Source of the DNA: Gimesia aquarii
GTDB lineage: Bacteria > Planctomycetota > Planctomycetia > Planctomycetales > Planctomycetaceae
Reading direction: 5' to 3'
DNA length: 64,000 nucleotides
Assembly: GCF_007748175.1 (NCBI RefSeq)
Contig: NZ_CP037422.1
Coordinates: forward strand, 6,464,334-6,528,333
Shown: positions 1-64,000 of the stretch, piece after piece
Layout: the number at the start of each line of letters is the position of its first letter
How positions within the stretch are numbered: the stretch's first letter is position 1
Translations under genes and position numbers: made by a program
Notes under the pieces: model-generated
The model's input: only the letters and a program-made list of their open reading frames with translations
Database searches by the model: none
Told to the model about the DNA's origin: nothing

Positions 1-73
1 AATGCAGCAGAATCGTTGTACTAACTGTTTCTAATATCGCCTGAGCGATTTTTGCTAATCGACGTGATGTCAT
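1..73 (-). CDS. rbfA: Ribosome-binding factor A, N-terminal fragment (cut by window edge)
   Basis: An ATG at position 73 on the minus strand opens a frame that runs off the window after 24 codons. The peptide begins MTSRRLAKIAQAI, which matches the usual RbfA start (M-S-x-R-R-x-x-x-x-x-x-x-I). A GGGGA purine stretch just upstream on the coding strand can serve as ribosome binding site. It lies 50 bp after the infB stop, the standard nusA-infB-rbfA order. RbfA binds the 30S subunit during 16S rRNA 5'-end maturation and cold adaptation. The assignment rests on the short N-terminus plus the strong gene-order context. Confidence 0.8.
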   Translation of the reverse strand, partial: MTSRRLAKIAQAILETVSTTILLH

Positions 74-123
74 TCAGTCCCCGCGAGCATTCACTATTCG
101 GTTCGGCTCAATTCTACTAATAT

Positions 124-2916
124 TTAAGAAGTAGAATCGAGAGTTCGTTTCACTTCGTTAATCCGGAATGCCTCCAGCAAGTCCCCCTCTTTAATATCAT
201 TAAACCCGGCTAACAAAATCCCACATTCCATACCTTCGCGAACTTCCTTAGTATCATCCTTTTCTCTCTTTAATGATGCAATGGGGTACTGATTGAGGAT
301 CTTCTGGTCGCGTATCACATGCACTCTGTCATTTCGATTTATTGTTCCATTGAGAACACGGCAGCCTGCAATTTTTCCAAAACGACTGATTGAAAACGTC
401 TGCAAAACCAATGCACGACCTGTTTGCTCTTGCACCAGTTCAGGTCGTAACAAGCCTTCGAGTGATTGTCTGATATCATCTACGACTTCGTAAATAATAC
501 TATAACGACGAATTTCAACACCTTCCTGGACCGCTAGATTTTTCGCCCGATCTTCAGCAACCACATGAAATGCAATAATAATGGCATCGGATGCCGTCGC
601 CAAATAAACATCACTTTCGTTGACGCCTCCTACCCCTTCATGCAAAATTTTCACCCGTACTTCGGGATGTTCGAATTTACTAATTTCGCTACGGATCGCC
701 TCTAAAGATCCCGGTGTATCTGCCTTGATGATCAGTGATAGATCTTCAATTTCTCCTTCGCGAACAGAACCCATAATGTCATCGAGTGTTCGTGGGCCAC
801 CACTGTGCCTTGCCAAAGTATCAGTTCGTCCCTCATGACGCCTTTCTTCGGCCAGTTCCCTAGCCTGTTCAATATCAGACAATACAGCAAAATGATCACC
901 TGCTCCAGGTACACTATCCAAACCGGTTACTTTTACAGGTAATGAAGGTGGTGCCTCTTCCAGTTGTTGGTCCCTGTCATCGTACATGGCACGAATATAT
1001 CCATAGGACTTTCCACAGACTACAGCATCACCAATACGTAACGTCCCTTTTTGGACGATTAACCAGGCAACCGAGCCACGACCTTCATCTCGGAAACCTT
1101 CCAGACATACGCCTACAGCAGGTCGATTTGGGTTGGCCTTAAGTTCATGTAATTCCGCTGTTAGTAATAACGTTTCCAGCAAGTTGTCTAAACCAGTGCC
1201 ATTCAAAGCTGATACACGAACAACTTCGGTTTCCCCTCCCCACTCCGAGGGAAGCACGTCTTGTGCGGCAAGATCTGTCAATACTTTTTGTTCGTTAATT
1301 TCTGGTAGATCAATCTTATTCATGGCAACTACCATCGGCACGCCAGATGCTTTGACATGGCTAATACTTTCAGCAGTTTGAGGCATCACCCCATCATCAG
1401 CTGCAACAACCAGCACAACCATATCAGTAACGTTCGCACCACGAGAACGCATTTCACTAAAAGCAGCGTGCCCGGGTGTATCTACAAATGTCAGTTTATG
1501 GTTATTATGCTCGACTTGATACGCTGCGATATGCTGAGTAATTCCACCGGCTTCACCTTCTACCACTTTGGAATTTCGAAGAGAATCAACTAGAGTTGTC
1601 TTACCATGGTCAACATGTCCTAATACCGTAATAATAGGAGGGCGTGTAATGAGATCTTCTGAAGCATCTTCCTGCTCAATAATCTCATTGACTGTCTCCT
1701 CAATTCCTTTTTGCCTTTTGAAGGTCAGATCCACGCCTAATTCTAATGCCACAGCTAAAGCAGTCTCTTCTTCAATGATTTGGTTGATGGTTACCATCTC
1801 ACCAAATTCTTTAAACATAATTGACATGATGGCTTTTGCAGGACGCCCCATTGCTTCCGATAGACTGCGGACAGTGATAGGCAATTCTACCTCTGCTTCT
1901 GTCTTGTGAACAATATTACTAGAATCCTGTTTCCGCTTTGTGCGACGGGGACGACGCCCCACTGTTTCCTGCTGTTCCGTTCCATCAGGAGCAAAGACGC
2001 GACGGCCTTCTTTACGCTGTTCACGACGCTGTTTTCGTGCTTCGACCAGACTAATACTTCCACGACGTTGCTTAGAATCCTCATCCTGTGGATCGCGATC
2101 TTTGTCTCGCTTTTTCTGTTCTGTATGTTGTGCCAGATGTGCAGCCAGCGGACTCTTCTGCTCTAGAATATCAGCAGTCAAACGAACCTCAGGTTTTTGC
2201 GCCTTCTCTTCTTTTTTCTTTGCTTTGGGAATCACAGGTTGTTTGTAGGCAGGAGGAGCAGCTACTGTAGGCAATGCTGATTTAGATTTTGCTTTGGATT
2301 GTTGTTTCCCAGAACGTGTAGATCCTCGAGGTTTCATTTCACGTATGGTGGAAGAGGGAGCCGCTCCCCCAGCAGGAACATAGTCATCACGGCTAAGAGC
2401 TTGATCATCCCCTTCGCCGTTATCTTCTTTCGACGAACGTCCGCCCGCCATACGTTGTATAGAATCAGGTCGAGCTTGGGCATCTTCAGGCTGATCAAGC
2501 TCAGAAGACGCCCCTTCAACTACAGCTGTTTCTGGCTCTTCCTCCGTTTCATGAGTCTCTACACTCGGTTTGTCTTCCTGCTGACTCGAACGCTCTTCTG
2601 TATTTTTTTCCTTTGAGACTGATTTTTGTGATACAGAACGAGAAGGTTGAGAACGAGATGTCATCGCCTTGATCGTTCGCAACTTTGTCTGTTCCCGTTG
2701 AGGGGTCAGAGTTGCCTGGTCTTCCACATCTGCAGATGGACTATCAGAAGGCTGTTTATTCTTGTTCAAATATTCAATAACAATGTCACGTTCTTCGGGC
2801 GTAATGCTGGCCAAAGCGGAGTTTTTCAGCTTCACCCCAGCTTGGTTACATTCATCGATCAGCACTTTGCTGTCCATTCCCAACTCTTTTGCAAGAGCAA
2901 AAATACGAATCTTCAA
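124..2916 (-). CDS. infB: Translation initiation factor IF-2
   Basis: IF-2 is the GTPase that places initiator fMet-tRNA on the 30S subunit and promotes subunit joining. An IF2_N segment starts the protein ([12 protein letters not shown]), followed by a long charged, low-complexity linker to about residue 410. The GTPase core has G1 GHVDHGKTT near residue 435, G3 DTPGH and G4 NKID, and the C-terminal beta-barrel and fMet-tRNA-binding domains follow. An upstream in-frame TTG at 2937 adds seven residues. I prefer the TTG at 2916 because GGAGAAGG lies five bases before it and it gives the canonical IF-2 N-terminus (930 aa). It lies 111 bp after nusA and just before rbfA, so it is probably cotranscribed with both. 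Confidence 0.96.
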
Positions 2917-3027
2917 CAGCCCTTCTCCCGTGAACAATTCTGCAAAACGTTTTCAAAACAAAAACGAACTGAAACGCATTGCTTGATGGGGCAATTACCC
3001 CATAACACTTACTCGTAATAAAACGAT

Positions 3028-4485
3028 TTAATCCTGCTTTTCTGTAGAATCTTCCGTTGTCTTTTCAACATTGACCGGTTCTTGATCTGAACCAGTTTCT
3101 TCTTCTAAACTTGTCGTTATCTCTGAAGCGTTGACGTCTTCTTCAGCAGATGTTTCTGCAGTATCGTCAGCTTCAAGATTCTCTGGTTCTTGACTTTCTA
3201 TCGCGTCAGTCGCATCAGTCTCTGTAGAGGCACTTACTGGCACATTTTCTATTTCTGTCGTAGCTTCTACTTCGTTGGCAGCAACTGGATGCTCTTTCTT
3301 CGCGGCACGCATCGCATCTTCTTCTGCCTCGACACGCTCGCTTTCACGATCAGCTACTTCAACAATCTGTTCACACTGCTCAGCTGTAAGACCTCCCAAC
3401 TCAGCTAACTGGTCAGGTTCAATCACAGATAAATCATAGTAACTAAAGAATCCTTGTGAGACTAAACTCTCAGCCAATTCTTCAGAGACTCCAGGAATCG
3501 AAGAGAAAGCTTCTACTGTTTTATCTAACTGTTCGTCTAACTCAGCTTGAGTCATCACTTCGATGTCCCAGCCGACCAGTTTAGACGCCAGACGCACATT
3601 CTGTCCTTTTCTACCAATGGCCAGAGGAAGTTGATCATCACGCACGAGTACAATCACACGCCCCAACATGGGACACAAAATGACGTCTTCTACTTCGGCT
3701 GGTTGCAGTGAATTGGGAACCAATACCTGAAGCGAATCATTCCAACGAACAATATCAATGCGCTCACCAGCAAGCTCATCCACAATATTCTTAATCCGGG
3801 CTCCCCGCATACCAACACAAGCGCCAACACAATCAATACTGCTATCAATACAGGAAACAGCAACTTTTGACCGGTAACCAGCCTCGCGTGCCAAAGAACG
3901 AACATCAATAATACGATCTGAGACTTCAGGAATTTCCAGTTCAAATAATCGACGCACCATATCCGGGTGTGTTCGGGAAAGAATCACTTTAACACGACTT
4001 CCCGCCTTGCGAACATCCAGAACAATTGCCCGCACGCGATCACCAACTCGAAACGATTCGCCAGGAATCTGTTCACCACGAGGAAGAATACCTTCGATCT
4101 TCCCCAAGTTGATAAGCACTGCTCCCCCTTCGACACGGGATACAGTGCCCGAAACCGACTGGTGTTGCATTTCCAAGTATTCATCAAATACCGAATCACG
4201 TTCTGCTTCACGGATTTTTTGAATCATTACCTGCTTAGCAGTTTGAGCAGCAACACGCCCCAGAATTTCACCAAGAATGTCTTGAGCTAACTCTTCAGAA
4301 TCACAATATACGGTCGGCTCACCAGAATCACGATCAATTTCAACTGTCAGTTCGTGATCATCCCCAAAATGCCTGCGCGCAGCGGATAAGATGGCCTGTT
4401 CAATCCCACCAAACACGATTTCTTTATCAATGCTTTTATCGCGTTGAATGGCATCAACAATCCGAAGAACTTCCTTACCGTCCAT
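3028..4485 (-). CDS. nusA: Transcription termination/antitermination factor NusA
   Basis: NusA binds RNA polymerase and nascent RNA to modulate pausing, termination and antitermination. The 485-residue protein has the N-terminal polymerase-binding domain, an S1 domain (about residues 130-200, around [20 protein letters not shown]) and two KH domains. The KH region contains [15 protein letters not shown] and [16 protein letters not shown] helix-hairpin-helix segment follows ([11 protein letters not shown]), then a very acidic tail rich in Glu, Asp, Thr and Ser from about residue 385. The start ATG has AAGGAAA upstream. rimP, which often precedes nusA, is not present in the 0.7 kb upstream. infB and rbfA follow on the same strand. 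Confidence 0.96.
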
Positions 4486-5250
4486 AATGTGTTTCCTTCA
4501 TTCGACAGTTGATGTGAACCAACTGACTCGAAAACTACTCAACCAAGACCTAATTCGGCCAAATCTATTTATATTGATTGTTAGATATCACAGAAATTCA
4601 ACTTTCAAGATATCACTATTAACAAAAAAAAGCGGGAACATGCCCACTTTATGACTACCTGCACCATCGCAAAACGACAGCCTGGCAGAGCCGCGATGTT
4701 GTTTCCAATACAACAAACACGACCATCGGATTGGTGAGCAAATGCTCGAATTCCAACCAGCCTACATATCAGAGGACTCCATTCGAGTTTACGAATGACG
4801 ATTCATCACAAAGAAGCAGCAGTCAAGTTGACTAGCTCGATCCCTTGCAAACATACCCACATACTGAACGCCAGTATGCAAAACAATTGCGCACAAAGTA
4901 CCCTTAAGCAGAATACTCTGTTATCAGGTGAAATTAATCTCCTCAGGTTGAGATGTCAAGCACCGCAGCCAACTATTTCACAACGACTTAGTTCATAAAT
5001 CCCAGAATGAAATTATATCAGCACAAAATGAACACATTTACACACGCCCTCAATCAAAGAAAGTCTTGAGTAAACTTTTGATAGGATCAATTTGTACGAT
5101 TTCTATTCCTTGTACAAAGATTGATCTCCATCGAAGATGAAAACTACTATAGTATTGTGACGAAATCACGACTGTAGTGATACTTATTCACGCTTAACTC
5201 AGCTTGTTAATATGAGAACAGACACTCACTTTCCAAAGGACACCCCCAAA
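4486..5250. other. Intergenic region between divergent nusA and TPR gene
   Basis: This stretch separates nusA (minus) from the TPR gene (plus) and should hold both promoters. I see no convincing coding sequence, RNA gene or rimP remnant. A bulged stem-loop at 5085-5126 is listed separately. Small open frames here have no ribosome binding site and no recognisable composition. Confidence 0.5.
5085..5126. repeat. Bulged inverted repeat upstream of the TPR gene
   Basis: The arms GATCAAT+TTGTAC (5085-5097) and GTACAA+AG+ATTGATC (5112-5126) pair over 13 bp with a two-base bulge and a 14-base loop. It lies about 125 bp before the preferred start of the TPR gene. It could be an operator for a dimeric regulator or a leader hairpin; there is no T-run typical of a terminator. 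Confidence 0.4.
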
Positions 5251-6669
5251 ATGTCTCGTATATTCCCTCTGTTGTTGATTTGCTTTGGAGTTCCATTCAC
5301 TGCGACTGCACAGCTACAGAATTCAAATGACCCATTTGCACAACAAAAGATGCAAGCCGATCAAGCTCAGCGAAAAGGGGATTTCGCAAAATCAATTGAA
5401 TTGGCCTCACAAGTTTTACAACAAAAGCCCAATGACGATGTCGCCTACTATCTTCGGGCTAGCGCCCGAGTCGAACTAGGAAGAGCAGAGGGAAACACAA
5501 AAACCATTAGAGATGGGGTAGGCGATGCACGCGAAGCCATCCGCTTCAGCCAGAACAAAAATGTCAACTACTACCTCCCCTATCTATATGGGATGATGAA
5601 CCTGGCGGTGATGGAAAACAAAAAAAGCCATGCTGAGACAGCTCTGAACGTTGCAAATCAAATCCTGGCACGCCCGAATCTGACCCCCGAAGAACGAGCT
5701 AATTTCCACTACCAGAGGGGAATGATCTATTTGCCGCTCAATCGACCTCAGGAAGCTGCAAAAGATTTTACTGAAACAATCAAACTTTCTCCAAATCATA
5801 TCGCCGCCTTATTAGCACTACCTGATGCCTATGCTTTGGCAGGAAACAATGAAATGGCATTGGCCAGCTTCAACCAGGTGATTCAAAAGCAACCCAATTC
5901 TCCCGTCGTTTACAATAATCGCGCTATGTTTTATCAACAGCAAGGAAAAATCCAGGAAGCAATTAATGACTTTTCTCGAGCAATCCAAATCGACCCGAAA
6001 TACCATCATGCTATCACCAACCGGGGCTTTGCATACTTGGAAGGAGGCAAACCTCAAACGGCTGAATCAGACCTGACACAATCATTGTCGATTGTCCCCA
6101 ACCAACCGTTTGTTCTGGGTATGCGGGGTGAGGCCAGACTTCTGCAAGGAAAAATCACTCAAGCAATTGAGGACCAGAAACAGGCAGTAAAACTGGATCC
6201 ATCGAATGCAGCATTACGCTCTGACTTAGGATTTTCTTACTTCTTCAGTCAGAATTTTCCCGAAGCACTAGTGGAGTTTAATCAGGCTGCACAACTGGCT
6301 CCACAACAAATGAAAGTATTAGACCCTTGGATTTACACTGCAATGGTACGCAGCAATCAAAAGGCAGCAGCCGATACGAAATTCCAATCGATCCTGGCCA
6401 AAAGACCGGAAACTCGAGATTCCGTTGATACGCTTCTCGCCTTTTTAATGGGTAAAATCTCTGAAACTGAGCTGCTAAAATCAATTGATCCCAAAGACCC
6501 GCAACGGGCAAAAGCCCAAACATGCGAAGCATATTACTTCATTGGGCAAAAAGCATTGATGTCGGGGAACAGTGCAGCAGCAACTCAGAATTTCCAGCAG
6601 GCTCTCAACACAAACATGAAAAACTTGTCTGCATATCGTGGTGCACAGTTTGCATTAAAGAAGTTCTAA
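5251..6669 (+). CDS. Exported TPR-repeat protein
   Basis: The protein starts with a cleavable-type signal peptide (MSRIFPLLLICFGVPFTATAQ) and then consists mainly of tetratricopeptide repeats. Typical repeats include the stretches around YNNRAMFYQQQGKIQEAINDF and ITNRGFAYLEGGKPQTAESDL. TPRs form helical scaffolds for protein-protein contacts, so an exported binding or scaffold role is likely; no catalytic motif is visible. An upstream ATG at 5212 would add 13 residues. I prefer 5251 because AAAGGA lies about ten bases upstream and the signal peptide then starts the protein. The gene stands alone, with a hairpin terminator right after the stop. Confidence 0.85.
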   Translation: MSRIFPLLLICFGVPFTATAQLQNSNDPFAQQKMQADQAQRKGDFAKSIELASQVLQQKPNDDVAYYLRASARVELGRAEGNTKTIRDGVGDAREAIRFSQNKNVNYYLPYLYGMMNLAVMENKKSHAETALNVANQILARPNLTPEERANFHYQRGMIYLPLNRPQEAAKDFTETIKLSPNHIAALLALPDAYALAGNNEMALASFNQVIQKQPNSPVVYNNRAMFYQQQGKIQEAINDFSRAIQIDPKYHHAITNRGFAYLEGGKPQTAESDLTQSLSIVPNQPFVLGMRGEARLLQGKITQAIEDQKQAVKLDPSNAALRSDLGFSYFFSQNFPEALVEFNQAAQLAPQQMKVLDPWIYTAMVRSNQKAAADTKFQSILAKRPETRDSVDTLLAFLMGKISETELLKSIDPKDPQRAKAQTCEAYYFIGQKALMSGNSAAATQNFQQALNTNMKNLSAYRGAQFALKKF

Positions 6670-6673
6670 ATAA

Positions 6674-6706
6674 ACATAGCCTCGGAAAGATTTTCCAAGG
6701 CTATGT
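6674..6706 (+). terminator. Hairpin terminator after the TPR gene
   Basis: The arms ACATAGCCT and AGGCTATGT flank an inner GGAAA/TTTCC pair, giving an almost continuous stem starting five bases after the TPR stop codon. T-rich sequence follows on the plus strand (ATTTCATAATTT). It may also serve the convergent ketosynthase-like gene that ends at 6732. Confidence 0.65.
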
Positions 6707-6731
6707 ATTTCATAATTTAATGCTAGCAAAT

Positions 6732-8033
6732 TCAGGCGCCGCAAATCACTGAGGCACTGGCTTGACCACATGTTGTTGTGCTAATTTTTAAGAACAGCTT
6801 ATTATTCGTTGCCAGTGGTTCATTTCGAACGACATTTAATGGACAATCAGGATCCGGTTCTTCGTAATTCAGTGTGGCAGGAATGAGCCCCTGCTTCAAA
6901 GCTACCAGCGAACCACTGGCTTCAACGATTCCACAAGCAGAACCAGAATTTCCAAAATAGCTCTTAAGTGCCGTTACTGGAATTTCTGTTGCTTTGTCAC
7001 CAAAGACATCCTGAATCGCCTGAAACTCCTTCACATCAAAGACAGTGTCACCAAGACCATGAGCATTAATGTGTCCAATATCATCAGGCTGAACTCCAGC
7101 TCTATTTAAAGCAGCTTTAATCGAGTTCGTAATGGCTGTTCTGACATCTGGCTCTCCACTCGGCTTAAGCACACAAGAGGCACCTGTTCCCAAGAGCTCA
7201 CCCCAGATTTTTGCACCACGCTTTTCAGCATGTGATTTTTCTTCAAGCAGCAGTGAACAAGCGGCCTCGCCAACAACCTGACCCGTTCGTCCTTTGTCAA
7301 ACGGTCGAGATCGTTTTGAATACTCGGCAGGCGAATCTGCTAACTGGTCCCAGAACTTAGCATGAATCGATTTTACTTCATGCACACGCGTCCCTGTTAC
7401 ACCTGCAATCATGACGTCAGCCCACCCACGTTCAATGACGCGTTGTGCTTCCCCAAGCACCAGGTTCCCGGACGCTTCAGCCTGAGTGATCGAATTATTA
7501 GGTCCACGAGCATCAATGATAATACCGATGTGGCAGGCTGGCATATTGGGGAGGTACTTCAATAACCAGAGCGGCTCCATCTTAGGTAGCCCGTCAGCAC
7601 CCCAATGATCATATTTGAACTCAGTCCCCTCAGTACTCGCCATACAGGCCCCGTAAAGTACAGACGGTGGGCTCAACATTAAGTTTGCCCCAAATTCGAT
7701 CCCAAAACGCTCACTATCAATCGTGCTTAGATCCAATTCAGAATCTTCCATTGCTAAATTAGCGGAAGCGACACCCATTTGGATCTCACGGCACATCACC
7801 TTGATACTTTTTCGCTGCTTTTTAAGATATTGCTTCTTTGCAGAAGATTCAGTGAAATCTGAAACTTCGCCAACACCAATATCTGGCACTGCCAAGTAAG
7901 AGTACAATTCCGATTTTTTGATACCCGATTTTCCAGACAGCAAACTATCCTGAAAGGCTTCTACTCCAACCCCAATGGGACTGAGGATGCCCATTCCTGT
8001 TATCAGAATTCGTGGTTGTGATTCCGTATTCAT
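6732..8033 (-). CDS. Ketosynthase-like protein lacking the catalytic cysteine
   Basis: This 433-residue protein has the thiolase fold of beta-ketoacyl-ACP synthase II along its length (ITGMGILSPIG at the start, RPFDKGRTGQVVGEAA in the middle). Aligned by eye to the neighbouring FabF, the nucleophile Cys (ACAS) is Glu186 (TQAEAS). The first active-site His is kept (NAHG, His325), but the second (KGHLGH) is Asn362 in KSYFGN. It should therefore not condense acyl chains as FabF does. Cys-less ketosynthases are known as chain-length factors (KS-beta) or decarboxylating KSQ domains, which carry Gln at this place. It follows fabF after 418 bp on the same strand, so a partner or scaffold role with FabF or ACP is possible. 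Function is inferred. Confidence 0.8.
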   Translation of the reverse strand: MNTESQPRILITGMGILSPIGVGVEAFQDSLLSGKSGIKKSELYSYLAVPDIGVGEVSDFTESSAKKQYLKKQRKSIKVMCREIQMGVASANLAMEDSELDLSTIDSERFGIEFGANLMLSPPSVLYGACMASTEGTEFKYDHWGADGLPKMEPLWLLKYLPNMPACHIGIIIDARGPNNSITQAEASGNLVLGEAQRVIERGWADVMIAGVTGTRVHEVKSIHAKFWDQLADSPAEYSKRSRPFDKGRTGQVVGEAACSLLLEEKSHAEKRGAKIWGELLGTGASCVLKPSGEPDVRTAITNSIKAALNRAGVQPDDIGHINAHGLGDTVFDVKEFQAIQDVFGDKATEIPVTALKSYFGNSGSACGIVEASGSLVALKQGLIPATLNYEEPDPDCPLNVVRNEPLATNNKLFLKISTTTCGQASASVICGA

Positions 8034-8451
8034 TTGAATCTCTTTAGAAAGTCCCGCTTACACTTCGCGTCAGCCATTTATGATTAACGTACCATCATCG
8101 TAGAAAATAATTCCCTGCAGGCAAGACCCTGGCCTATTTCGGTACGAGAATCCACTGACCCATATATCATAGCTAAAAAAGTAGAATTTGTGGAGTTACC
8201 CCTTCGCTGTCTGACCTCCTGCCTGAACCCAAGAAAGCAGTAAAATCAAACATGTATACACTATTCATACATCCTCAAGCAACTGATGACATGGGATAGC
8301 TAAGACAATCGAGGCCTGATTTTCAACCCTGAAGCAATAACGAGATACAGAATAATTCGGGAAAATTCACCTTACTCGGAGAAGGCCTGAAGACAACCGA
8401 CATCAAGAATCATGTGATCACTGACCCAGCACACTTAAAAGCAATAGCCAT
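8034..8451. other. Intergenic region between fabF and the Cys-less ketosynthase
   Basis: 418 bp with no supported gene. It is long enough to give the ketosynthase-like gene its own promoter rather than read-through from fabF. I recognise no clear promoter, hairpin or RNA gene. Confidence 0.4.
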
Positions 8452-9696
8452 CTATGGTGCGTTTTGAAGAACTAAACACGCATTATGCCCGCCGAATCCA
8501 AAACTATTCTTCAATATTCGATTAATTTTCATCTCACGCGGCTCTTGAGGAATGTAGTCGAGATTACATTTTTCATCAGGTTCATCTAGGTTAACCGTAG
8601 GAGGAGCAGTCTGTTCTTGCAGCGCTTTGACAGCGACAACAAACTCAACCCCACCTGACGCACCTAACAAATGACCTAAATGACCTTTGGTACTGGAAAC
8701 AGGCATCTTTTTTACATGCGCGCCGAAAACAGTATTAATGGCTGCAGTTTCTGCAACATCGCCCAAAGGAGTGCTTGTCCCGTGTGTATTGATGTAGTCG
8801 ATATCTTCGTTATTGATACCAGCATCTCTAATCGCATTCTGCATAGCACGCCCTGCCCCACGACCTTCGGGATCAGGAGCCGTCATATGCGAACCATCAG
8901 CCGACATTCCATAACCTATGACTTCCGCCAGGATGGGAATGCCACGTTTTTTGGCATGTTCGTACTCTTCAAGTACAATAATGCCAGCCCCTTCAGCTAT
9001 CACAAAACCATCTCGATCACGATCAAAAGGACGGCTGGCAGACTGTGGATCATCATTACGAGTCGAAAGCGCATTCATGCGAGCAAAGCCAGAAAGCCCC
9101 ATCGGCGTCACAGCCGCTTCGCTGCCACCCGTTACCATAATATCCGCAACGTCATTTTGAATTAACTTAAATGCATCTCCAATCGCATTTGTCGCAGATG
9201 CACAGGCCGTAGCAACAGCGCTGTTCGGCCCTTTTAATTTATAAGTCACCGAAATATTTCCACTGGCGGCATTGACCATCAGCTTGGGAATCATAAACGG
9301 CGAAACTCGGGTTGGACCCTGGTTATAAAGACGATCGTGCTGATTTTCGATTTCGTTCAGACCACCAATCCCACTCCCTACCAGAACCCCCCTGCGATAG
9401 GGATCACTATCAAAATCTTCCAATTGTGCCTGTCGGTAAGCAATATGAGCGCCAACAAGACCGAATTGTACAAAACGATCAACACGTTTCAGATCTTTCG
9501 CCGTGAGATTAGTATATTCAGTAGCATCAAAATCTTTGACTTCGCCACCGAAGCGCACTTTGTAATCGGAACAATCAAAGCGCTCCACGGGACCAATTCC
9601 ACTTTTACCCGCGCATATTTTGTCCCAAAACTCTGAGACATCTAAACCCAAAGCCGTTACAACAGACACCCCGGTAACGACGACTCTCCTGCGCAT
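8452..9696 (-). CDS. fabF: 3-oxoacyl-[acyl-carrier-protein] synthase II
   Basis: FabF condenses malonyl-ACP with acyl-ACP in the elongation cycle of fatty acid synthesis. The 414-residue protein has full family length. The catalytic triad is intact: Cys165 in ATACAS, His305 in NTHGTST and His342 in KGHLGH, with Lys337. The N-terminal RRVVVTGVSVVTALG is typical. It lies 85 bp downstream of acpP on the same strand and is probably cotranscribed with it. The catalytically degenerate paralogue follows further downstream. Confidence 0.96.
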   Translation of the reverse strand: MRRRVVVTGVSVVTALGLDVSEFWDKICAGKSGIGPVERFDCSDYKVRFGGEVKDFDATEYTNLTAKDLKRVDRFVQFGLVGAHIAYRQAQLEDFDSDPYRRGVLVGSGIGGLNEIENQHDRLYNQGPTRVSPFMIPKLMVNAASGNISVTYKLKGPNSAVATACASATNAIGDAFKLIQNDVADIMVTGGSEAAVTPMGLSGFARMNALSTRNDDPQSASRPFDRDRDGFVIAEGAGIIVLEEYEHAKKRGIPILAEVIGYGMSADGSHMTAPDPEGRGAGRAMQNAIRDAGINNEDIDYINTHGTSTPLGDVAETAAINTVFGAHVKKMPVSSTKGHLGHLLGASGGVEFVVAVKALQEQTAPPTVNLDEPDEKCNLDYIPQEPREMKINRILKNSFGFGGHNACLVLQNAP

Positions 9697-9781
9697 TCGA
9701 GAACACTTCCTACAATGAAAAGACAGGACACTATAAAATCAAAACAACTGGACAAGAGCGCTGAGAAATGATTGCCTCTAA

Positions 9782-10015
9782 TTAACTGGCTTTCTCAGTA
9801 ATATATCCAACAACATCGCCTACTGTTTTAATTTTGTCATAATCATCATCGGGAATCGTGACATCAAACTCGTCTTCAAATTCCATAACGAGTTCAACGA
9901 TGTCTAGTGAGTCAGCCTTTAAGTCATCGATAAATTTACTGTCCAGAGTAATATCTTCTTTTGGATGGCCCAACTGTTCGCTAACGATACCAACCACTTT
10001 TTCTTCGATTGACAC
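9782..10015 (-). CDS. acpP: Acyl carrier protein
   Basis: The 77-residue acidic protein carries growing acyl chains on a 4'-phosphopantetheine arm. The attachment site is Ser36 in the motif DSLD, and the segment [14 protein letters not shown] is typical of bacterial ACPs. It has standard length and is followed directly by fabF. A purine-rich GGAGAAAAAGAG stretch precedes the ATG on the coding strand. The 390 bp separating it from fabD hold no fabG, which often stands there in other bacteria. Confidence 0.97.
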
Positions 10016-10405
10016 TCTTTTTCTCCTTCACCGTCTTAGTGATTCTTAATCTTAAGTATGGCTGGAAACATCTTTACCAAACCAACTTGGATGTATTCGC
10101 TAATAGCTGTAGCGATGATATATCCAGTTTCCCTAATTATGTAAACCTTAAAATGGGACAAGAATTATTAGTCTTGTCTACTCCACCAAAGTTATCTCAT
10201 AATTTGAGCAGAGTTATATTTCCAGTCTGAGAACATACGATTTTAGGTTCTCTTGAATATTCTTTCAGTGATCGTTGTAAGTTGTTGTAGCACAGATCGA
10301 TAGATTAGATCAAGCTCTGAGTCACTGGACAAAATATACGAAATAATTTCTCTGCCCTCTGACATACAGTTCCGCAGTCCAGCCACAGGCAATCGTCCAT
10401 ACGAT
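10016..10405. other. Intergenic region between fabD and acpP
   Basis: 390 bp with no supported gene. fabG commonly sits at this place, but no short-chain dehydrogenase frame or remnant is visible. A weak hairpin (GAGAAC at 10229-10234 with GTTCTC at 10247-10252) is the only structure noticed. acpP probably has its own promoter here. Confidence 0.4.
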
Positions 10406-11314
10406 TCAGGAATCATTCACGGTTTCGCAGGTTATTTTCCGATTGATGCGTTTCATCAATCCCTTGAGGACCTTACCGGGACCGATTTCATAAAACTCAT
10501 CGAAACCATTATCTAGCATCTTACGAATTGAGTCTTCCCACAAAACAGGGCTAATCACTTGTCTTATCAGCAATTCGCGTATTTCGTCTGGATCTTCATG
10601 AATTTCAGCATCCACATTTGAAATAACAGGAATTTCCGGCTTTTTAAGCCCGACTCCTCCCAGCGCCTCCGATAACTGACTATCGGCAGGTTTCATAATC
10701 TCTGTATGAAATGCACCTGCTACTGCCAAAGGAATTGCACGGCCTCCCTCTTGTTCGGCCAACTCGGCTGCCCGTTCACAGGCACTGTTTTCACCAGAAA
10801 GTACAATATTTCCAGGGCACAGGTAATTAGCAACCCAGATCTTTCCAACAGAGGAAGCGGCTTCACAAATTTCAACCACCTTTTCTCGATCGAGAAGCAG
10901 AATACTGACCATTCCAGAAGGATTTGCATCTGCAGCTGCCTGCATCGCTTCACCACGTCGTTGTACAACACGCAATCCATCTTCAAAAGTCATCGCACCA
11001 GCAAAGACTAGTGCTGTATACTCTCCCAAACTTAGACCCGCTGCCATTTCACAAGCTAAGACTTTGTCGGGAGAATCAGCCCGGAGCATTTCTAAAGCCG
11101 CAAGGCTGGTCACAAACAAAGCAGGCTGACTAACAACCGTTGAGTCCAATTCTTCACTGGGACCTTCAAAACAGAGCTTAGCTAAATCGTATTGAAGAAT
11201 TTCAGCGGCACGATTAAAAAGTTCCTGAGCAGCCGGATATTTTTCGACAATCGTCTTGCCCATACCGACATGCTGAGCACCCTGTCCGGGAAACAAAAAA
11301 GCGATTCTGCTCAC
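10406..11314 (-). CDS. fabD: Malonyl-CoA-ACP transacylase
   Basis: FabD moves malonyl from CoA to ACP, supplying the extender unit for fatty acid synthesis. The start contains FPGQGAQ, the nucleophile elbow is GLSLGE with Ser95, and the catalytic His203 lies in GAFHTEIM. At 302 residues it has normal family length. It follows plsX with a 50 bp gap on the same strand, so rpmF-plsX-fabD is a likely transcription unit. Confidence 0.96.
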   Translation of the reverse strand: MSRIAFLFPGQGAQHVGMGKTIVEKYPAAQELFNRAAEILQYDLAKLCFEGPSEELDSTVVSQPALFVTSLAALEMLRADSPDKVLACEMAAGLSLGEYTALVFAGAMTFEDGLRVVQRRGEAMQAAADANPSGMVSILLLDREKVVEICEAASSVGKIWVANYLCPGNIVLSGENSACERAAELAEQEGGRAIPLAVAGAFHTEIMKPADSQLSEALGGVGLKKPEIPVISNVDAEIHEDPDEIRELLIRQVISPVLWEDSIRKMLDNGFDEFYEIGPGKVLKGLMKRINRKITCETVNDS

Positions 11315-11364
11315 TGGTCGATCCCTCTATGATCTATACTGCTAAAAACGTTAAGAATGCCGAG

Positions 11365-12366
11365 TTATGCTACAGGCTTTTGAGCCAGATGCTCGGCAAT
11401 CTGTGAATTGATGCCACGATCCTTAAATGTGGCACTCCCCTTCAAAGCATTCGAAATCGACTGAGCATCACTGGATCCATGGCAAATAATACAAATACCG
11501 TCAATTCCGAGTAAAGGAGCCCCACCTGTTTCGTGGTAACGATATCGCTTCCCCATATCCATAAACGCCCGTTTAGCCTGATCACGTTCTGTATCAAGGC
11601 TACCTAATATCTGCTTTGAAGCCTCTTGCATTAGAAAATCAGCCATTCCTTCACTGACCTTTAATACAACATTACCCACAAAACCTTCACAGATGAGAAC
11701 GTCAGCCTCTCCTTGATAGAGCCCTCGACCTTCAACATTTCCGACGAAATTATCCTTGAGAGGTCCCTCACTCAATAAGCGGTAAGTATCACGGTAAAGA
11801 TCGTTTCCTTTACCATCTTCGCTGCCGATATTGATCAACCCGATCTTAGGAACTTCGACTCCCAGTACTTCGCGCGCATAAATTTCGCCCATAATCGCGT
11901 ATTGATAGAGATGGGATGGACGCGCTGAAGGGTTCGCCCCCACATCCATCAATACGGCATGACCTGCTATCGTAGGCAAAGTGACTGCAATTCCGGGTCG
12001 TTTGACGTCCTTCAAAAACAACCGTGTTTTTAAACCCGAAGCTACCACAGCCCCGGTATTTCCAGCACTGACGACGGCATCCACTTCGCGAGCTGCCATC
12101 ATTTTCCAACAGATCGAAATAGAGCTGTCAGGTTTTTGACGCATTGCGTCGGTGGGCTTTTCTTCCATGCCCACAACCTGAGTCGCATGGGCTACCGACA
12201 AACGATCTCCGCAGTAGCCGGAAGCTTCGATCTGAGAATCGATTTGATCTTGCGGTCCAACAAGCACGACATTCAGTGCAGGATCCGCCTGTAACGCTGC
12301 GATTGCGCCAGTAATATTAGGTTCGGGGGCGAAATCCCCCCCCATTGCATCCAGTGCAATCCGCAT
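11365..12366 (-). CDS. plsX: Phosphate acyltransferase PlsX
   Basis: PlsX converts acyl-ACP to acyl-phosphate, the donor used by PlsY in the first step of phospholipid synthesis. The 333-residue protein begins MRIALDAMGGDFAP, the family signature, and includes DVGANP and CEGFVGNVVLK. GAGGAT upstream of the ATG overlaps the end of rpmF, only six bases away. The rpmF-plsX-fabD order is common in bacteria. Confidence 0.96.
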   Translation of the reverse strand: MRIALDAMGGDFAPEPNITGAIAALQADPALNVVLVGPQDQIDSQIEASGYCGDRLSVAHATQVVGMEEKPTDAMRQKPDSSISICWKMMAAREVDAVVSAGNTGAVVASGLKTRLFLKDVKRPGIAVTLPTIAGHAVLMDVGANPSARPSHLYQYAIMGEIYAREVLGVEVPKIGLINIGSEDGKGNDLYRDTYRLLSEGPLKDNFVGNVEGRGLYQGEADVLICEGFVGNVVLKVSEGMADFLMQEASKQILGSLDTERDQAKRAFMDMGKRYRYHETGGAPLLGIDGICIICHGSSDAQSISNALKGSATFKDRGINSQIAEHLAQKPVA

Positions 12367-12372
12367 TGATGC

Positions 12373-12552
12373 TTAATCCTCAGTATCAACGATGGTACGC
12401 CCTTGATAGAAACCACAATGAGGGCAAATGGCATGTGAAGGTGACGCTGTTCCACATTGTGGACAGTATGTTGGTTTGGAAACCTTAATACTATTATGAC
12501 TGCGTCTCTTACGAGAATTAGATTTCGACATCCGCCTTTTAGGAACTGCCAT
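12373..12552 (-). CDS. rpmF: 50S ribosomal protein L32
   Basis: This 59-residue frame begins MAVPKRRMSKSNSRKRRSHN, the L32 signature. Four cysteines (30, 33, 43, 46; CPQC and CPHC) form the zinc ribbon found in Cys-type L32. Its stop lies six bases before plsX, the widespread rpmF-plsX coupling of ribosome and lipid synthesis. It probably leads the rpmF-plsX-fabD operon, since a sigma-70-like promoter lies upstream. Confidence 0.95.
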   Translation of the reverse strand: MAVPKRRMSKSNSRKRRSHNSIKVSKPTYCPQCGTASPSHAICPHCGFYQGRTIVDTED

Positions 12553-12677
12553 GAAAAAGACCGCCTTAAAACATCTGACTTAGCATAAACTATACGAGAA
12601 AAACAACTTACCGTAAACTACTGATCCTGTAAGCGCACGGAGATCTCTCTTACCAGCTTTTCTGACAGGAATCGAAC

Positions 12678-12707
12678 ATACTATGCAATTTTTAAAACAA
12701 CTGTCAA
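12678..12707 (-). promoter_or_regulatory. Candidate sigma-70 promoter for rpmF-plsX-fabD
   Basis: Read on the minus strand, a perfect -35 TTGACA (12707-12702) is followed after 18 bases by TAGTAT (12683-12678), four of six matches to TATAAT. It lies about 125 bp upstream of the rpmF start in a divergent intergenic region. No start-site data are available, so this is a sequence match only. Confidence 0.5.
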
Positions 12708-12821
12708 GCTACAGGGGACGGAACAGTCGATATCAGAAGTGATATTTTTATATTGCGAAACAAGAATAAAACATCAGTACACATTCTTGAATGCAATTTC
12801 CTCAGAAAATCGAGAGTTATT

Positions 12822-14057
12822 ATGATGGATCATTATCTCAAACGAATTGTTTTTCGGCAAATTTCACTCAATCTCACTATTTTAACGGTCTGTCTATGCT
12901 TGCAACAAAATGTGATGGCTCAGACGAATGGAAATCGTAATTCACAACCGATGACTCCGACAGAATTGCAGGCATTTGGCAAGCAGATCCAACAGACAGT
13001 ACGTTCTCAGGACGCAGTAAAATTCCGTGAATTATTCGACTGGCAAACATTTATAAATAGGACACTCGCTGAATTCGAACAGAATCCAGCCGTCCAGCAA
13101 TCTATGAAACCGATCCGCCAGCAACTACAAGCAACTTATGATGGAACTAACCAGGGGATTGATAGCGAATTGCTGGCTGAAATTGCTAATGGAGCTGATT
13201 ATCGCTTTTTAACTATGAGAAAAGAGCAGAATCAGTACAAAGTCATTTTCCGCTTTCTTAGACCAGACTGGAGTTTGGACTACCACGCCTTGATTATTGA
13301 AAAACATCAATCTGGCAATTTAAAGATTATTGACATCGATAGCTTTTCTACCGGTGAATTGCTCTCGCAAACGATCAAATGGTCTTTAATACCGGAAATC
13401 CAGAAAGCACAATTAAATGTTCAAAACAAACTGAATGCTGAAGAAAAAAGCCGCATTCAAGAGCAAAAAAAATTATACGACTTTCTAAACCTCTCCTCAG
13501 GAAAAGGCGATCCCTTTCAAGCCTATCAGCAACTTTCCAAGCAGTATAAAGGAAGAAAAACCGTTTTATTGAGACTGGCTCAAGATACCATCGAAAAAGA
13601 GAATCACAAAAAATATCTGCAAGTCTTGAATGTGTTCCGTAAATACCATCCGGGTGATTCAACCGCAGAATTGTTAAGCATCGATTACTTTGTATTAATG
13701 GGCGATTATGCCTCAGCTTTGGAGTGTCTTGATCGCTTAAATGCCTCAATCAAAATCGTCGACCCTTACCTTTACTCTTTACGAGCAGGCATCCTGATCG
13801 AAATGGGTGACATCGTCTTGGCAGGGAAATACGCGGGAAAAGCAAGCGAAATTGAACCGAACTTATTACAACCCTATATGCATCTCATCAATATTTCCGT
13901 AATGCAAAGCAACTTCGATCAAACCATCAAATATCTGGACATCTTGAAATCGAAATTTGGTTTTTCATATGAAGATCTCGATCTCAGTGAATTGGACAAC
14001 TATACCAAATTTACGAATTCTACCCAGTTTAAAAAATGGAAAGCGAACCAAAAGTAA
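12822..14057 (+). CDS. Exported protein of unknown function with a TPR-like C-terminal half
   Basis: I do not recognise a named family. A hydrophobic N-terminal segment ending QQNVMAQ looks like a signal peptide, so the protein is probably exported. The first half is rich in Gln and charged residues. The second half (from about YDFLNLSSGKGDPFQAYQQL) has helical pairs resembling degenerate TPRs, with stretches such as IEMGDIVLAGKYAGKA. An upstream ATG at 12753 would add 23 residues before the signal peptide; I prefer ATG 12822 (ATG 12825 is also possible). It is divergent from rpmF and convergent with the squalene-cyclase-like gene. Confidence 0.75.
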   Translation: MMDHYLKRIVFRQISLNLTILTVCLCLQQNVMAQTNGNRNSQPMTPTELQAFGKQIQQTVRSQDAVKFRELFDWQTFINRTLAEFEQNPAVQQSMKPIRQQLQATYDGTNQGIDSELLAEIANGADYRFLTMRKEQNQYKVIFRFLRPDWSLDYHALIIEKHQSGNLKIIDIDSFSTGELLSQTIKWSLIPEIQKAQLNVQNKLNAEEKSRIQEQKKLYDFLNLSSGKGDPFQAYQQLSKQYKGRKTVLLRLAQDTIEKENHKKYLQVLNVFRKYHPGDSTAELLSIDYFVLMGDYASALECLDRLNASIKIVDPYLYSLRAGILIEMGDIVLAGKYAGKASEIEPNLLQPYMHLINISVMQSNFDQTIKYLDILKSKFGFSYEDLDLSELDNYTKFTNSTQFKKWKANQK

Positions 14058-14087
14058 TTGCAGGTTTGATCAGCTAATACAGGTAAA

Positions 14088-15245
14088 TCATCTCGCCGTT
14101 GTTTGTTTCAATGTCGGTAAGACATTACACTGTTTGAGCGCCTGCAAGGGATAAAAAGTTCCACTATAAGTAATGAAATGCCAGCGGTCGGTGTTAAGTG
14201 ACCTTGTCCACCAGCGTCCCGACTCGCGTTGATTTTTCAGCAACCATTGAATGCCTTTTTGAATCCGTGGATCGTTGGCGGGCACACCATTTTCGCGTAA
14301 AACAAGAATCGCCAAACCCGTCTGATGCCCATCACTGGCTGGATTCTTCCAGGCATTAGCAGTTTTATCAAATTCGGTTTCTTCGCGTAACTTCTTTGCA
14401 CGATTTCCTCGCCCCCAGGCTTCAGGGGCTGCAAAAGTACGAATGGACCAGCCCCCATCGGGTCGTTGATGCTGCATCACCATCTCGATCAATGCCTGTT
14501 TCTTCTCATCACTGATCAAATCCGGATAGCGGGCCGCCGTCCATAAGAAAATCAGTCGGCCGTAATCGTGTGCTGGCTCCGTATTCTGTAAGTAAGCTTT
14601 AAGCCTCTCTACTCCAGACTGTAAAGTCTCGTCTTTTAAACCATCTAACCAGCCTGGTGCAGAGGAAAGTGCTCGCGCTGCGACAGTCGCTCCCTGAAAG
14701 TTGCTCGATTCTAACGGAGGCCAGCAATCCGCATTGCCCCAACTCCCATCCTTTGCCTGCAAGCTCAACATAAACCGCAATGCTTCGTCGGTCTGAGGTG
14801 AAAGCGTTTTACTGATATGCCGATCCCACTCTGCTAATCCTGCTGCAATATAAGCTACCTGAGTTGGCCGAATTCCTTTTAGTAACTTTTCCCGATCCAT
14901 GGCTTTCAATTTTCGTAGCTCCTTAACAAAGAAGTCACGACTTTCACTGGACGGTGGCCCTAATTCCCCACTCAACTCAGGTCTGGAAAAAAGATACAGA
15001 CCATTCGTGTGGCAACTGATACATTTCCGCTGCTTCGTCCAGGCGAGCGCTCCCTGTTCGAGATAACGGTCCGCCAATTCAAGCGAAAATTCTTGACGAA
15101 TCGGCTCATCGGCGCTCGCTTGTGGAATGGCAATGTTCTCATAGTGATACTGAAGTTTTTTACTTTTTTCAGGTGTTTGTGCCATCGTCAAAGACGAACT
15201 AACCAAAGTCAGCGCAGCAAACGAGACGATTTTAAAATTGCTCAT
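14088..15245 (-). CDS. Exported squalene-cyclase/prenyltransferase-repeat protein with a CxxCH motif
   Basis: The protein starts with a signal peptide (ending SSLTMAQ). It contains alpha-toroid repeats of the squalene-hopene cyclase/prenyltransferase class, for example LSLQAKDGSWGNADCWPP, QHQRPDGGWS and LLKNQRESGRWWTR. Near the N-terminus is CISCH (Cys76, Cys79, His80), a possible c-type haem site. I see no DXDD-type cyclase acid motif, so a hopanoid cyclase role is not supported. Similar exported proteins are common in planctomycetes with unknown function. The ATG at 15245 follows GGAG by about eight bases and is preferred over the upstream TTG. Convergent with the preceding gene. Confidence 0.8.
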   Translation of the reverse strand: MSNFKIVSFAALTLVSSSLTMAQTPEKSKKLQYHYENIAIPQASADEPIRQEFSLELADRYLEQGALAWTKQRKCISCHTNGLYLFSRPELSGELGPPSSESRDFFVKELRKLKAMDREKLLKGIRPTQVAYIAAGLAEWDRHISKTLSPQTDEALRFMLSLQAKDGSWGNADCWPPLESSNFQGATVAARALSSAPGWLDGLKDETLQSGVERLKAYLQNTEPAHDYGRLIFLWTAARYPDLISDEKKQALIEMVMQHQRPDGGWSIRTFAAPEAWGRGNRAKKLREETEFDKTANAWKNPASDGHQTGLAILVLRENGVPANDPRIQKGIQWLLKNQRESGRWWTRSLNTDRWHFITYSGTFYPLQALKQCNVLPTLKQTTAR

Positions 15246-15499
15246 CAACCAGACTCCGTAAAAAGTTCAGACATGTTCTCAGAAGATTCCGCTCCACGTA
15301 ATCAATCAGCATATCTACATGTTTTGTCTTCCACCACTCAAAACAGCAAAATCACCTACGAATCTACAGAGTTTGAGACCAATCAAAAATAGTTTGGGGC
15401 TCTACTTATAATGAATACTTGGCACCTAAAGCTGCTCAAAGTTATCATATAAATATATAACCAGACAGTAGATTCTTGCCCCTCGTAATAGGAGTCGTG

Positions 15500-15640
15500 A
15501 TGGATTTCAAATGGTTTATGGCTTCTTCTCTTGCTGCAGACGCTTATGCAGGGATTCAAAAGTTAGATAACACCATCAAAAGTTTAGAACAAAGGCTACT
15601 GAACCTGGAAATGCAAAATTCAGAAAAAGAAATTGTATAG
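15500..15640 (+). CDS. Small hypothetical protein (46 aa)
   Basis: An ATG preceded by AATAGGAG at good spacing opens a 46-codon frame ending in TAG. The peptide starts MDFKWFMASSLAADAYAG and continues with a heptad-like amphipathic helix (LDNTIKSLEQRLLNLE), suggesting a short coiled coil. I recognise no family. A perfect 17-bp inverted repeat starts on the next base after its stop. The good ribosome binding site and the flanking structure support a real small gene, but conservation is untested. Confidence 0.5.
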   Translation: MDFKWFMASSLAADAYAGIQKLDNTIKSLEQRLLNLEMQNSEKEIV

Positions 15641-15677
15641 TTTTGAGGGGAATCGAGTGACTCGATTCCCCTCAAAA
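15641..15677. repeat. Perfect 17-bp inverted repeat with 3-base loop
   Basis: The arm TTTTGAGGGGAATCGAG (15641-15657) is matched exactly by its reverse complement at 15661-15677, with TGA as loop. It begins directly after the small ORF and lies 50 bp past the end of the convergent DUF1559 gene. The strong stem suggests a bidirectional transcription end or RNA stabiliser. The expected T-run after the stem is missing: the Ts precede the stem and As follow it. Confidence 0.7.
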
Positions 15678-15726
15678 CAGAAGCTCAATTAATTTTCATC
15701 ATTTACCAATCTCTCATAGACTTTGC

Positions 15727-16770
15727 TTAGAATTCACCCACAACCTGTCCATCGTCTCGAACAGCGAGGCGTTGAAACGTGGAATTGATGTCTTGAACGT
15801 GAGTTGCCACTGAAACAGTGCCTTTTTTGTAATCGATATTCTCGCTCAAAAAGTGGACCGATCCATCACAGAACACAAAATGGGCGCCCCCTACATGATT
15901 ACTACTAAAACCGCGCACATCGTGTTCTCCCCCGACAATCGCGTTGATGCCATTGTAAGTCAGACCAATCGCAGCCAGCCCGTTCCCTTTTCTGGCATAG
16001 CTGCTACTTTGCGTATTATTCGAACCTGAGAACCCAATTACATTGGCTCCGCCAACTTTGTTTGCTGTTTTGTAGATATACGCTCTTTCGCCAGCAAGGA
16101 GCGTGTTACTCGTTCCATCGGTAATGTCACGGAAACGAATGTTCGAATTAGCGAAACCAATTCCATGAGCGGGACCGTATTGAATCCGATAGACAGCAGG
16201 CGTCGTGCTGTCCCAGGCGTTTGCCACCATGACATAATTCGAACGAGCAATCTGATAGACAGTGGTGCCATCAGTCACATTGAAATCATATCGATCAGAA
16301 GCCGATTCATAATCATTGAGATTGGGTCCTGGATCGGAAGGACAGAGAAAGACCGTCATCGGTTTTTGCAACGCTTGACGCACGGTGGCATTTGCTAAGT
16401 TTTGGTCAAGGGTCACACTGCCTGTATTGAGTAAATTGTACAGAGGAGCCTGATCCATGAAGGGCAACACGAACGTTGCCCACCCGTAGACTCCCAACTC
16501 TCCCATGTTGCAAGCAGGCCAGACACCTGTCGTATTACAGGCTGTTTTTGTGATATAGCCTGGTGGAAACGTGTTATGCGCAGAGTGATAGTTGTGCATT
16601 GCCAAACCAATTTGCTTCATGTTGTTTTTACAAGACGACCTCCGTGCAGCCTCTCGCGCCTGTTGCACAGCGGGTAACAATAATGCGATCAGAATAGCGA
16701 TGATCGCAATGACCACTAATAACTCAATCAGAGTAAACCCACTTGAAATTTTCATTCGGCCTTTGTTCAT
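15727..16770 (-). CDS. DUF1559 protein with type IV pilin-like N-terminus
   Basis: DUF1559 proteins are greatly expanded in planctomycetes; their function is unknown. A prepilin-type start is present (GFTLIELLVVIAIIAILIA, then LLPAVQQAREAARR). The DUF1559 domain follows with NNMKQIGLAMHNYH, LPFMDQAPLYN, FLCPSDPGP and the C-terminal HVGGAHFVFCDGSVHFLSENI. At 347 residues it is full length. AGGAG precedes the ATG. It follows a carboxypeptidase-regulatory-like lipoprotein on the same strand after 80 bp, a typical planctomycete pairing and probably an operon. The pilin-like segment predicts an inner-membrane anchor or assembly into pseudopilus-like structures. Confidence 0.93.
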   Translation of the reverse strand: MNKGRMKISSGFTLIELLVVIAIIAILIALLLPAVQQAREAARRSSCKNNMKQIGLAMHNYHSAHNTFPPGYITKTACNTTGVWPACNMGELGVYGWATFVLPFMDQAPLYNLLNTGSVTLDQNLANATVRQALQKPMTVFLCPSDPGPNLNDYESASDRYDFNVTDGTTVYQIARSNYVMVANAWDSTTPAVYRIQYGPAHGIGFANSNIRFRDITDGTSNTLLAGERAYIYKTANKVGGANVIGFSGSNNTQSSSYARKGNGLAAIGLTYNGINAIVGGEHDVRGFSSNHVGGAHFVFCDGSVHFLSENIDYKKGTVSVATHVQDINSTFQRLAVRDDGQVVGEF

Positions 16771-16850
16771 AACGGCTCTCCTAAAAGAAAGATCATACAG
16801 AAACCCCAGGCGCGCATAGGGACAGGCTGATGACTCAATATTGAGATAAC

Positions 16851-17237
16851 TTAACTAGACTTCATCTCAATATCGTATGTGTTATCACCTGGTTTCACAT
16901 TAAGACTCAGTTCACTCTTGATACCATATTTCACAGGGATCGCTGGACCGGAGTCGTCGATACCCCATTCCACTCGGACGCTGCAGGGTCCGATTTTGAC
17001 TCCTTTTGCATCAATCAGATAGAACGCTTCGTAAAACCCATCCGGGTTCGCTTTTGCAGTTGAGGGACGTCCTTTCTCGGGTTCGAAATATATCGTGACG
17101 TCAGGAAGCGGTTTTCCATCGAGGGTAATGGTTCCATGAACTCTACCCAGTTCGGGCATATCTGGAGCACGGTCACTACAACCAACGCTCATTACGACCA
17201 TTATTGAGAGAGCAGCAAGCAACATCATACGTGTCAT
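16851..17237 (-). CDS. Carboxypeptidase-regulatory-like lipoprotein
   Basis: The 128-residue protein has a signal peptide with a lipobox (SVGC, Cys20) and a single beta-sandwich domain of the carboxypeptidase-regulatory/transthyretin-like type. Visible landmarks are VHGTITLDGKPLPDVTIYF near the start and PGDNTYDIEM at the end. Such lipoproteins stand next to DUF1559 genes across planctomycetes; their role is unknown. It is upstream of the DUF1559 gene at 15727-16770 and probably shares its transcript. A broken homologue is at 53182-53596. Confidence 0.85.
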   Translation of the reverse strand: MTRMMLLAALSIMVVMSVGCSDRAPDMPELGRVHGTITLDGKPLPDVTIYFEPEKGRPSTAKANPDGFYEAFYLIDAKGVKIGPCSVRVEWGIDDSGPAIPVKYGIKSELSLNVKPGDNTYDIEMKSS

Positions 17238-17567
17238 GGTTTCCCTTTCATCCTATAGAGCCACGATTCCACTTTTGAAGTGAGCGAAAACAGCTGCGAG
17301 GCTCGATGGTTATTAAGAAATGCGGAAAACACCATCACTGTCTGTAGAACTCAGAACAACTTTAGTATCTGAGTTCTCCAATGAAATAACAAGATGAATT
17401 TAAAGATTCGTTCCTTTTTCGCTCACAGATGGAAATCCTTTTATATGAAAGAGAACTTACTCAAATCATATTTTTTTTAGCATAGTCAGACTGTGCACGT
17501 TACCATACGAACTTCTCAATGGATTAATGGGTTAGCAGTTCGTATTCTGAGAAAAGGAAACCACGCA
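17238..17567. other. Divergent intergenic region with a 10-bp inverted repeat
   Basis: 330 bp between the lipoprotein gene (minus) and a small exported-protein gene (plus). A perfect inverted repeat AGAACTCAGA (17344-17353) / TCTGAGTTCT (17366-17375) with a 12-base spacer lies about 110 bp from the lipoprotein start and 190 bp from the plus-strand start. It could be an operator or leader hairpin. No gene seen. Confidence 0.45.
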
Positions 17568-18071
17568 ATGAAACATTTCGCAAAACGTTTATTAGTAATC
17601 ACACTCTTCAGCACCAGCACTACAATCGCCCTTGGACAAGACGCAACACAACCAAAACAGATTGAGCCAATAACTGTTCAAAGCAAAGGGATCATTCTAA
17701 TCATTCCCAAGTCTCGAGCAAAATTATTGGCATACAGTGCATTAACAAATACTTGGAGTGAGACAAAGATATTAATAGAGGAATCATCTATTCCACACGT
17801 TAAGATTAATCCTGTCGTCTCAAATTCACTCGCTGCTTGTAAATTTGGCCAAGAAGTTCACGCCTATTCTGCAAAGTCAGCCCTCTGGGCAAAATTGAAA
17901 CTACCACACGCTAGCAAGAGTCATCTCACGATTGGTGACAATTTAGTGATAGTCTATGTCGAAGAAAAGCAAATTTCGAAACTTTACATCTTCGGCGAAC
18001 ACTCAAAGGCATGGTCAGGGGTCGATCTCACCACTGGAGAAATACTGCTGAATCCGCAGCAGAAAAAATAA
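17568..18071 (+). CDS. Exported protein of unknown function (167 aa)
   Basis: The start ATG at 17568 is preceded by AAAAGGAAA and begins a signal peptide (MKHFAKRLLVITLFS, cleavage near IALGQ). An upstream start at 17493 would bury the signal peptide and is rejected. The mature part has short beta-like repeats around a Ser/Trp pattern (LAYSALTNTWSE, HAYSAKSALWAKL, YIFGEHSKAWSG), reminiscent of beta-propeller blades. I do not recognise a family. Two more small unknown genes follow on the same strand. Confidence 0.65.
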   Translation: MKHFAKRLLVITLFSTSTTIALGQDATQPKQIEPITVQSKGIILIIPKSRAKLLAYSALTNTWSETKILIEESSIPHVKINPVVSNSLAACKFGQEVHAYSAKSALWAKLKLPHASKSHLTIGDNLVIVYVEEKQISKLYIFGEHSKAWSGVDLTTGEILLNPQQKK

Positions 18072-18089
18072 TAATTGAGTAAGTTTCCA

Positions 18090-18347
18090 ATGAGTGTATT
18101 CCATCACAAAGCAATTCTAGTCAAAAAAGAAAGAACCAATTGCTGGTTCTGTTTCTATCCCGATATAGTCAGTGCAGACTCACTTTTCGGAGAGTTCTGC
18201 TTAGACATAGATGATTGGTCCATGATGATTACCCAAAGCATTGACCACCCACAATCTGATCGGTCCGTAGCAGCACTGGTCAGCAAAATACGAAGAGAAT
18301 ACCAAACATCAAATGAAGTTCCATCAGAAATTTACTTCATAGCTTAA
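18090..18347 (+). CDS. Hypothetical protein (85 aa)
   Basis: An ATG at 18090 opens an 85-codon frame starting MSVFHHKAILVKKERTN, 18 bp after the preceding stop. The protein is acidic in the middle (FCLDIDDWSMM) and has no signal peptide, so it is probably cytoplasmic. The ribosome binding site is weak. I recognise no family. The close spacing to its neighbours suggests one transcript with the preceding and following small genes. Confidence 0.5.
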   Translation: MSVFHHKAILVKKERTNCWFCFYPDIVSADSLFGEFCLDIDDWSMMITQSIDHPQSDRSVAALVSKIRREYQTSNEVPSEIYFIA

Positions 18348-18390
18348 ATATAATCTCTTAAGAATAAATTCATATAGTGAGGAGAAATGA

Positions 18391-18792
18391 GTGACTCCTG
18401 AAAAAGCCCGAGAAACTATTCTAATACATAGTGGTTGCCATCCAGATCTTGATAGCTTTCCACACTGGAGAAACGGATTTCTCGGATCGTTACGACCTTT
18501 TAAAGAACTTAACGAAAAGAACTTAACTGAAGTAATCACAGCTATAACTGCTCTACCTGAATTCCCCTCGGAGCTTATCGTTATTCAATCACTCTGGGAA
18601 CTTAGCACGCGTACTAGGCTCTGGGGCTTAGACCCAGACGGAATGCTGCAAAGAAATAATTTACTAAGTCCTCAAGATACAGAATTACTCCTGTTGTGGG
18701 TACGCTGTACAGAGCAAGCAGTTAGCAAATTGCTCGCTGGAGGAAATCCCAACGAAGCTCTTGAATACTATAAGCAGAATAAACCAATCTAG
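18391..18792 (+). CDS. Hypothetical protein (133 aa)
   Basis: A GTG at 18391 with GAGGAGA upstream opens this frame; an out-of-frame ATG overlaps it but stops at once. The protein is soluble and mostly helical, with ITALPEFPSELIVIQSLWEL in the middle and a Trp-rich stretch (RTRLWGLDPDG). I recognise no family and see no signal peptide. It lies 43 bp after the preceding small gene. The compact run of unrelated small genes resembles an immunity-type or orphan-gene island, but nothing in the sequence proves this. Confidence 0.6.
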   Translation: MTPEKARETILIHSGCHPDLDSFPHWRNGFLGSLRPFKELNEKNLTEVITAITALPEFPSELIVIQSLWELSTRTRLWGLDPDGMLQRNNLLSPQDTELLLLWVRCTEQAVSKLLAGGNPNEALEYYKQNKPI

Positions 18793-18975
18793 TAGAATAC
18801 ATCTCAGTTCAAGTATGAAAGAAACACCAATGCTCTGATCAATTTGTGTCATGGCTATTTTACGAACAAATTTGAACACAGGATCCTATAAGGTTTACAT
18901 AAAAATCTATTTGAATATTGTAGATCGACGTCTCAAGTAATTTGGAATCAAAAACACCAAGGTCAGCCAAATACA

Positions 18976-19464
18976 ATGGATTTACTTGATCGCCTGCTTC
19001 AACACGATGCGTGGACCACACGGCAGTTATTAGATGTCTGCGCGACACTCAATGATGCTGAGCTTGATCAGGAATTCGATATTGGTCATCGAACGCTGCG
19101 TGCGACATTGGACCATATCATCCACAACATGGAGGTTTGGACCTCATTGATGATGCAGGAAGAAATTCAGAAGCAATCGAACTTAACTATTCTGGGAATG
19201 ACTCAGCGGCTCGCTGTCGCTGAAGAGCGACTCGCAAACCTTGCACGAAAAGTTGCAAAAGATGATGCATGGGACGAATTATGGACAGATCATCTTGATG
19301 ATCCACCACGAGACAAAGCCTATGGAACAAGCATCGCGCACATTATCACACACAGCATGCATCACCGTGCGCAACTGCTCTATATGTTGAGAGTCTCTGG
19401 TGTAAAACCACTTCCCGAGGGGGATGTCTTTAGTTGGGAGCACAACGATAATCTGACCTTCTAA
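18976..19464 (+). CDS. DinB-family metal-binding four-helix protein
   Basis: The 162-residue protein matches the DinB/DUF664 fold: a four-helix bundle with a metal-binding His triad. His47 in TLDHIIH and His126 and His130 in THSMHHRAQ are the likely ligands. The start LLDRLLQHDAWTTRQLL is typical. Family members are stress-induced or thiol-dependent enzymes, and the substrate here cannot be told. It appears to be a single-gene unit between the orphan genes and the GT87 gene. Confidence 0.85.
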   Translation: MDLLDRLLQHDAWTTRQLLDVCATLNDAELDQEFDIGHRTLRATLDHIIHNMEVWTSLMMQEEIQKQSNLTILGMTQRLAVAEERLANLARKVAKDDAWDELWTDHLDDPPRDKAYGTSIAHIITHSMHHRAQLLYMLRVSGVKPLPEGDVFSWEHNDNLTF

Positions 19465-19722
19465 AAAGTAACCATACGCGTCAGACGAATCTTGATCACA
19501 TTGATTAATCAAGTTCCATTCAGAAACAGGTTCCGGTAACGTTTACTACTACAATCGTTGAAATCCTTCGAACCGCAAAGTCCGAACTTGAAATAGGTTG
19601 TCTACGAACCTTATTAAGTCAATCATCTCCGAAAAAAGGTCAAAAAATCACTCCATTTCTAGACACAGGGGGGAGTGCGATGTTGAAATGGGCATTATTC
19701 GAACTGGTTCCTGGAGTAAAAA

Positions 19723-21066
19723 GTGTCGATCCCACCTAAACAACCTCAGATCAATAACTGGCCTGCCGCACGTAAGATCCTGTGGGTGGTCCTCTTTATC
19801 TGCGCGATGGCAGTGTTCGCGCCTGGTTACATCGCAGCCCTGAGACCTGACGAGGGACAAATCTTTGATTTTTTTAAGGAGTGGGCCTCTGTTAAAAATC
19901 GAGCTGCTGGAATGCCTGTCTACTCAGACCAGCGGGTGGCGCTAAAAAAACACCTCAATCTCAAACTGACAAATTCGAACGGATTTTTTGACCAGTACAA
20001 TACTCATCCTCCGACAGCAAACCTGATTGCCATCCCGTTTACCTGGTTAACCTATCGTGATGCCCACCTGACATGGAACCTTGTGTCACTTGGTATGCTC
20101 TGCCTCGCATTGTACTGGATTGTAAAAGGTCTTGAGATTCAGATGACTGTCTGGTCGACAATCGCATTACTTACTTTGCTTCTGGCCTGTGACCCTCTTC
20201 AACAAAGCCTGATTCAGGGTCAGCCCAATCTGCTACTGACTCTGCTGATCGTCGGTGCCTGGAAAGCTGGCAATTCAGGAAGATCTTTCGTTTCGGGAAT
20301 GTGCCTGGGCTTAGCTACTGCCATCAAAATCTACCCGGCCTATATATTTTTGTACTTCCTAGTTCGACGCGACTGGCGAGCCATCTCTGGAGGAGCTGCC
20401 TCTTTTGGTCTGATTACCCTGCTCACTACTGCGATCTTCGGGGTCGACACGTACCGCGATTACCTTACGGTCGCTTTACCCTCACTGGCCGACGTCACCA
20501 ACAACTGGAGTAATGCATCCCTGCTTGCATTCTGGAAACGACTCTTCGAACACTCAGCAGACACCATACAACCCCTTGTGAATTCGCACACTTTACTACA
20601 AATTTCAGTCTGGTCGTCCTGGCTCGTGATGACAGGATTGGTGGTGGCGTCGATCTGGAAAACGCGAGCCGAAAAGTTCAGTGATCGGGGATTCGCGATT
20701 ACCATCACCGCCATGTTACTCATGACCCCAACCACCTGGCATCATTACTTTATTTTACTCGCTCTGCCAATTGGGTTACTGCTGGCATTATCGCAGCCAC
20801 ATACAGGAAAACGCTGGGTTGTGAATTTAGTCATCTTTGCTCTGGCCCTCAGTCCGCGTGTTGTCTGGGCACTCGCAATTCATTCTCAGAAGGCCGGCAC
20901 ACCGCAGGGAATTACTCCTTGGGAAAACGGTGGCATGGTGGCCCTTCCCTGGCAATCACTCACGGTACTTTCATATCAATTTTATGCACTGTTGGTCATC
21001 ATCGTACTCCTCTGGCCAAACAAAGCAAATCAAGCCGAAGAAACAATCGCATCTCAAGAAAATTGA
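19723..21066 (+). CDS. Glycosyltransferase family 87 (DUF2029) membrane protein
   Basis: The 447-residue protein has about ten hydrophobic membrane segments, starting with ILWVVLFICAMAVFAPGYIAAL. GT87 landmarks are FDQYNTHPPTANL, LIQGQPNLLLTLLIVGAW and GLATAIKIYPAYIFLYFL. Family members include polyprenol-phosphate-mannose-dependent mannosyltransferases of the cell envelope; the acceptor here is unknown. The GTG at 19723 has GGAG about ten bases upstream. It is convergent with the DUF1570-like gene, 24 bp away. Confidence 0.85.
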   Translation: MSIPPKQPQINNWPAARKILWVVLFICAMAVFAPGYIAALRPDEGQIFDFFKEWASVKNRAAGMPVYSDQRVALKKHLNLKLTNSNGFFDQYNTHPPTANLIAIPFTWLTYRDAHLTWNLVSLGMLCLALYWIVKGLEIQMTVWSTIALLTLLLACDPLQQSLIQGQPNLLLTLLIVGAWKAGNSGRSFVSGMCLGLATAIKIYPAYIFLYFLVRRDWRAISGGAASFGLITLLTTAIFGVDTYRDYLTVALPSLADVTNNWSNASLLAFWKRLFEHSADTIQPLVNSHTLLQISVWSSWLVMTGLVVASIWKTRAEKFSDRGFAITITAMLLMTPTTWHHYFILLALPIGLLLALSQPHTGKRWVVNLVIFALALSPRVVWALAIHSQKAGTPQGITPWENGGMVALPWQSLTVLSYQFYALLVIIVLLWPNKANQAEETIASQEN

Positions 21067-21090
21067 ATCAGGAGCAAGAACCACTAAGAG

Positions 21091-22371
21091 TCACTGCTTA
21101 ATTTTCACAGAAACTTTACCACTATTATCAGCCAGTTCATGCCAGGCATCTCGACAACGCAGAAAGAGCTTACCACTGACAGGTGCTGTGAAGCTGCCAG
21201 TCTCACCCAGCTCAAATTCATCGCTGAGAGTATACTCGCCCTCATCGTTCTCAGAGAGCACAATACCTACTAACATACCGAGCCCGTCCTCAGAGCCTAT
21301 TGCTGAAGTTGGCTTTGCATCTCTATTTGTTTTCCACTCTCCTTCCACGGAAAACTGATATTTCTGCCCTTGTTCTACTAAAGTTCGAGAGGCCTGCCAG
21401 CCTTTACTGGCTTCGATTTTCGTGAGCAAACCACGCACGTTATTGGTTTTTCGGTATTTGGTTTTCCAGTCCCATTGACACAGATCACAGCGGTACCCTT
21501 GATCGAAATGTTCCAGAAAAAACAAATATTCAAATGAAATTTCACGCGCCATGGAACCGTAGGTTTGATTAAACGAAACCGGCTTCTTCATCAACAATCC
21601 CAATCCCAACGGACGAAACCGGGGTGAGTAATTTGGGTTGGTTGCCAGCAGGTGACACAAGGCCCACCGCCAGCAGTAATTCTGCCAGGAATCACCTGAA
21701 ATCGATTTCGAGTTCACGATCTCATTCAAGCTTTGGGGTTCACTGCTTTTAATATAGTTCAATACATAAGTGGGGCAGTCGACCGCAATCGGTTGTCCTT
21801 TTTTAGGAAGGGCCTTCCAGTTATGCCCCATTTCTGCCATACCTTCGCTGTACCAGACTGGTCCTGTACGGCCAAAATTTTGAGTGCAATAGGCGTGTAC
21901 TGCTTCGTGTTGAGGTGTTCCTCGATCCGCTGTCGCATATACAATCGCTTTAGCGGAAACGATCTGATTACCACGATAGGATGTGCGGCCCATCGTCACT
22001 CCACCACCATTGGCTACAGACTGTGCCCCACTGGGATGGAGGCTACCACGTGGCCAGTTAGAAAGGTCTTTAACAACATAACACTCGATGACCTTACGAT
22101 TTGGACTACCCCAGTAAGTTGAAATAATCTTCAACATTTTTTCCAGTCGTTCGAGCAAATCTTTCGCATCTGCTGGCTCTAAGTCAGTATGAATCAGAAA
22201 ATTCTTAGATCGGTAATCAGCGGGAAGTTGGGCCTCTTGTGAAGCAGCTTTTTTATTTCCGCGACGTTTGCCTTGCGCATTGAGACTGTTAACGGGGTCA
22301 GCGATAAGACAAAGAATAATGATAAAAGCCGTGGCTAAGAATGTTTTTTTGTGACCTGCTATCACATTCAC
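21091..22371 (-). CDS. Exported DUF1570-like gluzincin metallopeptidase homologue
   Basis: An N-terminal hydrophobic stretch (FLATAFIIILCLIADPV) is a signal peptide or anchor. A zinc-peptidase motif HEAVH (His155, Glu156, His159) is followed by YSEGMAE, which supplies Glu176/Glu180 as third ligand, as in gluzincins of the DUF1570 type common in planctomycetes. The C-terminal third (from about residue 320) looks like a beta-sandwich that ends with PVSGKLFLRCRD. Substrate unknown. It is convergent with the GT87 gene. Confidence 0.8.
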   Translation of the reverse strand: MNVIAGHKKTFLATAFIIILCLIADPVNSLNAQGKRRGNKKAASQEAQLPADYRSKNFLIHTDLEPADAKDLLERLEKMLKIISTYWGSPNRKVIECYVVKDLSNWPRGSLHPSGAQSVANGGGVTMGRTSYRGNQIVSAKAIVYATADRGTPQHEAVHAYCTQNFGRTGPVWYSEGMAEMGHNWKALPKKGQPIAVDCPTYVLNYIKSSEPQSLNEIVNSKSISGDSWQNYCWRWALCHLLATNPNYSPRFRPLGLGLLMKKPVSFNQTYGSMAREISFEYLFFLEHFDQGYRCDLCQWDWKTKYRKTNNVRGLLTKIEASKGWQASRTLVEQGQKYQFSVEGEWKTNRDAKPTSAIGSEDGLGMLVGIVLSENDEGEYTLSDEFELGETGSFTAPVSGKLFLRCRDAWHELADNSGKVSVKIKQ

Positions 22372-22608
22372 AGGCGGTGGTCCTTTCGTTTATTTCAGCC
22401 CGGCTTCGTTGATTCCTGAAAATACCTCTTATCATTCGTAATTCAATTCTAACATACTCCTCAAAGGATGCACATTAACTTCTTTAAACATAAGAGAACA
22501 CATCCCAAACACTTGATATGTCCGCTCGGGCTCTTTACCCTAAAATGATCAAGTTTTTTAAGAAGATTTAGTTTTATTGCCATTTGCTCAAAAGTGAGGG
22601 GCTTCTCC

Positions 22609-24006
22609 ATGAAATATTTAACGTATTTTCGGTCTGGTTTGTTACTCGGTCTGATGATGATTACCCACTTGTCATACTCGAGTTATACATTTGCTGAAGA
22701 TGTGACCTGGAAAGCGGGATCAGCCAGTGTCGTGATCACTCCAGAAAAAGACCTCTGGATGGCCGGATACGGTGGTCGTACAGCGCCTGCCGAAGGTAAA
22801 TTACACGACCTCTGGCTCAAAGTCTTAGTGATTGAAGCCAGTAATGGCCATCGTGGCGTGATTGTCTCAACGGACACATTGGGAATTCCGCAATCTATCT
22901 ATAACAATGTCTGTGCGGCACTCAAAGAGAAATTCGATCTCGACCGCAACCAGATTATGCTCAATAGCTCTCACACTCACTGCGGTCCTGTTTTGCGAGG
23001 GGCGCTGCATGATATCTATCCCCTAAATGCAAATCATCTCAAAGACATCAATGAGTATTCCGACAAACTGGAACAAAAACTGGTCACTGCAGTGGGAACC
23101 GCCATTAAGAAACTTGAACCCGCCTCACTTTACTCAGGCAAAGGATTTACGAGTTTTGCAGTCAACCGTCGCACAAATAAAGAAGCAGAAGTCCCCAAAC
23201 TTAGATTGGCTAACGAATTAAAGGGTCCAATTGACCATTCCGTTCCCATTTTAGCTGTGAAAGACAAAGCTGGGAAACTGAAAACCATCGTCTTCGGCTA
23301 TGCTTGTCACAATACCACACTGAGTTTTCAGAAATGGTGCGGCGACTATGCCGGGTTTGCTCAGTACGATTTGGAAGCCATGTTTCCAGGAGTGACCGCT
23401 ATGTTCTATATGGGCTGCGGTGCAGATCAGAACCCGCTTCCTCGCAGAACTGTGGAACTGGCCCAGTCTTATGGTTCACGATTGGCTCATGCAGTGGCAG
23501 ATGTTGTTCGTCTTCCAATGGTTGAACTGGACCCCGAATTGAAAACCGAGATTGAGATTATCGACATCAAATTAGGAGCTCATCTTAACAAATCAGAGTT
23601 AGAAAAAATTGCCTCTGGTAGCCCGGGTTCCTACAGAACCCGCTGGGGTTCAAGGTTACTCAAACAACTTAACTCCGGAAAACCCTTTATCAAGTCGTAT
23701 CCCTTTCCTGTTGAAGTCTGGAGACTCGGCAAGAAACAGCTCTGGATTGCAATCGGTGGTGAAGTCGTAATTGACTACGCACTCGCCATGAAAAAAGAAT
23801 ATGGTCCCGACACCTGGGTAACGGGCTATGCGAATGATGTGATGGCATACACGCCCTCACTGAGGGTTCTGAAAGAAGGAGGTTACGAAGGCAACACCTC
23901 CATGGCCGTTTATGGAATGCCCTCACATCGCTGGTCTGAAGAAATCGAAGATAAAATCGTTGAAAGTGTGCAACGACAGGTGAAAAAGATCCGTGATGGA
24001 AAATAG
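22609..24006 (+). CDS. Exported neutral/alkaline ceramidase-like protein
   Basis: After a signal peptide ending near YTFAED, the protein matches the N-terminal catalytic domain of neutral/alkaline non-lysosomal ceramidases. Landmarks are ASVVITPEKDLWMAGYGGR, STDTLGIP, SSHTHCGP (zinc-binding His) and FGYACHNTTL. The C-terminal immunoglobulin-like domain of true ceramidases is absent or very short. Many planctomycete genomes hold such proteins, and their substrate is often not ceramide. The ATG at 22609 after GAGGGG is preferred over GTG 22594. Single-gene unit upstream of acnA. Confidence 0.85.
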   Translation: MKYLTYFRSGLLLGLMMITHLSYSSYTFAEDVTWKAGSASVVITPEKDLWMAGYGGRTAPAEGKLHDLWLKVLVIEASNGHRGVIVSTDTLGIPQSIYNNVCAALKEKFDLDRNQIMLNSSHTHCGPVLRGALHDIYPLNANHLKDINEYSDKLEQKLVTAVGTAIKKLEPASLYSGKGFTSFAVNRRTNKEAEVPKLRLANELKGPIDHSVPILAVKDKAGKLKTIVFGYACHNTTLSFQKWCGDYAGFAQYDLEAMFPGVTAMFYMGCGADQNPLPRRTVELAQSYGSRLAHAVADVVRLPMVELDPELKTEIEIIDIKLGAHLNKSELEKIASGSPGSYRTRWGSRLLKQLNSGKPFIKSYPFPVEVWRLGKKQLWIAIGGEVVIDYALAMKKEYGPDTWVTGYANDVMAYTPSLRVLKEGGYEGNTSMAVYGMPSHRWSEEIEDKIVESVQRQVKKIRDGK

Positions 24007-24233
24007 ACCTTGCCTTCGTTAAAATAGAGTTTTGTTCCCAAGCTTCAGCGTGATCCACCAGCTTCTACAGATGTTTTATGTTTTTGGCAGTCCTGCCGTT
24101 TGTCGATCGGGATACGACTCCCTAGAATACAGCATATCCAAGGCATACAAAAAATTAATCTAAACATAGGTCTCCTAAAGCGACCTGAAACCGTTCATAA
24201 ATCCATTTAAATGTAGTACTGAGGAGATGATTA

Positions 24234-26909
24234 ATGGCTTCCGGAAATCCTTTTGGCGCGGAAAGTCAATTAAAAACAGCAGACGGAGAATTGAGTTACT
24301 TCCGCCTGCAGAAACTGATTGATGATGGCATTGGTGAAATTGAAACGCTTCCATATTCGATACGAGTCTTACTTGAATCTTGCCTGCGAAACGTTGATGG
24401 CTTCGTTGTCAACGAAGCCGATGTTAATAATCTGGCCAATTGGAGTGCTGAATCACCGAACCCAGTAGAAATCCCATTTAAGCCTGGTCGTGTCGTATTA
24501 CAAGATTTCACAGGTGTTCCTGCTGTCGTCGATCTGGCCGCTCTCAGAAGCGCAATGGTGCGGCTCGGCGGTGATCCTCAAAAAATCAATCCACTTGTGC
24601 CATGCGACCTGGTGATCGACCACTCGGTTCAAGTCGATGAGTTTGCGACCCGGTTCTCACTGCAACACAATGTGGAAAAAGAATTCGAACGCAATCAGGA
24701 ACGCTATCAGTTTCTCCGTTGGGGGCAACAGGCATTGAACAACTTCAGTGTCGTACCTCCTGCTACTGGAATTGTGCACCAGGTCAACCTGGAATATCTG
24801 GCCAAAGTCGTGCTCACTAAAGACGGCGTTGCTTATCCCGACAGTCTGGTCGGTACTGACAGCCATACAACAATGATCAACGGCCTGGGAGTTGTTGGTT
24901 GGGGAGTTGGTGGCATTGAAGCCGAAGCGGTCATGCTTGGCCAACCCATTTATATGCTGACACCAGAAGTTGTCGGCTTCAAACTCACAGGTGGACTTCC
25001 AGAAGGAGCCACCGCCACTGACCTGGTACTCAGAATTGTACAGATGTTGCGCGAGCACGGTGTTGTAGGCAAGTTTGTTGAATTTTACGGTCCTGGATTA
25101 TCAAACATGAGTCTGGCCGACCGCGCTACCATTGCCAACATGGCACCGGAATACGGTGCCACAATCGGCTTCTTTCCCGTAGATGATGAAACACTGAATT
25201 ACATGCGTCGTACCGGTCGAACTGAGGCCGAAGTCGATCTGGTAGATCGCTATTACAAAGCACAAGGTCTGTTCCGAACTGACAGTTCGCCCGAACCACG
25301 TTTCACAAGTGGCTTACAATTGGATCTTTCCACCGTTGAAGTGTCTCTCGCCGGACCGAAACGTCCACAGGACCGCATCGCCTTGACCGAAATGAAATCA
25401 CAGTGGCACAGAGATCTGAGCGAAACATTCGGCAAATCTGATCCTTCGGAAACGAGTGTTGCAGTCGAATATGATAACCAGAATTTCAATCTCGAAGATG
25501 GGTCGGTTGTGATCGCCGCTATTACCAGTTGTACGAATACCAGTAATCCTTCAGTGATGATTGGTGCGGGGTTGTTGGCAAAGAAAGCTGCTGAAAAAGG
25601 CCTTACACGAAAACCCTGGGTCAAAACCAGTTTGGCTCCTGGAAGCCGCGTCGTTACAGATTACCTGGAAAAATCGGGACTCACCCCCTACCTCGATCAA
25701 CTTGGGTTTAATCTAGTTGGCTATGGTTGTACAACCTGCATTGGAAACAGTGGGCCACTTCCACAGCCTATTTCCAAGGCCATCAACGAGAATGATATCG
25801 TCGCATCTGCCGTGCTTTCTGGAAACCGTAACTTTGAAGGTCGCATTAGCCCCGATGTCCGTGCAAACTATCTCGCCAGTCCTCCGCTGGTCGTTGCCTA
25901 TGCTCTGGCAGGAACTACGGATATCGATTTGAGCACGGATCCTCTGGGACAAGATCAAGCAGGTAACGATGTCTTCCTGAAAGATCTCTGGCCCTCCCAG
26001 GCTGAAGTCAACGCGGCTATGGAATCTTCGATCACCCCGGAAATGTTCCGAGAACAGTATGGGAAAGCAACAGAAGGTTCTCCTGAATGGCAAGACATCA
26101 ATGGCGGTGATGGGGACATTTTTGCATGGGATGAAAAAAGCACCTACGTGCAGGAACCACCTTTCTTTGTTGATATGCCAACCACTCCGGCTCCCATCAG
26201 TTCGATCACGGGAGCGCGTGTACTCGTTTCTGTGGGAGACTCTGTGACCACCGATCATATTTCTCCCGCTGGAGCGATCAAAGCCGACTCACCCGCGGGT
26301 AAGTATCTTCAGGAAAATGGTGTCACTCCCCAAAATTTCAACAGCTACGGTAGCCGACGTGGCAATGACCGGGTGATGACACGCGGAACGTTTGCGAACA
26401 TTCGTCTCAGTAACCTACTCGCCCCCGGAACCACCGGTGGTGTGACCACTTACCTTCCTACCGGCGATCAGACTTCGATTTACGAAGCGTCACTCAAATA
26501 CAAAGAAGCAGGTACACCTCTAATTGTGCTGGCCGGTGGTGATTATGGAATGGGTTCTTCACGCGACTGGGCTGCCAAAGGAACATTTCTGCTGGGTATC
26601 AAAGCGGTCATCGCCACCTCATTCGAGCGAATTCACCGATCCAATCTGGTCGGAATGGGTGTGCTGCCTTTGCAATTCCGTGATGGCGAAAGCCGTGAAG
26701 AACTGGGACTGGATGGAACAGAATCATTCGACATTGAACTGGATGACGATCTGAAGCCAGGTCAAGCCATTCGCGTAACCGCTACCAAAGCAGATGGGAC
26801 TCAAGTTCTGTTTACCGCTCAGTGTCGTGTGGATACACCGGTGGAAGTCGAATACTATCGCAATGGCGGCATCCTCCATAAAGTACTCCGTGATCTGGCA
26901 CAATCCTGA
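24234..26909 (+). CDS. acnA: Aconitate hydratase A
   Basis: Aconitase isomerises citrate to isocitrate in the TCA cycle using a [4Fe-4S] cluster. The 891-residue protein has the AcnA/IRP1-type length. Cluster cysteines lie in [10 protein letters not shown] (about residue 432) and [10 protein letters not shown] (about 499 and 502). The swivel domain includes YGSRRGND and [22 protein letters not shown] precedes the ATG. The RluA gene begins 11 bp after the stop, so the two may share a transcript. Confidence 0.97.
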
Positions 26910-26920
26910 TTCCTGATTTG

Positions 26921-27865
26921 ATGAAACCAGTCTATGAAGTCGATCTGATCGTCGAGGAATACTTGAATGGTGCCCGCATTGATCGGTTTCTGAGTCGTCA
27001 TTTCAGAAATTATTCGACATATCGTTTACAGCGTATCGTGCAGGCTGGCTTTGCCAGAGTCAATGAGATACCTGCCCATCCACTCCAGCGCGTGTTTTGT
27101 GGGCAGCAAGTCAGCATTGCGCTTGTAGAGCCTCCAGACAAAACCTATGAACCGGAACCGTTGCCGCTGGAAGTCCTGTTTGAAGACGCCTGGTTAATCA
27201 TTATTAACAAACCTCCCGGAATCATTGCGCATCCGGCTGGTAAGATTTTATCAGGAACTGTTGCCAACGCACTCCAATTTTATTTGGATCAGCAAACAGG
27301 AATTCGTAGCCTGTTAAGACCGGGCATCGTGCACCGCCTTGATCAATTTACCAGTGGTATCTTAATCGTGGCGAAAGAGCATGTGGCACATCGGAGTCTT
27401 TCGATTCAGTTTCAGAAAAATCAAATCAGAAAATCGTATCTCGCGATTGTACGAGGCAGCCCTCAACAGGATCAATTTGAAAACCGTTCTGCCATCGGGG
27501 AACACCCCACACAAGCGGGAGTCTGCATGTCTACACATCCACAGGCACTGCGTGCAAAATCGGCTTTGACAAAATTTGAAGTGATAGAGCGTTTTCCACA
27601 TAATTCATTGCTACGGGCATTCCCGCAAACAGGTCGATTGCATCAAATTCGCGTTCATCTGGCGGATCTAGGATTTCCCATCATCGCCGATGATTTCTAT
27701 GGAAACGATGAATCTCTCTCTACCGAACGGCAACTCATTACGAGACAAGCACTGCATGCCGAACAAATTGAGTTCACTCATCCCATCACGAATCTATGTA
27801 TGAAAATAACCGCTGGAGCACCCGATGACTTTCACCAGACGCTCCAGCGGTTACGGAGTGCCTAG
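26921..27865 (+). CDS. RluA-family pseudouridine synthase
   Basis: Pseudouridine synthases of this family modify uridines in 23S rRNA or tRNA. The N-terminus has an S4-like RNA-binding segment (RIDRFLSRHF). The catalytic motif is HRLDQFTSGI, with the nucleophile Asp. INKPPGIIAHP and GRLHQIRVHLADLGFPI are further family motifs. ATG 26921 is preferred over the adjacent TTG 26918. It follows acnA after 11 bp. Its TAG stop is part of a CTAG that also supplies the stop of the convergent sthA, so the two genes overlap by three bases. Confidence 0.9.
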   Translation: MKPVYEVDLIVEEYLNGARIDRFLSRHFRNYSTYRLQRIVQAGFARVNEIPAHPLQRVFCGQQVSIALVEPPDKTYEPEPLPLEVLFEDAWLIIINKPPGIIAHPAGKILSGTVANALQFYLDQQTGIRSLLRPGIVHRLDQFTSGILIVAKEHVAHRSLSIQFQKNQIRKSYLAIVRGSPQQDQFENRSAIGEHPTQAGVCMSTHPQALRAKSALTKFEVIERFPHNSLLRAFPQTGRLHQIRVHLADLGFPIIADDFYGNDESLSTERQLITRQALHAEQIEFTHPITNLCMKITAGAPDDFHQTLQRLRSA

Positions 27866-29346
27866 ACCTCAATGGTTTCCTGTTCGTCCAGTTCAGTTTG
27901 CGATTTGTCCTCGGTGGATTGTTCGGCATTCGCTTTTGTAAGTCTGGCTTCTTCGAATAAACGATCCAAACTCATTTTTTCCAGCCCATCAAAGGCGGCT
28001 ACTTTATAGCATTCCGCCATAGTGGGGTAATTAAAGACTGCATTGCGGAAGTATTCAATCGTACCACCAAATGACATCACAGTCTGGCCAATGTGTACAA
28101 TTTCTGTGGCAGATTCTCCGATGGCATGAATGCCAAGAATCCTCAATGTTTCGCGGTGAAAGAGAATTTTCAGCATCCCTTCTGTATCACCTGAGATTTG
28201 TCCTCGCGCAATTTCCCGATAGCGGGCTGCCCCCACTTCGTAAGGAACATGTTCTTCGGTCAACTGTTGCTCAGTTTTCCCAATCATCGAAATTTCGGGA
28301 ATGGTAAACAGACCATAGGGCATAATATCAAAGGCCTCAAATGGTTCGTTAAACGCATTACAAACCACTCGTCTGCCCTGCTCCATCGAAACACTGGCAA
28401 GAGCAGGAAAACCGACAATATCGCCGGCCCCGTAGATGTGAGGGACCCACGTCTGATGTTCCTCATTGCACCACAGTCGACCACGTTCATCTGGTTCCAA
28501 CCCGGCTGCCTGGAAATTCAATTCGTCGGCATCGCCTACACGCCCCACTGTATATAATACGGAATCGGCTACGAGACGCTTTCCACTTTCTGTCTGGACG
28601 GCTGCCATTTTATCGGAGAATCGTTCGATCCCTACAACCTCTTCTCCCATACGGAAAACCATTCCTAAAGAGCGGGCATGGTGAATCAACGCGTCAATGA
28701 TTTCTTGATCGCAAAATTCGAGCAAGCGTTCTCGGCCATCTAAGACAGTCACTTCAACGCCCAATGTGGCGAACATAATCGCATATTCGATCCCAATCAC
28801 GCCACCACCAACAACAATCATTGAACGGGGAATCTGCTGCAGATCGAGTATTTCGTCGGAATCAAAGATGGTTTTTCCATCAAAAGGAATGTGTGAAGGA
28901 CGAGAAGGTTTTGTACCCGTCGCCACCAGAATATACTCCCCATACAATTTCTTTCGCCCCGTTTCGCAATCTACTTCCACGTCATGCGGACTGGCAAATC
29001 TGGCCTCACCTATGAATACTTCAACACCATTTCGCTCTAATTGATCGTGTATCACATCCAATTCATTTTCAGCGACGCTGGCCAGCTTCAAGCGGAGATC
29101 CTGCATTGTGATGCGGCGTTTTTTGCGATACTGCTTGCTATAAACATCACGATGACGATATCCAGTGAGATACAGAATAGCTTCACGCATTGTTTTTGAA
29201 GGGATCGTGCCTTTATGCAAACAGACTCCCCCCATCCCACGAAAATTGCGTTCAATAATGGCTACCCGCTTCCCCAGCTTCGATGCGGCAATCGCCGCTT
29301 TATGCCCAGCTGGACCACTTCCAATAATGACAAGATCGTATTTCAT
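27862..29346 (-). CDS. sthA: Soluble pyridine nucleotide transhydrogenase
   Basis: SthA is an FAD flavoprotein that exchanges reducing equivalents between NADPH and NAD+. FAD binding is shown by GSGPAGHKAAIAASKLG and NAD(P) binding by VGGGVIGIEYAIMFATLG. The redox site reads GGVCLHKGTIPSK, with only the first Cys of the disulfide of dihydrolipoamide dehydrogenases, as in SthA. The dimerisation domain contains AIGESATEIVHIGQ. ATG 29346 is preferred; an upstream start at 29415 adds 23 residues of no family likeness. A polar tail of about 25 residues (rich in Glu, Thr and Gln) extends beyond the usual end. Confidence 0.9.
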   Translation of the reverse strand: MKYDLVIIGSGPAGHKAAIAASKLGKRVAIIERNFRGMGGVCLHKGTIPSKTMREAILYLTGYRHRDVYSKQYRKKRRITMQDLRLKLASVAENELDVIHDQLERNGVEVFIGEARFASPHDVEVDCETGRKKLYGEYILVATGTKPSRPSHIPFDGKTIFDSDEILDLQQIPRSMIVVGGGVIGIEYAIMFATLGVEVTVLDGRERLLEFCDQEIIDALIHHARSLGMVFRMGEEVVGIERFSDKMAAVQTESGKRLVADSVLYTVGRVGDADELNFQAAGLEPDERGRLWCNEEHQTWVPHIYGAGDIVGFPALASVSMEQGRRVVCNAFNEPFEAFDIMPYGLFTIPEISMIGKTEQQLTEEHVPYEVGAARYREIARGQISGDTEGMLKILFHRETLRILGIHAIGESATEIVHIGQTVMSFGGTIEYFRNAVFNYPTMAECYKVAAFDGLEKMSLDRLFEEARLTKANAEQSTEDKSQTELDEQETIEV

Positions 29347-29674
29347 AGAACTATTCTCAATGTACATTTCTAACTTGACGGACCTGTTTCTTAAAGACGA
29401 GAGATCCATCCTCAAATGTCAATATAAGAAAACTGATTAGATTTTTTGCGTAAACAACAACCTTTCTCTTCGACAATGTGGCGAAGTAGAAAAGATATAA
29501 AGATTGAATCAATTCCTGAAACAAGCTATTTTGCGTATATCTTGACGGTTATACTATTTATGTTGCGTCTATAAGGATTGGTGCGCCAGGGATATTCCTC
29601 CCAATAAGGATAAACTAAGAGTCAGCCACTCTTTCAATATCCCTTGCTATGAAGACAAATTAAAGGAATCACTG

Positions 29675-30682
29675 ATGAACTATCAGATCCGCAAAATCTG
29701 GAACGTCTCCGAGAGTGAACATACACCAGAAATGGTATTTCAGAATCGTAAAGCACATCGGCGGGAGTTTCTGAAAATGATGGGCTATGGTGTAGGAATC
29801 GCTGGTTTTTCAAATCTTCTTTCAGGTTGTCAACAAGCGACTGAGGAGGAAATTGAGAAAGCGGGTGCCGTTGCTCCACTACCTGAGGCGTTTCAATCGA
29901 TCTACCCAGCCCCTCACAACCCCACTTTTAAGTATGGTCGCCCGGAGACGGTCCCCAAAGAGGCAGAAGAATTCACCAACTTTTATGAATTCACAGGTCC
30001 GACTACCAAAGAAGCCTGGAAGTACGTTGAGAATTTCAAAAGCACTCCCTGGTCAGTCAGTGTAGAGGGAGAATGTGAAAAACCACGCACATTTGATATG
30101 GATGATTTTTATAAGGAAATGAAATTTGAGGAGCGTGCCTATCGTCATCGCTGTGTTGAAACATGGGCCATGTGCGTTCCCTGGACTGGATTCGCTCTTT
30201 CCCATTTGTTGAAACTTGTAGAACCCAAGCCAACCGCAAAATTTGTGGCCTTCGAGACCTTCAACAAACCAAACGAAGCGCCCTATATGAAAGCAAATGG
30301 CACTGCATACTGGCCTTGGCCTTATACTGAAGGCTTGAGTATGGCTGAAGCCATGAACGAGCTTACGTTTATTGCAACCGGTCTGTATGGTAAGCCACTA
30401 CTCAAGCAGAATGGTGCCCCTATTCGTCTGGTTGTTCCTTGGAAATATGGGTTCAAATCTGGTAAATCCATTGTCAAAATCAAGCTCACCTCCGAACAAC
30501 CAGTTACCTTTTGGAATAGCGTCAACCCCGACGAATACGGGTTCGTGGCTAACGTCAATCCTGAAGTCCCTCATCCTCGGTGGAGCCAGCGTACTGAATG
30601 GATGCTGGGAACTGAAAAACGCTACGATACAAAGCTATATAACGGATATGGTGAGTATGTAAGTGGACTCTATACTGGTTAA
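29675..30682 (+). CDS. msrP: Protein-methionine-sulfoxide reductase catalytic subunit, Tat-exported and probably lipid-anchored
   Basis: MsrP is a molybdopterin enzyme that reduces methionine sulfoxide in envelope proteins. The twin-arginine signal contains HRREFLK (Arg29-Arg30). The molybdenum-binding Cys160 lies in HRCVETW, and WKYGFKSGKSIVKI is a family motif. The signal ends in a lipobox (LSGC, Cys52), so the enzyme may be a Tat lipoprotein instead of a free periplasmic protein. AAAGGAA precedes the ATG. The haem membrane partner MsrQ is not next to it, so the electron donor must lie elsewhere or differ. Confidence 0.92.
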   Translation: MNYQIRKIWNVSESEHTPEMVFQNRKAHRREFLKMMGYGVGIAGFSNLLSGCQQATEEEIEKAGAVAPLPEAFQSIYPAPHNPTFKYGRPETVPKEAEEFTNFYEFTGPTTKEAWKYVENFKSTPWSVSVEGECEKPRTFDMDDFYKEMKFEERAYRHRCVETWAMCVPWTGFALSHLLKLVEPKPTAKFVAFETFNKPNEAPYMKANGTAYWPWPYTEGLSMAEAMNELTFIATGLYGKPLLKQNGAPIRLVVPWKYGFKSGKSIVKIKLTSEQPVTFWNSVNPDEYGFVANVNPEVPHPRWSQRTEWMLGTEKRYDTKLYNGYGEYVSGLYTG

Positions 30683-30996
30683 TAAACCACTGCACTATGG
30701 GCTAAAATACTGATTAGTCGACGATAAACGCCAAAAAGTCTCTGATCTGAACATGACTCAACAGTATTCATAAATTCATATCGAATCAGTAATATGAATT
30801 TATTTTATCATAGCCTAAACACAAGACTGAATACGCTTTTCGCTCAGAATACGTTAAATTAATCACTTGACGCTCTAGAACTCTAAACGCTACGATCTAA
30901 AATGAATTCATTTCAGGTCGTTACCACTGAGAAGCTGTATTACTGCCAAGTTCAATCATGTGAAACTACTTCAGAGTCACTTCAAGGGGATTAATT
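30683..30996. other. Intergenic region after msrP
   Basis: 314 bp of AT-rich sequence with no supported gene, RNA or strong hairpin. The AAGGGGATT before position 30997 is the ribosome binding site of the next gene. Confidence 0.4.
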
Positions 30997-32565
30997 ATGT
31001 TTTTTTCAAGTGTAATCAAACTTATGAAACCGACTGTGTTTCTTTTGATTCTTACAAATGCTTTTGGTGCGATTGCTGAGAAACCGATTGCAAAATTTTC
31101 CGTTGAAGTTGATCTAGGTAAAGATGTTGGTCAGAGCTTCGGGACGTTATTTGAAGTTCGCAATAAAAAAAATCAGGTGATTGCAGGGGCTGGATTCCTT
31201 GATGTCTATAACACACGGTTTCGCAGTGACAGGCATACTTTACAGTTCTTCGTTCGTCCGGAACACAATGCCAGAAACTTTTCTGTCAAGCGGTTATCAC
31301 ATCCTGATTTAGACTGTGGAATCTATTTACTTGACCTGGATCAAAAACTTCAGGCCTGGAGCAGCGTCCGAAATAACTTAGTTCGCTTGTGGAACCCAGA
31401 GACTCAAACATGGTCTGACGCACCAATTCCTCAAACAGGACGCGTTCTTCCTGGTGATGGAATCATGCGCCTGGGAAATGGAATCCTTACTTTTACTTCC
31501 GGCAAGGTCGCATTCAATGATCGCGTAATTCTGACCCCACCTGAAAAAGGGAGGTATTATAATTTTTATTATGCGCTGGGACGGTTATTTTTCTATCACA
31601 CCGATCGAAGCGAGAAGAAAGGTTTCACAAAAATTTACGCATGCCCGTGGACCAGCGATTCAAAAGAGCCGATCGATTTAAAGCAAGCCACTGTCATGGA
31701 TGCAAAATATGTAGGTGCCACACCCTTCGCCTGGGGGCAATACCGGGATGAAGTCCTTACAGTTTCGAACTATGGTGGCGTCTATGTATTTAGTGATTCA
31801 CAATGGAAGACTTTGGCTGAAGCACAAAAAGGAGTGAGTTTTCAAGTTTATTCGATGCTGAATTATCATGACCGACTACTGATGGCGCAATATCCCACCG
31901 GTGAACTTTTTGAATATCGTGGTAAAGAACTGAAGCGCTTAAAAGGATGGCCACCAAAATTACCAGGAGTCTCTTCATCTGCACGAGAAGCTCAGACCAT
32001 GGCCATCTATCGGGGTGATCTGATCGTGGGGGTCTGGCCATGGGCCGAAGCCTGGCGATATAACCTTGATGAAGAAAAGTGGCACTCAATGGGTAGACTG
32101 TTTTCTCATCCGGAACTCACCGACAAAACAACGCATCCCTACGAAGCCGAAGCCAAAAAATTTGAGTTGGTAGCCAATCATTGGGGACAACGTGTCACTG
32201 GCATGGTTCCACTGGGCAACGCGTTAATGCTCTCGACATCAACGAAGGGCACTTACCAATGGTTTGACAAATATAAATTTCTGACTGATGCCCAACGGCG
32301 TGAATACGGATCTGTAGTTGAACTTCAAATGCCTGGAAATTTAGCAACACAGATCAAATGGAAAAATCGCCCCATCCAACTTGAATTCGTCGTTGAAAAG
32401 AATCGACTCATCATTCGCCAAGATGGTAAAAAATTCGCACAAACGGAGTTTAAAGTCAACAACCTCAATTTTTTTCATGAAACTTCAATCAACTGGGGCC
32501 AAGGTGTTTTTGGAGATCTCAATGGTAAACTGAAGTCAAAAAAATCTACGGAAACAGCGAATTAA
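30997..32565 (+). CDS. Exported protein of unknown function (522 aa)
   Basis: AAGGGG precedes the ATG. A signal peptide (TVFLLILTNAFGAIAEK) begins the protein. The body has repeated aromatic-rich beta motifs, for example FSVKRLSHPDLDCGIYLLDLD, FYYALGRLFFYHTD, YGGVYVFSDSQWKTL and RGDLIVGVWPWAEAWRYN, suggestive of a beta-propeller. The C-terminal 100 residues look like a separate beta domain (LEFVVEKNRLIIRQDGKKF). I recognise no named family. It appears to be monocistronic. Confidence 0.75.
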   Translation: MFFSSVIKLMKPTVFLLILTNAFGAIAEKPIAKFSVEVDLGKDVGQSFGTLFEVRNKKNQVIAGAGFLDVYNTRFRSDRHTLQFFVRPEHNARNFSVKRLSHPDLDCGIYLLDLDQKLQAWSSVRNNLVRLWNPETQTWSDAPIPQTGRVLPGDGIMRLGNGILTFTSGKVAFNDRVILTPPEKGRYYNFYYALGRLFFYHTDRSEKKGFTKIYACPWTSDSKEPIDLKQATVMDAKYVGATPFAWGQYRDEVLTVSNYGGVYVFSDSQWKTLAEAQKGVSFQVYSMLNYHDRLLMAQYPTGELFEYRGKELKRLKGWPPKLPGVSSSAREAQTMAIYRGDLIVGVWPWAEAWRYNLDEEKWHSMGRLFSHPELTDKTTHPYEAEAKKFELVANHWGQRVTGMVPLGNALMLSTSTKGTYQWFDKYKFLTDAQRREYGSVVELQMPGNLATQIKWKNRPIQLEFVVEKNRLIIRQDGKKFAQTEFKVNNLNFFHETSINWGQGVFGDLNGKLKSKKSTETAN

Positions 32566-32686
32566 AGGACTACAGGGACTCCACCTCATTCGTAGCAAAG
32601 TAAATTATCCCTGCCGGAAAGTAGAACGAATATCAAGTTCCCATGCTCAATTGAAATGATCCCACATCAAACAACATTTATAAAAA

Positions 32687-32718
32687 AAGCACAGGTGAAG
32701 TCAACTTCACCTGTGCTT
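32687..32718 (-). terminator. Rho-independent terminator after the BAX-inhibitor gene
   Basis: The 14-bp perfect stem AAGCACAGGTGAAG / CTTCACCTGTGCTT has a four-base loop (32701-32704). On the minus strand it is followed by seven Ts, so it terminates the gene at 32763-33497. It may also stop plus-strand transcripts from the convergent exported-protein gene, though there is no T-run on that side. Confidence 0.85.
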
Positions 32719-32762
32719 GTGATTGGTCATTCAAGCTAAGTCTGCTTGAGGTAGAGATTCGC

Positions 32763-33497
32763 TTAATCGTTTGATGAGAACATCATGACAAGACGCAAGA
32801 CATACCAGAACAGTGTAGCAATCGCAGCAAACAAAGCCAATGATGCAGACACATACTGATCGGTCGAGTAGTGATGCAAAACATTTGATGTGTCATACAG
32901 AATAAAGCCACTCATCAGGACGATCATCGCAGCGGCAAACCAGAGCCCCAGAGAGAATCCGAAAATAGCAGCACCGATGGCGATGCCGATAGCTCCAAAC
33001 ATGGCGATAGTTAGAAAACCACCCATGAAAGAAAAATCTGCCCCTGTCACAAACACATAGGCAGTCAGTCCTCCAAAAATGCAAAGTGTGATAACCGCAG
33101 CAATAGGTATGACTGTCGGATTGGCAAATTGAGTTGCAATGTAAAGGATAGGCACAAAAATCAGGGCTTCGGCAACAATATAAATTCCCAAACCGGCATA
33201 TTGTGTTGCGAGAGATTTCGCACTTGATGCCATAGCACTGGCAACCCAACTGGCGCCCATGAAGGCGATCAATACCAGCCACCAGTTACCACCGATGGCG
33301 TTCATCATACCATTTACTAAAGTATCACTACTAAACAGGATAAATTCCAACCCCATAAAGGCCATGATCGCACCAGCCAAGTGCATGTACGTTTTTCGGA
33401 TAAAAGCGGCTCGCTCGGAGGCAATTGCGTCAATGGCAAAAACGCCTCCGCCAGCCGTTGTATCCTGGTCGTAATAATCAGGACTAAAGTTATTCAT
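32763..33497 (-). CDS. BAX inhibitor-1/YccA-family membrane protein
   Basis: The 244-residue protein has seven hydrophobic segments, the family's usual architecture. RAAFIRKTYMHLAGAIMAFMG starts the first segment, and the late segment with MIVLMSGFILYDTSNVLHHY is typical, as is the C-terminal LFWYVLRLVMMF. Bacterial members such as YccA and YbhL act in membrane protein quality control or as proton-sensitive calcium leaks; the role here is unknown. A strong terminator follows. Confidence 0.92.
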   Translation of the reverse strand: MNNFSPDYYDQDTTAGGGVFAIDAIASERAAFIRKTYMHLAGAIMAFMGLEFILFSSDTLVNGMMNAIGGNWWLVLIAFMGASWVASAMASSAKSLATQYAGLGIYIVAEALIFVPILYIATQFANPTVIPIAAVITLCIFGGLTAYVFVTGADFSFMGGFLTIAMFGAIGIAIGAAIFGFSLGLWFAAAMIVLMSGFILYDTSNVLHHYSTDQYVSASLALFAAIATLFWYVLRLVMMFSSND

Positions 33498-33794
33498 TGA
33501 CAGTGTTCTCCAATTGAGTGAGTCGGGATATTCCGAGTGAATATGGATTGAGCAAAGGTATTATATTTCAATGAGCCTGCAGATCAATCTGAAGAGATGA
33601 CTCACAGGCACGGTAATTATAGGTCACAGTGCACATAATTCAAGTAGCAACAATCTCCTTTTCGATTTTCCTAGGTCAACTGAAACTGATTCAGAAGCCG
33701 CAGATGCTGATTACTTGATTGTGCCTACGCAATGGTTGTGTTATTTCATACGTAAGTTTATGTCAAACCGGTCAATGAATTCTATCAAATTCAT

Positions 33795-36700
33795 GTGAAA
33801 GCTTACGAAATATTTAATGAAATGAATGATTTAAAAGCCGAAAATAAACCTAAAACATGGGAATTCTGGATCGATGTGGGAGGGACGTTTACCGACTGTA
33901 TCGCGCGGTCTCCAGAAAATGATTTCATTCCCTTTAAGACACTTAGTTCGGGTATTACCAAAGGTCGAGTTCAGAAAATCTCTAATCCCACCACCATTGT
34001 CGATTCTTCCCGCTGCGGTGCCCCGGCAGAGTTCTGGCAAAAGTATCAAATCGAATTTCTGAATGAAGAGGGACAATCCCTGCATTCGGCACAAGTGACG
34101 AACTTTAACTCCGTAAATGGCATTTTAAACTTCGAACCTCCCCTACCCGAGACGGTCAAAGAATCTACCAGCTACGAGTTGAGTTCAGGAGAAGAAGCCC
34201 CCATATTGGCAATTCGATGGATTCTTGGTTTAAAAAAATCAGACATGATCCCTCACATCAGTGTTAAACTCGGAACAACCAGAGGCACGAATGCCCTTCT
34301 CACCCGTAATGGAGCCCGTACTGCTTTTATCACAACCAGAGGATTCGCCGATGTCCTGTTAATTGGTAATCAGGATCGTCCCCATTTGTTTGATCTGGTC
34401 ATACAAAAACCAGAACCCCTGTTCGAAACAACTGTTGAAATTGATGAGCGCATCACTGCGGAAGGGACTGTGTACTGTGCACCTGATCCGAAAACAATTC
34501 TGCAACAGCTGCAAACTTTGAAATCAACGGGAGTCGAATCACTGGCAATTTGCCTGCTGCACTCGTTTGCGAACCCGAAACACGAAGAACTAGTGGCTCG
34601 AATCGCAGAAGAGGTCGGATTTGACGAAATCAGTGTTTCAAGTCGCCTCTCACCGCTCATCAAAATCGTTTCCCGTGGCGATACGACAGTGATGGACGCG
34701 TATCTGAATCCGATCCTGAAAGACTATATCGGTAAACTCCGTACGCCTCTAAAAAATTGTGATCTGAAGCTGATGACTTCAGCCGGTGGTCTGGTTGACG
34801 CGACTCACTTTGTCGGTAAAGACAGTATCTTGTCCGGTCCAGCTGGAGGGGTAATTGGTTATTCATGCGTCGCAGAGCTAGCAGGTTTTCCGAAGTCCAT
34901 CGGTTTTGATATGGGTGGTACGAGTACCGATGTCTCTCGCTTCGATGGTGAGTACGAACGCGAATTTGAAACGCAAAAAGCGGGTGTGCGAATAGTCGCA
35001 CCGATGCTTAGCATCGAAACGGTAGCAGCCGGTGGCGGCAGTATTTGTGGCTTTGATGGTATCAAGCTACATGTCGGACCTGCCAGTGCGGGAGCCGATC
35101 CCGGACCTGCCTGCTATGGTCGAGGCGGCCCATTGACCATAACTGACCTGAATCTTTATCTCGGCAAAATTATTCCCAACCAGTTCCCGTTTGCCCTGGA
35201 TCGGAATGCAGTTGAACACAGATTGACTCAACTCTGCCAGGAAATTGCGGCTTCACCAATGGGGAAAACGTACACTCCTCTTGAACTGGCAGAAGGATTT
35301 CTTCAGATTGCCAACGCAAATATGGTCCGTGCCATTCGCAATATCTCAGTCGCGCGCGGCTATGATCCGGCTGACTATGTGCTTGTCAGTTTCGGTGGCG
35401 CCGGATCACAACACGCATGTGCGATTGCCCGCGCTCTGGGAATTCGAGAATTATTGATTCATCCCTATTCAGGAATTCTGAGTGCATTTGGTATCGGCCA
35501 AGCTGATGTGCGACGTTTCGGTCAACAATCTGTTCTTAAACCCTGGTCCGCAGAACTACAACAGGAATTAGGAATCCGGTTTCAGGAACTTGACCAAAAA
35601 GTAAAAGAAGAAGTCCGTACAGAAGGAGTCCCAGAGGAGCGAATTGAAGAGCCACAGCATTCACTCGAAATGCGCTTTCTAGGTACAGATGCGACAATCC
35701 AAATTCTCTGTGTAGCAGGTCAAGATGAACTCGCTTGTTTTGAGCAAGAACACCAGCGCCTTTACGGATATAAACATGAAGGGCGCGTTGTTGAAGTGAC
35801 CGCGCTACGGACAGAAGTTGTTGGTCGGATGGAAGAACCAAACCTGCCTGCCTCTGAAGTCATTTCACGAGTTCCCGATCCACTGAAAACAGTGGAAACT
35901 CATTTTCAGGGAAAGACACACAAAACAGGCGTTTATCTGCGGGATGAACTACGTCCTGGCGATCAGATCGCTGGCCCCGCAATTATCTGTGAAGCAATTT
36001 CTACAGTCATTATTGACCCCGGCTTTGAAGCCGAGATTTTGTCACGCGGCGAAACGCTGATTCACGAAACGATCAAAAACTCAGCGGCTCATGAAACGAT
36101 TAGTACCGAAGCCGACCCGGTGATGCTGGAAATTTTTAATAATCTATTTGCCTCTATCGCCGAGCAAATGGGAATCACACTACAGAAGACATCCATCTCG
36201 ACGAACGTAAAAGAGCGGCTCGACTTTAGTTGTGCCGTCTTTTCAGCCAACGGCGACCTGGTCGTGAATGCCCCTCATATCCCCGTGCACCTGGGAGCAA
36301 TGAGCGAAACAGTCAAACGAATCATTGCTGATAACCCCAATTTAGCCCCTGGAGATGTGTATGTTACCAATGATCCGTATCGAGGTGGTTCGCATCTACC
36401 CGATGTCACCGTAATCACCCCCGTCCACGATCCGAATTCAAAGAAATTACTGTTCTTTACGGCCAGTCGCGCACATCATGCGGAAATCGGTGGGATCGTG
36501 CCAGGCAGTATGCCACCGTTTTCGAAAACACTCGCCGATGAAGGCATTCTGATTCGGAATTTTAAGCTGGTTGACCGAGGAATTTCATGTGAAGAGGATC
36601 TGAGATCCTTACTGCTGACAGGCGAATACCCGTCTCGTTCTGTCGATGACAATCTGGCTGATATCTCTGCACAAGTCGCTGCCAACAATTGTGGTGTGAT

Positions 36701-37661
36701 CTTGCTTAATGATCTGGTTCTTCGCTATTCCATACCGGTTGTGCAAGCTTATATGCAGCACATCCAGCGCGCGGCGACGGAAAAGATGCAACTGGCCCTC
36801 GCACATATAGAAGATGGTCTCTATTCGTTTACCGATCACCTGGATCACGGCGCTCCCTTATCCGTACAAATTACGATTAAAGGGACATCAGCAGTGGTCG
36901 ATTTTACGGGAACAGGACCAGTACTCGAAACAAACCTGAACGCCAATCGTGCCATTGTGAATGCCGCAGTTTTATATGTCTTTCGCTGTCTGATCCAAGA
37001 AGACATTCCTCTAAACAGTGGTGTCTTAGCACCTATTAAGATTATATTGCCAGAATGTTTTTTGAATCCTCCCGAACGGGAAACGCCTGCACAATGCGCG
37101 GCAATGGTGGGTGGCAATGTTGAAACCTCACAACGAACCGTCGATACACTACTTGGCGCCTTGAACAAAGCAGCCGCCAGCCAGGGTACGATGAACAATT
37201 TAACGTTCGGTGACGAGAACTTTGGCTATTATGAAACGATCTGCGGAGGCAGTGGTGCCACTGCCGAAGGAGTTGGCGCGGATGCCGTCCATACACATAT
37301 GACGAATACACGACTCACTGACGCCGAAATCATTGAACGTCGCTATCCGGTGCGATTGCATGAATTTTCCATTCGCAAAAAATCGGGAGGAGCGGGACGG
37401 CATCCAGGAGGCAATGGAATTATCCGTCGTATTGAATTTCTGAAGCCTTTAAAAATATCATTGATCTCTGAACGCCGCGGAGATTACGCCCCCTTCGGTC
37501 TGGAAGGTGGTTCACCAGGCCAGATCGGAGAAAACCTGCTGCAAAAAGCAAACGAAACAAACGAGCAATCGCTAGCCGGTAAGTTTTCTCTGTCAGTTGA
37601 AGCCGGTGACCTACTAACAATTAAAACTCCTGGTGGAGGCGGATTTGGAACACAAGCATAA
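33795..37661 (+). CDS. 5-oxoprolinase/hydantoinase, HyuA-HyuB fusion
   Basis: The protein joins the ATPase-type hydantoinase A half and the hydantoinase B half in one chain of about 1,288 residues, the arrangement of eukaryotic and some bacterial ATP-dependent 5-oxoprolinases. HyuA landmarks are [37 protein letters not shown] and [11 protein letters not shown]. HyuB starts near residue 770 ([19 protein letters not shown]) and ends with TPGGGGFG. The expected reaction is ATP-driven opening of 5-oxoproline to glutamate, but hydantoin substrates are also possible. The GTG at 33795 has no clear ribosome binding site; ATG 33822 is an alternative. A DUF1445 gene lies 0.8 kb downstream. Confidence 0.9.
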
Positions 37662-37919
37662 AAATGGAATTCTGCCGCTGAACTCAGAAGAGTTCGCAGT
37701 CCGTTAGTAATCTCATTCAACACGTTTTAGTTTCCAAATACTTGTTGCCTGATTTTAGTGATTGCCAGAAGTTTAGACGTTAATTATCGCGTTCAATATA
37801 TTATTACTGGAATTAGCTTTGTGATTTTGATAGCAAGCCTGTAAGGTGTCGCATAGAGAGATTTTCATTCAAAAGAACATTACTGACCGTTTATAAATAA
37901 TACAAAAAAGGAAAGCACC

Positions 37920-38456
37920 GTGTCCGAAAACCGACGAGAAGAAGTTGATTCTGCCTTGGCCGATGTTGATTTCGACAAATTCAACTATCAAGTCGTCTTT
38001 GAAACCAGCAAGGGAAAGATCCGCATGGATCTTTACCCCGACGTTGCACCAGGACATTGTCGTAATATTATCGGCCTCACCAAGATTGGGTTTTATGATG
38101 GAATTATATTCCATCGTGTGATTCCTGATTTTGTAGTTCAAGTCGGATGTCCTCAGGGAACTGGTACTGGCGGACCGGGATATACGATCGATGCGGAATT
38201 CAACAATCTTCCCCATGAAACGGGAGTGTTGTCGATGGCACGAACGAGAGATCCCAACTCAGCGGGTTCCCAATTCTTTATTTGCCTGGGCCGTGTTCCA
38301 CATCTGGATAATCAATACACGGTGTTTGGTAAAACCTGTGATGCAGAAAGTGAAGCCGTCGTATTGGAAATTGGCAATGTCGAAACCGATCATGGTGATC
38401 GCCCACTGGAAGATGTGCAAATCACGGGATCTGAAGTCGTCGTTTCTGAAAAGTAG
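37920..38456 (+). CDS. Cyclophilin-type peptidyl-prolyl cis-trans isomerase
   Basis: The 178-residue protein catalyses proline isomerisation during protein folding. The catalytic Arg is in FHRVIPDF, and the family motifs [19 protein letters not shown] and GSQFFICLG are present. There is no signal peptide, so it acts in the cytoplasm. A 20-residue charged N-terminal extension precedes the domain. The GTG start has AAAAGGAAA upstream. The DUF1445 gene begins five bases after the stop, so the two are likely cotranscribed. Confidence 0.93.
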
Positions 38457-38461
38457 TTGTT

Positions 38462-39259
38462 ATGGATGTAGATCGTTCCGCACTACAGACTGGTACGCAA
38501 GTTCGACAGGTCTGTCGTAGTGGTGAATTCACCGGGCAAACTTCGGGACTGGCTCTTGGCTTTGCCCAGGCAAATTTGGTGATTCTTCGTAAGCAAGACG
38601 CTGTTGACTTTCGAGAGTTCTGTGAACGAAATCCCAAGCCTTGTCCATTGCTGGAAGTGACCGAAGCCGGTGATCCTTGTCCCCACAAACTAGCTGAAAG
38701 TAGTGACCTGCGTACTGACCTCCCTCGCTACCGAGTCTGGAAGCACGGGGAACTGGTAGAAGAACCTACTGAAATTAGTCATCACTGGCAGGAGGATCTG
38801 GTCTCATTTCTAATTGGCTGTTCTTTTACGTTTGAATCTGCGTTAGTCAAAGCAGGGCTGCCCGTCAGACATTTAGATCTCGGTGTGAATGTGCCCATGT
38901 ACCGTACCTCAATCAATTGTGAATCTGCCGGTATGTTTTCCGGACCGCTCGTCGTTTCGATGCGCCCCTTTAAGCCCGCCGATGCCATTCGCGCAGTTCA
39001 AATCACCAGTCGTTTTCCTGCTGTGCATGGAGCTCCCATACATCTGGGATTCCCGGAACAGATTGGAATTTTGAATCTCAATCAACCCGATTTTGGTGAC
39101 TCTATACCGGTAGAATCAGATGAACTGCCTCTGTTCTGGGCCTGTGGAGTAACACCTCAAGCTGTGTTGATGCAGGCAAAGCGAGAATTTGCAATCACAC
39201 ACAGTCCCGGCTGTATGTTCGTTTCTGACGTGAAAGAGGCCACACTGGCAGTCTCTTAA
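38462..39259 (+). CDS. DUF1445 / D-glutamate cyclase-like hydro-lyase
   Basis: The 265-residue protein matches the DUF1445 family, which includes D-glutamate cyclase (forming 5-oxo-D-proline) and proteins annotated as putative hydro-lyases. Landmarks are [20 protein letters not shown] near the start, [36 protein letters not shown] and [12 protein letters not shown]. It overlaps the transcription unit of the cyclophilin (five-base gap) and lies close to a 5-oxoprolinase, which supports a 5-oxoproline link. Convergent with a small minus-strand gene. Confidence 0.88.
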
Positions 39260-39278
39260 ATTTTCGAGGCCTGCTGAC

Positions 39279-39563
39279 TTAAGAATGCGATTCCATTGGG
39301 GATGACTCTTCAGCAACCAAATCATTTTGTGGTAGGTGCACAGAGCGAATACGATAGTTTTCCCACATCAATGAATAAGCAAAACAAGGCTCTTGTTTCA
39401 AACTATAAGCCACTGGCTGACTTTCCCAGAAACTCATGACATTACCTTGCGGTGGGTTTGTATAGAGTCGATGCTTACAATGAGGACAAACCATCCCCAC
39501 TGGTGTTGCCTGATCTTCAACACATTGATGCTCTAAACAAATTGTTTTTTGTCGGTTGCTCAT
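39279..39563 (-). CDS. Hypothetical protein with a CPHC zinc-ribbon-like motif (94 aa)
   Basis: The ATG-started frame gives a 94-residue protein with cysteines at ICLEHQC and VCPHC near the N-terminus, which could bind a metal. The rest is Ser, Glu and aromatic rich (GNVMSFWESQPVAYSL) with no recognised fold. It is convergent with the DUF1445 gene, 20 bp apart. Family unknown. Confidence 0.5.
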   Translation of the reverse strand: MSNRQKTICLEHQCVEDQATPVGMVCPHCKHRLYTNPPQGNVMSFWESQPVAYSLKQEPCFAYSLMWENYRIRSVHLPQNDLVAEESSPMESHS

Positions 39564-39906
39564 ATATTAAATTATATCCGGCTGGTGACAGGCTCCTCCA
39601 GTATTTTCCCCAGTTCCCCATGGGAAATCCTTGAAAGACGAAAATTGCCACTCACTTTTATAGATTTTCCTCAACCTTTGAATCCTACTGAATTCATAGA
39701 TTCTGCAAAATCGCTCCAGATGTCATGATTAGACCATGATTTACCTCAAACAAGCCAAGCCTAACCGATTCCGATAGTTGGATCCCTCGGAACATCGCAT
39801 CCTGTAAACCAGTTTGGTATAAAATAAGACTCAGTCTAAAGTTGCTCAATCGATTGAATGACCGTAGATTAACCCTTATCTGAACACAGATTCTGGTACT
39901 TTATAA
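39564..39906. other. Intergenic region before the C1/DapA cluster
   Basis: 343 bp between a small minus-strand gene and the plus-strand DapA-like gene. It should carry the promoter of the downstream cluster; TATAAAAT near 39819-39826 is a possible -10, without a clear -35. No gene or RNA seen. Confidence 0.35.
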
Positions 39907-40827
39907 ATGGCAATTAACCTTTCAGAACAACTAAAAGGTGTTCTCCCTCCCGTAGTCACTCCGTTGACACCAGATCGCAGGCTTGATGCTGCTTCGGCGG
40001 AATCAGTTTACCGATTTATGTTGAAACAGGGTGTGCATGGGCTATTTCTATTTGGTACGTCGGGGGAAGGGCCATTGCTAAGAGAGGCGGACCGGGAGCA
40101 AGCAACAGAAATCGCAGTCAAAGTCATTGATGGCAGCGTCCCTCTCTTAGTAGGTGTGATTGCACCAGGAACTGAGCAAATTATTGAACAAGCAATAGTT
40201 GCCAAATCTCAGGGTGCAGATGCAATCGTCGTTTGCCCTCCCTTTTACTATCCAGCCAGTCAAGCTGACATGCTAGTGCATTATCGTACTATTCGAGAAT
40301 CCGTTGACCTTCCGATTTTTGCTTACGACATTCCCGTGATGACTAAAGTCAAAATAGAACTGGAAACTCTGATGACGTTGGGAAAGGAAGGCACCATCAT
40401 CGGAGTCAAAGACTCAAGCGGCGATGCCGTCAGCTTTCATCGTCTGGTCGCAAGTAAACCTCCGGGAATGAAACTATTTACGGGAGCCGAAATGCTGGTA
40501 CACGCCGTTGTCCTGGCTGGTGCTGATGGAACAGTCCCGGGGCTGGCTAATGTAGGTCCGGAATTATTTGTACAACTTTATGAAGCAGCGGCAGCGGAAA
40601 ATCATCAGGAAGCGGTTAGACAACAGGAAGCCATCGTCCGATTGTTTGAAGTGTTTGTCTGTTCGGATGGAACCATCAAAGTGGGATATGTGATTGGCGC
40701 CATGAAAACAGCCCTGAGGTTGCGCGGGGTAATTGAACACGACACACTGTTTCATCCGTTCCCAGCCTGCACTCCTGAACTGATTGAACGAACCAAAGGC
40801 ATCATGGAAGAAGTTGGTTGTCTGTGA
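39907..40827 (+). CDS. DapA-family aldolase/lyase (dihydrodipicolinate synthase-like)
   Basis: Members of this TIM-barrel class I aldolase family form a Schiff base between a Lys and pyruvate. The Lys lies in GVKDSSGD and the conserved Tyr in FAYDIPV. The pyruvate loop reads FGTSGEGP, whereas true DapA enzymes usually have GTTGE. The function may therefore be dihydrodipicolinate synthase or another pyruvate-dependent aldolase. At 306 residues it has family length. mch follows after 54 bp, and this gene seems to lead the cluster. Confidence 0.85.
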   Translation: MAINLSEQLKGVLPPVVTPLTPDRRLDAASAESVYRFMLKQGVHGLFLFGTSGEGPLLREADREQATEIAVKVIDGSVPLLVGVIAPGTEQIIEQAIVAKSQGADAIVVCPPFYYPASQADMLVHYRTIRESVDLPIFAYDIPVMTKVKIELETLMTLGKEGTIIGVKDSSGDAVSFHRLVASKPPGMKLFTGAEMLVHAVVLAGADGTVPGLANVGPELFVQLYEAAAAENHQEAVRQQEAIVRLFEVFVCSDGTIKVGYVIGAMKTALRLRGVIEHDTLFHPFPACTPELIERTKGIMEEVGCL

Positions 40828-40881
40828 TATTCCCCAAATGTCTGTCCTCTTAATTTTACTTACTGGATTGAAATAAACGTT

Positions 40882-41832
40882 ATGAGTGGAGTTTTAAACG
40901 AACGCGCGTGCCGACTGGCAGAATACCTGCTGGCAAAAGCGGGTGAACTGAAAGTCATTCCACATACACTGGAGAATGGTGCTACCATTGTTGACTGTGG
41001 AATTGAAACGCCCGCTGGCATTCAAGCCGGTTTATTACTCGCCAGAATCTGCATGTCCGATCTCGGAGATGTACAACTCGTTCCGGGGACACTGGAAGGA
41101 CAGACGCTACCCTATTTGCAGGTACAAACTGACCACGCCGTCGAATCCTGTCTGCTCAGTCAGTACGCGGGCTGGAAAATTGATGTCGATGATTTTTTTG
41201 CAATGGGGTCTGGTTCAATGAGGGCAGCTGCTGAAAAAGAAGACTTATATCGAATACTGGCGTTTGGTGAGACACCTGCCAAAACGGTAGGTATTCTAGA
41301 AGCAAATACGCTTCCCAGCGTGAATGTAGTCGAAATGATCTCTAAAGCTACTGGAGTTGAGTCGAAAAATATTACCTTGCTTGTGGCTCCCACGTCGAGC
41401 ATTGCTGGTAATATTCAGGTCATTTCTCGCTCGGTTGAAACCGCTATGCACAAACTGTTTGAATGCGAGTTCGACGTCCATCGTATTCAGGCAGGTTATG
41501 GCATAGCTCCTCTGGCTCCTGTTGCGAAAGATCATCTGTCGGGCATTGGACGTACAAACGACGCAATTCTTTATGGAAGTTCGGTGACACTCTGGGTTAC
41601 AGGCGACGATAAGTCTCTCCAGGAAATTGGCCCTTCAATTCCCTCCAGCTCGGCTGCCTGTTTTGGAAAACCGTTTCTTGAAGTCTTCAAAGAAGCGAAC
41701 CATGATTTCTATGAAATCGATCCCAGCTTTTTCAGTCCAGCAGTCATTATCTTTCAAAATCTCGATACCGGAAACGTTTTTCAGTTTGGTCAAACAAATA
41801 CCACATTGTTAAAAAACAGTTTTGGTTTCTGA
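40882..41832 (+). CDS. mch: Methenyltetrahydromethanopterin cyclohydrolase
   Basis: Mch interconverts methenyl- and formyl-tetrahydromethanopterin in archaeal-type C1 transfer, used by planctomycetes and methylotrophs for formaldehyde oxidation. The 316-residue protein has family length. Typical stretches are CGIETPAGIQAGLLLARICM, VQTDHAVESCLLSQYAGWKI and MGSGSMRAAA. It has no other homologues likely to be confused with it. It is followed after 21 bp by an ATP-grasp ligase that often accompanies these genes, so cofactor synthesis and use are probably coregulated. Confidence 0.93.
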   Translation: MSGVLNERACRLAEYLLAKAGELKVIPHTLENGATIVDCGIETPAGIQAGLLLARICMSDLGDVQLVPGTLEGQTLPYLQVQTDHAVESCLLSQYAGWKIDVDDFFAMGSGSMRAAAEKEDLYRILAFGETPAKTVGILEANTLPSVNVVEMISKATGVESKNITLLVAPTSSIAGNIQVISRSVETAMHKLFECEFDVHRIQAGYGIAPLAPVAKDHLSGIGRTNDAILYGSSVTLWVTGDDKSLQEIGPSIPSSSAACFGKPFLEVFKEANHDFYEIDPSFFSPAVIIFQNLDTGNVFQFGQTNTTLLKNSFGF

Positions 41833-41853
41833 GTTTCTTTTGGCATATTTTAA

Positions 41854-42789
41854 GTGGATTTTTTTGTGCGGATCGCCATTCTTGGAAATAAGGGAAGCTG
41901 GTACTGTAAAAAGCTGAGCGATGCTGCAAATACACGCGGACATGCGGCATTCCGACTTGAATTCCGTGATTTAGCTTCTCATGTTTTGGAAATGCAACAG
42001 GAGCAGTTTTTTAGTTTTGACACGGATAGTAACCATAACAGGCTGACCGACTTTAGTTGTCTCATTATTCGCACAATGCCCCCTGGCTCGTTAGAGCAAG
42101 TCGTTTTTCGCATGGATCTCTTAGGACGCCTGGAACATTCAGGAGTCACCGTCTTCAATTCACCTCGATCAATTGAGTGTGCGGTTGATAAATATCTGAC
42201 TACATCACGTCTGGCAGCAGCGAAGCTACCAGTGCCCACGACGGCTGTTTGCGAATCATCTGAAGCAGCCATGCAGCAATTTCAACAAATGGGAGGCGAT
42301 GTTGTTGTCAAACCCTTGTTTGGCTCCGAAGGTCGAGGCATCTTTCGTATTAGTGATCCTGATCTCGCCTACCGTTCCTTCCGCACTCTGGAACGTACAC
42401 AAGCAGTAATATATCTGCAACAATACATTTCACATCCTGGCTATGATACTCGTATCCTGATTCTCAATGGAAACGTAATTGGGGCTATCCGCCGTCACAG
42501 TAATAATGATTTTCGCACTAATCTTTCGCGGCAAGCGCATGCTGAATCCTATCTTCCTAATGACCTCGAAGCAGAACTTGCGATTCGCGCCGCGGAATTA
42601 ACATATACCGAATTTGCAGGTGTAGATTTACTTTATCGATCAGATTCTCCAAATGAGTGCTACGTGTTGGAAGTCAATGCAGTTCCGGGTTGGCGCGGCT
42701 TTCAATCTGTAACAAAAGTGGATGTCGCTTCTCTGGTAATTGAATATCTGGAACAGAAACGAAACAATGTAGATTCATCGCAAAGTTAA
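41854..42789 (+). CDS. RimK-like ATP-grasp ligase, probably in tetrahydromethanopterin metabolism
   Basis: The ATP-grasp fold is shown by VVKPLFGSEGRGIFRI and the C-terminal LEVNAVPGWRGFQ. Relatives near C1 genes in methylotrophs (Orf9-type) and archaea (MptN) are thought to add glutamate to tetrahydromethanopterin precursors; that link is inferred from the position after mch. The GTG at 41854 gives 311 residues; GTG 41866 (RIAILGNK) is equally plausible because AAGTGGA lies just before it. It lies 21 bp after mch and 30 bp before the phosphatase gene. Confidence 0.85.
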   Translation: MDFFVRIAILGNKGSWYCKKLSDAANTRGHAAFRLEFRDLASHVLEMQQEQFFSFDTDSNHNRLTDFSCLIIRTMPPGSLEQVVFRMDLLGRLEHSGVTVFNSPRSIECAVDKYLTTSRLAAAKLPVPTTAVCESSEAAMQQFQQMGGDVVVKPLFGSEGRGIFRISDPDLAYRSFRTLERTQAVIYLQQYISHPGYDTRILILNGNVIGAIRRHSNNDFRTNLSRQAHAESYLPNDLEAELAIRAAELTYTEFAGVDLLYRSDSPNECYVLEVNAVPGWRGFQSVTKVDVASLVIEYLEQKRNNVDSSQS

Positions 42790-42819
42790 ATATCGAATAC
42801 TCCTGAAAAGGTCGGTCAT

Positions 42820-43740
42820 GTGGAACTAAATACACTCTTAACTGCTTTACAAACTCATTTACCTGAGATTTTGCGGTGGTCAGGCGCTATTGCCAAACGT
42901 TTAAGACACTTCAATATCGCGGTTGAAAATAAATCTTCGGGTAGCGCACTGACAGACGCATTGACATTGGCAGATTTAACTCTGCAAGAATTGATCGTAG
43001 CCGCACTCCGTGACCGCGATCCGATTTTCCTGGAATGCAGAATGGAGGCAGAAGAAAAAACAGGAGACCTCAACCGTTTTTCAGAGGACTCTCCCTACGT
43101 TCTTTCAATTGACCCAATAGATGGCACCAAACAGTATCGCGATAAAACCGCAGATGGTTATTGTGTGATGATCCATCTACGAGATAGTGAAACCGTCCAC
43201 TACTCACTAGTATATATTCCGGAAACCGGCGATCAGGGAACCTGGGTAGAAGCCGTTCACCAAAGGGTGGTGTGTGGCCCCGATGACTTGAACCGTCCAG
43301 CACGTGAGGTTCTGGATGCTATGCCGACCATCGATCCCCAGTCAAGATCAGAGTCAAATCGAATATACCTAATCGGCTTTCAAAACAAAGATACTTCGAA
43401 TGCCCAACTCGTGACTGAAGCGGGACTAAAAGGAGTTCCTCCGGAAGAAATGCCGGGGAGCATTTACGATCATCTAGCGACCGGAGAATTTGGGGGCTCT
43501 CTCATTCATACTCCCAATGTTTACGATTTTCCGGTTTCATTACACATTGCCCGGATACTAGGCGGGGATGCTGTCTGGGTACACAATGGTGCTTCAGTGA
43601 ATTTCCATGAACATTGGCTGGATGATCGAGCTGACATGTTGCGTTTGCCAGGGATTACGGCCTGCAGTGCCAATCCTCAAACGTTAGAGATTCTTTGCCA
43701 GTTGGCGAAAGACTGGAGTCAAATTCGTTATGAAGATTGA
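42820..43740 (+). CDS. CysQ/inositol monophosphatase-family phosphatase
   Basis: The protein has the metal-dependent phosphatase signature: Glu residues in MEAEEKTGD and the motif DPIDGTKQY. The closing motif of the family (WD..A) is only partly recognisable. CysQ-type enzymes hydrolyse 3'-phosphoadenosine 5'-phosphate; inositol or other sugar phosphates are also possible. At 306 residues it is longer than E. coli CysQ. It ends the mch cluster (GTG start, 30 bp gap) and overlaps the convergent methyltransferase by 13 bp. Confidence 0.85.
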   Translation: MELNTLLTALQTHLPEILRWSGAIAKRLRHFNIAVENKSSGSALTDALTLADLTLQELIVAALRDRDPIFLECRMEAEEKTGDLNRFSEDSPYVLSIDPIDGTKQYRDKTADGYCVMIHLRDSETVHYSLVYIPETGDQGTWVEAVHQRVVCGPDDLNRPAREVLDAMPTIDPQSRSESNRIYLIGFQNKDTSNAQLVTEAGLKGVPPEEMPGSIYDHLATGEFGGSLIHTPNVYDFPVSLHIARILGGDAVWVHNGASVNFHEHWLDDRADMLRLPGITACSANPQTLEILCQLAKDWSQIRYED

Positions 43741-44492
43741 ATGGAAGTCGTCGCTGGCTCTGTTGGTTTGGTAGCTTCAACAATGATACCTCCCAGCTTC
43801 AAGAACTGATGAATTGGCGTAAACCAAAGTTGTTCTTTCCATGGCAACCCCGAGTCCTCGAATGCTTGTTCTAACTCAACACGGTTATAAGTGCGACATT
43901 TCCAGGTGCGACTGTTTAACATTCCGGAGAATTTGTCCTCAGTTGCCAGTAGAAACAGACTACCCCCCGGCTGAAGTACACGATAAATCTCTGACAATCC
44001 ATGTCTTGGATCTGTTACGTACTCCAATACCCAACCACAGGTAACACAATCAAATGATTCATCCAAAAAAGGTAGATTCGTAAGGTCAGCTGAAAGGTAG
44101 TTGGGGCGCTGGCTATCCATTCGGCTCCTGGCACGTTTTAACATTTGATGCGATAAATCGCAGGCTACCAGCCGTGCATCCGGATGAGTTTCACGAAGTA
44201 GGTGCCCCAGAATCTGCCCTGCTCCAGAACCGATATCTAAAATGCTGCGAAACTCTGTGACATCAAAACGGCGGGTTTTGATAATACGACCAACTAGTGG
44301 GTCATGCAGTGATAATTTACTCGCTAAATAAAGAACCGCTCCTGCAGGACCGTCATAGAGTTTTCGCGTCGTGGATTGAAACTGGGTTTGATCAACTTGA
44401 TTTCCACCACGAAATTCAATCAGTGATTTCAATGATTTTTTTAAGCGTATCCGTTTTTTACCAGTTTTTTGGGGAGAACTTAATGGAGCCAT
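43728..44492 (-). CDS. SAM-dependent methyltransferase
   Basis: The class I methyltransferase fold shows motif I ILDIGSGAGQILG, an acidic motif II at VACDLS, and FDCVTCGWVLEYVTDP with LQPGGSLFLLATE later on. The N-terminal 30 residues are Lys rich. The substrate cannot be told. It overlaps the CysQ-type gene at the 3' end by 13 bp on the opposite strand. It is a single-gene unit with an upstream intergenic region of 377 bp. Confidence 0.85.
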   Translation of the reverse strand: MAPLSSPQKTGKKRIRLKKSLKSLIEFRGGNQVDQTQFQSTTRKLYDGPAGAVLYLASKLSLHDPLVGRIIKTRRFDVTEFRSILDIGSGAGQILGHLLRETHPDARLVACDLSHQMLKRARSRMDSQRPNYLSADLTNLPFLDESFDCVTCGWVLEYVTDPRHGLSEIYRVLQPGGSLFLLATEDKFSGMLNSRTWKCRTYNRVELEQAFEDSGLPWKEQLWFTPIHQFLKLGGIIVEATKPTEPATTSIQSS

Positions 44493-44869
44493 ATTTCACT
44501 GTACTTATAAAATTTAGTTAGGAATTTTGAAGATAAAATTAATTCTGGAATCAAATCGTAAGCATCTTAACTATCAAGCAATGAGAATTCGCTATGATTT
44601 CCCACATTCTTAAAAATAGCCAAAGAACATTCTTTTTATAAGTGTCATAAGCGTGCCAATGATAATAACTTATGAATGTCGAATATTCCAGCAGCTTGAT
44701 CAATGCAATTTGAACGGTTATGATCAATGTGATATCGGTACAATAAAATCAATAGTATCTCAGCAGTTATATTTACTGATCGTGATTCGTGATGGGCCTG
44801 AAAATCTTGACATTTTTACCCCTTGAGTTGCGCTAGAAAAGAATTTCTGTAAGGAAATTAAGGCCTAAA
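44493..44869. other. Divergent intergenic region before the YrdC-phosphatase fusion
   Basis: 377 bp without a supported gene. The nonamer TGATCAATG occurs twice (44697-44705, 44721-44729), 24 bp apart, about 150 bp before the fusion gene. TTGACA at 44807 is a possible -35 without a good -10. Confidence 0.4.
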
Positions 44870-45979
44870 TTGTCTATGACCGAACGGATCAATCTCAAAC
44901 AATCTGACGACCCCCGGGATGTGATACATCTTGCTGTTCAACATCTGGCGAATGGAGAATTGGTCGCATTCCCGACGGCAACGGCTTATGTCATCGCAGG
45001 CCAGTCGCTAAATTTCGCGGCAATGAGTAAACTTAGATCACTTTCAAACACAGATGAACCACTTGTGATCTGTGTAAAGGGGTTCGATGAAGGACTTGAT
45101 TATTTGCCAGAAATGCCCCCTATAGGCCGCAAACTGGCTAAACGTTGCTGGCCTGGTCCTGTGATTATGCAAATGAAACGACTAAGCAATGACAGCTTAT
45201 TCTCACATATTCCAGAAGAGATTCAGACACTAATCAGTCCAGACGTCCATGTCCGTTTACGGGCTCCTGCCCATGAAATTATTTTCCAGACCATGCGGCT
45301 CTCCCCTGCTCCACTAGTACTATTGAACGAACAATCAAAATACCAGACCGCCGATTCCATCATGACTGATTTCAATGGGCAAGTTGCTTTGATCATTGAT
45401 GATGGCCCCTCTCGCTTTGGTGATCAATCTACCATAGTCACTATTTCCGATAACGACTGGAAGATCCAGGAACCTGGTGTAGTTACTGAAACTACTCTAA
45501 AAAGATTGTCAAGCGAGATTTACATGTTTGTTTGCACAGGCAATACCTGTCGCAGCCCAATGGCAGAAGGGCTTTTCCGCAAATTACTCTCAGAGAAGCT
45601 TGGCTGCCTGGAAGAGGAATTGGCTGACCATGGCTTTATCGTTGGCTCAGCTGGCCTGGCTGCAGCACTCGGTGCCCCCCCCAGCCCGGAAAGCATTGCG
45701 ATTCTAGCAGAACAAGGAATTGATATTCGAGGCCACGAGAGCCAGCCACTAACCGAGCGACTGCTTGATCAATCCGATTATATCTACACCATGACTCAAG
45801 GACATCGTTTAGCAATTCTGGCAGAACGGCCTGATCTGGAAGAGACTGTCAAACTGCTCTCACCCGATGGGCACGATATTTCTGACCCGATTGGGGGAGG
45901 CCTTCAATGCTATGTAGATTGCAAGAAAGAAATTGAGAAACATTTGAAGTCAATCATTGCACAGATCAACGTCACTTGA
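44870..45979 (+). CDS. Fusion of a YrdC/Sua5-like domain and a low-molecular-weight protein phosphatase (YwlE-like)
   Basis: Residues 1-215 resemble the YrdC/Sua5 domain (LVAFPTATAY, SKLRSLSNTDEPLVIC, WPGPVIM). The tRNA threonylcarbamoyl enzymes carry PTETVYGLG and an S-x-N motif; here they are altered or lost, so this half may be inactive or only bind nucleotide. Residues 218-369 are a low-molecular-weight phosphatase with P-loop CTGNTCR (Cys222-Arg228) and acid Asp339-Pro340. Thr226 corresponds to the Thr that gives Bacillus YwlE its arginine-phosphatase preference. The TTG at 44870 fits the upstream AAGGAA best; ATG 44876 is possible. rpiB follows. Confidence 0.85.
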   Translation: MSMTERINLKQSDDPRDVIHLAVQHLANGELVAFPTATAYVIAGQSLNFAAMSKLRSLSNTDEPLVICVKGFDEGLDYLPEMPPIGRKLAKRCWPGPVIMQMKRLSNDSLFSHIPEEIQTLISPDVHVRLRAPAHEIIFQTMRLSPAPLVLLNEQSKYQTADSIMTDFNGQVALIIDDGPSRFGDQSTIVTISDNDWKIQEPGVVTETTLKRLSSEIYMFVCTGNTCRSPMAEGLFRKLLSEKLGCLEEELADHGFIVGSAGLAAALGAPPSPESIAILAEQGIDIRGHESQPLTERLLDQSDYIYTMTQGHRLAILAERPDLEETVKLLSPDGHDISDPIGGGLQCYVDCKKEIEKHLKSIIAQINVT

Positions 45980-46312
45980 ATTCACAGTGCTTTTTACCCC
46001 ATCTACCTGAATTAAATGTTTTTTCCATGGGAAAATTTCGTAACTCGTGCAAGAGCACTCTTGCTATAATAGGCTGTAAACCATTACTCTTTATAAGTAT
46101 GAAGATATTGTGAATGCCTTTCTTGTTCAAGAAGAATCATTTGAAAAGGCATCATTCAAAATCAGATTTCGTCTGTAATAAAGTTCAGAAAAGCGAAGTG
46201 TAGATCGCTAATGTCTGCCTAGAATAGAACAAAACACATCGTTGACTTTCAGAGGTCGGTAACGGTTTTGTTTTTTCCCATCTTAATTTATCTGTGAATT
46301 TAAAGAGTCTCA
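45980..46312. promoter_or_regulatory. rpiB upstream region: palindrome beside a -10 and a structured leader
   Basis: GCAAGAG (46049-46055) and CTCTTGC (46058-46064) form a perfect palindrome directly before TATAAT (46065-46070). This looks like an operator overlapping a promoter; no matching -35 is seen. Downstream, ATGCCTTT (46114-46121) pairs with AAAGGCAT (46145-46152), enclosing a small CTTG/CAAG hairpin. The leader to the rpiB start is about 240 bases. No gene seen. Confidence 0.45.
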
Positions 46313-46768
46313 ATGAAAATAGCAGTTGCCAGTGATCACCGAGGATTTGCTACCAAGGAGAAAATCCTCACACTATTAAATCAGTTAGGTCATGAAGCAC
46401 TCGATTATGGACCTGATGATGGTGAAAGTGTGGATTACCCGGACTATGCTGTTAAAGTAGCAAAAGACATCGGTAAAGACGCTATTGATCGTGGCATCCT
46501 GATTTGTGGTACAGGAATGGGGATGTGCATTGTCGCAAACAAGTTTGCAGGAGTCAGAGCAACCCCATGTCATGATGATATTACTGCGCAAATGAGCCGT
46601 CTACATAATGACTCAAATGTGCTTTGTCTTTCTGCTGACTTACTTGGAGATCGGCTTGTTAATCGAATGATCGAAATCTGGCTCAAAGAAGAGTTTGAGG
46701 GAGGCCGACATGCCCGTCGCTTGGAAAAATTGAACAAAGTCGAAGAGCAAAACATGCCTCCTCAGTAG
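46313..46768 (+). CDS. rpiB: Ribose-5-phosphate isomerase B
   Basis: RpiB interconverts ribose 5-phosphate and ribulose 5-phosphate in the pentose phosphate pathway. The 151-residue protein begins MKIAVASDHRGFATKEKI and carries GILICGTGMGMCIVANK with the catalytic Cys, and VLCLSADLLG. It lies downstream of the YrdC-phosphatase fusion, as rpiB (ywlF) follows ywlC and ywlE in Bacillus. The glycine cleavage genes follow. Confidence 0.96.
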   Translation: MKIAVASDHRGFATKEKILTLLNQLGHEALDYGPDDGESVDYPDYAVKVAKDIGKDAIDRGILICGTGMGMCIVANKFAGVRATPCHDDITAQMSRLHNDSNVLCLSADLLGDRLVNRMIEIWLKEEFEGGRHARRLEKLNKVEEQNMPPQ

Positions 46769-47066
46769 TTTTTGCCAACTCATAAAATCTAAACAGATAT
46801 CTCCCCCTTTCTTTCTATTTATCAGACAAACCGAGCCTTCTGAATCTAAAACGTTCAAAGTCTTGCTAACTTGCATTTGTCATAGCATCTCGATCTTGCA
46901 GATATACTGTGGTAGTAGTGGAATTTCCCGCACAGATTCCTTTTCAAACCGAGCAAATCTCTGTATCGTCAACGAAGAGTTATCAGGGAATTTTTGGCCT
47001 CTTTTCTCAAGTCTTACACTACATTGGATTCTTGAGTAAAGAATTAGAACAGAGGATTTTACAAAC

Positions 47067-47453
47067 ATGGATCAGGGCAGTTTAAAATTTACTAAAACTC
47101 ATGAGTGGGTCGGCGTTGAAGGTGAGATTGCAACTGTAGGCATCACCGATTTTGCTGTCAATCAGTTGACTGATCTCGTTTACATTGAGCTTCCTGAAGT
47201 CGGATCGAGCTATGAAGCAGGCAAGGTATTTGGGGAAGTAGAAAGTGTCAAAGCTGTCAGTGACCTGTATTCGCCTGTCAGCGGTGAAATTACTGAAGCA
47301 AATAGTGCTCTGGTCGATGACCAGTCGCCACTTTCAGATGACCCCTTTGGGGCTGGCTGGATCACTAAAGTCAAGATGTCAAATCCAGCAGAACTGGATC
47401 AGTTTATGAATGCTGAAGAATATCGCAAATTTTGTGAATCGGAAGCACACTAA
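47067..47453 (+). CDS. gcvH: Glycine cleavage system H protein
   Basis: GcvH carries the lipoyl arm that shuttles the aminomethyl group between the P, T and L proteins. The lipoylated residue is Lys62 in VESVKAVSD. The 128-residue length and KFTKTHEWVGVEG are standard. AGAGGA precedes the ATG. gcvPA and gcvPB follow on the same strand. Confidence 0.97.
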   Translation: MDQGSLKFTKTHEWVGVEGEIATVGITDFAVNQLTDLVYIELPEVGSSYEAGKVFGEVESVKAVSDLYSPVSGEITEANSALVDDQSPLSDDPFGAGWITKVKMSNPAELDQFMNAEEYRKFCESEAH

Positions 47454-47644
47454 AGAAAACCATCCGTTCCAGAATCGGTCGTCTTTCGAGAAACATTGCT
47501 AAAAGCCAACTTCAGGAAGGGAAGTGTTTTCTGTCCGCCTGAAAATTCTAAAATACAGAGTTCCAACGGTTGCCCCGCGCCTATAATCAACATAGTTAAG
47601 TCGATTAACTCCATCACAATCTAATGCATTAAAACGAGTGAACA

Positions 47645-49000
47645 GTGCCTTACCTCTTCAATACACCAGAACAACAGCAGGAAATGCTAGAAACCATTGG
47701 CGTCTCCTCTGTTGAATCTTTGTTTGCGACCATTCCTTCAGAGTTACGTCTAGACCGTAAACTTAATATCCCTCCAGCACTGACAGAAATGGAACTACAG
47801 TCACACGTCTCGAATCTGGCAGAGAAAAATATCGGCCCGAGTTCACGAGTCTGCATGTTGGGTGGCGGGGCATATGATCATTTCATCCCTGCTGCCGTTG
47901 ACGAGATTGCCCGACGTGGCGAATTTTACACGGCCTACACTCCCTATCAAGCAGAAGCCAGCCAGGGAAGCTTGCAGACATTTTTCGAATTTCAGTCGTT
48001 GATCTGCCGATTAACGGGCATGGACGTTTCGAATGCCAGCCTGTACGAAGGAGGCACCTGCGTCAGCGAAGCGACTTTCATGGCGATGCGAGTCACAAAC
48101 CGCCATAATCGAATCGTGCTGCTGGGATCAATGCACCCCGAATATCGACAGGTTGTGGAATCGTACTTAAATCACCTGAACTGCGAAGTGGTTGTTGTTC
48201 CCTGTGTTAATGGTTGCGTTGATCCTGCTGATGTTGACGAAGTGATGAATGATCAAACGGCATGCCTTGTTATGCAGCACCCTAATTTTTTGGGGACACT
48301 GGAAGAAGCTGAGCAACTAACTGAAATCGCCCACAAATACGGCGCTTTGTCGGTTGTTTCCTATGACCCGATCAGCCTGGGCCTTTTGAAACGTCCTGGT
48401 GATTATGGTGCAGACATTGCTATCGCAGAAGGACAGTCTCTGGGAACTCCATTACAGTTCGGCGGCCCATATCTGGGACTATTTTCCTGCAGCAAAAAAT
48501 TTGTTCGCAGAATGCCAGGTCGATTGATTGGCCAAACTGTCGATCGAAACGGTAAATCCTGTTTTGTACTCAATCTACAAGCGAGAGAACAACACATCCG
48601 TCGTGATAAAGCAACGAGTAATATATGTAGTAACCAGGGGTTGATCGCGATCCGTGCTACCGTCTATCTGTCCCTCCTCGGAAAACAGGGGATTCGTGAA
48701 GTGGCTAATCTTTCCTGTCAAAAAGCACATTATGCTGCCGAACAACTTTCCCAAATCGAGGGCATCAATCTTCTATTCAACAATCGCCCTTTTTTCAAAG
48801 AGTTTGTTATAAGCTGCTCTGAAGGTCCTGATTATCTATTACGTAAAGCTCGGCAGGCAGGCTTTGATCTTGGGCCGGAACTATCCCGCTTTGATTTCCA
48901 GAATGGTTCCGAACTCTACCAAACCGGAGTACTTGTAGCAATTACAGAACAAAGAACACGCGCAGAAATTGATCGTCTCGTGATGGCATTAAAAGCATAG
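47645..49000 (+). CDS. gcvPA: Glycine dehydrogenase (decarboxylating) subunit 1
   Basis: With GcvPB this forms the PLP-dependent P protein that decarboxylates glycine. The 451-residue protein has the family motifs FLGGGAYDHFIPAAVDEI-like (here MLGGGAYDHFIPAAV), AYTPYQAEASQGSLQ and LYEGGTCVSEA. The start is a GTG. A split P protein is the arrangement of many bacteria, in contrast to the single chain of E. coli. gcvPB follows after 65 bp. Confidence 0.96.
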   Translation: MPYLFNTPEQQQEMLETIGVSSVESLFATIPSELRLDRKLNIPPALTEMELQSHVSNLAEKNIGPSSRVCMLGGGAYDHFIPAAVDEIARRGEFYTAYTPYQAEASQGSLQTFFEFQSLICRLTGMDVSNASLYEGGTCVSEATFMAMRVTNRHNRIVLLGSMHPEYRQVVESYLNHLNCEVVVVPCVNGCVDPADVDEVMNDQTACLVMQHPNFLGTLEEAEQLTEIAHKYGALSVVSYDPISLGLLKRPGDYGADIAIAEGQSLGTPLQFGGPYLGLFSCSKKFVRRMPGRLIGQTVDRNGKSCFVLNLQAREQHIRRDKATSNICSNQGLIAIRATVYLSLLGKQGIREVANLSCQKAHYAAEQLSQIEGINLLFNNRPFFKEFVISCSEGPDYLLRKARQAGFDLGPELSRFDFQNGSELYQTGVLVAITEQRTRAEIDRLVMALKA

Positions 49001-49065
49001 TATCCAAGCAAGCGACTCCTTAGCACAACTCACTATTTTACTTTAGATATTTCAAAGCAATACAC

Positions 49066-50532
49066 ATGCGAAATCAATTGGCTACCGAATTATTGTTTGC
49101 TCTTTCCCAGCCTGGCCGACGTGGCGCCCTGTTTCCTGATTCAGATGTTCCTAAAAAACCATTGAATGAATTGATCCCTCAATCGGCATTAGCTATTCAA
49201 CCTACGGACCTACCTGAAGTCACAGAACCAGATGTCATTCGACATTTTGTCAATTTATCAACCCTCAATATGTGTGTGGATACCCATTTTTACCCTTTGG
49301 GTAGCTGTACCATGAAATACAATCCCAAACGTCATGAACGACTGGCCGGCCTGCCTGGGATTGTTGATTTACACCCTTATCAAAATCCGTCTGATCTGCA
49401 AGGCATGCTGGAAATGCTATATGGAATGCAGGAAATGCTGGCTGAAATTTCAGGATTACCTGCCGTCTCATTGCAACCAGCTGCAGGAGCCCAAGGAGAA
49501 TTCACCGCATTATTGACCGCAAAAGCGTATTTTGAAGATCGTAGAGAAAATCGTACCAAAGTACTATTTCCGAACAGCGCTCACGGAACCAATCCGGCAA
49601 GTGCAGCTCTTGCTGGTTTTGACTGCGTGCAACTGGAAAGTAGTGAAGAAGGATTGATTGATTTAGAGGACCTCAAAACACATCTGGATGACCAGACGGC
49701 TGTGTTCATGGTTACGAATCCTAACACACTGGGATTGTTTGAAAAAGATATCAAGCAGATTGCACAAATGGTGCATGATGCAGGTGGGCTGGTTTATATT
49801 GATGGTGCCAATATGAATGCCATCCTCGGATACACACGCCCCGGTGACTTTGGAGGCGATATGATGCATTTTAATGTGCATAAAACTTTCACTGGCCCAC
49901 ATGGTGCCGGGGGACCAGGGGCTGGCCCCATTGCGGTTCGCGACTTTCTGGCTGACTATCTCCCCGGCCCAGTCATCAAACAAACGGAAATCGATTCGGA
50001 AGAAAATCAGTTTGTGCTGGAAACCCCTTCCAAATCCATCGGACGCATTCGAACATTTTACGGAAACATCGGAATCTTAGTACGAGGATATTGTTATTTG
50101 AGAACACTCGGAGCTGAAGGCTTAAAAGCGGTCTCTGAAAATGCGGTTCTGAATGCAAACTATCTCAAAATTATCTTAAAAGATGTACTCCCGGTTCCCA
50201 ATGGTGAATTGTGTATGCACGAGTTTGTCGCTTCAGCCTCAAAAATGAAGTCCGAAAATGGGATCACTGCAATGGACATCGCCAAACGACTGCTCGACTT
50301 TGGTTTTCATGCACCAACAGTCTATTTCCCATTGGTTGTGCCTGAAGCCATTATGGTCGAACCAACGGAAACAGAATCAAAAGAAACTCTGGATGCGTTC
50401 GCCGAGACAATCCGACAGATTGTAAAGGAAGCCCCGGAGTTTCTACATGACGCACCACATAGTACCGACATTAGTAGGCCCGATGAAGTCATCGCAGCCC
50501 GTAACCCAATTCTACAGTGCTGTGAGACATAA
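49066..50532 (+). CDS. gcvPB: Glycine dehydrogenase (decarboxylating) subunit 2
   Basis: This 488-residue subunit holds the PLP site of the split P protein. The PLP-binding Lys lies in NVHKTFTGPHGAG (near residue 272), preceded by DGANMNAILG. FYPLGSCTMKYNPK and HGTNPASAA are typical. It is the third gene of the cluster gcvH-gcvPA-gcvPB. gcvT and the dihydrolipoamide dehydrogenase are not in the window. Confidence 0.96.
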   Translation: MRNQLATELLFALSQPGRRGALFPDSDVPKKPLNELIPQSALAIQPTDLPEVTEPDVIRHFVNLSTLNMCVDTHFYPLGSCTMKYNPKRHERLAGLPGIVDLHPYQNPSDLQGMLEMLYGMQEMLAEISGLPAVSLQPAAGAQGEFTALLTAKAYFEDRRENRTKVLFPNSAHGTNPASAALAGFDCVQLESSEEGLIDLEDLKTHLDDQTAVFMVTNPNTLGLFEKDIKQIAQMVHDAGGLVYIDGANMNAILGYTRPGDFGGDMMHFNVHKTFTGPHGAGGPGAGPIAVRDFLADYLPGPVIKQTEIDSEENQFVLETPSKSIGRIRTFYGNIGILVRGYCYLRTLGAEGLKAVSENAVLNANYLKIILKDVLPVPNGELCMHEFVASASKMKSENGITAMDIAKRLLDFGFHAPTVYFPLVVPEAIMVEPTETESKETLDAFAETIRQIVKEAPEFLHDAPHSTDISRPDEVIAARNPILQCCET

Positions 50533-50584
50533 CAGGCTGTTTGAATGTATGATATGATCTGCCACACCACGTCTGGTTCACTGT

Positions 50585-51361
50585 ATGACGCATACTTCAC
50601 CTCCAGATCACTGTCGTCTGATTATTGAGCCTGCTCCTTTAACCGGGAGTTGGAATATGGCCATTGATGAATCTCTACTAGAATCGGCTGCTTCACAAAA
50701 TATTTGTTCGTTACGCTGGTACCGCTGGAAAAAACCTACCATTTCTCTCGGTTACTTTCAAAAAAATGATACCGAGCAGAATAGTGATGTTTGGCAAGAT
50801 CTTTCCAGAGTGCGTCGGCTCTCAGGAGGCGGTGCTATCTTACATCACCATGAGCTAACCTATTCTTTTACGATTCCAGCAAGCCATCGGCTTTCCAAGT
50901 CACTACCAGATCTCTACCTGACAATTCATCAACCACTGATTGATGTCTTGTCTGCTCATCAGCTCAAAGTGGAATTTCGTGGTGTTTCCGTTACCGCTAA
51001 ATCGGAACCATTTCTCTGTTTCGGTCGTGGTGATGAACGGGATCTTATATATCTTGGACACAAGATTCTCGGAAGTGCTCAAAGGCGAAGAAAGGGTGCA
51101 ATAGTACAGCACGGAAGTCTTTTATTACTTACTTCGGAATACGCTCCTCAATTTCCAGGACTCCTGAATCTAGCGGAACAAACCAGCTTGTACCAACAAG
51201 AATTTCTAACGCAATTCTCTGCGGAATGCTCTCAGGCTATTGCCAAAGCGGTCAATCTGCCTCTTAAGTCTCAAAACCTGACTGACGAGGAATTCTCGCT
51301 TGCTAACTATCTGGAAAAAGATAAGTATTCACAAGCTACCTGGAACTCACGAAAGAAATAG
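50585..51361 (+). CDS. Lipoate/octanoate-protein ligase-family enzyme (LplA/LipM type)
   Basis: The 258-residue protein belongs to the BPL/LplA/LipB fold: MAIDESLLESA, RWKKPTISLGYFQ, VRRLSGGGAILHH and LGHKILGSAQRRRKGAIVQHGSLLL-type motifs (shown in part). The Lys of GHKILGSAQ is the candidate catalytic residue. The Cys in FLCFGRG is placed like the acyl-carrying Cys of LipM octanoyltransferases, so either lipoate ligation or octanoyl transfer is possible. Its place 52 bp after gcvPB suggests that it lipoylates GcvH. The start ATG has a weak ribosome binding site. Confidence 0.85.
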   Translation: MTHTSPPDHCRLIIEPAPLTGSWNMAIDESLLESAASQNICSLRWYRWKKPTISLGYFQKNDTEQNSDVWQDLSRVRRLSGGGAILHHHELTYSFTIPASHRLSKSLPDLYLTIHQPLIDVLSAHQLKVEFRGVSVTAKSEPFLCFGRGDERDLIYLGHKILGSAQRRRKGAIVQHGSLLLLTSEYAPQFPGLLNLAEQTSLYQQEFLTQFSAECSQAIAKAVNLPLKSQNLTDEEFSLANYLEKDKYSQATWNSRKK

Positions 51362-51782
51362 TCTTATCAGTTATCAGATCAGGAGTTACCAAAATCAAGT
51401 GAACTTATCCGTATTGTTAAGAAATTATTTACATGGTGCTTCTGTCTTTTATCTTCATTGACATAGCACTACAGGCGTGATAGCGTTAATTATATAGTAG
51501 ATATATTAATCTATAAAAATTTTAGTGTTACGGAAAACAGTAGTGGATCTTTACTTACGATGAAGTGAGTCAAACCACACAATGCGGGCCAGTTGAGCAT
51601 TGTAATTTGCTCCTTTCATTTGAATATTAGAAATTATTTCACTCATTTCTGTTTCTTGTTCATTTCAAGCTTCTTTTGTTCCAACGACAAGTCATCGGAG
51701 ATAGGACGACTGAACGATTTCAGTCAAACCATATTTCAGAACTATAATGTGTTCTGTATGAAACCTATGGAGTGGACGATTT
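51362..51782. other. Intergenic region before the FHA gene
   Basis: 421 bp of AT-rich sequence without a supported gene or RNA. TTGACA at 51458-51463 is a possible -35, but the -10 candidates are poorly spaced. GGAG about ten bases before the FHA start is its likely ribosome binding site. Confidence 0.35.
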
Positions 51783-52607
51783 ATGTTGCAACCTGCGTTA
51801 AAAGTAATAGGCGGTCGTCATAACGGAAAACAAATTCCAATTACAGGCAAAAAGTTTTTAATCGGCCGAGAAGAAGACTGCCACTTACGACCCAACAGTG
51901 ACATGGTTAGTCGACATCATTGTGTATTCACAGTTGACGAATACAGCGTTCGCCTACGTGACTTTGGCAGTACTAATGGTACTTCAGTCAATGGAAAACG
52001 AATTAAGGGTGAAATTCAACTCGCGCACGGCGATAAGATCCAAGTCGGTAAACTCGACTTCGAAATCATTATTGCCAAGTCAGCAGATGCTGAAAGTTCA
52101 CAAAATGACTCAGGAGCTGTTGCCGAAGCACCTTCCAGTGGAGAAATTCTGACTGGGTCAGATACTGTGTTCGATATTCCGGTCCGTTCTAATGACGATT
52201 CTCAAACACCTGCTGCGGCTCCTGAAGAAACGACTCCCGCTCCTGAAACACCATCAACTTCTGAGGTCTATACTGGGGATACTCAAATTCTGTCTACAGA
52301 ACAACAGCAACAAGCCCAACAAGCAGGCTACCCTCCGCAACAGTATCCTTATCCACCACAACAGATGCCGCCCGGACAACAATACCCATACCCAATGCCA
52401 CCTCAGTACTATCCACAACAAGGGTATCCTCAACAACCGATGCCAGCCTACCCTCAACAGTACCAAGTGCCACCACAGGGCTATCCCCAACAGCCACCAC
52501 CTCCTCAACAACCACAAGAAAATGCAGAGAATGAGCCGGTCGTCCCAGATCTGCCACCAGTTACTCTACCACCACCCGAAGAAACCGGCGTCAAGAATCA
52601 AGAGTAA
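51783..52607 (+). CDS. FHA-domain protein with a Pro/Gln/Tyr-rich tail
   Basis: Residues 5-100 form a forkhead-associated domain, which binds phosphothreonine peptides: FLIGREEDCHLRP, SRHHCVF and GSTNGTSVNG carry the phosphate-binding residues. The middle (about 110-170) is acidic and Ser/Thr/Pro rich. The tail (about 175-260) is low complexity with repeated PPQQ, YPQQ and QYP units ending in a Pro-rich stretch, probably disordered. No catalytic domain or membrane segment is visible. It likely acts as a phosphopeptide adaptor for a Ser/Thr kinase encoded elsewhere. Confidence 0.9.
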   Translation: MLQPALKVIGGRHNGKQIPITGKKFLIGREEDCHLRPNSDMVSRHHCVFTVDEYSVRLRDFGSTNGTSVNGKRIKGEIQLAHGDKIQVGKLDFEIIIAKSADAESSQNDSGAVAEAPSSGEILTGSDTVFDIPVRSNDDSQTPAAAPEETTPAPETPSTSEVYTGDTQILSTEQQQQAQQAGYPPQQYPYPPQQMPPGQQYPYPMPPQYYPQQGYPQQPMPAYPQQYQVPPQGYPQQPPPPQQPQENAENEPVVPDLPPVTLPPPEETGVKNQE

Positions 52608-52911
52608 CAAAGATAAAATTATCGCTCATCTGCGTGCACTTTTTTAAAAATGCGATCACCATTCATTGAATGCTATACCAATTTTGAAAACAACATTGTT
52701 CAAAGTGCGTCATTCAAATTCCCGACATTAGCTTCTTCATTCTGTTGAGTTCCCATTGCTTTTCTGAAGGACGTTTGCGAGAATTATTATAAGAGATCAA
52801 ACAGAGTATAAAGTTCGATCGTTCAATGGTCGTAACTCATTTCATTTCAGTGTCCCTGACAATGACTAAGATTTCGCGAACCATGATGTATGAAAAAGGG
52901 AGAATCCTTTA
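52608..52911. other. Intergenic region after the FHA gene
   Basis: 304 bp without a supported gene, RNA or strong terminator. GGGAGAA just before 52912 is the ribosome binding site of the next gene. Confidence 0.35.
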
Positions 52912-53124
52912 ATGAATGATTCAGCCAATGCCAGCAATGATATTCAGAGACGATATCGTGAGTTCCTTGATCTGTTACCTCTGACTCTGGCACTCGCTGG
53001 TCTTCCCGAAAGTGATCATGGCAAATATTACACTGAAGAACAAGTTGAGGCTCGAGCCTATACGATCAAACACGCATTCAGACAAGCTCGTATCCTGGCT
53101 AGAGAGTGTGTTCAAAAGCATTAA
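52912..53124 (+). CDS. Small hypothetical protein (70 aa)
   Basis: An ATG with GGGAGAA at good distance opens a 70-codon frame. The protein is mostly helical and charged (DIQRRYREFLDLLPLTLALAG, then EEQVEARAYTIKHAFRQAR). It has no signal peptide or known motif. It is a single-gene unit between the FHA gene and the convergent broken lipoprotein gene. Family unknown; the strong ribosome binding site supports it. Confidence 0.6.
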   Translation: MNDSANASNDIQRRYREFLDLLPLTLALAGLPESDHGKYYTEEQVEARAYTIKHAFRQARILARECVQKH

Positions 53125-53181
53125 TTTTTTAAAATGCCAATCTCCGAGTCAAATAAAAGCTCAATGAACCATACTGAAATG

Positions 53182-53596
53182 CTATTCACTTTTCAGTTCA
53201 AATGAAAACTCATTCGATCCAGAGTCGCTTACGTTTGCATCCAAAGTAGTTTTTGTATTGTGCTGGTAAATACTGCTCTATCGCTGGCGTGGGAACATCG
53301 TCAGGCGCACCTCAAACAACTGTTTTAACCGGTATTTCTTTCGTCGCAGTAATGACCACCGCTTTTTTGCCTGCAGTTGATCTAAGAGAGTATGCTCCCC
53401 CCTTTATTTTCCCTGCGGCACTGGCTGCAATTCCTTCAATGTCACGAAAAATAATATCGCCTTCTGCTAAAGGTTCACCATCGAGTGTTACTTTTCCAGA
53501 CACGGGAAACGTTGCAGGCCCATCACTTGAACCACCACAACCGACTATCATTCCTGCCAAACATGTCAAAATCAAAAAAGCTGAAAGTATTTTCAT
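53182..53596 (-). pseudogene. Broken carboxypeptidase-regulatory-like lipoprotein gene (nonsense plus frameshift)
   Basis: The intact part starts with a signal peptide and lipobox (GMIVGC, Cys20), then VSGKVTLDGEPLAEGDIIF, as in the homologue at 16851-17237, and stops at TGA 53314-53312 after 94 residues. The same frame continues past the TGA with GAPDDVPTPAIEQYLPAQYK, which fits the family's middle. The family-like C-terminus TTLDANVSDSGSNEFSFELK then appears in another frame and ends at TAG (53184-53182). One nonsense change and one frameshift therefore explain the break. It lies downstream of a DUF1559 gene that lacks its N-terminus. A truncated 94-residue protein may still be made. Confidence 0.8.
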
Positions 53597-53618
53597 TTAA
53601 TAACTCCTGTTAGATAAT

Positions 53619-53648
53619 ATTGTCCCTGATATTTGTATCAGGGACAAT
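53619..53648 (-). repeat. 13-bp hairpin between the DUF1559 and lipoprotein genes
   Basis: ATTGTCCCTGATA (53619-53631) and its exact complement TATCAGGGACAAT (53636-53648) flank a four-base loop. No T-run follows on either strand, so it is not a standard terminator. It could control the ratio of the two products or protect the upstream message. Confidence 0.65.
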
Positions 53649-53673
53649 AAATGGTCTCTGTGTATTCAGCTAC

Positions 53674-54468
53674 TTAAAATTCACCAATGACTTCATCACC
53701 TGACATAGTTGCCAAGGCACGGTATGTACCACGGTCAATATTTTCTGAAATAAACCGCACTGCTCCATCCGCCATCCCAATATGTACGCCTCCGACATGC
53801 TTACTCCGGGCATAGTTCCATTTGTCTATTTGATTCGAGACACAGGGTGCATTCACATCAGTTGTACTTTTACAAAGGAAGTTCTGGTCTGCTGCCGAAG
53901 TGTTTGGTGTCTCGAATGCCGTAAATGTGACTTCACCATGAGCACCTCCAATCCAATAACAACCAGGGTAACCCCATGAGAAACCAGTGGGAACCGTCAC
54001 ACGTTGCACTCCTTCACTCAGCATCATTGTGCTTGATGTCCCATTAGTAATGTCGCGCATCTTGGTTTTGGTTTCATACCCAAACATCCCATTATCAGAA
54101 CCTGTTGAACGATTTCTCGACCAACCAATACACCCCATATAATTTCCCCCCCAACGTACCCCAGAAGATTCTGCAAATGCAGGCCCCACGTCTGAAGGAC
54201 ACATGAAAGCCGGTAAGGCCGTACGAACAAATGTCTGACTGCTCAAAAAACAATACACATGAACACTATTGATCATAGAAACGTTTGCACAATCCACTTC
54301 ATAAGCGTTATACATTGGTGCCTGATCTACATATTGTAGAATGCGGTAGGTAAAACCAGGTATCATGTTGATGGCACGCGTGTGGATACCATCCATTGGC
54401 CCCTCGATGTGCATATGAAAACACACGATGTGCGCTTTCATAAAATTACCATAAAACCCTCTATTCAA
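53674..54468 (-). pseudogene. DUF1559 gene lacking the pilin-like N-terminus
   Basis: The frame has the DUF1559 body: ILQYVDQAPMYNAY, FMCPSDVGPAF, MRDITNGTSSTMMLSEG and HVGGVHIGMADGAVRFISENI, ending GDEVIGEF. The first third of the family is missing: no GFTLIELL pilin motif, no AREAARR and no LKQIGLALHNYH. The 34 residues before the homologous part (MNRGFYGNFMKAHIV) match nothing known, and no displaced N-terminus is visible in the 320 bp upstream. The first start is a TTG (54468); ATG 54441 is another. Without the anchor the product probably cannot be exported normally. Confidence 0.7.
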
Positions 54469-54792
54469 TGGGTTTAGTCATTATATGGATACTATACTAA
54501 ACCTTTCTATCAGCCGCTTTAAAATTACGATGCCTCACTGAGATTCAAAAATGATTCTTCATACGAACTCTACACCAAATAGTATATATTCAGTACAGTA
54601 TTGCATTTTAAGTCTTTATGAAATTTCTTCACATAACCTGAAACCTCTATTAACGCGAACTGGTATATTTAATTAGATGGCCTGAGGTTTTGATTCAGAT
54701 TTCTGTTGTTATGTGTATCGTTTCGAAATTTGTGGGCATAGGGAAGCCTGGAATTAACGTCCACAAAGTATAACTAAAAACGGGATTTCTCC
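54469..54792. other. Divergent intergenic region before the ECF sigma gene
   Basis: 324 bp, AT rich. I searched for the lost N-terminus of the DUF1559 gene and for an ECF-type promoter pair and saw neither clearly. No gene seen. Confidence 0.35.
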
Positions 54793-55350
54793 GTGAATGA
54801 AGAAGATGCGGCGCAAGTCCGAAGTTGCCTGGAAGGTAATAAGGATGCGATGCGCGCATTTGTTGCGAGGTTTCAAAGTTCTATTTTTGGACTCTGTTAC
54901 CGTATGCTGGGGCATCGGCATGATGCCGAAGACGTTGCACAGGAAGTGTTTGTTCGTGCATTTCGCAGCCTTCACCAATGGGATTCCGCACGAACTTTAA
55001 AGCCCTGGTTATTGACTATCGCCGCCAATCGATGCAGAACATTTCTGAGTAAAAGGTCGAAACGACCCATTCCAACAGAATTCGCCCCCGAATTGGCAGT
55101 CAGTCAATCACCGGAACCATTACAGGATCTTGGTGAGGAACTTCAGAACGCCATCAATCTGTTACGTGAAGATCATCGAACGTGTTTTATCTTATTTCAT
55201 CAAGAACAAATGAGCTGTCAAGAAATCGGCGAAGTGCTGGATAGGCCGGAAGGTACCATCAAAACATGGCTCCACCGCTCCAGACAAGAATTATCATCAA
55301 CCTTAAGACAGCGTGGAATCGTACCAGAGGTCAGACATGAATCTCGTTGA
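54793..55350 (+). CDS. ECF-type RNA polymerase sigma factor
   Basis: The 185-residue protein has only sigma regions 2 and 4, as in extracytoplasmic-function sigma factors. Region 2 contains HDAEDVAQEVFVRAF, and region 4 contains MSCQEIGEVLDRPEGTIKTWL, the helix-turn-helix for the -35 element. The start is a GTG with a weak ribosome binding site. The next gene overlaps its end by 14 bp and encodes a membrane protein that is probably its regulator. Confidence 0.93.
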   Translation: MNEEDAAQVRSCLEGNKDAMRAFVARFQSSIFGLCYRMLGHRHDAEDVAQEVFVRAFRSLHQWDSARTLKPWLLTIAANRCRTFLSKRSKRPIPTEFAPELAVSQSPEPLQDLGEELQNAINLLREDHRTCFILFHQEQMSCQEIGEVLDRPEGTIKTWLHRSRQELSSTLRQRGIVPEVRHESR

Positions 55351-56047
55351 ATACCAAACAAAACTGGAAAGCATGGTCGAAACGCATAATTTTGGCCAAC
55401 GCTCTCAGCTCGAAAATCTGGCTGTATTGTCGCCAGAACACCGCAAAATCTGGGAAGACTTTTTGATCATGGAACATACATTGCCTGCCTGGAAGCAAGC
55501 AGTTCCTGAAGTTGATCTTGTCGAAGCAGTCCTGACACAACTCATCGAATCAGAACAAACTAAAGACGAATTGGTACAAGCTTTTGATTCATCATCTGTA
55601 CTAGTCAATAAACCCCGACCTAATACTCGCTTGCTTTATACAGGTGTGATATCTGTCGCGATTTTGTTATTCGCTGTCTCTCTTAAGTTTTGGTCTGATC
55701 AATCCAAAGTAGTGCCACCTAATACTATTACTAAACGCACGAATATTGACTCGACACCAAAAGCAAATTCACCAAAACAAGCAACACCCAATAACCGTTT
55801 GAATCAATTACTGCATAATGCAAGAGCAGCCTCATGGGGACTTGCTCAAAGTACGGCCGGCGCAATGACTGAAGCAGTGAACCTGGTACCTGTTGCCCCT
55901 CAAAAGCCGGAATCAATAGACGCCAACACAGATAGATCAAACTGGGTGGACGATATCAATAATGAAATGCAACCACTTAAAGATCAAATCAGCCACGCCT
56001 GGAATTTCATTATTCATTCCGTTCCCGAAGAAACGACTAACATTTAA
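55337..56047 (+). CDS. Single-pass membrane protein, probable anti-sigma factor
   Basis: The 236-residue protein has a soluble acidic N-terminal part of about 95 residues (cytoplasmic by inference), one membrane segment (YTGVISVAILLFAVSLKFW, about residues 101-119) and a polar outer part. This is the topology of anti-sigma factors. No HxxxCxxC zinc motif is present, so it is not a classical zinc anti-sigma. The ATG at 55337 overlaps the sigma gene by 14 bp, which points to translational coupling. The role is inferred from position and topology. Confidence 0.7.
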   Translation: MNLVEYQTKLESMVETHNFGQRSQLENLAVLSPEHRKIWEDFLIMEHTLPAWKQAVPEVDLVEAVLTQLIESEQTKDELVQAFDSSSVLVNKPRPNTRLLYTGVISVAILLFAVSLKFWSDQSKVVPPNTITKRTNIDSTPKANSPKQATPNNRLNQLLHNARAASWGLAQSTAGAMTEAVNLVPVAPQKPESIDANTDRSNWVDDINNEMQPLKDQISHAWNFIIHSVPEETTNI

Positions 56048-56082
56048 TGGTTTTCTTTTTATAGATTTACAAACGTCATTTT

Positions 56083-57951
56083 ATGTCTCAATGTTTAAGA
56101 ATCGCTGACAATGCAACGGATAGAAAACACATGAAACAGCTGCATTCATTCCAACGAAATCTGGCGAGACACTTCCGAATACTAATTTCACTCGCTTTTG
56201 TATTTGCGATATATGTATCCATAAGTGCTTCGTCAGTAGTAGCATCAGCCCCATTAAGTCAGTTGGTAGACGACAAGGCGGGAATCTTTATCGAAGCTAC
56301 TGATCTTAATTCTCATGTGAAACAATTTCTTGCTTCTCCTCTCGTCACACGTTTTCAGGAATCTCATGTCTTTCAATCATGGTTAAAAAGTCCGGATGTG
56401 AAAAACCTCAAACAGGGATTGAACGATATTGAATCCATAACACAACAACCTCTACTACCTTTGCTCAACAAAATATTTGGTCAATCGGTCGGCCTGGCAA
56501 TCTTTAATAATGGTCCTCAACAGAATCCTTCATTTCTTTTTTTAACGAGTGTCAAAGACCCCGTTAACGTTCAAAGTCTTTTTGAAAACTGGTCTGATAA
56601 AATAGAAGTCAGCTTGACTTCAGATTCATACCAGAACATCCCCTATTACGTAGCCAGTCATCAGACATCTTCTGCTGAAAAATCTTCACCTCAGGCCTAC
56701 TATGCCTTCCTTGAAGAGACACTTGTTATCTCAGAAAATGAGAAAGTCTTGCAATCAGCCATCGATCTGTACGTCAATCAGAACTCGAAAAAGCAGCCTC
56801 TTAAAAATCAAGCCAGCTTATTTAATTTAAAAATTTACCAACGCGCCCAATCTGTTTTGTCTAAAAATATCGCAGGCTCTGTTTTCTTGAACCCACGTAT
56901 CTGGGATGAACATATCCAAACACCCAAAAATGATGTCGAGAGGGGTGTCTTTAACTGGTGGAAGAAAACGGGAGGATTCACTGTTGGACTTCATCTCCAA
57001 AACACAGTGGCTCTTGAAGCAGTTATTCTGTTTGACTCCGAAGCAATCAACCTACCCTTGCTTGATATCCTACGAATTCCTCCAGAAATATCCAACAACT
57101 TCTCTCAGATTCCGAAAAATGCATTGGCGGTGGTCTCAGGTCAGCTTAACGTACATTTACTGGCACAAAAAATCATCGATTTTTATGCTGACAAGCACCC
57201 CGAAAAATGGCAAAAAATTCATGCAGTCAGTATCGGTCTATTATCGGGTTTAGATCCTGTGACGGAGCTCTCCAAAACTCTAGGACCAAACTTCCTGTTT
57301 TATTCCATTCCTCGGGATGAGCTTTCCTTTGACGCGATCGCCTTTGATGGGCTCGTTGCCTTAGAGCTTTCATCTCCAGACCAAGAAACAAATAAGGCCA
57401 GCAAGCCCCAATATCAAATCGCTCTGGAAAATGTAGTTCACTATCTGATGAACAGCATGATTACAGATCATAACGCAAAACTAAAAAATGATACTCCACC
57501 TTCCATTCTCAGAATTGAAAATCATGATCTCTACGAAATGCGGTGGATTGAAGGACTTGGACTTTATCAACCGGCATACGGAATAAATGGACAACAGATT
57601 GTCTTTGCCAGTTCTCCTGAACTCATCAAAGAGTTCTTCACATTAAAATCGGAGGAAAGCTTGGCGGCACTTCCGCTCTTCCAAACATGGAAAGAAACTT
57701 TTTTTCAAGAAGAAAATCAGCTTTGTTTTCTCAATATTACATCAATTAGAACATTCATCGATGAAAATTCTGACTTTCTCGCAAAACAGCTTGCCAAGGG
57801 ACAGGGGGGAGACCTCCAGAAAGGTCAGCAAAAACTTTCCGGACTGAAAAGCATACTCGAATCGTTCGATGGCATCTTCTTCGCAGCCGGTCTCCAAAAA
57901 TCGCAAGTTCGGGTTATCATCGGCTTAGGCTCACTTGATACCACAAATTAA
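56083..57951 (+). CDS. Exported protein of unknown function, third gene of the sigma operon (622 aa)
   Basis: A basic stretch and a hydrophobic segment (ILISLAFVFAIYVSISASS) form an export signal; the start at 56083 or ATG 56131 are both possible. The body has repeated units with phrases such as VGLAIFNNGPQQNPSFLFLTS, YYAFLEETLVISEN and NALAVVSGQL, resembling the DUF3352-like proteins of planctomycetes and cyanobacteria that compute no known activity. The gene follows the probable anti-sigma by 35 bp, so it may be the sensor or target of this sigma system. Function unknown. Confidence 0.75.
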   Translation: MSQCLRIADNATDRKHMKQLHSFQRNLARHFRILISLAFVFAIYVSISASSVVASAPLSQLVDDKAGIFIEATDLNSHVKQFLASPLVTRFQESHVFQSWLKSPDVKNLKQGLNDIESITQQPLLPLLNKIFGQSVGLAIFNNGPQQNPSFLFLTSVKDPVNVQSLFENWSDKIEVSLTSDSYQNIPYYVASHQTSSAEKSSPQAYYAFLEETLVISENEKVLQSAIDLYVNQNSKKQPLKNQASLFNLKIYQRAQSVLSKNIAGSVFLNPRIWDEHIQTPKNDVERGVFNWWKKTGGFTVGLHLQNTVALEAVILFDSEAINLPLLDILRIPPEISNNFSQIPKNALAVVSGQLNVHLLAQKIIDFYADKHPEKWQKIHAVSIGLLSGLDPVTELSKTLGPNFLFYSIPRDELSFDAIAFDGLVALELSSPDQETNKASKPQYQIALENVVHYLMNSMITDHNAKLKNDTPPSILRIENHDLYEMRWIEGLGLYQPAYGINGQQIVFASSPELIKEFFTLKSEESLAALPLFQTWKETFFQEENQLCFLNITSIRTFIDENSDFLAKQLAKGQGGDLQKGQQKLSGLKSILESFDGIFFAAGLQKSQVRVIIGLGSLDTTN

Positions 57952-58326
57952 GATTTCTCACTTCTGTACACAATTCTGAACATACCGAATGAAATTCCGC
58001 CTGATAATTGGAATAATCGGGATAACTACTCAATCGGCAATGTCGATTTTCTTTATCAGTGTTAATTATTTTAAACAAATCACCCAAACCCGATTCTGAC
58101 GGGAATAATAGAGTAAGTTAGCTCCACATTCTTAACTTGGCCAGAAAAAATTTGGCTTCGTGGATCGTTTTTCCACAAATGGACTGTGATATTAAAATCA
58201 GATATTCAGGGATGATGATTGCAAACGAATGCTTTGCTATCTGTTTTATCTTGTTTTTTCGTAGTTCATCCGAATACAAATTGATTCAGGTACAACCAGC
58301 CCCCTCGAATAAGGTTTCACGTAAAT
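57952..58326. other. Intergenic region before the small 107-residue gene
   Basis: 375 bp without a supported gene, RNA or clear hairpin. A short open frame inside it has no ribosome binding site and is not listed. Confidence 0.35.
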
Positions 58327-58650
58327 ATGGTAAAACAACTTACTGCCCCAAAAGAATTGGTCGTTGATCGTCGTCTCGTCAGTAGAAGAGCTTCGAAATC
58401 CAAAGAAGAAATCCATGAGAAGCATGAAGACGTTGATGTGGTAGATCGACGTAAAACAGAGCGAAGACGCCAGATTGATCCCACAACCTGCGAACGCGAC
58501 TATAGTGACCAAGAAATCGACTTTATGAAAGCAATGGACGACTACAAAAGACGCAGTGGTCGTCAATTCCCAACCTGGAGTGAAGTTCTGGAAGTACTAC
58601 ACAGCATGGGCTATCGTAGAGTCGCAGAACCTACTGATATTTCACTCTAA
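58327..58650 (+). CDS. Hypothetical basic protein (107 aa)
   Basis: The protein is rich in Arg, Lys and Glu, with a repeated VDRR motif ([17 protein letters not shown] and [14 protein letters not shown]). The C-terminal part ([21 protein letters not shown], then [17 protein letters not shown]) reads like a short helical domain. No signal peptide is present. A perfect terminator follows. Family unknown; a nucleic-acid-binding role is possible but not shown. Confidence 0.65.
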
Positions 58651-58680
58651 AATTAGCAAAATTCCGATTCTAAGATATTC

Positions 58681-58709
58681 AGTGAGGCACGGTTTAACCG
58701 TGCCTCACT
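58681..58709 (+). terminator. Rho-independent terminator
   Basis: AGTGAGGCACGGTT (58681-58694) pairs perfectly with AACCGTGCCTCACT (58696-58709), followed by a run of Ts on the plus strand. It ends the transcript of the 107-residue gene and sits eight bases from the end of the convergent phosphatase gene at 58717. Confidence 0.9.
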
Positions 58710-58716
58710 TTTTTTA

Positions 58717-60411
58717 TTATGCCGGATCGCGCCCAATAATGACTAATGAGAGATCGTCATATTGCTCACTTTTACCAACAAATTTTTTGACAGCGTTTAA
58801 GATCTGGGTCCCCAACTCACTTGCCCCTGCCTTTGATTCACAAATGGCTGACTTCAACCGCTCGATTCCAAATTGCTCACGTTCCTCATTCATGGCTTCG
58901 GTAATACCATCAGTAAATAGAATCAATCGTTCTCCGGGCTTTAACTGATGCTGTAGAGTCTTATATTCATAATCTTCCATCACTCCCAAAGGAACACTCG
59001 GACTCTCTGCCGTCAACTCTCTTAAAGAGCCATTCGCATCAAACAGTAAAGGATCCAGGTGGCCGGCGTTGACAAAGGAAATTTCGTTCTGTGTAAGTTG
59101 AATCTGTCCTAGAATAAATGTGATAAACCGACCATCGTGTGCTGCTTCGTCGATATGATGATTAATCCGATGAACCGCATCAGTCACATCAGTCACAAAC
59201 TCAACTGTGCTGCGCACAGCACTACATACCCGAGACATCACAAGCGAAGCCGGAACTCCCTTACCGGCAACGTCTCCCAGAGCAAACCAGATCAGATCAT
59301 CATCGGTCTGAATAAAATCGTAATAATCACCTCCCACTGCACGGGCTGCTTCATAGGATACAAAAAAATCATAACCTGCGACTTCAGGAATTTTGGCTGG
59401 CAACAAACCCTTCTGTACACGAGCAGCAATTTCCATTTCATTATCATAACGTTGTTTTTCAACATGCGAGATCATTAAACGGGCACTCTCATACGAAAGT
59501 GCCGTCTGACCGGCAATGACCATTAAGAGTTCTAAATCATCGTCCGAAAACATCTGACCGGCAACTTGAGTATCCAGGTTAATAATACCGATCACAGTTC
59601 CATCGCGGCCTAACATCGGTGCACATAAAATTGAACGAATGGTTAAAGTAGAGAGAGACTCACTATGTTCAAATCGTTCATCATTGGCAGCGTCTGCGGA
59701 AAGTACACCCGTTTTATTATCGGTTACCGCCTTGAGGACTGTCCGACTCAACTGCAATGCTTCCTGGTCATCATCCCGCCGATGGCGAATCGCTTTGGGC
59801 ATAAAACGCTGATTTTCGGGATCCCTTAATAAAATACATCCACGATCAGCAGCGGGAAAAATTCGAAATAGACCTTCCAGAACCTTCTCCGCCATGGAAT
59901 CCAAATCAGAAGCAGAAGCGATTGTGCGACTGATTTCCAAAATCGCCTTTAATTTAATTTCGGGTTTAATCTGGTACTGATTGATGTCTCCGTTTGTATC
60001 TGTTGCTCTTAGAATTGTGGATTTATCAATGTCAGGCGGCCTGAAAGAAACCGTTTTCAGCGAAGGAATCAAACCATAAGAGGTAAGCAGACCTTCATGC
60101 TGACCGTTTTCAAAATCAGCATCCCCTGAAAATTCTAATAGAAAGGGACCTATTGAAATTTGATCGCCTGATTGCAGAATAACCGGGCCTTTAACAAGCA
60201 CATCATTTACAAAAGTCCCATTGCCACTGCCTAGATCTTCCAAGAGATACTGCTGGTTCAGATCAACTGTAATACGCGCATGATGACGTGAAACCGTGTT
60301 TGACTTAAGACAAACTTCACAATCAGGATGTCGTCCTAATGTAACCCGTCCTCCCTTGATTTCCAATCTGGAAGAGTTGCCATTATTTTGCAAAAACAGA
60401 CTGGCAGACAT
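58717..60411 (-). CDS. FHA-GAF-PP2C (SpoIIE-type) phosphatase
   Basis: The 564-residue protein joins an FHA domain (about residues 5-95; [27 protein letters not shown]), a GAF domain (about 165-320; [10 protein letters not shown]) and a SpoIIE/PP2C-type phosphatase domain (about 345-560). The phosphatase keeps the metal Asp residues: [27 protein letters not shown] and DDLSLVI. It probably removes phosphate from serine/threonine, perhaps of an anti-anti-sigma factor, with GAF sensing a ligand and FHA reading a phosphothreonine. It lies 40 bp downstream of a close paralogue on the same strand. Confidence 0.93.
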   Translation of the reverse strand: MSASLFLQNNGNSSRLEIKGGRVTLGRHPDCEVCLKSNTVSRHHARITVDLNQQYLLEDLGSGNGTFVNDVLVKGPVILQSGDQISIGPFLLEFSGDADFENGQHEGLLTSYGLIPSLKTVSFRPPDIDKSTILRATDTNGDINQYQIKPEIKLKAILEISRTIASASDLDSMAEKVLEGLFRIFPAADRGCILLRDPENQRFMPKAIRHRRDDDQEALQLSRTVLKAVTDNKTGVLSADAANDERFEHSESLSTLTIRSILCAPMLGRDGTVIGIINLDTQVAGQMFSDDDLELLMVIAGQTALSYESARLMISHVEKQRYDNEMEIAARVQKGLLPAKIPEVAGYDFFVSYEAARAVGGDYYDFIQTDDDLIWFALGDVAGKGVPASLVMSRVCSAVRSTVEFVTDVTDAVHRINHHIDEAAHDGRFITFILGQIQLTQNEISFVNAGHLDPLLFDANGSLRELTAESPSVPLGVMEDYEYKTLQHQLKPGERLILFTDGITEAMNEEREQFGIERLKSAICESKAGASELGTQILNAVKKFVGKSEQYDDLSLVIIGRDPA

Positions 60412-60451
60412 GCGATCGCCATCAGGTTGTAAGTAACGAAAACGTCATTAT

Positions 60452-62131
60452 TCAGGAAACACGCCCGAATGTCATTATGGTAATATCGTCATTCTGAGGA
60501 CGCCCATTAGCATGACGCCTGACATCTGCCAACAAAGCTTGTCCTAATTCAGCAGCATTTTTATCACGATTGGCTTTAATAAAGTCACGCATGCGGTCCA
60601 ACGTATACAATTCACCTTCCGGATTCATCGCTTCATCAACACCATCGGTAAACAGGATCACAATCTCACCTGGTGCCAAATCACGTTCTACAACTTTGTA
60701 AGGAAATCCTTCCATTACACCAATTGGCACACCAATGCTCTCTTCTGGAAATTCATCGATTATCCCATCAGGTTTTAAAATCATGGGAGACATATGCCCT
60801 GCATTCACAAGAGAAAGTCGATGATTTCTGGTATCCAGTATGACAAGTACATACGTCACAAAACGTCCTTCGACTGCACTATCACACATATGGTCGTTAA
60901 TCGCTTCGACCGCAGGACCGACTTCATGTACAAATCGCATCGTATTTTGTACACAGCTTGAGATACGAGCCATGATCATCGCCCCTGGAACCCCCTTTCC
61001 TGCAACATCTCCGAACGAAAGCCCAATCTTGTCATCAGGCAGCTCAAAAATGTCATAGTAGTCTCCCCCGACAGCCTGTGCAGAATGATATGAAGCAAAA
61101 AACTCGTAACCTTCCACAGTAGGAACGGAACTTGGAAGAAGTCCCTGTTGAACGCCGCGCGCTATGTTCATCTCATTGTCTTGTTTCTGTTTTTCCATGA
61201 AAGAAGACATCAGTCGCGCACTTTCATACGAAAGCGCTGCCTGACCGGCAACCGACATCAAAAGATCCAAATCTTCTTCCTGGAATTGTTTCAGTGGATT
61301 TTGAGTATCGATATTAATAATGCCAATCGGCTCTTCTGCAAGCCCCATCATGGGGACACACATCATGGAACGGATCGATAAATTTGAAATGGATTCACTG
61401 GCATCGAACTGAGAGTCGCTTGCCGCATCGGCCGATAAAATACCGGACTTTTCCTCAAGAACCTTATTGATAATAGTTCGGCTTAATTTGACAGTCGCGT
61501 CTTCCCCCTCACGACGATGTTTAAATGCTCTAGGAACCATTTCACCATTTGATTCCTCTTTAAGTAGAATGCAACCACGGTCTGCAGCGGGAAAAATATT
61601 GAACAATGTCGTTAGAATTTGGGGTAACAGCTTCTCCAGATCAACTGTTCCCGCAAGGCTACGACTGATTTCAATCATCGCTTTTAATTTGGCTTCTGGA
61701 CGTACATCGAGTCCACCAAAACCTCCAGCTCCAGAAATAGCCCCCATTATGGTTGCCGCACCACTGTCCTCGTCAGTAGAAAATCCGATATCAAAACCAG
61801 AGTCAAGCACAGATCCGATCGATGACTGCTTTGATTCATTTACTTGATCAGTCTCGAATCGAAATAGAATCGGACCGACCTTCAAACGATCTTCATGCTC
61901 TAATTGGGTTCGACCTTCAATTTTTTTGCCGTTGACAAAGGTCCCGTTTCCACTTCCCAGGTCTTCGACGAAAAACTGATCTCCCTCCCCTATGACTTGT
62001 GCATGACGGCGAGAAACCATATTCGAATCGAGTTGGATCTGGCATTCTGGGTGCCTGCCTAGTACTGTTTGCTCTCCGGAAAGCGAATAAGACACTGCTT
62101 GACCGGCTTGCAGCATGACCAGGGTAGCCAT
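60452..62131 (-). CDS. FHA-GAF-PP2C (SpoIIE-type) phosphatase, paralogue
   Basis: The protein has the same order as its neighbour: FHA ([33 protein letters not shown]), GAF ([12 protein letters not shown]) and PP2C ([41 protein letters not shown]). The metal ligands are intact. ATG 62131 is preferred; the upstream start at 62218 adds 29 residues with no domain likeness. The two tandem copies with a 40 bp gap are probably one duplication and one transcript. The linker between FHA and GAF differs in sequence, so their inputs may differ. Confidence 0.93.
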
Positions 62132-62245
62132 ATAGAAAACCCTTATTAGAATTTGTTTAAAGATATGATTAAAACTGGATATGAAAAATATTTTATAGTG
62201 CTCAAGTTCCAGATGCAATCGCTTCAGAAACTCGAATCGCCTACT

Positions 62246-63526
62246 TTAACAGCTGAAAATTGTTTCAACATTTCCCCGCAAAACCAGTTTACCGAGTTCA
62301 ATAGCGCGCTGTTCAGACCAATTTCGGTTAATTACAAAGTCCGTGGCTAAAACATTTGCTAATACACGACGATACATGCGAAATTTAGGTAAAGCAAATT
62401 CCAATTTGTACATATCACTGTAATAACCAATCAGTTTTGTTTTCGGTACTGCTTCCAAACGACTTTTACAATCAAACGTAATAAATGCAGGCGTATTCGA
62501 ATACCACCAATGACCATTGATGACAACATTTGGAAAGATCCAGCTATAACTAACCAGTTCCTGATTGCTGGTACTTGTTAACACAGAAACAGGGAATGTA
62601 ACTTTCGGAAACGCGTTGAACAGCTCCTTATATTGTATCAGCGATGTGCGTTTGTCATATAAATCCTGTCCCTGGTAAACTCCTGCTTCATAAACCCGTC
62701 TATTGACCCCAATCATCAAATCAAATGGTAATCTATATACTCCGCAATATTCTGCCAGTGTCCAGAATACAAATTGACTAACCAGTTTAGACTCTTCAGA
62801 ATTTAAGTCATCACCTGCAAAAAGTGAGCGCACGGTAGAGTCAACTTGATCGGCAGTTACTGAAACAGGAGAAAAATCTGGTGGTAACGAAATCGCACAA
62901 GCCCGCGCACCGTTTGAGGTGAAATGTTCAAATAATTCGCCAATGGCTTCTCGCAGCGTGCTAGCACACCCAACATCCACCTGAGTCGCTTTCCCAAGAC
63001 GTTCCCGCGTTTCATTTTTTGTAAGGTGAAAGACAAGATCATCCGTTCTCAGACAAGGGATGTAAAGCTTGGTATCGAAACCTTCCAGAGGGTCGTCGAA
63101 ATCATTTGTTAAAAAGACCCGTTCGAGACCACTCTGTTTTAAAACTTGTTGCTCCCAGTCTGGTTGTGCCATTTTCTCGGCAGCTGTGTCATAGAGATAC
63201 TCCCAATTGGATTCTGTAATTGTCTCGTCTTGGAAATCAAAAAATTCGCTACAGATATCCATCAACCAGCTGAGTTGTATCGTATTATCCAGATCACCCA
63301 ACTGAGTGACCAACCGCCCTACTTTTTCTTTGGGATCAATACCAGGCTCTTCGATTGATTCTTTGGCGAGTCCCGCAGAGTGTGCTAACTCCGTGTAGTA
63401 ATGGTACCCCATTATATCTGCTAATGTTGTTGAAGCGGCAGAGTGGGGATTGATATGTGTATGAGGGTCAATCAGAACGAGACTCTCTAATTCATCAAAA
63501 ATACGTTTATTTAACTGTTCAGACAT
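62246..63526 (-). CDS. Glucuronate isomerase-like (UxaC-family) protein
   Basis: The protein resembles the metal-dependent UxaC branch of the amidohydrolase-like family. A metal-binding DPHTHIN motif is close to the N-terminus, and a second part includes ERVFLTNDFDDPLEGFD and PNVVINGHWWYSN. UxaC isomerises glucuronate or galacturonate; members in planctomycetes often stand without the other uronate genes, as here, so the substrate is uncertain. ATG 63526 with AGGAA about 12 bases upstream is preferred over a TTG at 63556. It is upstream of the two phosphatases, 115 bp away. Confidence 0.82.
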   Translation of the reverse strand: MSEQLNKRIFDELESLVLIDPHTHINPHSAASTTLADIMGYHYYTELAHSAGLAKESIEEPGIDPKEKVGRLVTQLGDLDNTIQLSWLMDICSEFFDFQDETITESNWEYLYDTAAEKMAQPDWEQQVLKQSGLERVFLTNDFDDPLEGFDTKLYIPCLRTDDLVFHLTKNETRERLGKATQVDVGCASTLREAIGELFEHFTSNGARACAISLPPDFSPVSVTADQVDSTVRSLFAGDDLNSEESKLVSQFVFWTLAEYCGVYRLPFDLMIGVNRRVYEAGVYQGQDLYDKRTSLIQYKELFNAFPKVTFPVSVLTSTSNQELVSYSWIFPNVVINGHWWYSNTPAFITFDCKSRLEAVPKTKLIGYYSDMYKLEFALPKFRMYRRVLANVLATDFVINRNWSEQRAIELGKLVLRGNVETIFSC

Positions 63527-63650
63527 AATGAGATGGTTCCTGCTAATTTCAGACAATAATCAAGTATTCAGCGAATATAATCAGTCAGCCGTAACAGTGC
63601 AATCAGGTGGTGAATTCCCATAAATTTCAGTAACCAAAATGCATAAAAAA

Positions 63651-63680
63651 GCGACTCTGCGTCAAATGCCACAGAGTCGC
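63651..63680 (-). terminator. Rho-independent terminator after the WD40 gene
   Basis: GCGACTCTG (63651-63659) pairs with CAGAGTCGC (63672-63680). On the minus strand six Ts follow the stem, so it terminates the WD40 gene that ends at 63716. Confidence 0.8.
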
Positions 63681-63715
63681 TAAATATTGCTTGATTAACT
63701 AAATGTATGAAAGAA

Positions 63716-64000
63716 TTATTTTCCCACTTTGGCCTGTTGATTTTGTGAAGGAACTGGGGGTGGATTAAAGCTGTTACGTAGCTTACCTGTTTTTGCATCC
63801 CAGACTCTTAAAACCCCATCTTCTCCTCCAGCAATCACGGTCGCTTCATCTCGACTGGCAGCAACACTATAAACATAATCTGTTGAACCACCCAAGTTAC
63901 GATAATTGGAGCCGTTGGTAGTCAAATGCAGACGAACAGTTTTGTCGCCTCCCCCACTGACAACATTAGCGCCCAGCCCAATGAAGGAAATGGATGTTAC
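63716..64000 (-). CDS. WD40-repeat protein, C-terminal fragment (cut by window edge)
   Basis: The frame enters at the right edge and stops with TAA at 63718-63716. The visible residues form WD40-type blades: FIGLGANVVSGGGDKTVRLH, then AGGEDGVLRVWDAKTGKLRNSF, with the GxDxxVRxW-like pattern. A short Gln/Pro-rich tail ends the protein. WD40 propellers hold protein complexes; in planctomycetes they are often large exported or cytochrome-linked proteins. The N-terminus is outside the window. Confidence 0.85.
   Translation of the reverse strand, partial: VTSISFIGLGANVVSGGGDKTVRLHLTTNGSNYRNLGGSTDYVYSVAASRDEATVIAGGEDGVLRVWDAKTGKLRNSFNPPPVPSQNQQAKVGK

Follow-up and report, generated by a model that had tools for sequence, protein, structure and literature searches.

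KSX1, a ketosynthase (KS)-like protein encoded beside a fatty acid synthesis cluster of Gimesia aquarii, carries Glu186 and Asn362 in place of two catalytic residues of FabF, and this substitution characterises a class-wide family rather than a single copy. On balance, the comparisons presented here favour KSX1 being an independently evolved, catalytically dead subunit of the chain length factor (CLF) type, which would form a predicted heterodimer, with a putative product of its own, with a second ketosynthase, FabF2. This pairing is suggested because KSX proteins and FabF2 share a clade, form gene pairs in other lineages, are matched in all (KSX) or all but one (FabF2) of the sampled class genomes and show reciprocal constraint, and because KSX1 has a low omega. 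Phylogeny, constraint and the gene order of other families make the adjacent housekeeping FabF, here called FabF1, an improbable partner.

The KSX1 Gene and Its Neighbourhood

The window, i.e., the whole stretch of 64,000 nucleotides that was analysed, contains the KSX1 gene as an ORF with an ATG start and without internal stop, preceded on its strand by plsX, fabD, acpP and fabF, the last of these at a distance of 418 bp (Table 1). No minus-strand terminator-like site was found in this gap, while one such hairpin lies just downstream of KSX1; since the scanned region holds 5 terminator-like sites for 4.6 expected, the hairpin is weak evidence. Promoter-like sites show no clear excess (13, versus 9.7 in shuffles, sd 3.4), and a search for regulatory RNAs gave no Rfam match at gathering scores within the window. 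Little was found in the way of conserved neighbours of KSX1 beyond the plsX-fabD-acpP-fabF genes and a TPR-nusA-infB block. FabF1 is encoded upstream of KSX1 on the same strand in 32 of the 64 named loci whose upstream sequence extends over 2.5 kb or more, and in 8 of 20 matched genomes. The earlier note had asked whether orthologues keep Glu186 and Asn362 next to fabF: the residues (as Glu/Asp and Asn/Ser) are kept in nearly all, the position behind fabF in half of the judged loci. Two further loci (L125 and L126) have fabD, acpP, fabF and KSX in that order on one strand, 2.5 to 5.5 kb before KSX.

Table 1. Features of the KSX1 locus, with positions in the window.
Feature	Position	Strand	Remarks
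Terminator-like hairpin	6674..6706	-	15-pair stem, just downstream of KSX1
KSX1, Cys-less ketosynthase-like protein	6732..8033	-	433 aa; PF00109 + PF02801
Asn362 codon AAT	6948..6950	-	second catalytic His column; aligns with FabF1 His342
Lys357 codon AAG	6963..6965	-	active-site Lys column; kept
His325 codon CAT	7059..7061	-	first catalytic His column; kept
Glu186 codon GAA	7476..7478	-	catalytic Cys column; aligns with FabF1 Cys165 (TGT, 9202-9204)
Segment P154-I169	7527..7574	-	corresponds to E. coli FabF segment around F133; constant Trp156 (codon 7566-7568)
Insertion of ~20 aa, residues 119-142	7608..7679	-	common to FabF2 and KSY, absent from FabF1
Basic stretch K71-Q85	7779..7823	-	at ACP-docking region 1 of E. 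coli FabF (Lys65, Arg68, Lys69)
FabF1, housekeeping FabF	8452..9696	-	intact C-H-K-H and GFGG; TIGR03150 613.4 bits
acpP, acyl carrier protein	9782..10015	-	PF00550
fabD-like malonyl transferase	10406..11314	-	PF00698
plsX	11365..12366	-	PF02504

In a pairwise alignment, KSX1 is 29% identical to FabF1 over 415 columns, and it scores 263.8 bits with the FabF/KASII model TIGR03150, below the cut-off of 493.75 bits that FabF1 exceeds (613.4). The Cys-His-His triad of FabF reads Glu-His-Asn in KSX1, and both the GFGG gate loop, where Thr421 takes the place of FabF Phe400, and the Thr residues that follow the first His are lost. The ketosynthase (thiolase) fold is kept in the AF2 model (51 sequences, mean pLDDT 93.1, pTM 0.91), whose best Foldseek match is E. 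coli FabF (6olt, TMq 0.89). Two different KS chains (B and C) of PDB entries 9s5h/9s5i also match KSX1, and these entries are absent among the best 50 Foldseek matches of the model.

An Acidic Residue Is the Rule at the Cysteine Column

Alignment with FabF1 bears out the replacements first described in the earlier note, i.e., Cys165 by Glu186 and His342 by Asn362, with His325 kept. No single base error can yield Glu186, since its GAA codon agrees with neither Cys codon at any of its three positions; with an intact ORF and an acidic residue in every orthologue of the first set, neither a frameshift nor an assembly error accounts for the codon. This set of 90 KSX1 rows, cleared of identical sequences and of repeat readings of the window gene, includes the window protein and two partial rows; its Cys column contains 73 Glu, 17 Asp and no Cys. 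The Asn362 column is Asn in 86 and Ser in 3 of the 89 readable rows, the Lys357 column Lys in 89/89 readable rows, and the His325 column more variable (His 78, Asn 8, Gln 2, Phe 1, Cys 1); Trp156 is constant (90/90). A second set, made up of 20 Planctomycetaceae genomes and the window, with organisms partly overlapping those of the first, gives Glu 16, Asp 4 and Gly 1 (L189), again without Cys, Asn 18 and Ser 3 at the Asn362 column, and Trp in 21/21 rows. Cys-bearing orthologues, which would have spoken against the earlier note, are thus found in neither set, and Glu, called unusual there, is no oddity of this copy but belongs to a family-wide preference for an acidic residue.

This preference extends to Planctomycetia outside Planctomycetaceae, where 24 of 25 KSX rows from 17 genomes have Glu or Asp and one, a second-type subunit or KSX2, has Ser (L159). 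The remaining columns are less uniform in the wider family: the members read from family f6 are devoid of the active-site Lys, KSX2 of the window genome reads Asp-His-Lys-His over the four columns, and the second His is kept in 9 of 20 KSX2 rows. As judged from omega, which is 0.036-0.083 in the 11 of 15 within-genus pairs that have a finite dS (rough values, many of the dS being above 1), KSX1 is under strongly purifying selection.

KSX Across Planctomycetia and Its Origin

A KSX match is present in 119 of 120 Planctomycetaceae genomes (E<=1e-60). Across Planctomycetia, KSX-type matches occur in 198/198 sampled genomes (completeness at least 95%, E<=1e-65), some of which could be Cys-bearing relatives (KSY), as residue columns were read in fetched loci only; this distribution suggests that KSX is core in the class. 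FabF2 is present in 197 of the 198. At the level of the phylum, 57 of 294 genomes match KSX1 (E<=1e-70), 52 of them from Planctomycetia; the five others correspond to four Cys-bearing KSY (family f19) and one KSX (family f40). Many species carry two silent-type subunits, KSX1 and KSX2, besides FabF2, and the window genome has its KSX2 at G000:C1:5575347-5576615. A mobile origin was also considered and rejected: 962 plasmid records match KSX1, all with less than 60% identity, and among the 40 matches listed the best reach ~35% identity, most are annotated as FabF and none is from a planctomycete.

In an 83-row tree, built with 15 selected same-family KSX loci and leaving out one ORF of at least 620 aa as well as a 240-aa E. 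coli protein that we take to be ApeC, the Cys-less proteins form one clade (100/100), with the Cys-bearing KSY as sister group (97/87) and FabF2 next (81/44). A 32-row tree likewise groups KSX, KSY and FabF2 (100/99), and KSX with KSY (98/91), apart from FabF1 and KSalpha/CLF. The possibility that KSX1 is a duplicate of the neighbouring FabF1 was rejected in AU tests on the 12 KSX rows of this smaller tree (KSX constrained with planctomycete FabF1, p-AU 9.7e-07); forcing KSX and CLF into one clade is borderline (p-AU 0.051), the best tree separating the two. In addition, an insertion of ~20 aa after FabF position 108 is common to KSX, KSY and FabF2, and a motif like PLWLLK(Y/H)LPNM to most KSX and KSY. 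Family f19, from outside the class, has two Cys-bearing neighbours, KSY and a FabF2-like protein, arranged in the same order as KSX and FabF2; genomes of f5 and f6 encode KSY as well, at a locus of its own. As the simplest explanation, we infer that KSX descends from one half of a KS-KS pair and that this half lost its active site.

Gene Order Around FabF2

KSX lies directly upstream of FabF2, on the same strand, in all five genomes fetched from families f5 and f6, and the two genes are also adjacent in 8/8 f5 genomes among the matches listed for both. Four f5 stretches, refetched from these eight genomes, all show the order FabZ1-ACP2-FabZ2-KSX2-FabF2-hydrolase-GH3, where the labels FabZ1, FabG, ACP2, FabZ2, Hyd and GH3, here and below, denote sequence similarity to proteins with Pfam domains. 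The outgroup family f40 (L144) has FabZ1-ACP2-FabZ2-KSX-FabF2, the last genes being spaced by 26 and 6 bp; its FabF2 piece ends at the contig end and has the FabF2 of the window genome as best match (44%). KSX2 in f5/f6 and KSX in f40 thus lie next to FabF2, as CLFs lie next to their KS, and KSX1 of the window genome, whose FabF2 is encoded elsewhere, does not.

In Planctomycetaceae, 20 FabF2 stretches of 7.5-11 kb were fetched: 14 carry the whole FabZ1-FabG-ACP2-FabZ2-FabF2 set, one has it truncated and five lack it, and KSX occurs in none of them. The FabF2 gene of the window genome (G000:C1:416196-417476) is preceded by FabZ, FabG, ACP and FabZ, and KSX1, KSX2 and FabF2 occupy three separate loci. 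This separation counts against a pairing with FabF2, as does the fact that KSX1 is syntenic with FabF1, and not with FabF2, in half of the judged named loci. Two other arrangements were seen: in one genome (G083), second copies of FabF2 and KSX1 converge at a distance of 50-60 bp, and at one locus (L084) a single gene separates KSX1 from a FabF2 upstream of it.

Reciprocal Constraint in FabF2 and KSX

We assume that a helix of each KS subunit reaches into the acyl pocket of its partner, the residue concerned presumably being the equivalent of E. coli FabF F133; a neighbour-pocket role of F133 was looked for in the literature and not found. For a silent half, one would expect KSX to show conservation in the crossing helix and relaxed constraint in its own pocket, and its partner to show the opposite. 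Conservation was scored as the mean column percentile, in E. coli numbering, over 12 own-pocket columns and helix positions 130-137, these columns being picked from prior structural knowledge, and a sliding-window scan covered all common columns. The positive control, 18 type II PKS pairs (16 from Streptomyces and 2 from Pseudonocardia plasmids), gave pocket/helix scores of 72/28 for KSalpha and 45/76 for CLF. FabF2 follows the former (79/33, 21 rows), KSX1 (57/81, 21 rows) and KSX2 (36/66, 20 rows) the latter, and the homodimer control FabF1 scores 76/67 (24 rows taken). Bootstrap ranges of the helix score are 29-38 for FabF2, 23-39 for KSalpha, 62-74 for FabF1, 77-84 for KSX1, 61-71 for KSX2 and 70-82 for CLF. 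In the scan, the window at 130 ranks 1 of 373 (counted from the most negative upwards) for KSalpha-CLF, FabF2-KSX1 and KSalpha-FabF1, 3 for FabF2-FabF1, 8 for FabF2-KSX2, and 91 for FabF1-KSX1. Position 133 itself falls in the 1st percentile in FabF2, and is a constant Trp in both KSX1 and KSX2. In this reciprocal pattern, FabF2 resembles an active heterodimer subunit and FabF1 a homodimer.

The helix was narrowed after a first version of the analysis (helix 130-141, 16 pocket columns, another score), which predates the positive control and gave the same direction with a weaker contrast: 78/55 for FabF2, 76/77 for FabF1, 61/89 for KSX1 and 54/76 for KSX2. Whole conservation profiles do not separate the candidate partners: the correlation with KSalpha-CLF is 0.22 for FabF2-KSX1 versus 0.27 for FabF1-KSX1, and that with KSalpha is 0.53 for FabF2 versus 0.58 for FabF1. 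In the windows at 64-70, FabF2-KSX1 scores roughly equal that of the helix, and FabF2-KSX2 scores fall below it.

A further conserved feature of KSX1 lies at the site of ACP binding, for which Lys65, Arg68 and Lys69 are given as docking residues of E. coli FabF in the relevant part of the source (PMC7138838). Lys and Arg over FabF positions 58-78 average 7.2 in KSX1, the richest of six groups, versus 4.1 in FabF1 and 2.9 in FabF2, this stretch being somewhat longer in KSX1 than in the other groups, and the residues at Lys65 and Arg68 are basic in 21/21 KSX1. With such a basic, conserved docking stretch (FabF 64-75), KSX may still dock ACP, which keeps alive the alternative of a sensor or chaperone discussed below. 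A docking patch would be needless for a purely structural subunit, and to that extent counts against a pairing with FabF2.

Comparison With Known Systems

In secondary metabolism, silent KS subunits are known to determine the chain length of polyketides. The KS-CLF pairs of type II PKS resemble KSX in that a Cys-less KS paralogue stands beside an active KS, mostly together with an ACP, and resemble FabF2-KSX in the reciprocal conservation of pocket and crossing helix. The four columns of 18 CLFs hold Gln (15), Gly (2) or His (1), then Asp, Lys and Arg (18 each), whereas KSX1 has Glu/Asp-His-Lys-Asn; loss of Cys and the Lys column are therefore common to both, and the CLF Asp and Arg are absent from KSX1. 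For this reason, KSX1 was not retained as an ordinary CLF; in the best tree KSX groups with FabF2/KSY, the test of CLF kinship being borderline as noted above. KSQ domains have Gln at the Cys column and keep both His; they share with KSX1 the loss of the nucleophile, but differ from its Glu/Asp (90/90) and Asn/Ser (89/89). The presumed ApeC is annotated 'chain length factor' and, with 240 aa, amounts to about half a KS, versus 433 aa for KSX1; the labels ApeO and ApeR, as used in this analysis, are likewise our assumption. Reducing type II heterodimers, in which FAS-like sets include a silent partner, are represented in the parts of the sources concerned by ApeO-ApeC, Iga11-Iga12 and AmcF-AmcG (PMC8358021, PMC10698177). 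Within the relevant part of a 2023 survey of KS-CLF, Planctomycetes figure among 14 phyla, and many FAS-FAS pairs are reported outside actinobacteria (PMC10132072).

No description of the KSX family as a whole, of its partner or of its origin was found in the open-licence literature. Two candidate members from Rhodopirellula baltica appear in a table of 2009, which we take to be the work of Rattray and colleagues. There, NP_866153 (RB 4527) is given with Glu163, His298, Lys328 and Asn333, and NP_865682 (RB 3714) with Asp163 at the Cys column, in neither case with a function, and both are grouped with non-canonical FabF of anammox bacteria (PMC2649909). Compared by its published residues, NP_866153 has exactly the Glu-His-Lys-Asn pattern of KSX1, so that the word 'undescribed' in the earlier note does not hold for the substitutions as such; the part of that paper concerned covers these two proteins, without family-wide survey, partner or mechanism. 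The anammox proteins themselves differ from KSX1 in their tabulated columns (Val-Asn-Lys-Glu, Phe-Asn-Lys-Glu and Ser-Ser-Asp-Asn; PMC2649909), and kuste3606, kuste2805 and kuste3348 are each listed, in the pertinent part of another source, with the normal FabF of their lipid cluster (PMC4790861).

Proposed Role and Alternatives

In the reading that we favour, FabF2 would be the active KS of a second FAS II-like set, made up of FabZ1, FabG, ACP2, FabZ2, FabF2, an alpha/beta hydrolase and, in some families, GH3. KSX would pair with FabF2, which would supply Cys-His-His, and would itself contribute the opposite half of the acyl tunnel; Trp156 might then reach the end of the FabF2 pocket and limit chain length or shape. 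KSX could perhaps also add an ACP docking patch to FabF2, a swap of the silent subunit (KSX1 or KSX2) may give two products, and the place of KSX1 behind acpP-fabF may couple its expression to bulk fatty acid synthesis. A broader proposal is more tentative, and we regard it as possible rather than expected: Planctomycetia would have a second acyl pathway with an obligate FabF2-KSX condensing heterodimer, which arose independently of CLFs when one Cys-bearing half of a KS-KS operon, of the kind that KSY and FabF2 still form in a lineage outside the class, lost its active site, and in which swappable KSX1 and KSX2 set two chain lengths.

The earlier note had suggested a possible KS pair, with the adjacent FabF as one candidate partner; KSX1 is indeed most likely one half of a pair, but phylogeny, gene order and constraint point to FabF2. 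That KSX1 instead pairs with FabF1 and modulates bulk fatty acid elongation is unlikely. Its position behind FabF1 in half of the judged loci and in 8/20 matched genomes, the fabD-acpP-fabF-KSX order of L125 and L126, the 418-bp gap devoid of a minus-strand terminator-like site, and whole-profile correlations no worse than those of FabF2 all fit this alternative, yet the same neighbourhood is missing in the other half of the loci, descent of KSX from FabF1 is rejected, FabF1 conserves both its own pocket and its crossing helix, as a homodimer should, and the FabF1-KSX1 helix contrast is unremarkable. A homodimeric KSX1 pseudo-enzyme that would bind ACP or acyl-ACP and serve fatty acid synthesis as sensor, chaperone or brake is rather improbable, too: the exceptionally basic patch would suit such a role, as would the acidic residue, Lys and Asn, nearly frozen though no known chemistry requires them, but a homodimer alone leaves the relaxed FabF2 helix and the KSX-FabF2 gene pairs unexplained.

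A chemistry of its own, either malonyl-ACP decarboxylation of the KSQ type, as the earlier note had suggested, or a Glu/Asp-based hydrolase or acyl transferase reaction, appears quite improbable for KSX1. The invariably acidic nucleophile column (90/90), the constant Lys357 (89/89 readable rows) and the retention of both His in some KSX2, that of the window genome included, with the second His in 9/20, would be in line with catalysis; the decarboxylase role is nevertheless disfavoured by Asn or Ser at the second His in all 89 readable KSX1 and by replacement of the first in 12/90. Moreover, the gate is lost, Glu and Asp exchange with each other, Gly (L189, a KSX1) or Ser (L159, a KSX2) can take their place, f6 members do without Lys, and Gln, the mark of KSQ, does not occur. 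Finally, the loss of catalytic residues could evoke a decaying or mis-assembled FabF copy, an explanation that is scarcely credible and is refuted by the uninterrupted ORF, the recurrence of these residues across 90 orthologue rows, the omega values and the class-wide matches.

Implications

A silent KS subunit appears here to be core equipment of a whole bacterial class. As a Cys-bearing relative, KSY, fills the same operon slot in another lineage, KSX offers a second case for asking how a ketosynthase turns into a chain-length factor. FabF2 becomes a testable partner for the two odd R. baltica 'FabF' proteins of 2009, and the FabF2 set points to an uncharacterised lipid pathway across Planctomycetia. 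If the broader proposal is true, it would mean chain-length control by subunit swapping within core lipid metabolism.

Ketosynthase and fatty acid synthesis genes within and beyond the window

Among the ORFs listed for the plsX-fabD-acpP-fabF block of the window, neither fabG nor fabH was recognised. Elsewhere in the genome, a second FAS II-like set is found, which includes FabF2, the Cys-bearing ketosynthase related to the Cys-less KSX family. Two further ketosynthase matches were also located in this genome; each lies within a 2711-aa open frame, and they are therefore probably the two ketosynthase domains of a single large synthase, either type I polyketide or PUFA-type. In the outgroup family, an aminotransferase gene stands immediately upstream of the FabZ1-ACP2-FabZ2-KSX-FabF2 operon.

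Coordinates of the genes and gene sets discussed
Feature	Locus	Position	Strand	Content
Fatty acid block	window	8452-12366		plsX-fabD-acpP-fabF
Second FAS II-like set	L121	G000:C1:408000-424000		FabZ, FabG, ACP (128 aa), FabZ, FabF2, alpha/beta hydrolase
Two ketosynthase matches	L001, L002	G000:C1:4123427-4129645		
Outgroup flanking gene	L144	3451-4554	minus	class I/II aminotransferase
KSX1 exception	L189	4481-5842	minus	Gly-His-Lys-Asn
KSX2 exception	L159	9651-10958	minus	Ser-His-Lys-His

Active-site exceptions and a Cys-bearing pair

At the four active-site columns, Cys-His-Lys-His in intact FabF, a few KSX proteins depart from the residues usual in their own family. Among the KSX1 sequences read, only that of L189 has a non-acidic residue at the Cys column, the other three positions (His, Lys, Asn) being retained. 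In KSX2, the second copy type, the L159 protein carries Ser in place of Cys and keeps both His, and three proteins of family f6 (L138, L145 and L147) read Asp-His-Leu-Asn, having also lost the active-site Lys that is nearly constant elsewhere.

The solved PDB entry 9s5h/9s5i contains two distinct ketosynthase chains, B and C, that match the KSX1 protein of the window (P0001). In f19, a family of the same phylum, two neighbouring ketosynthases (read in loci L140-L143) follow the KSX-FabF2 gene order of other genomes, with Cys present in both. This Cys/Cys pair likely represents the state of the pair prior to active-site loss in one of its halves.
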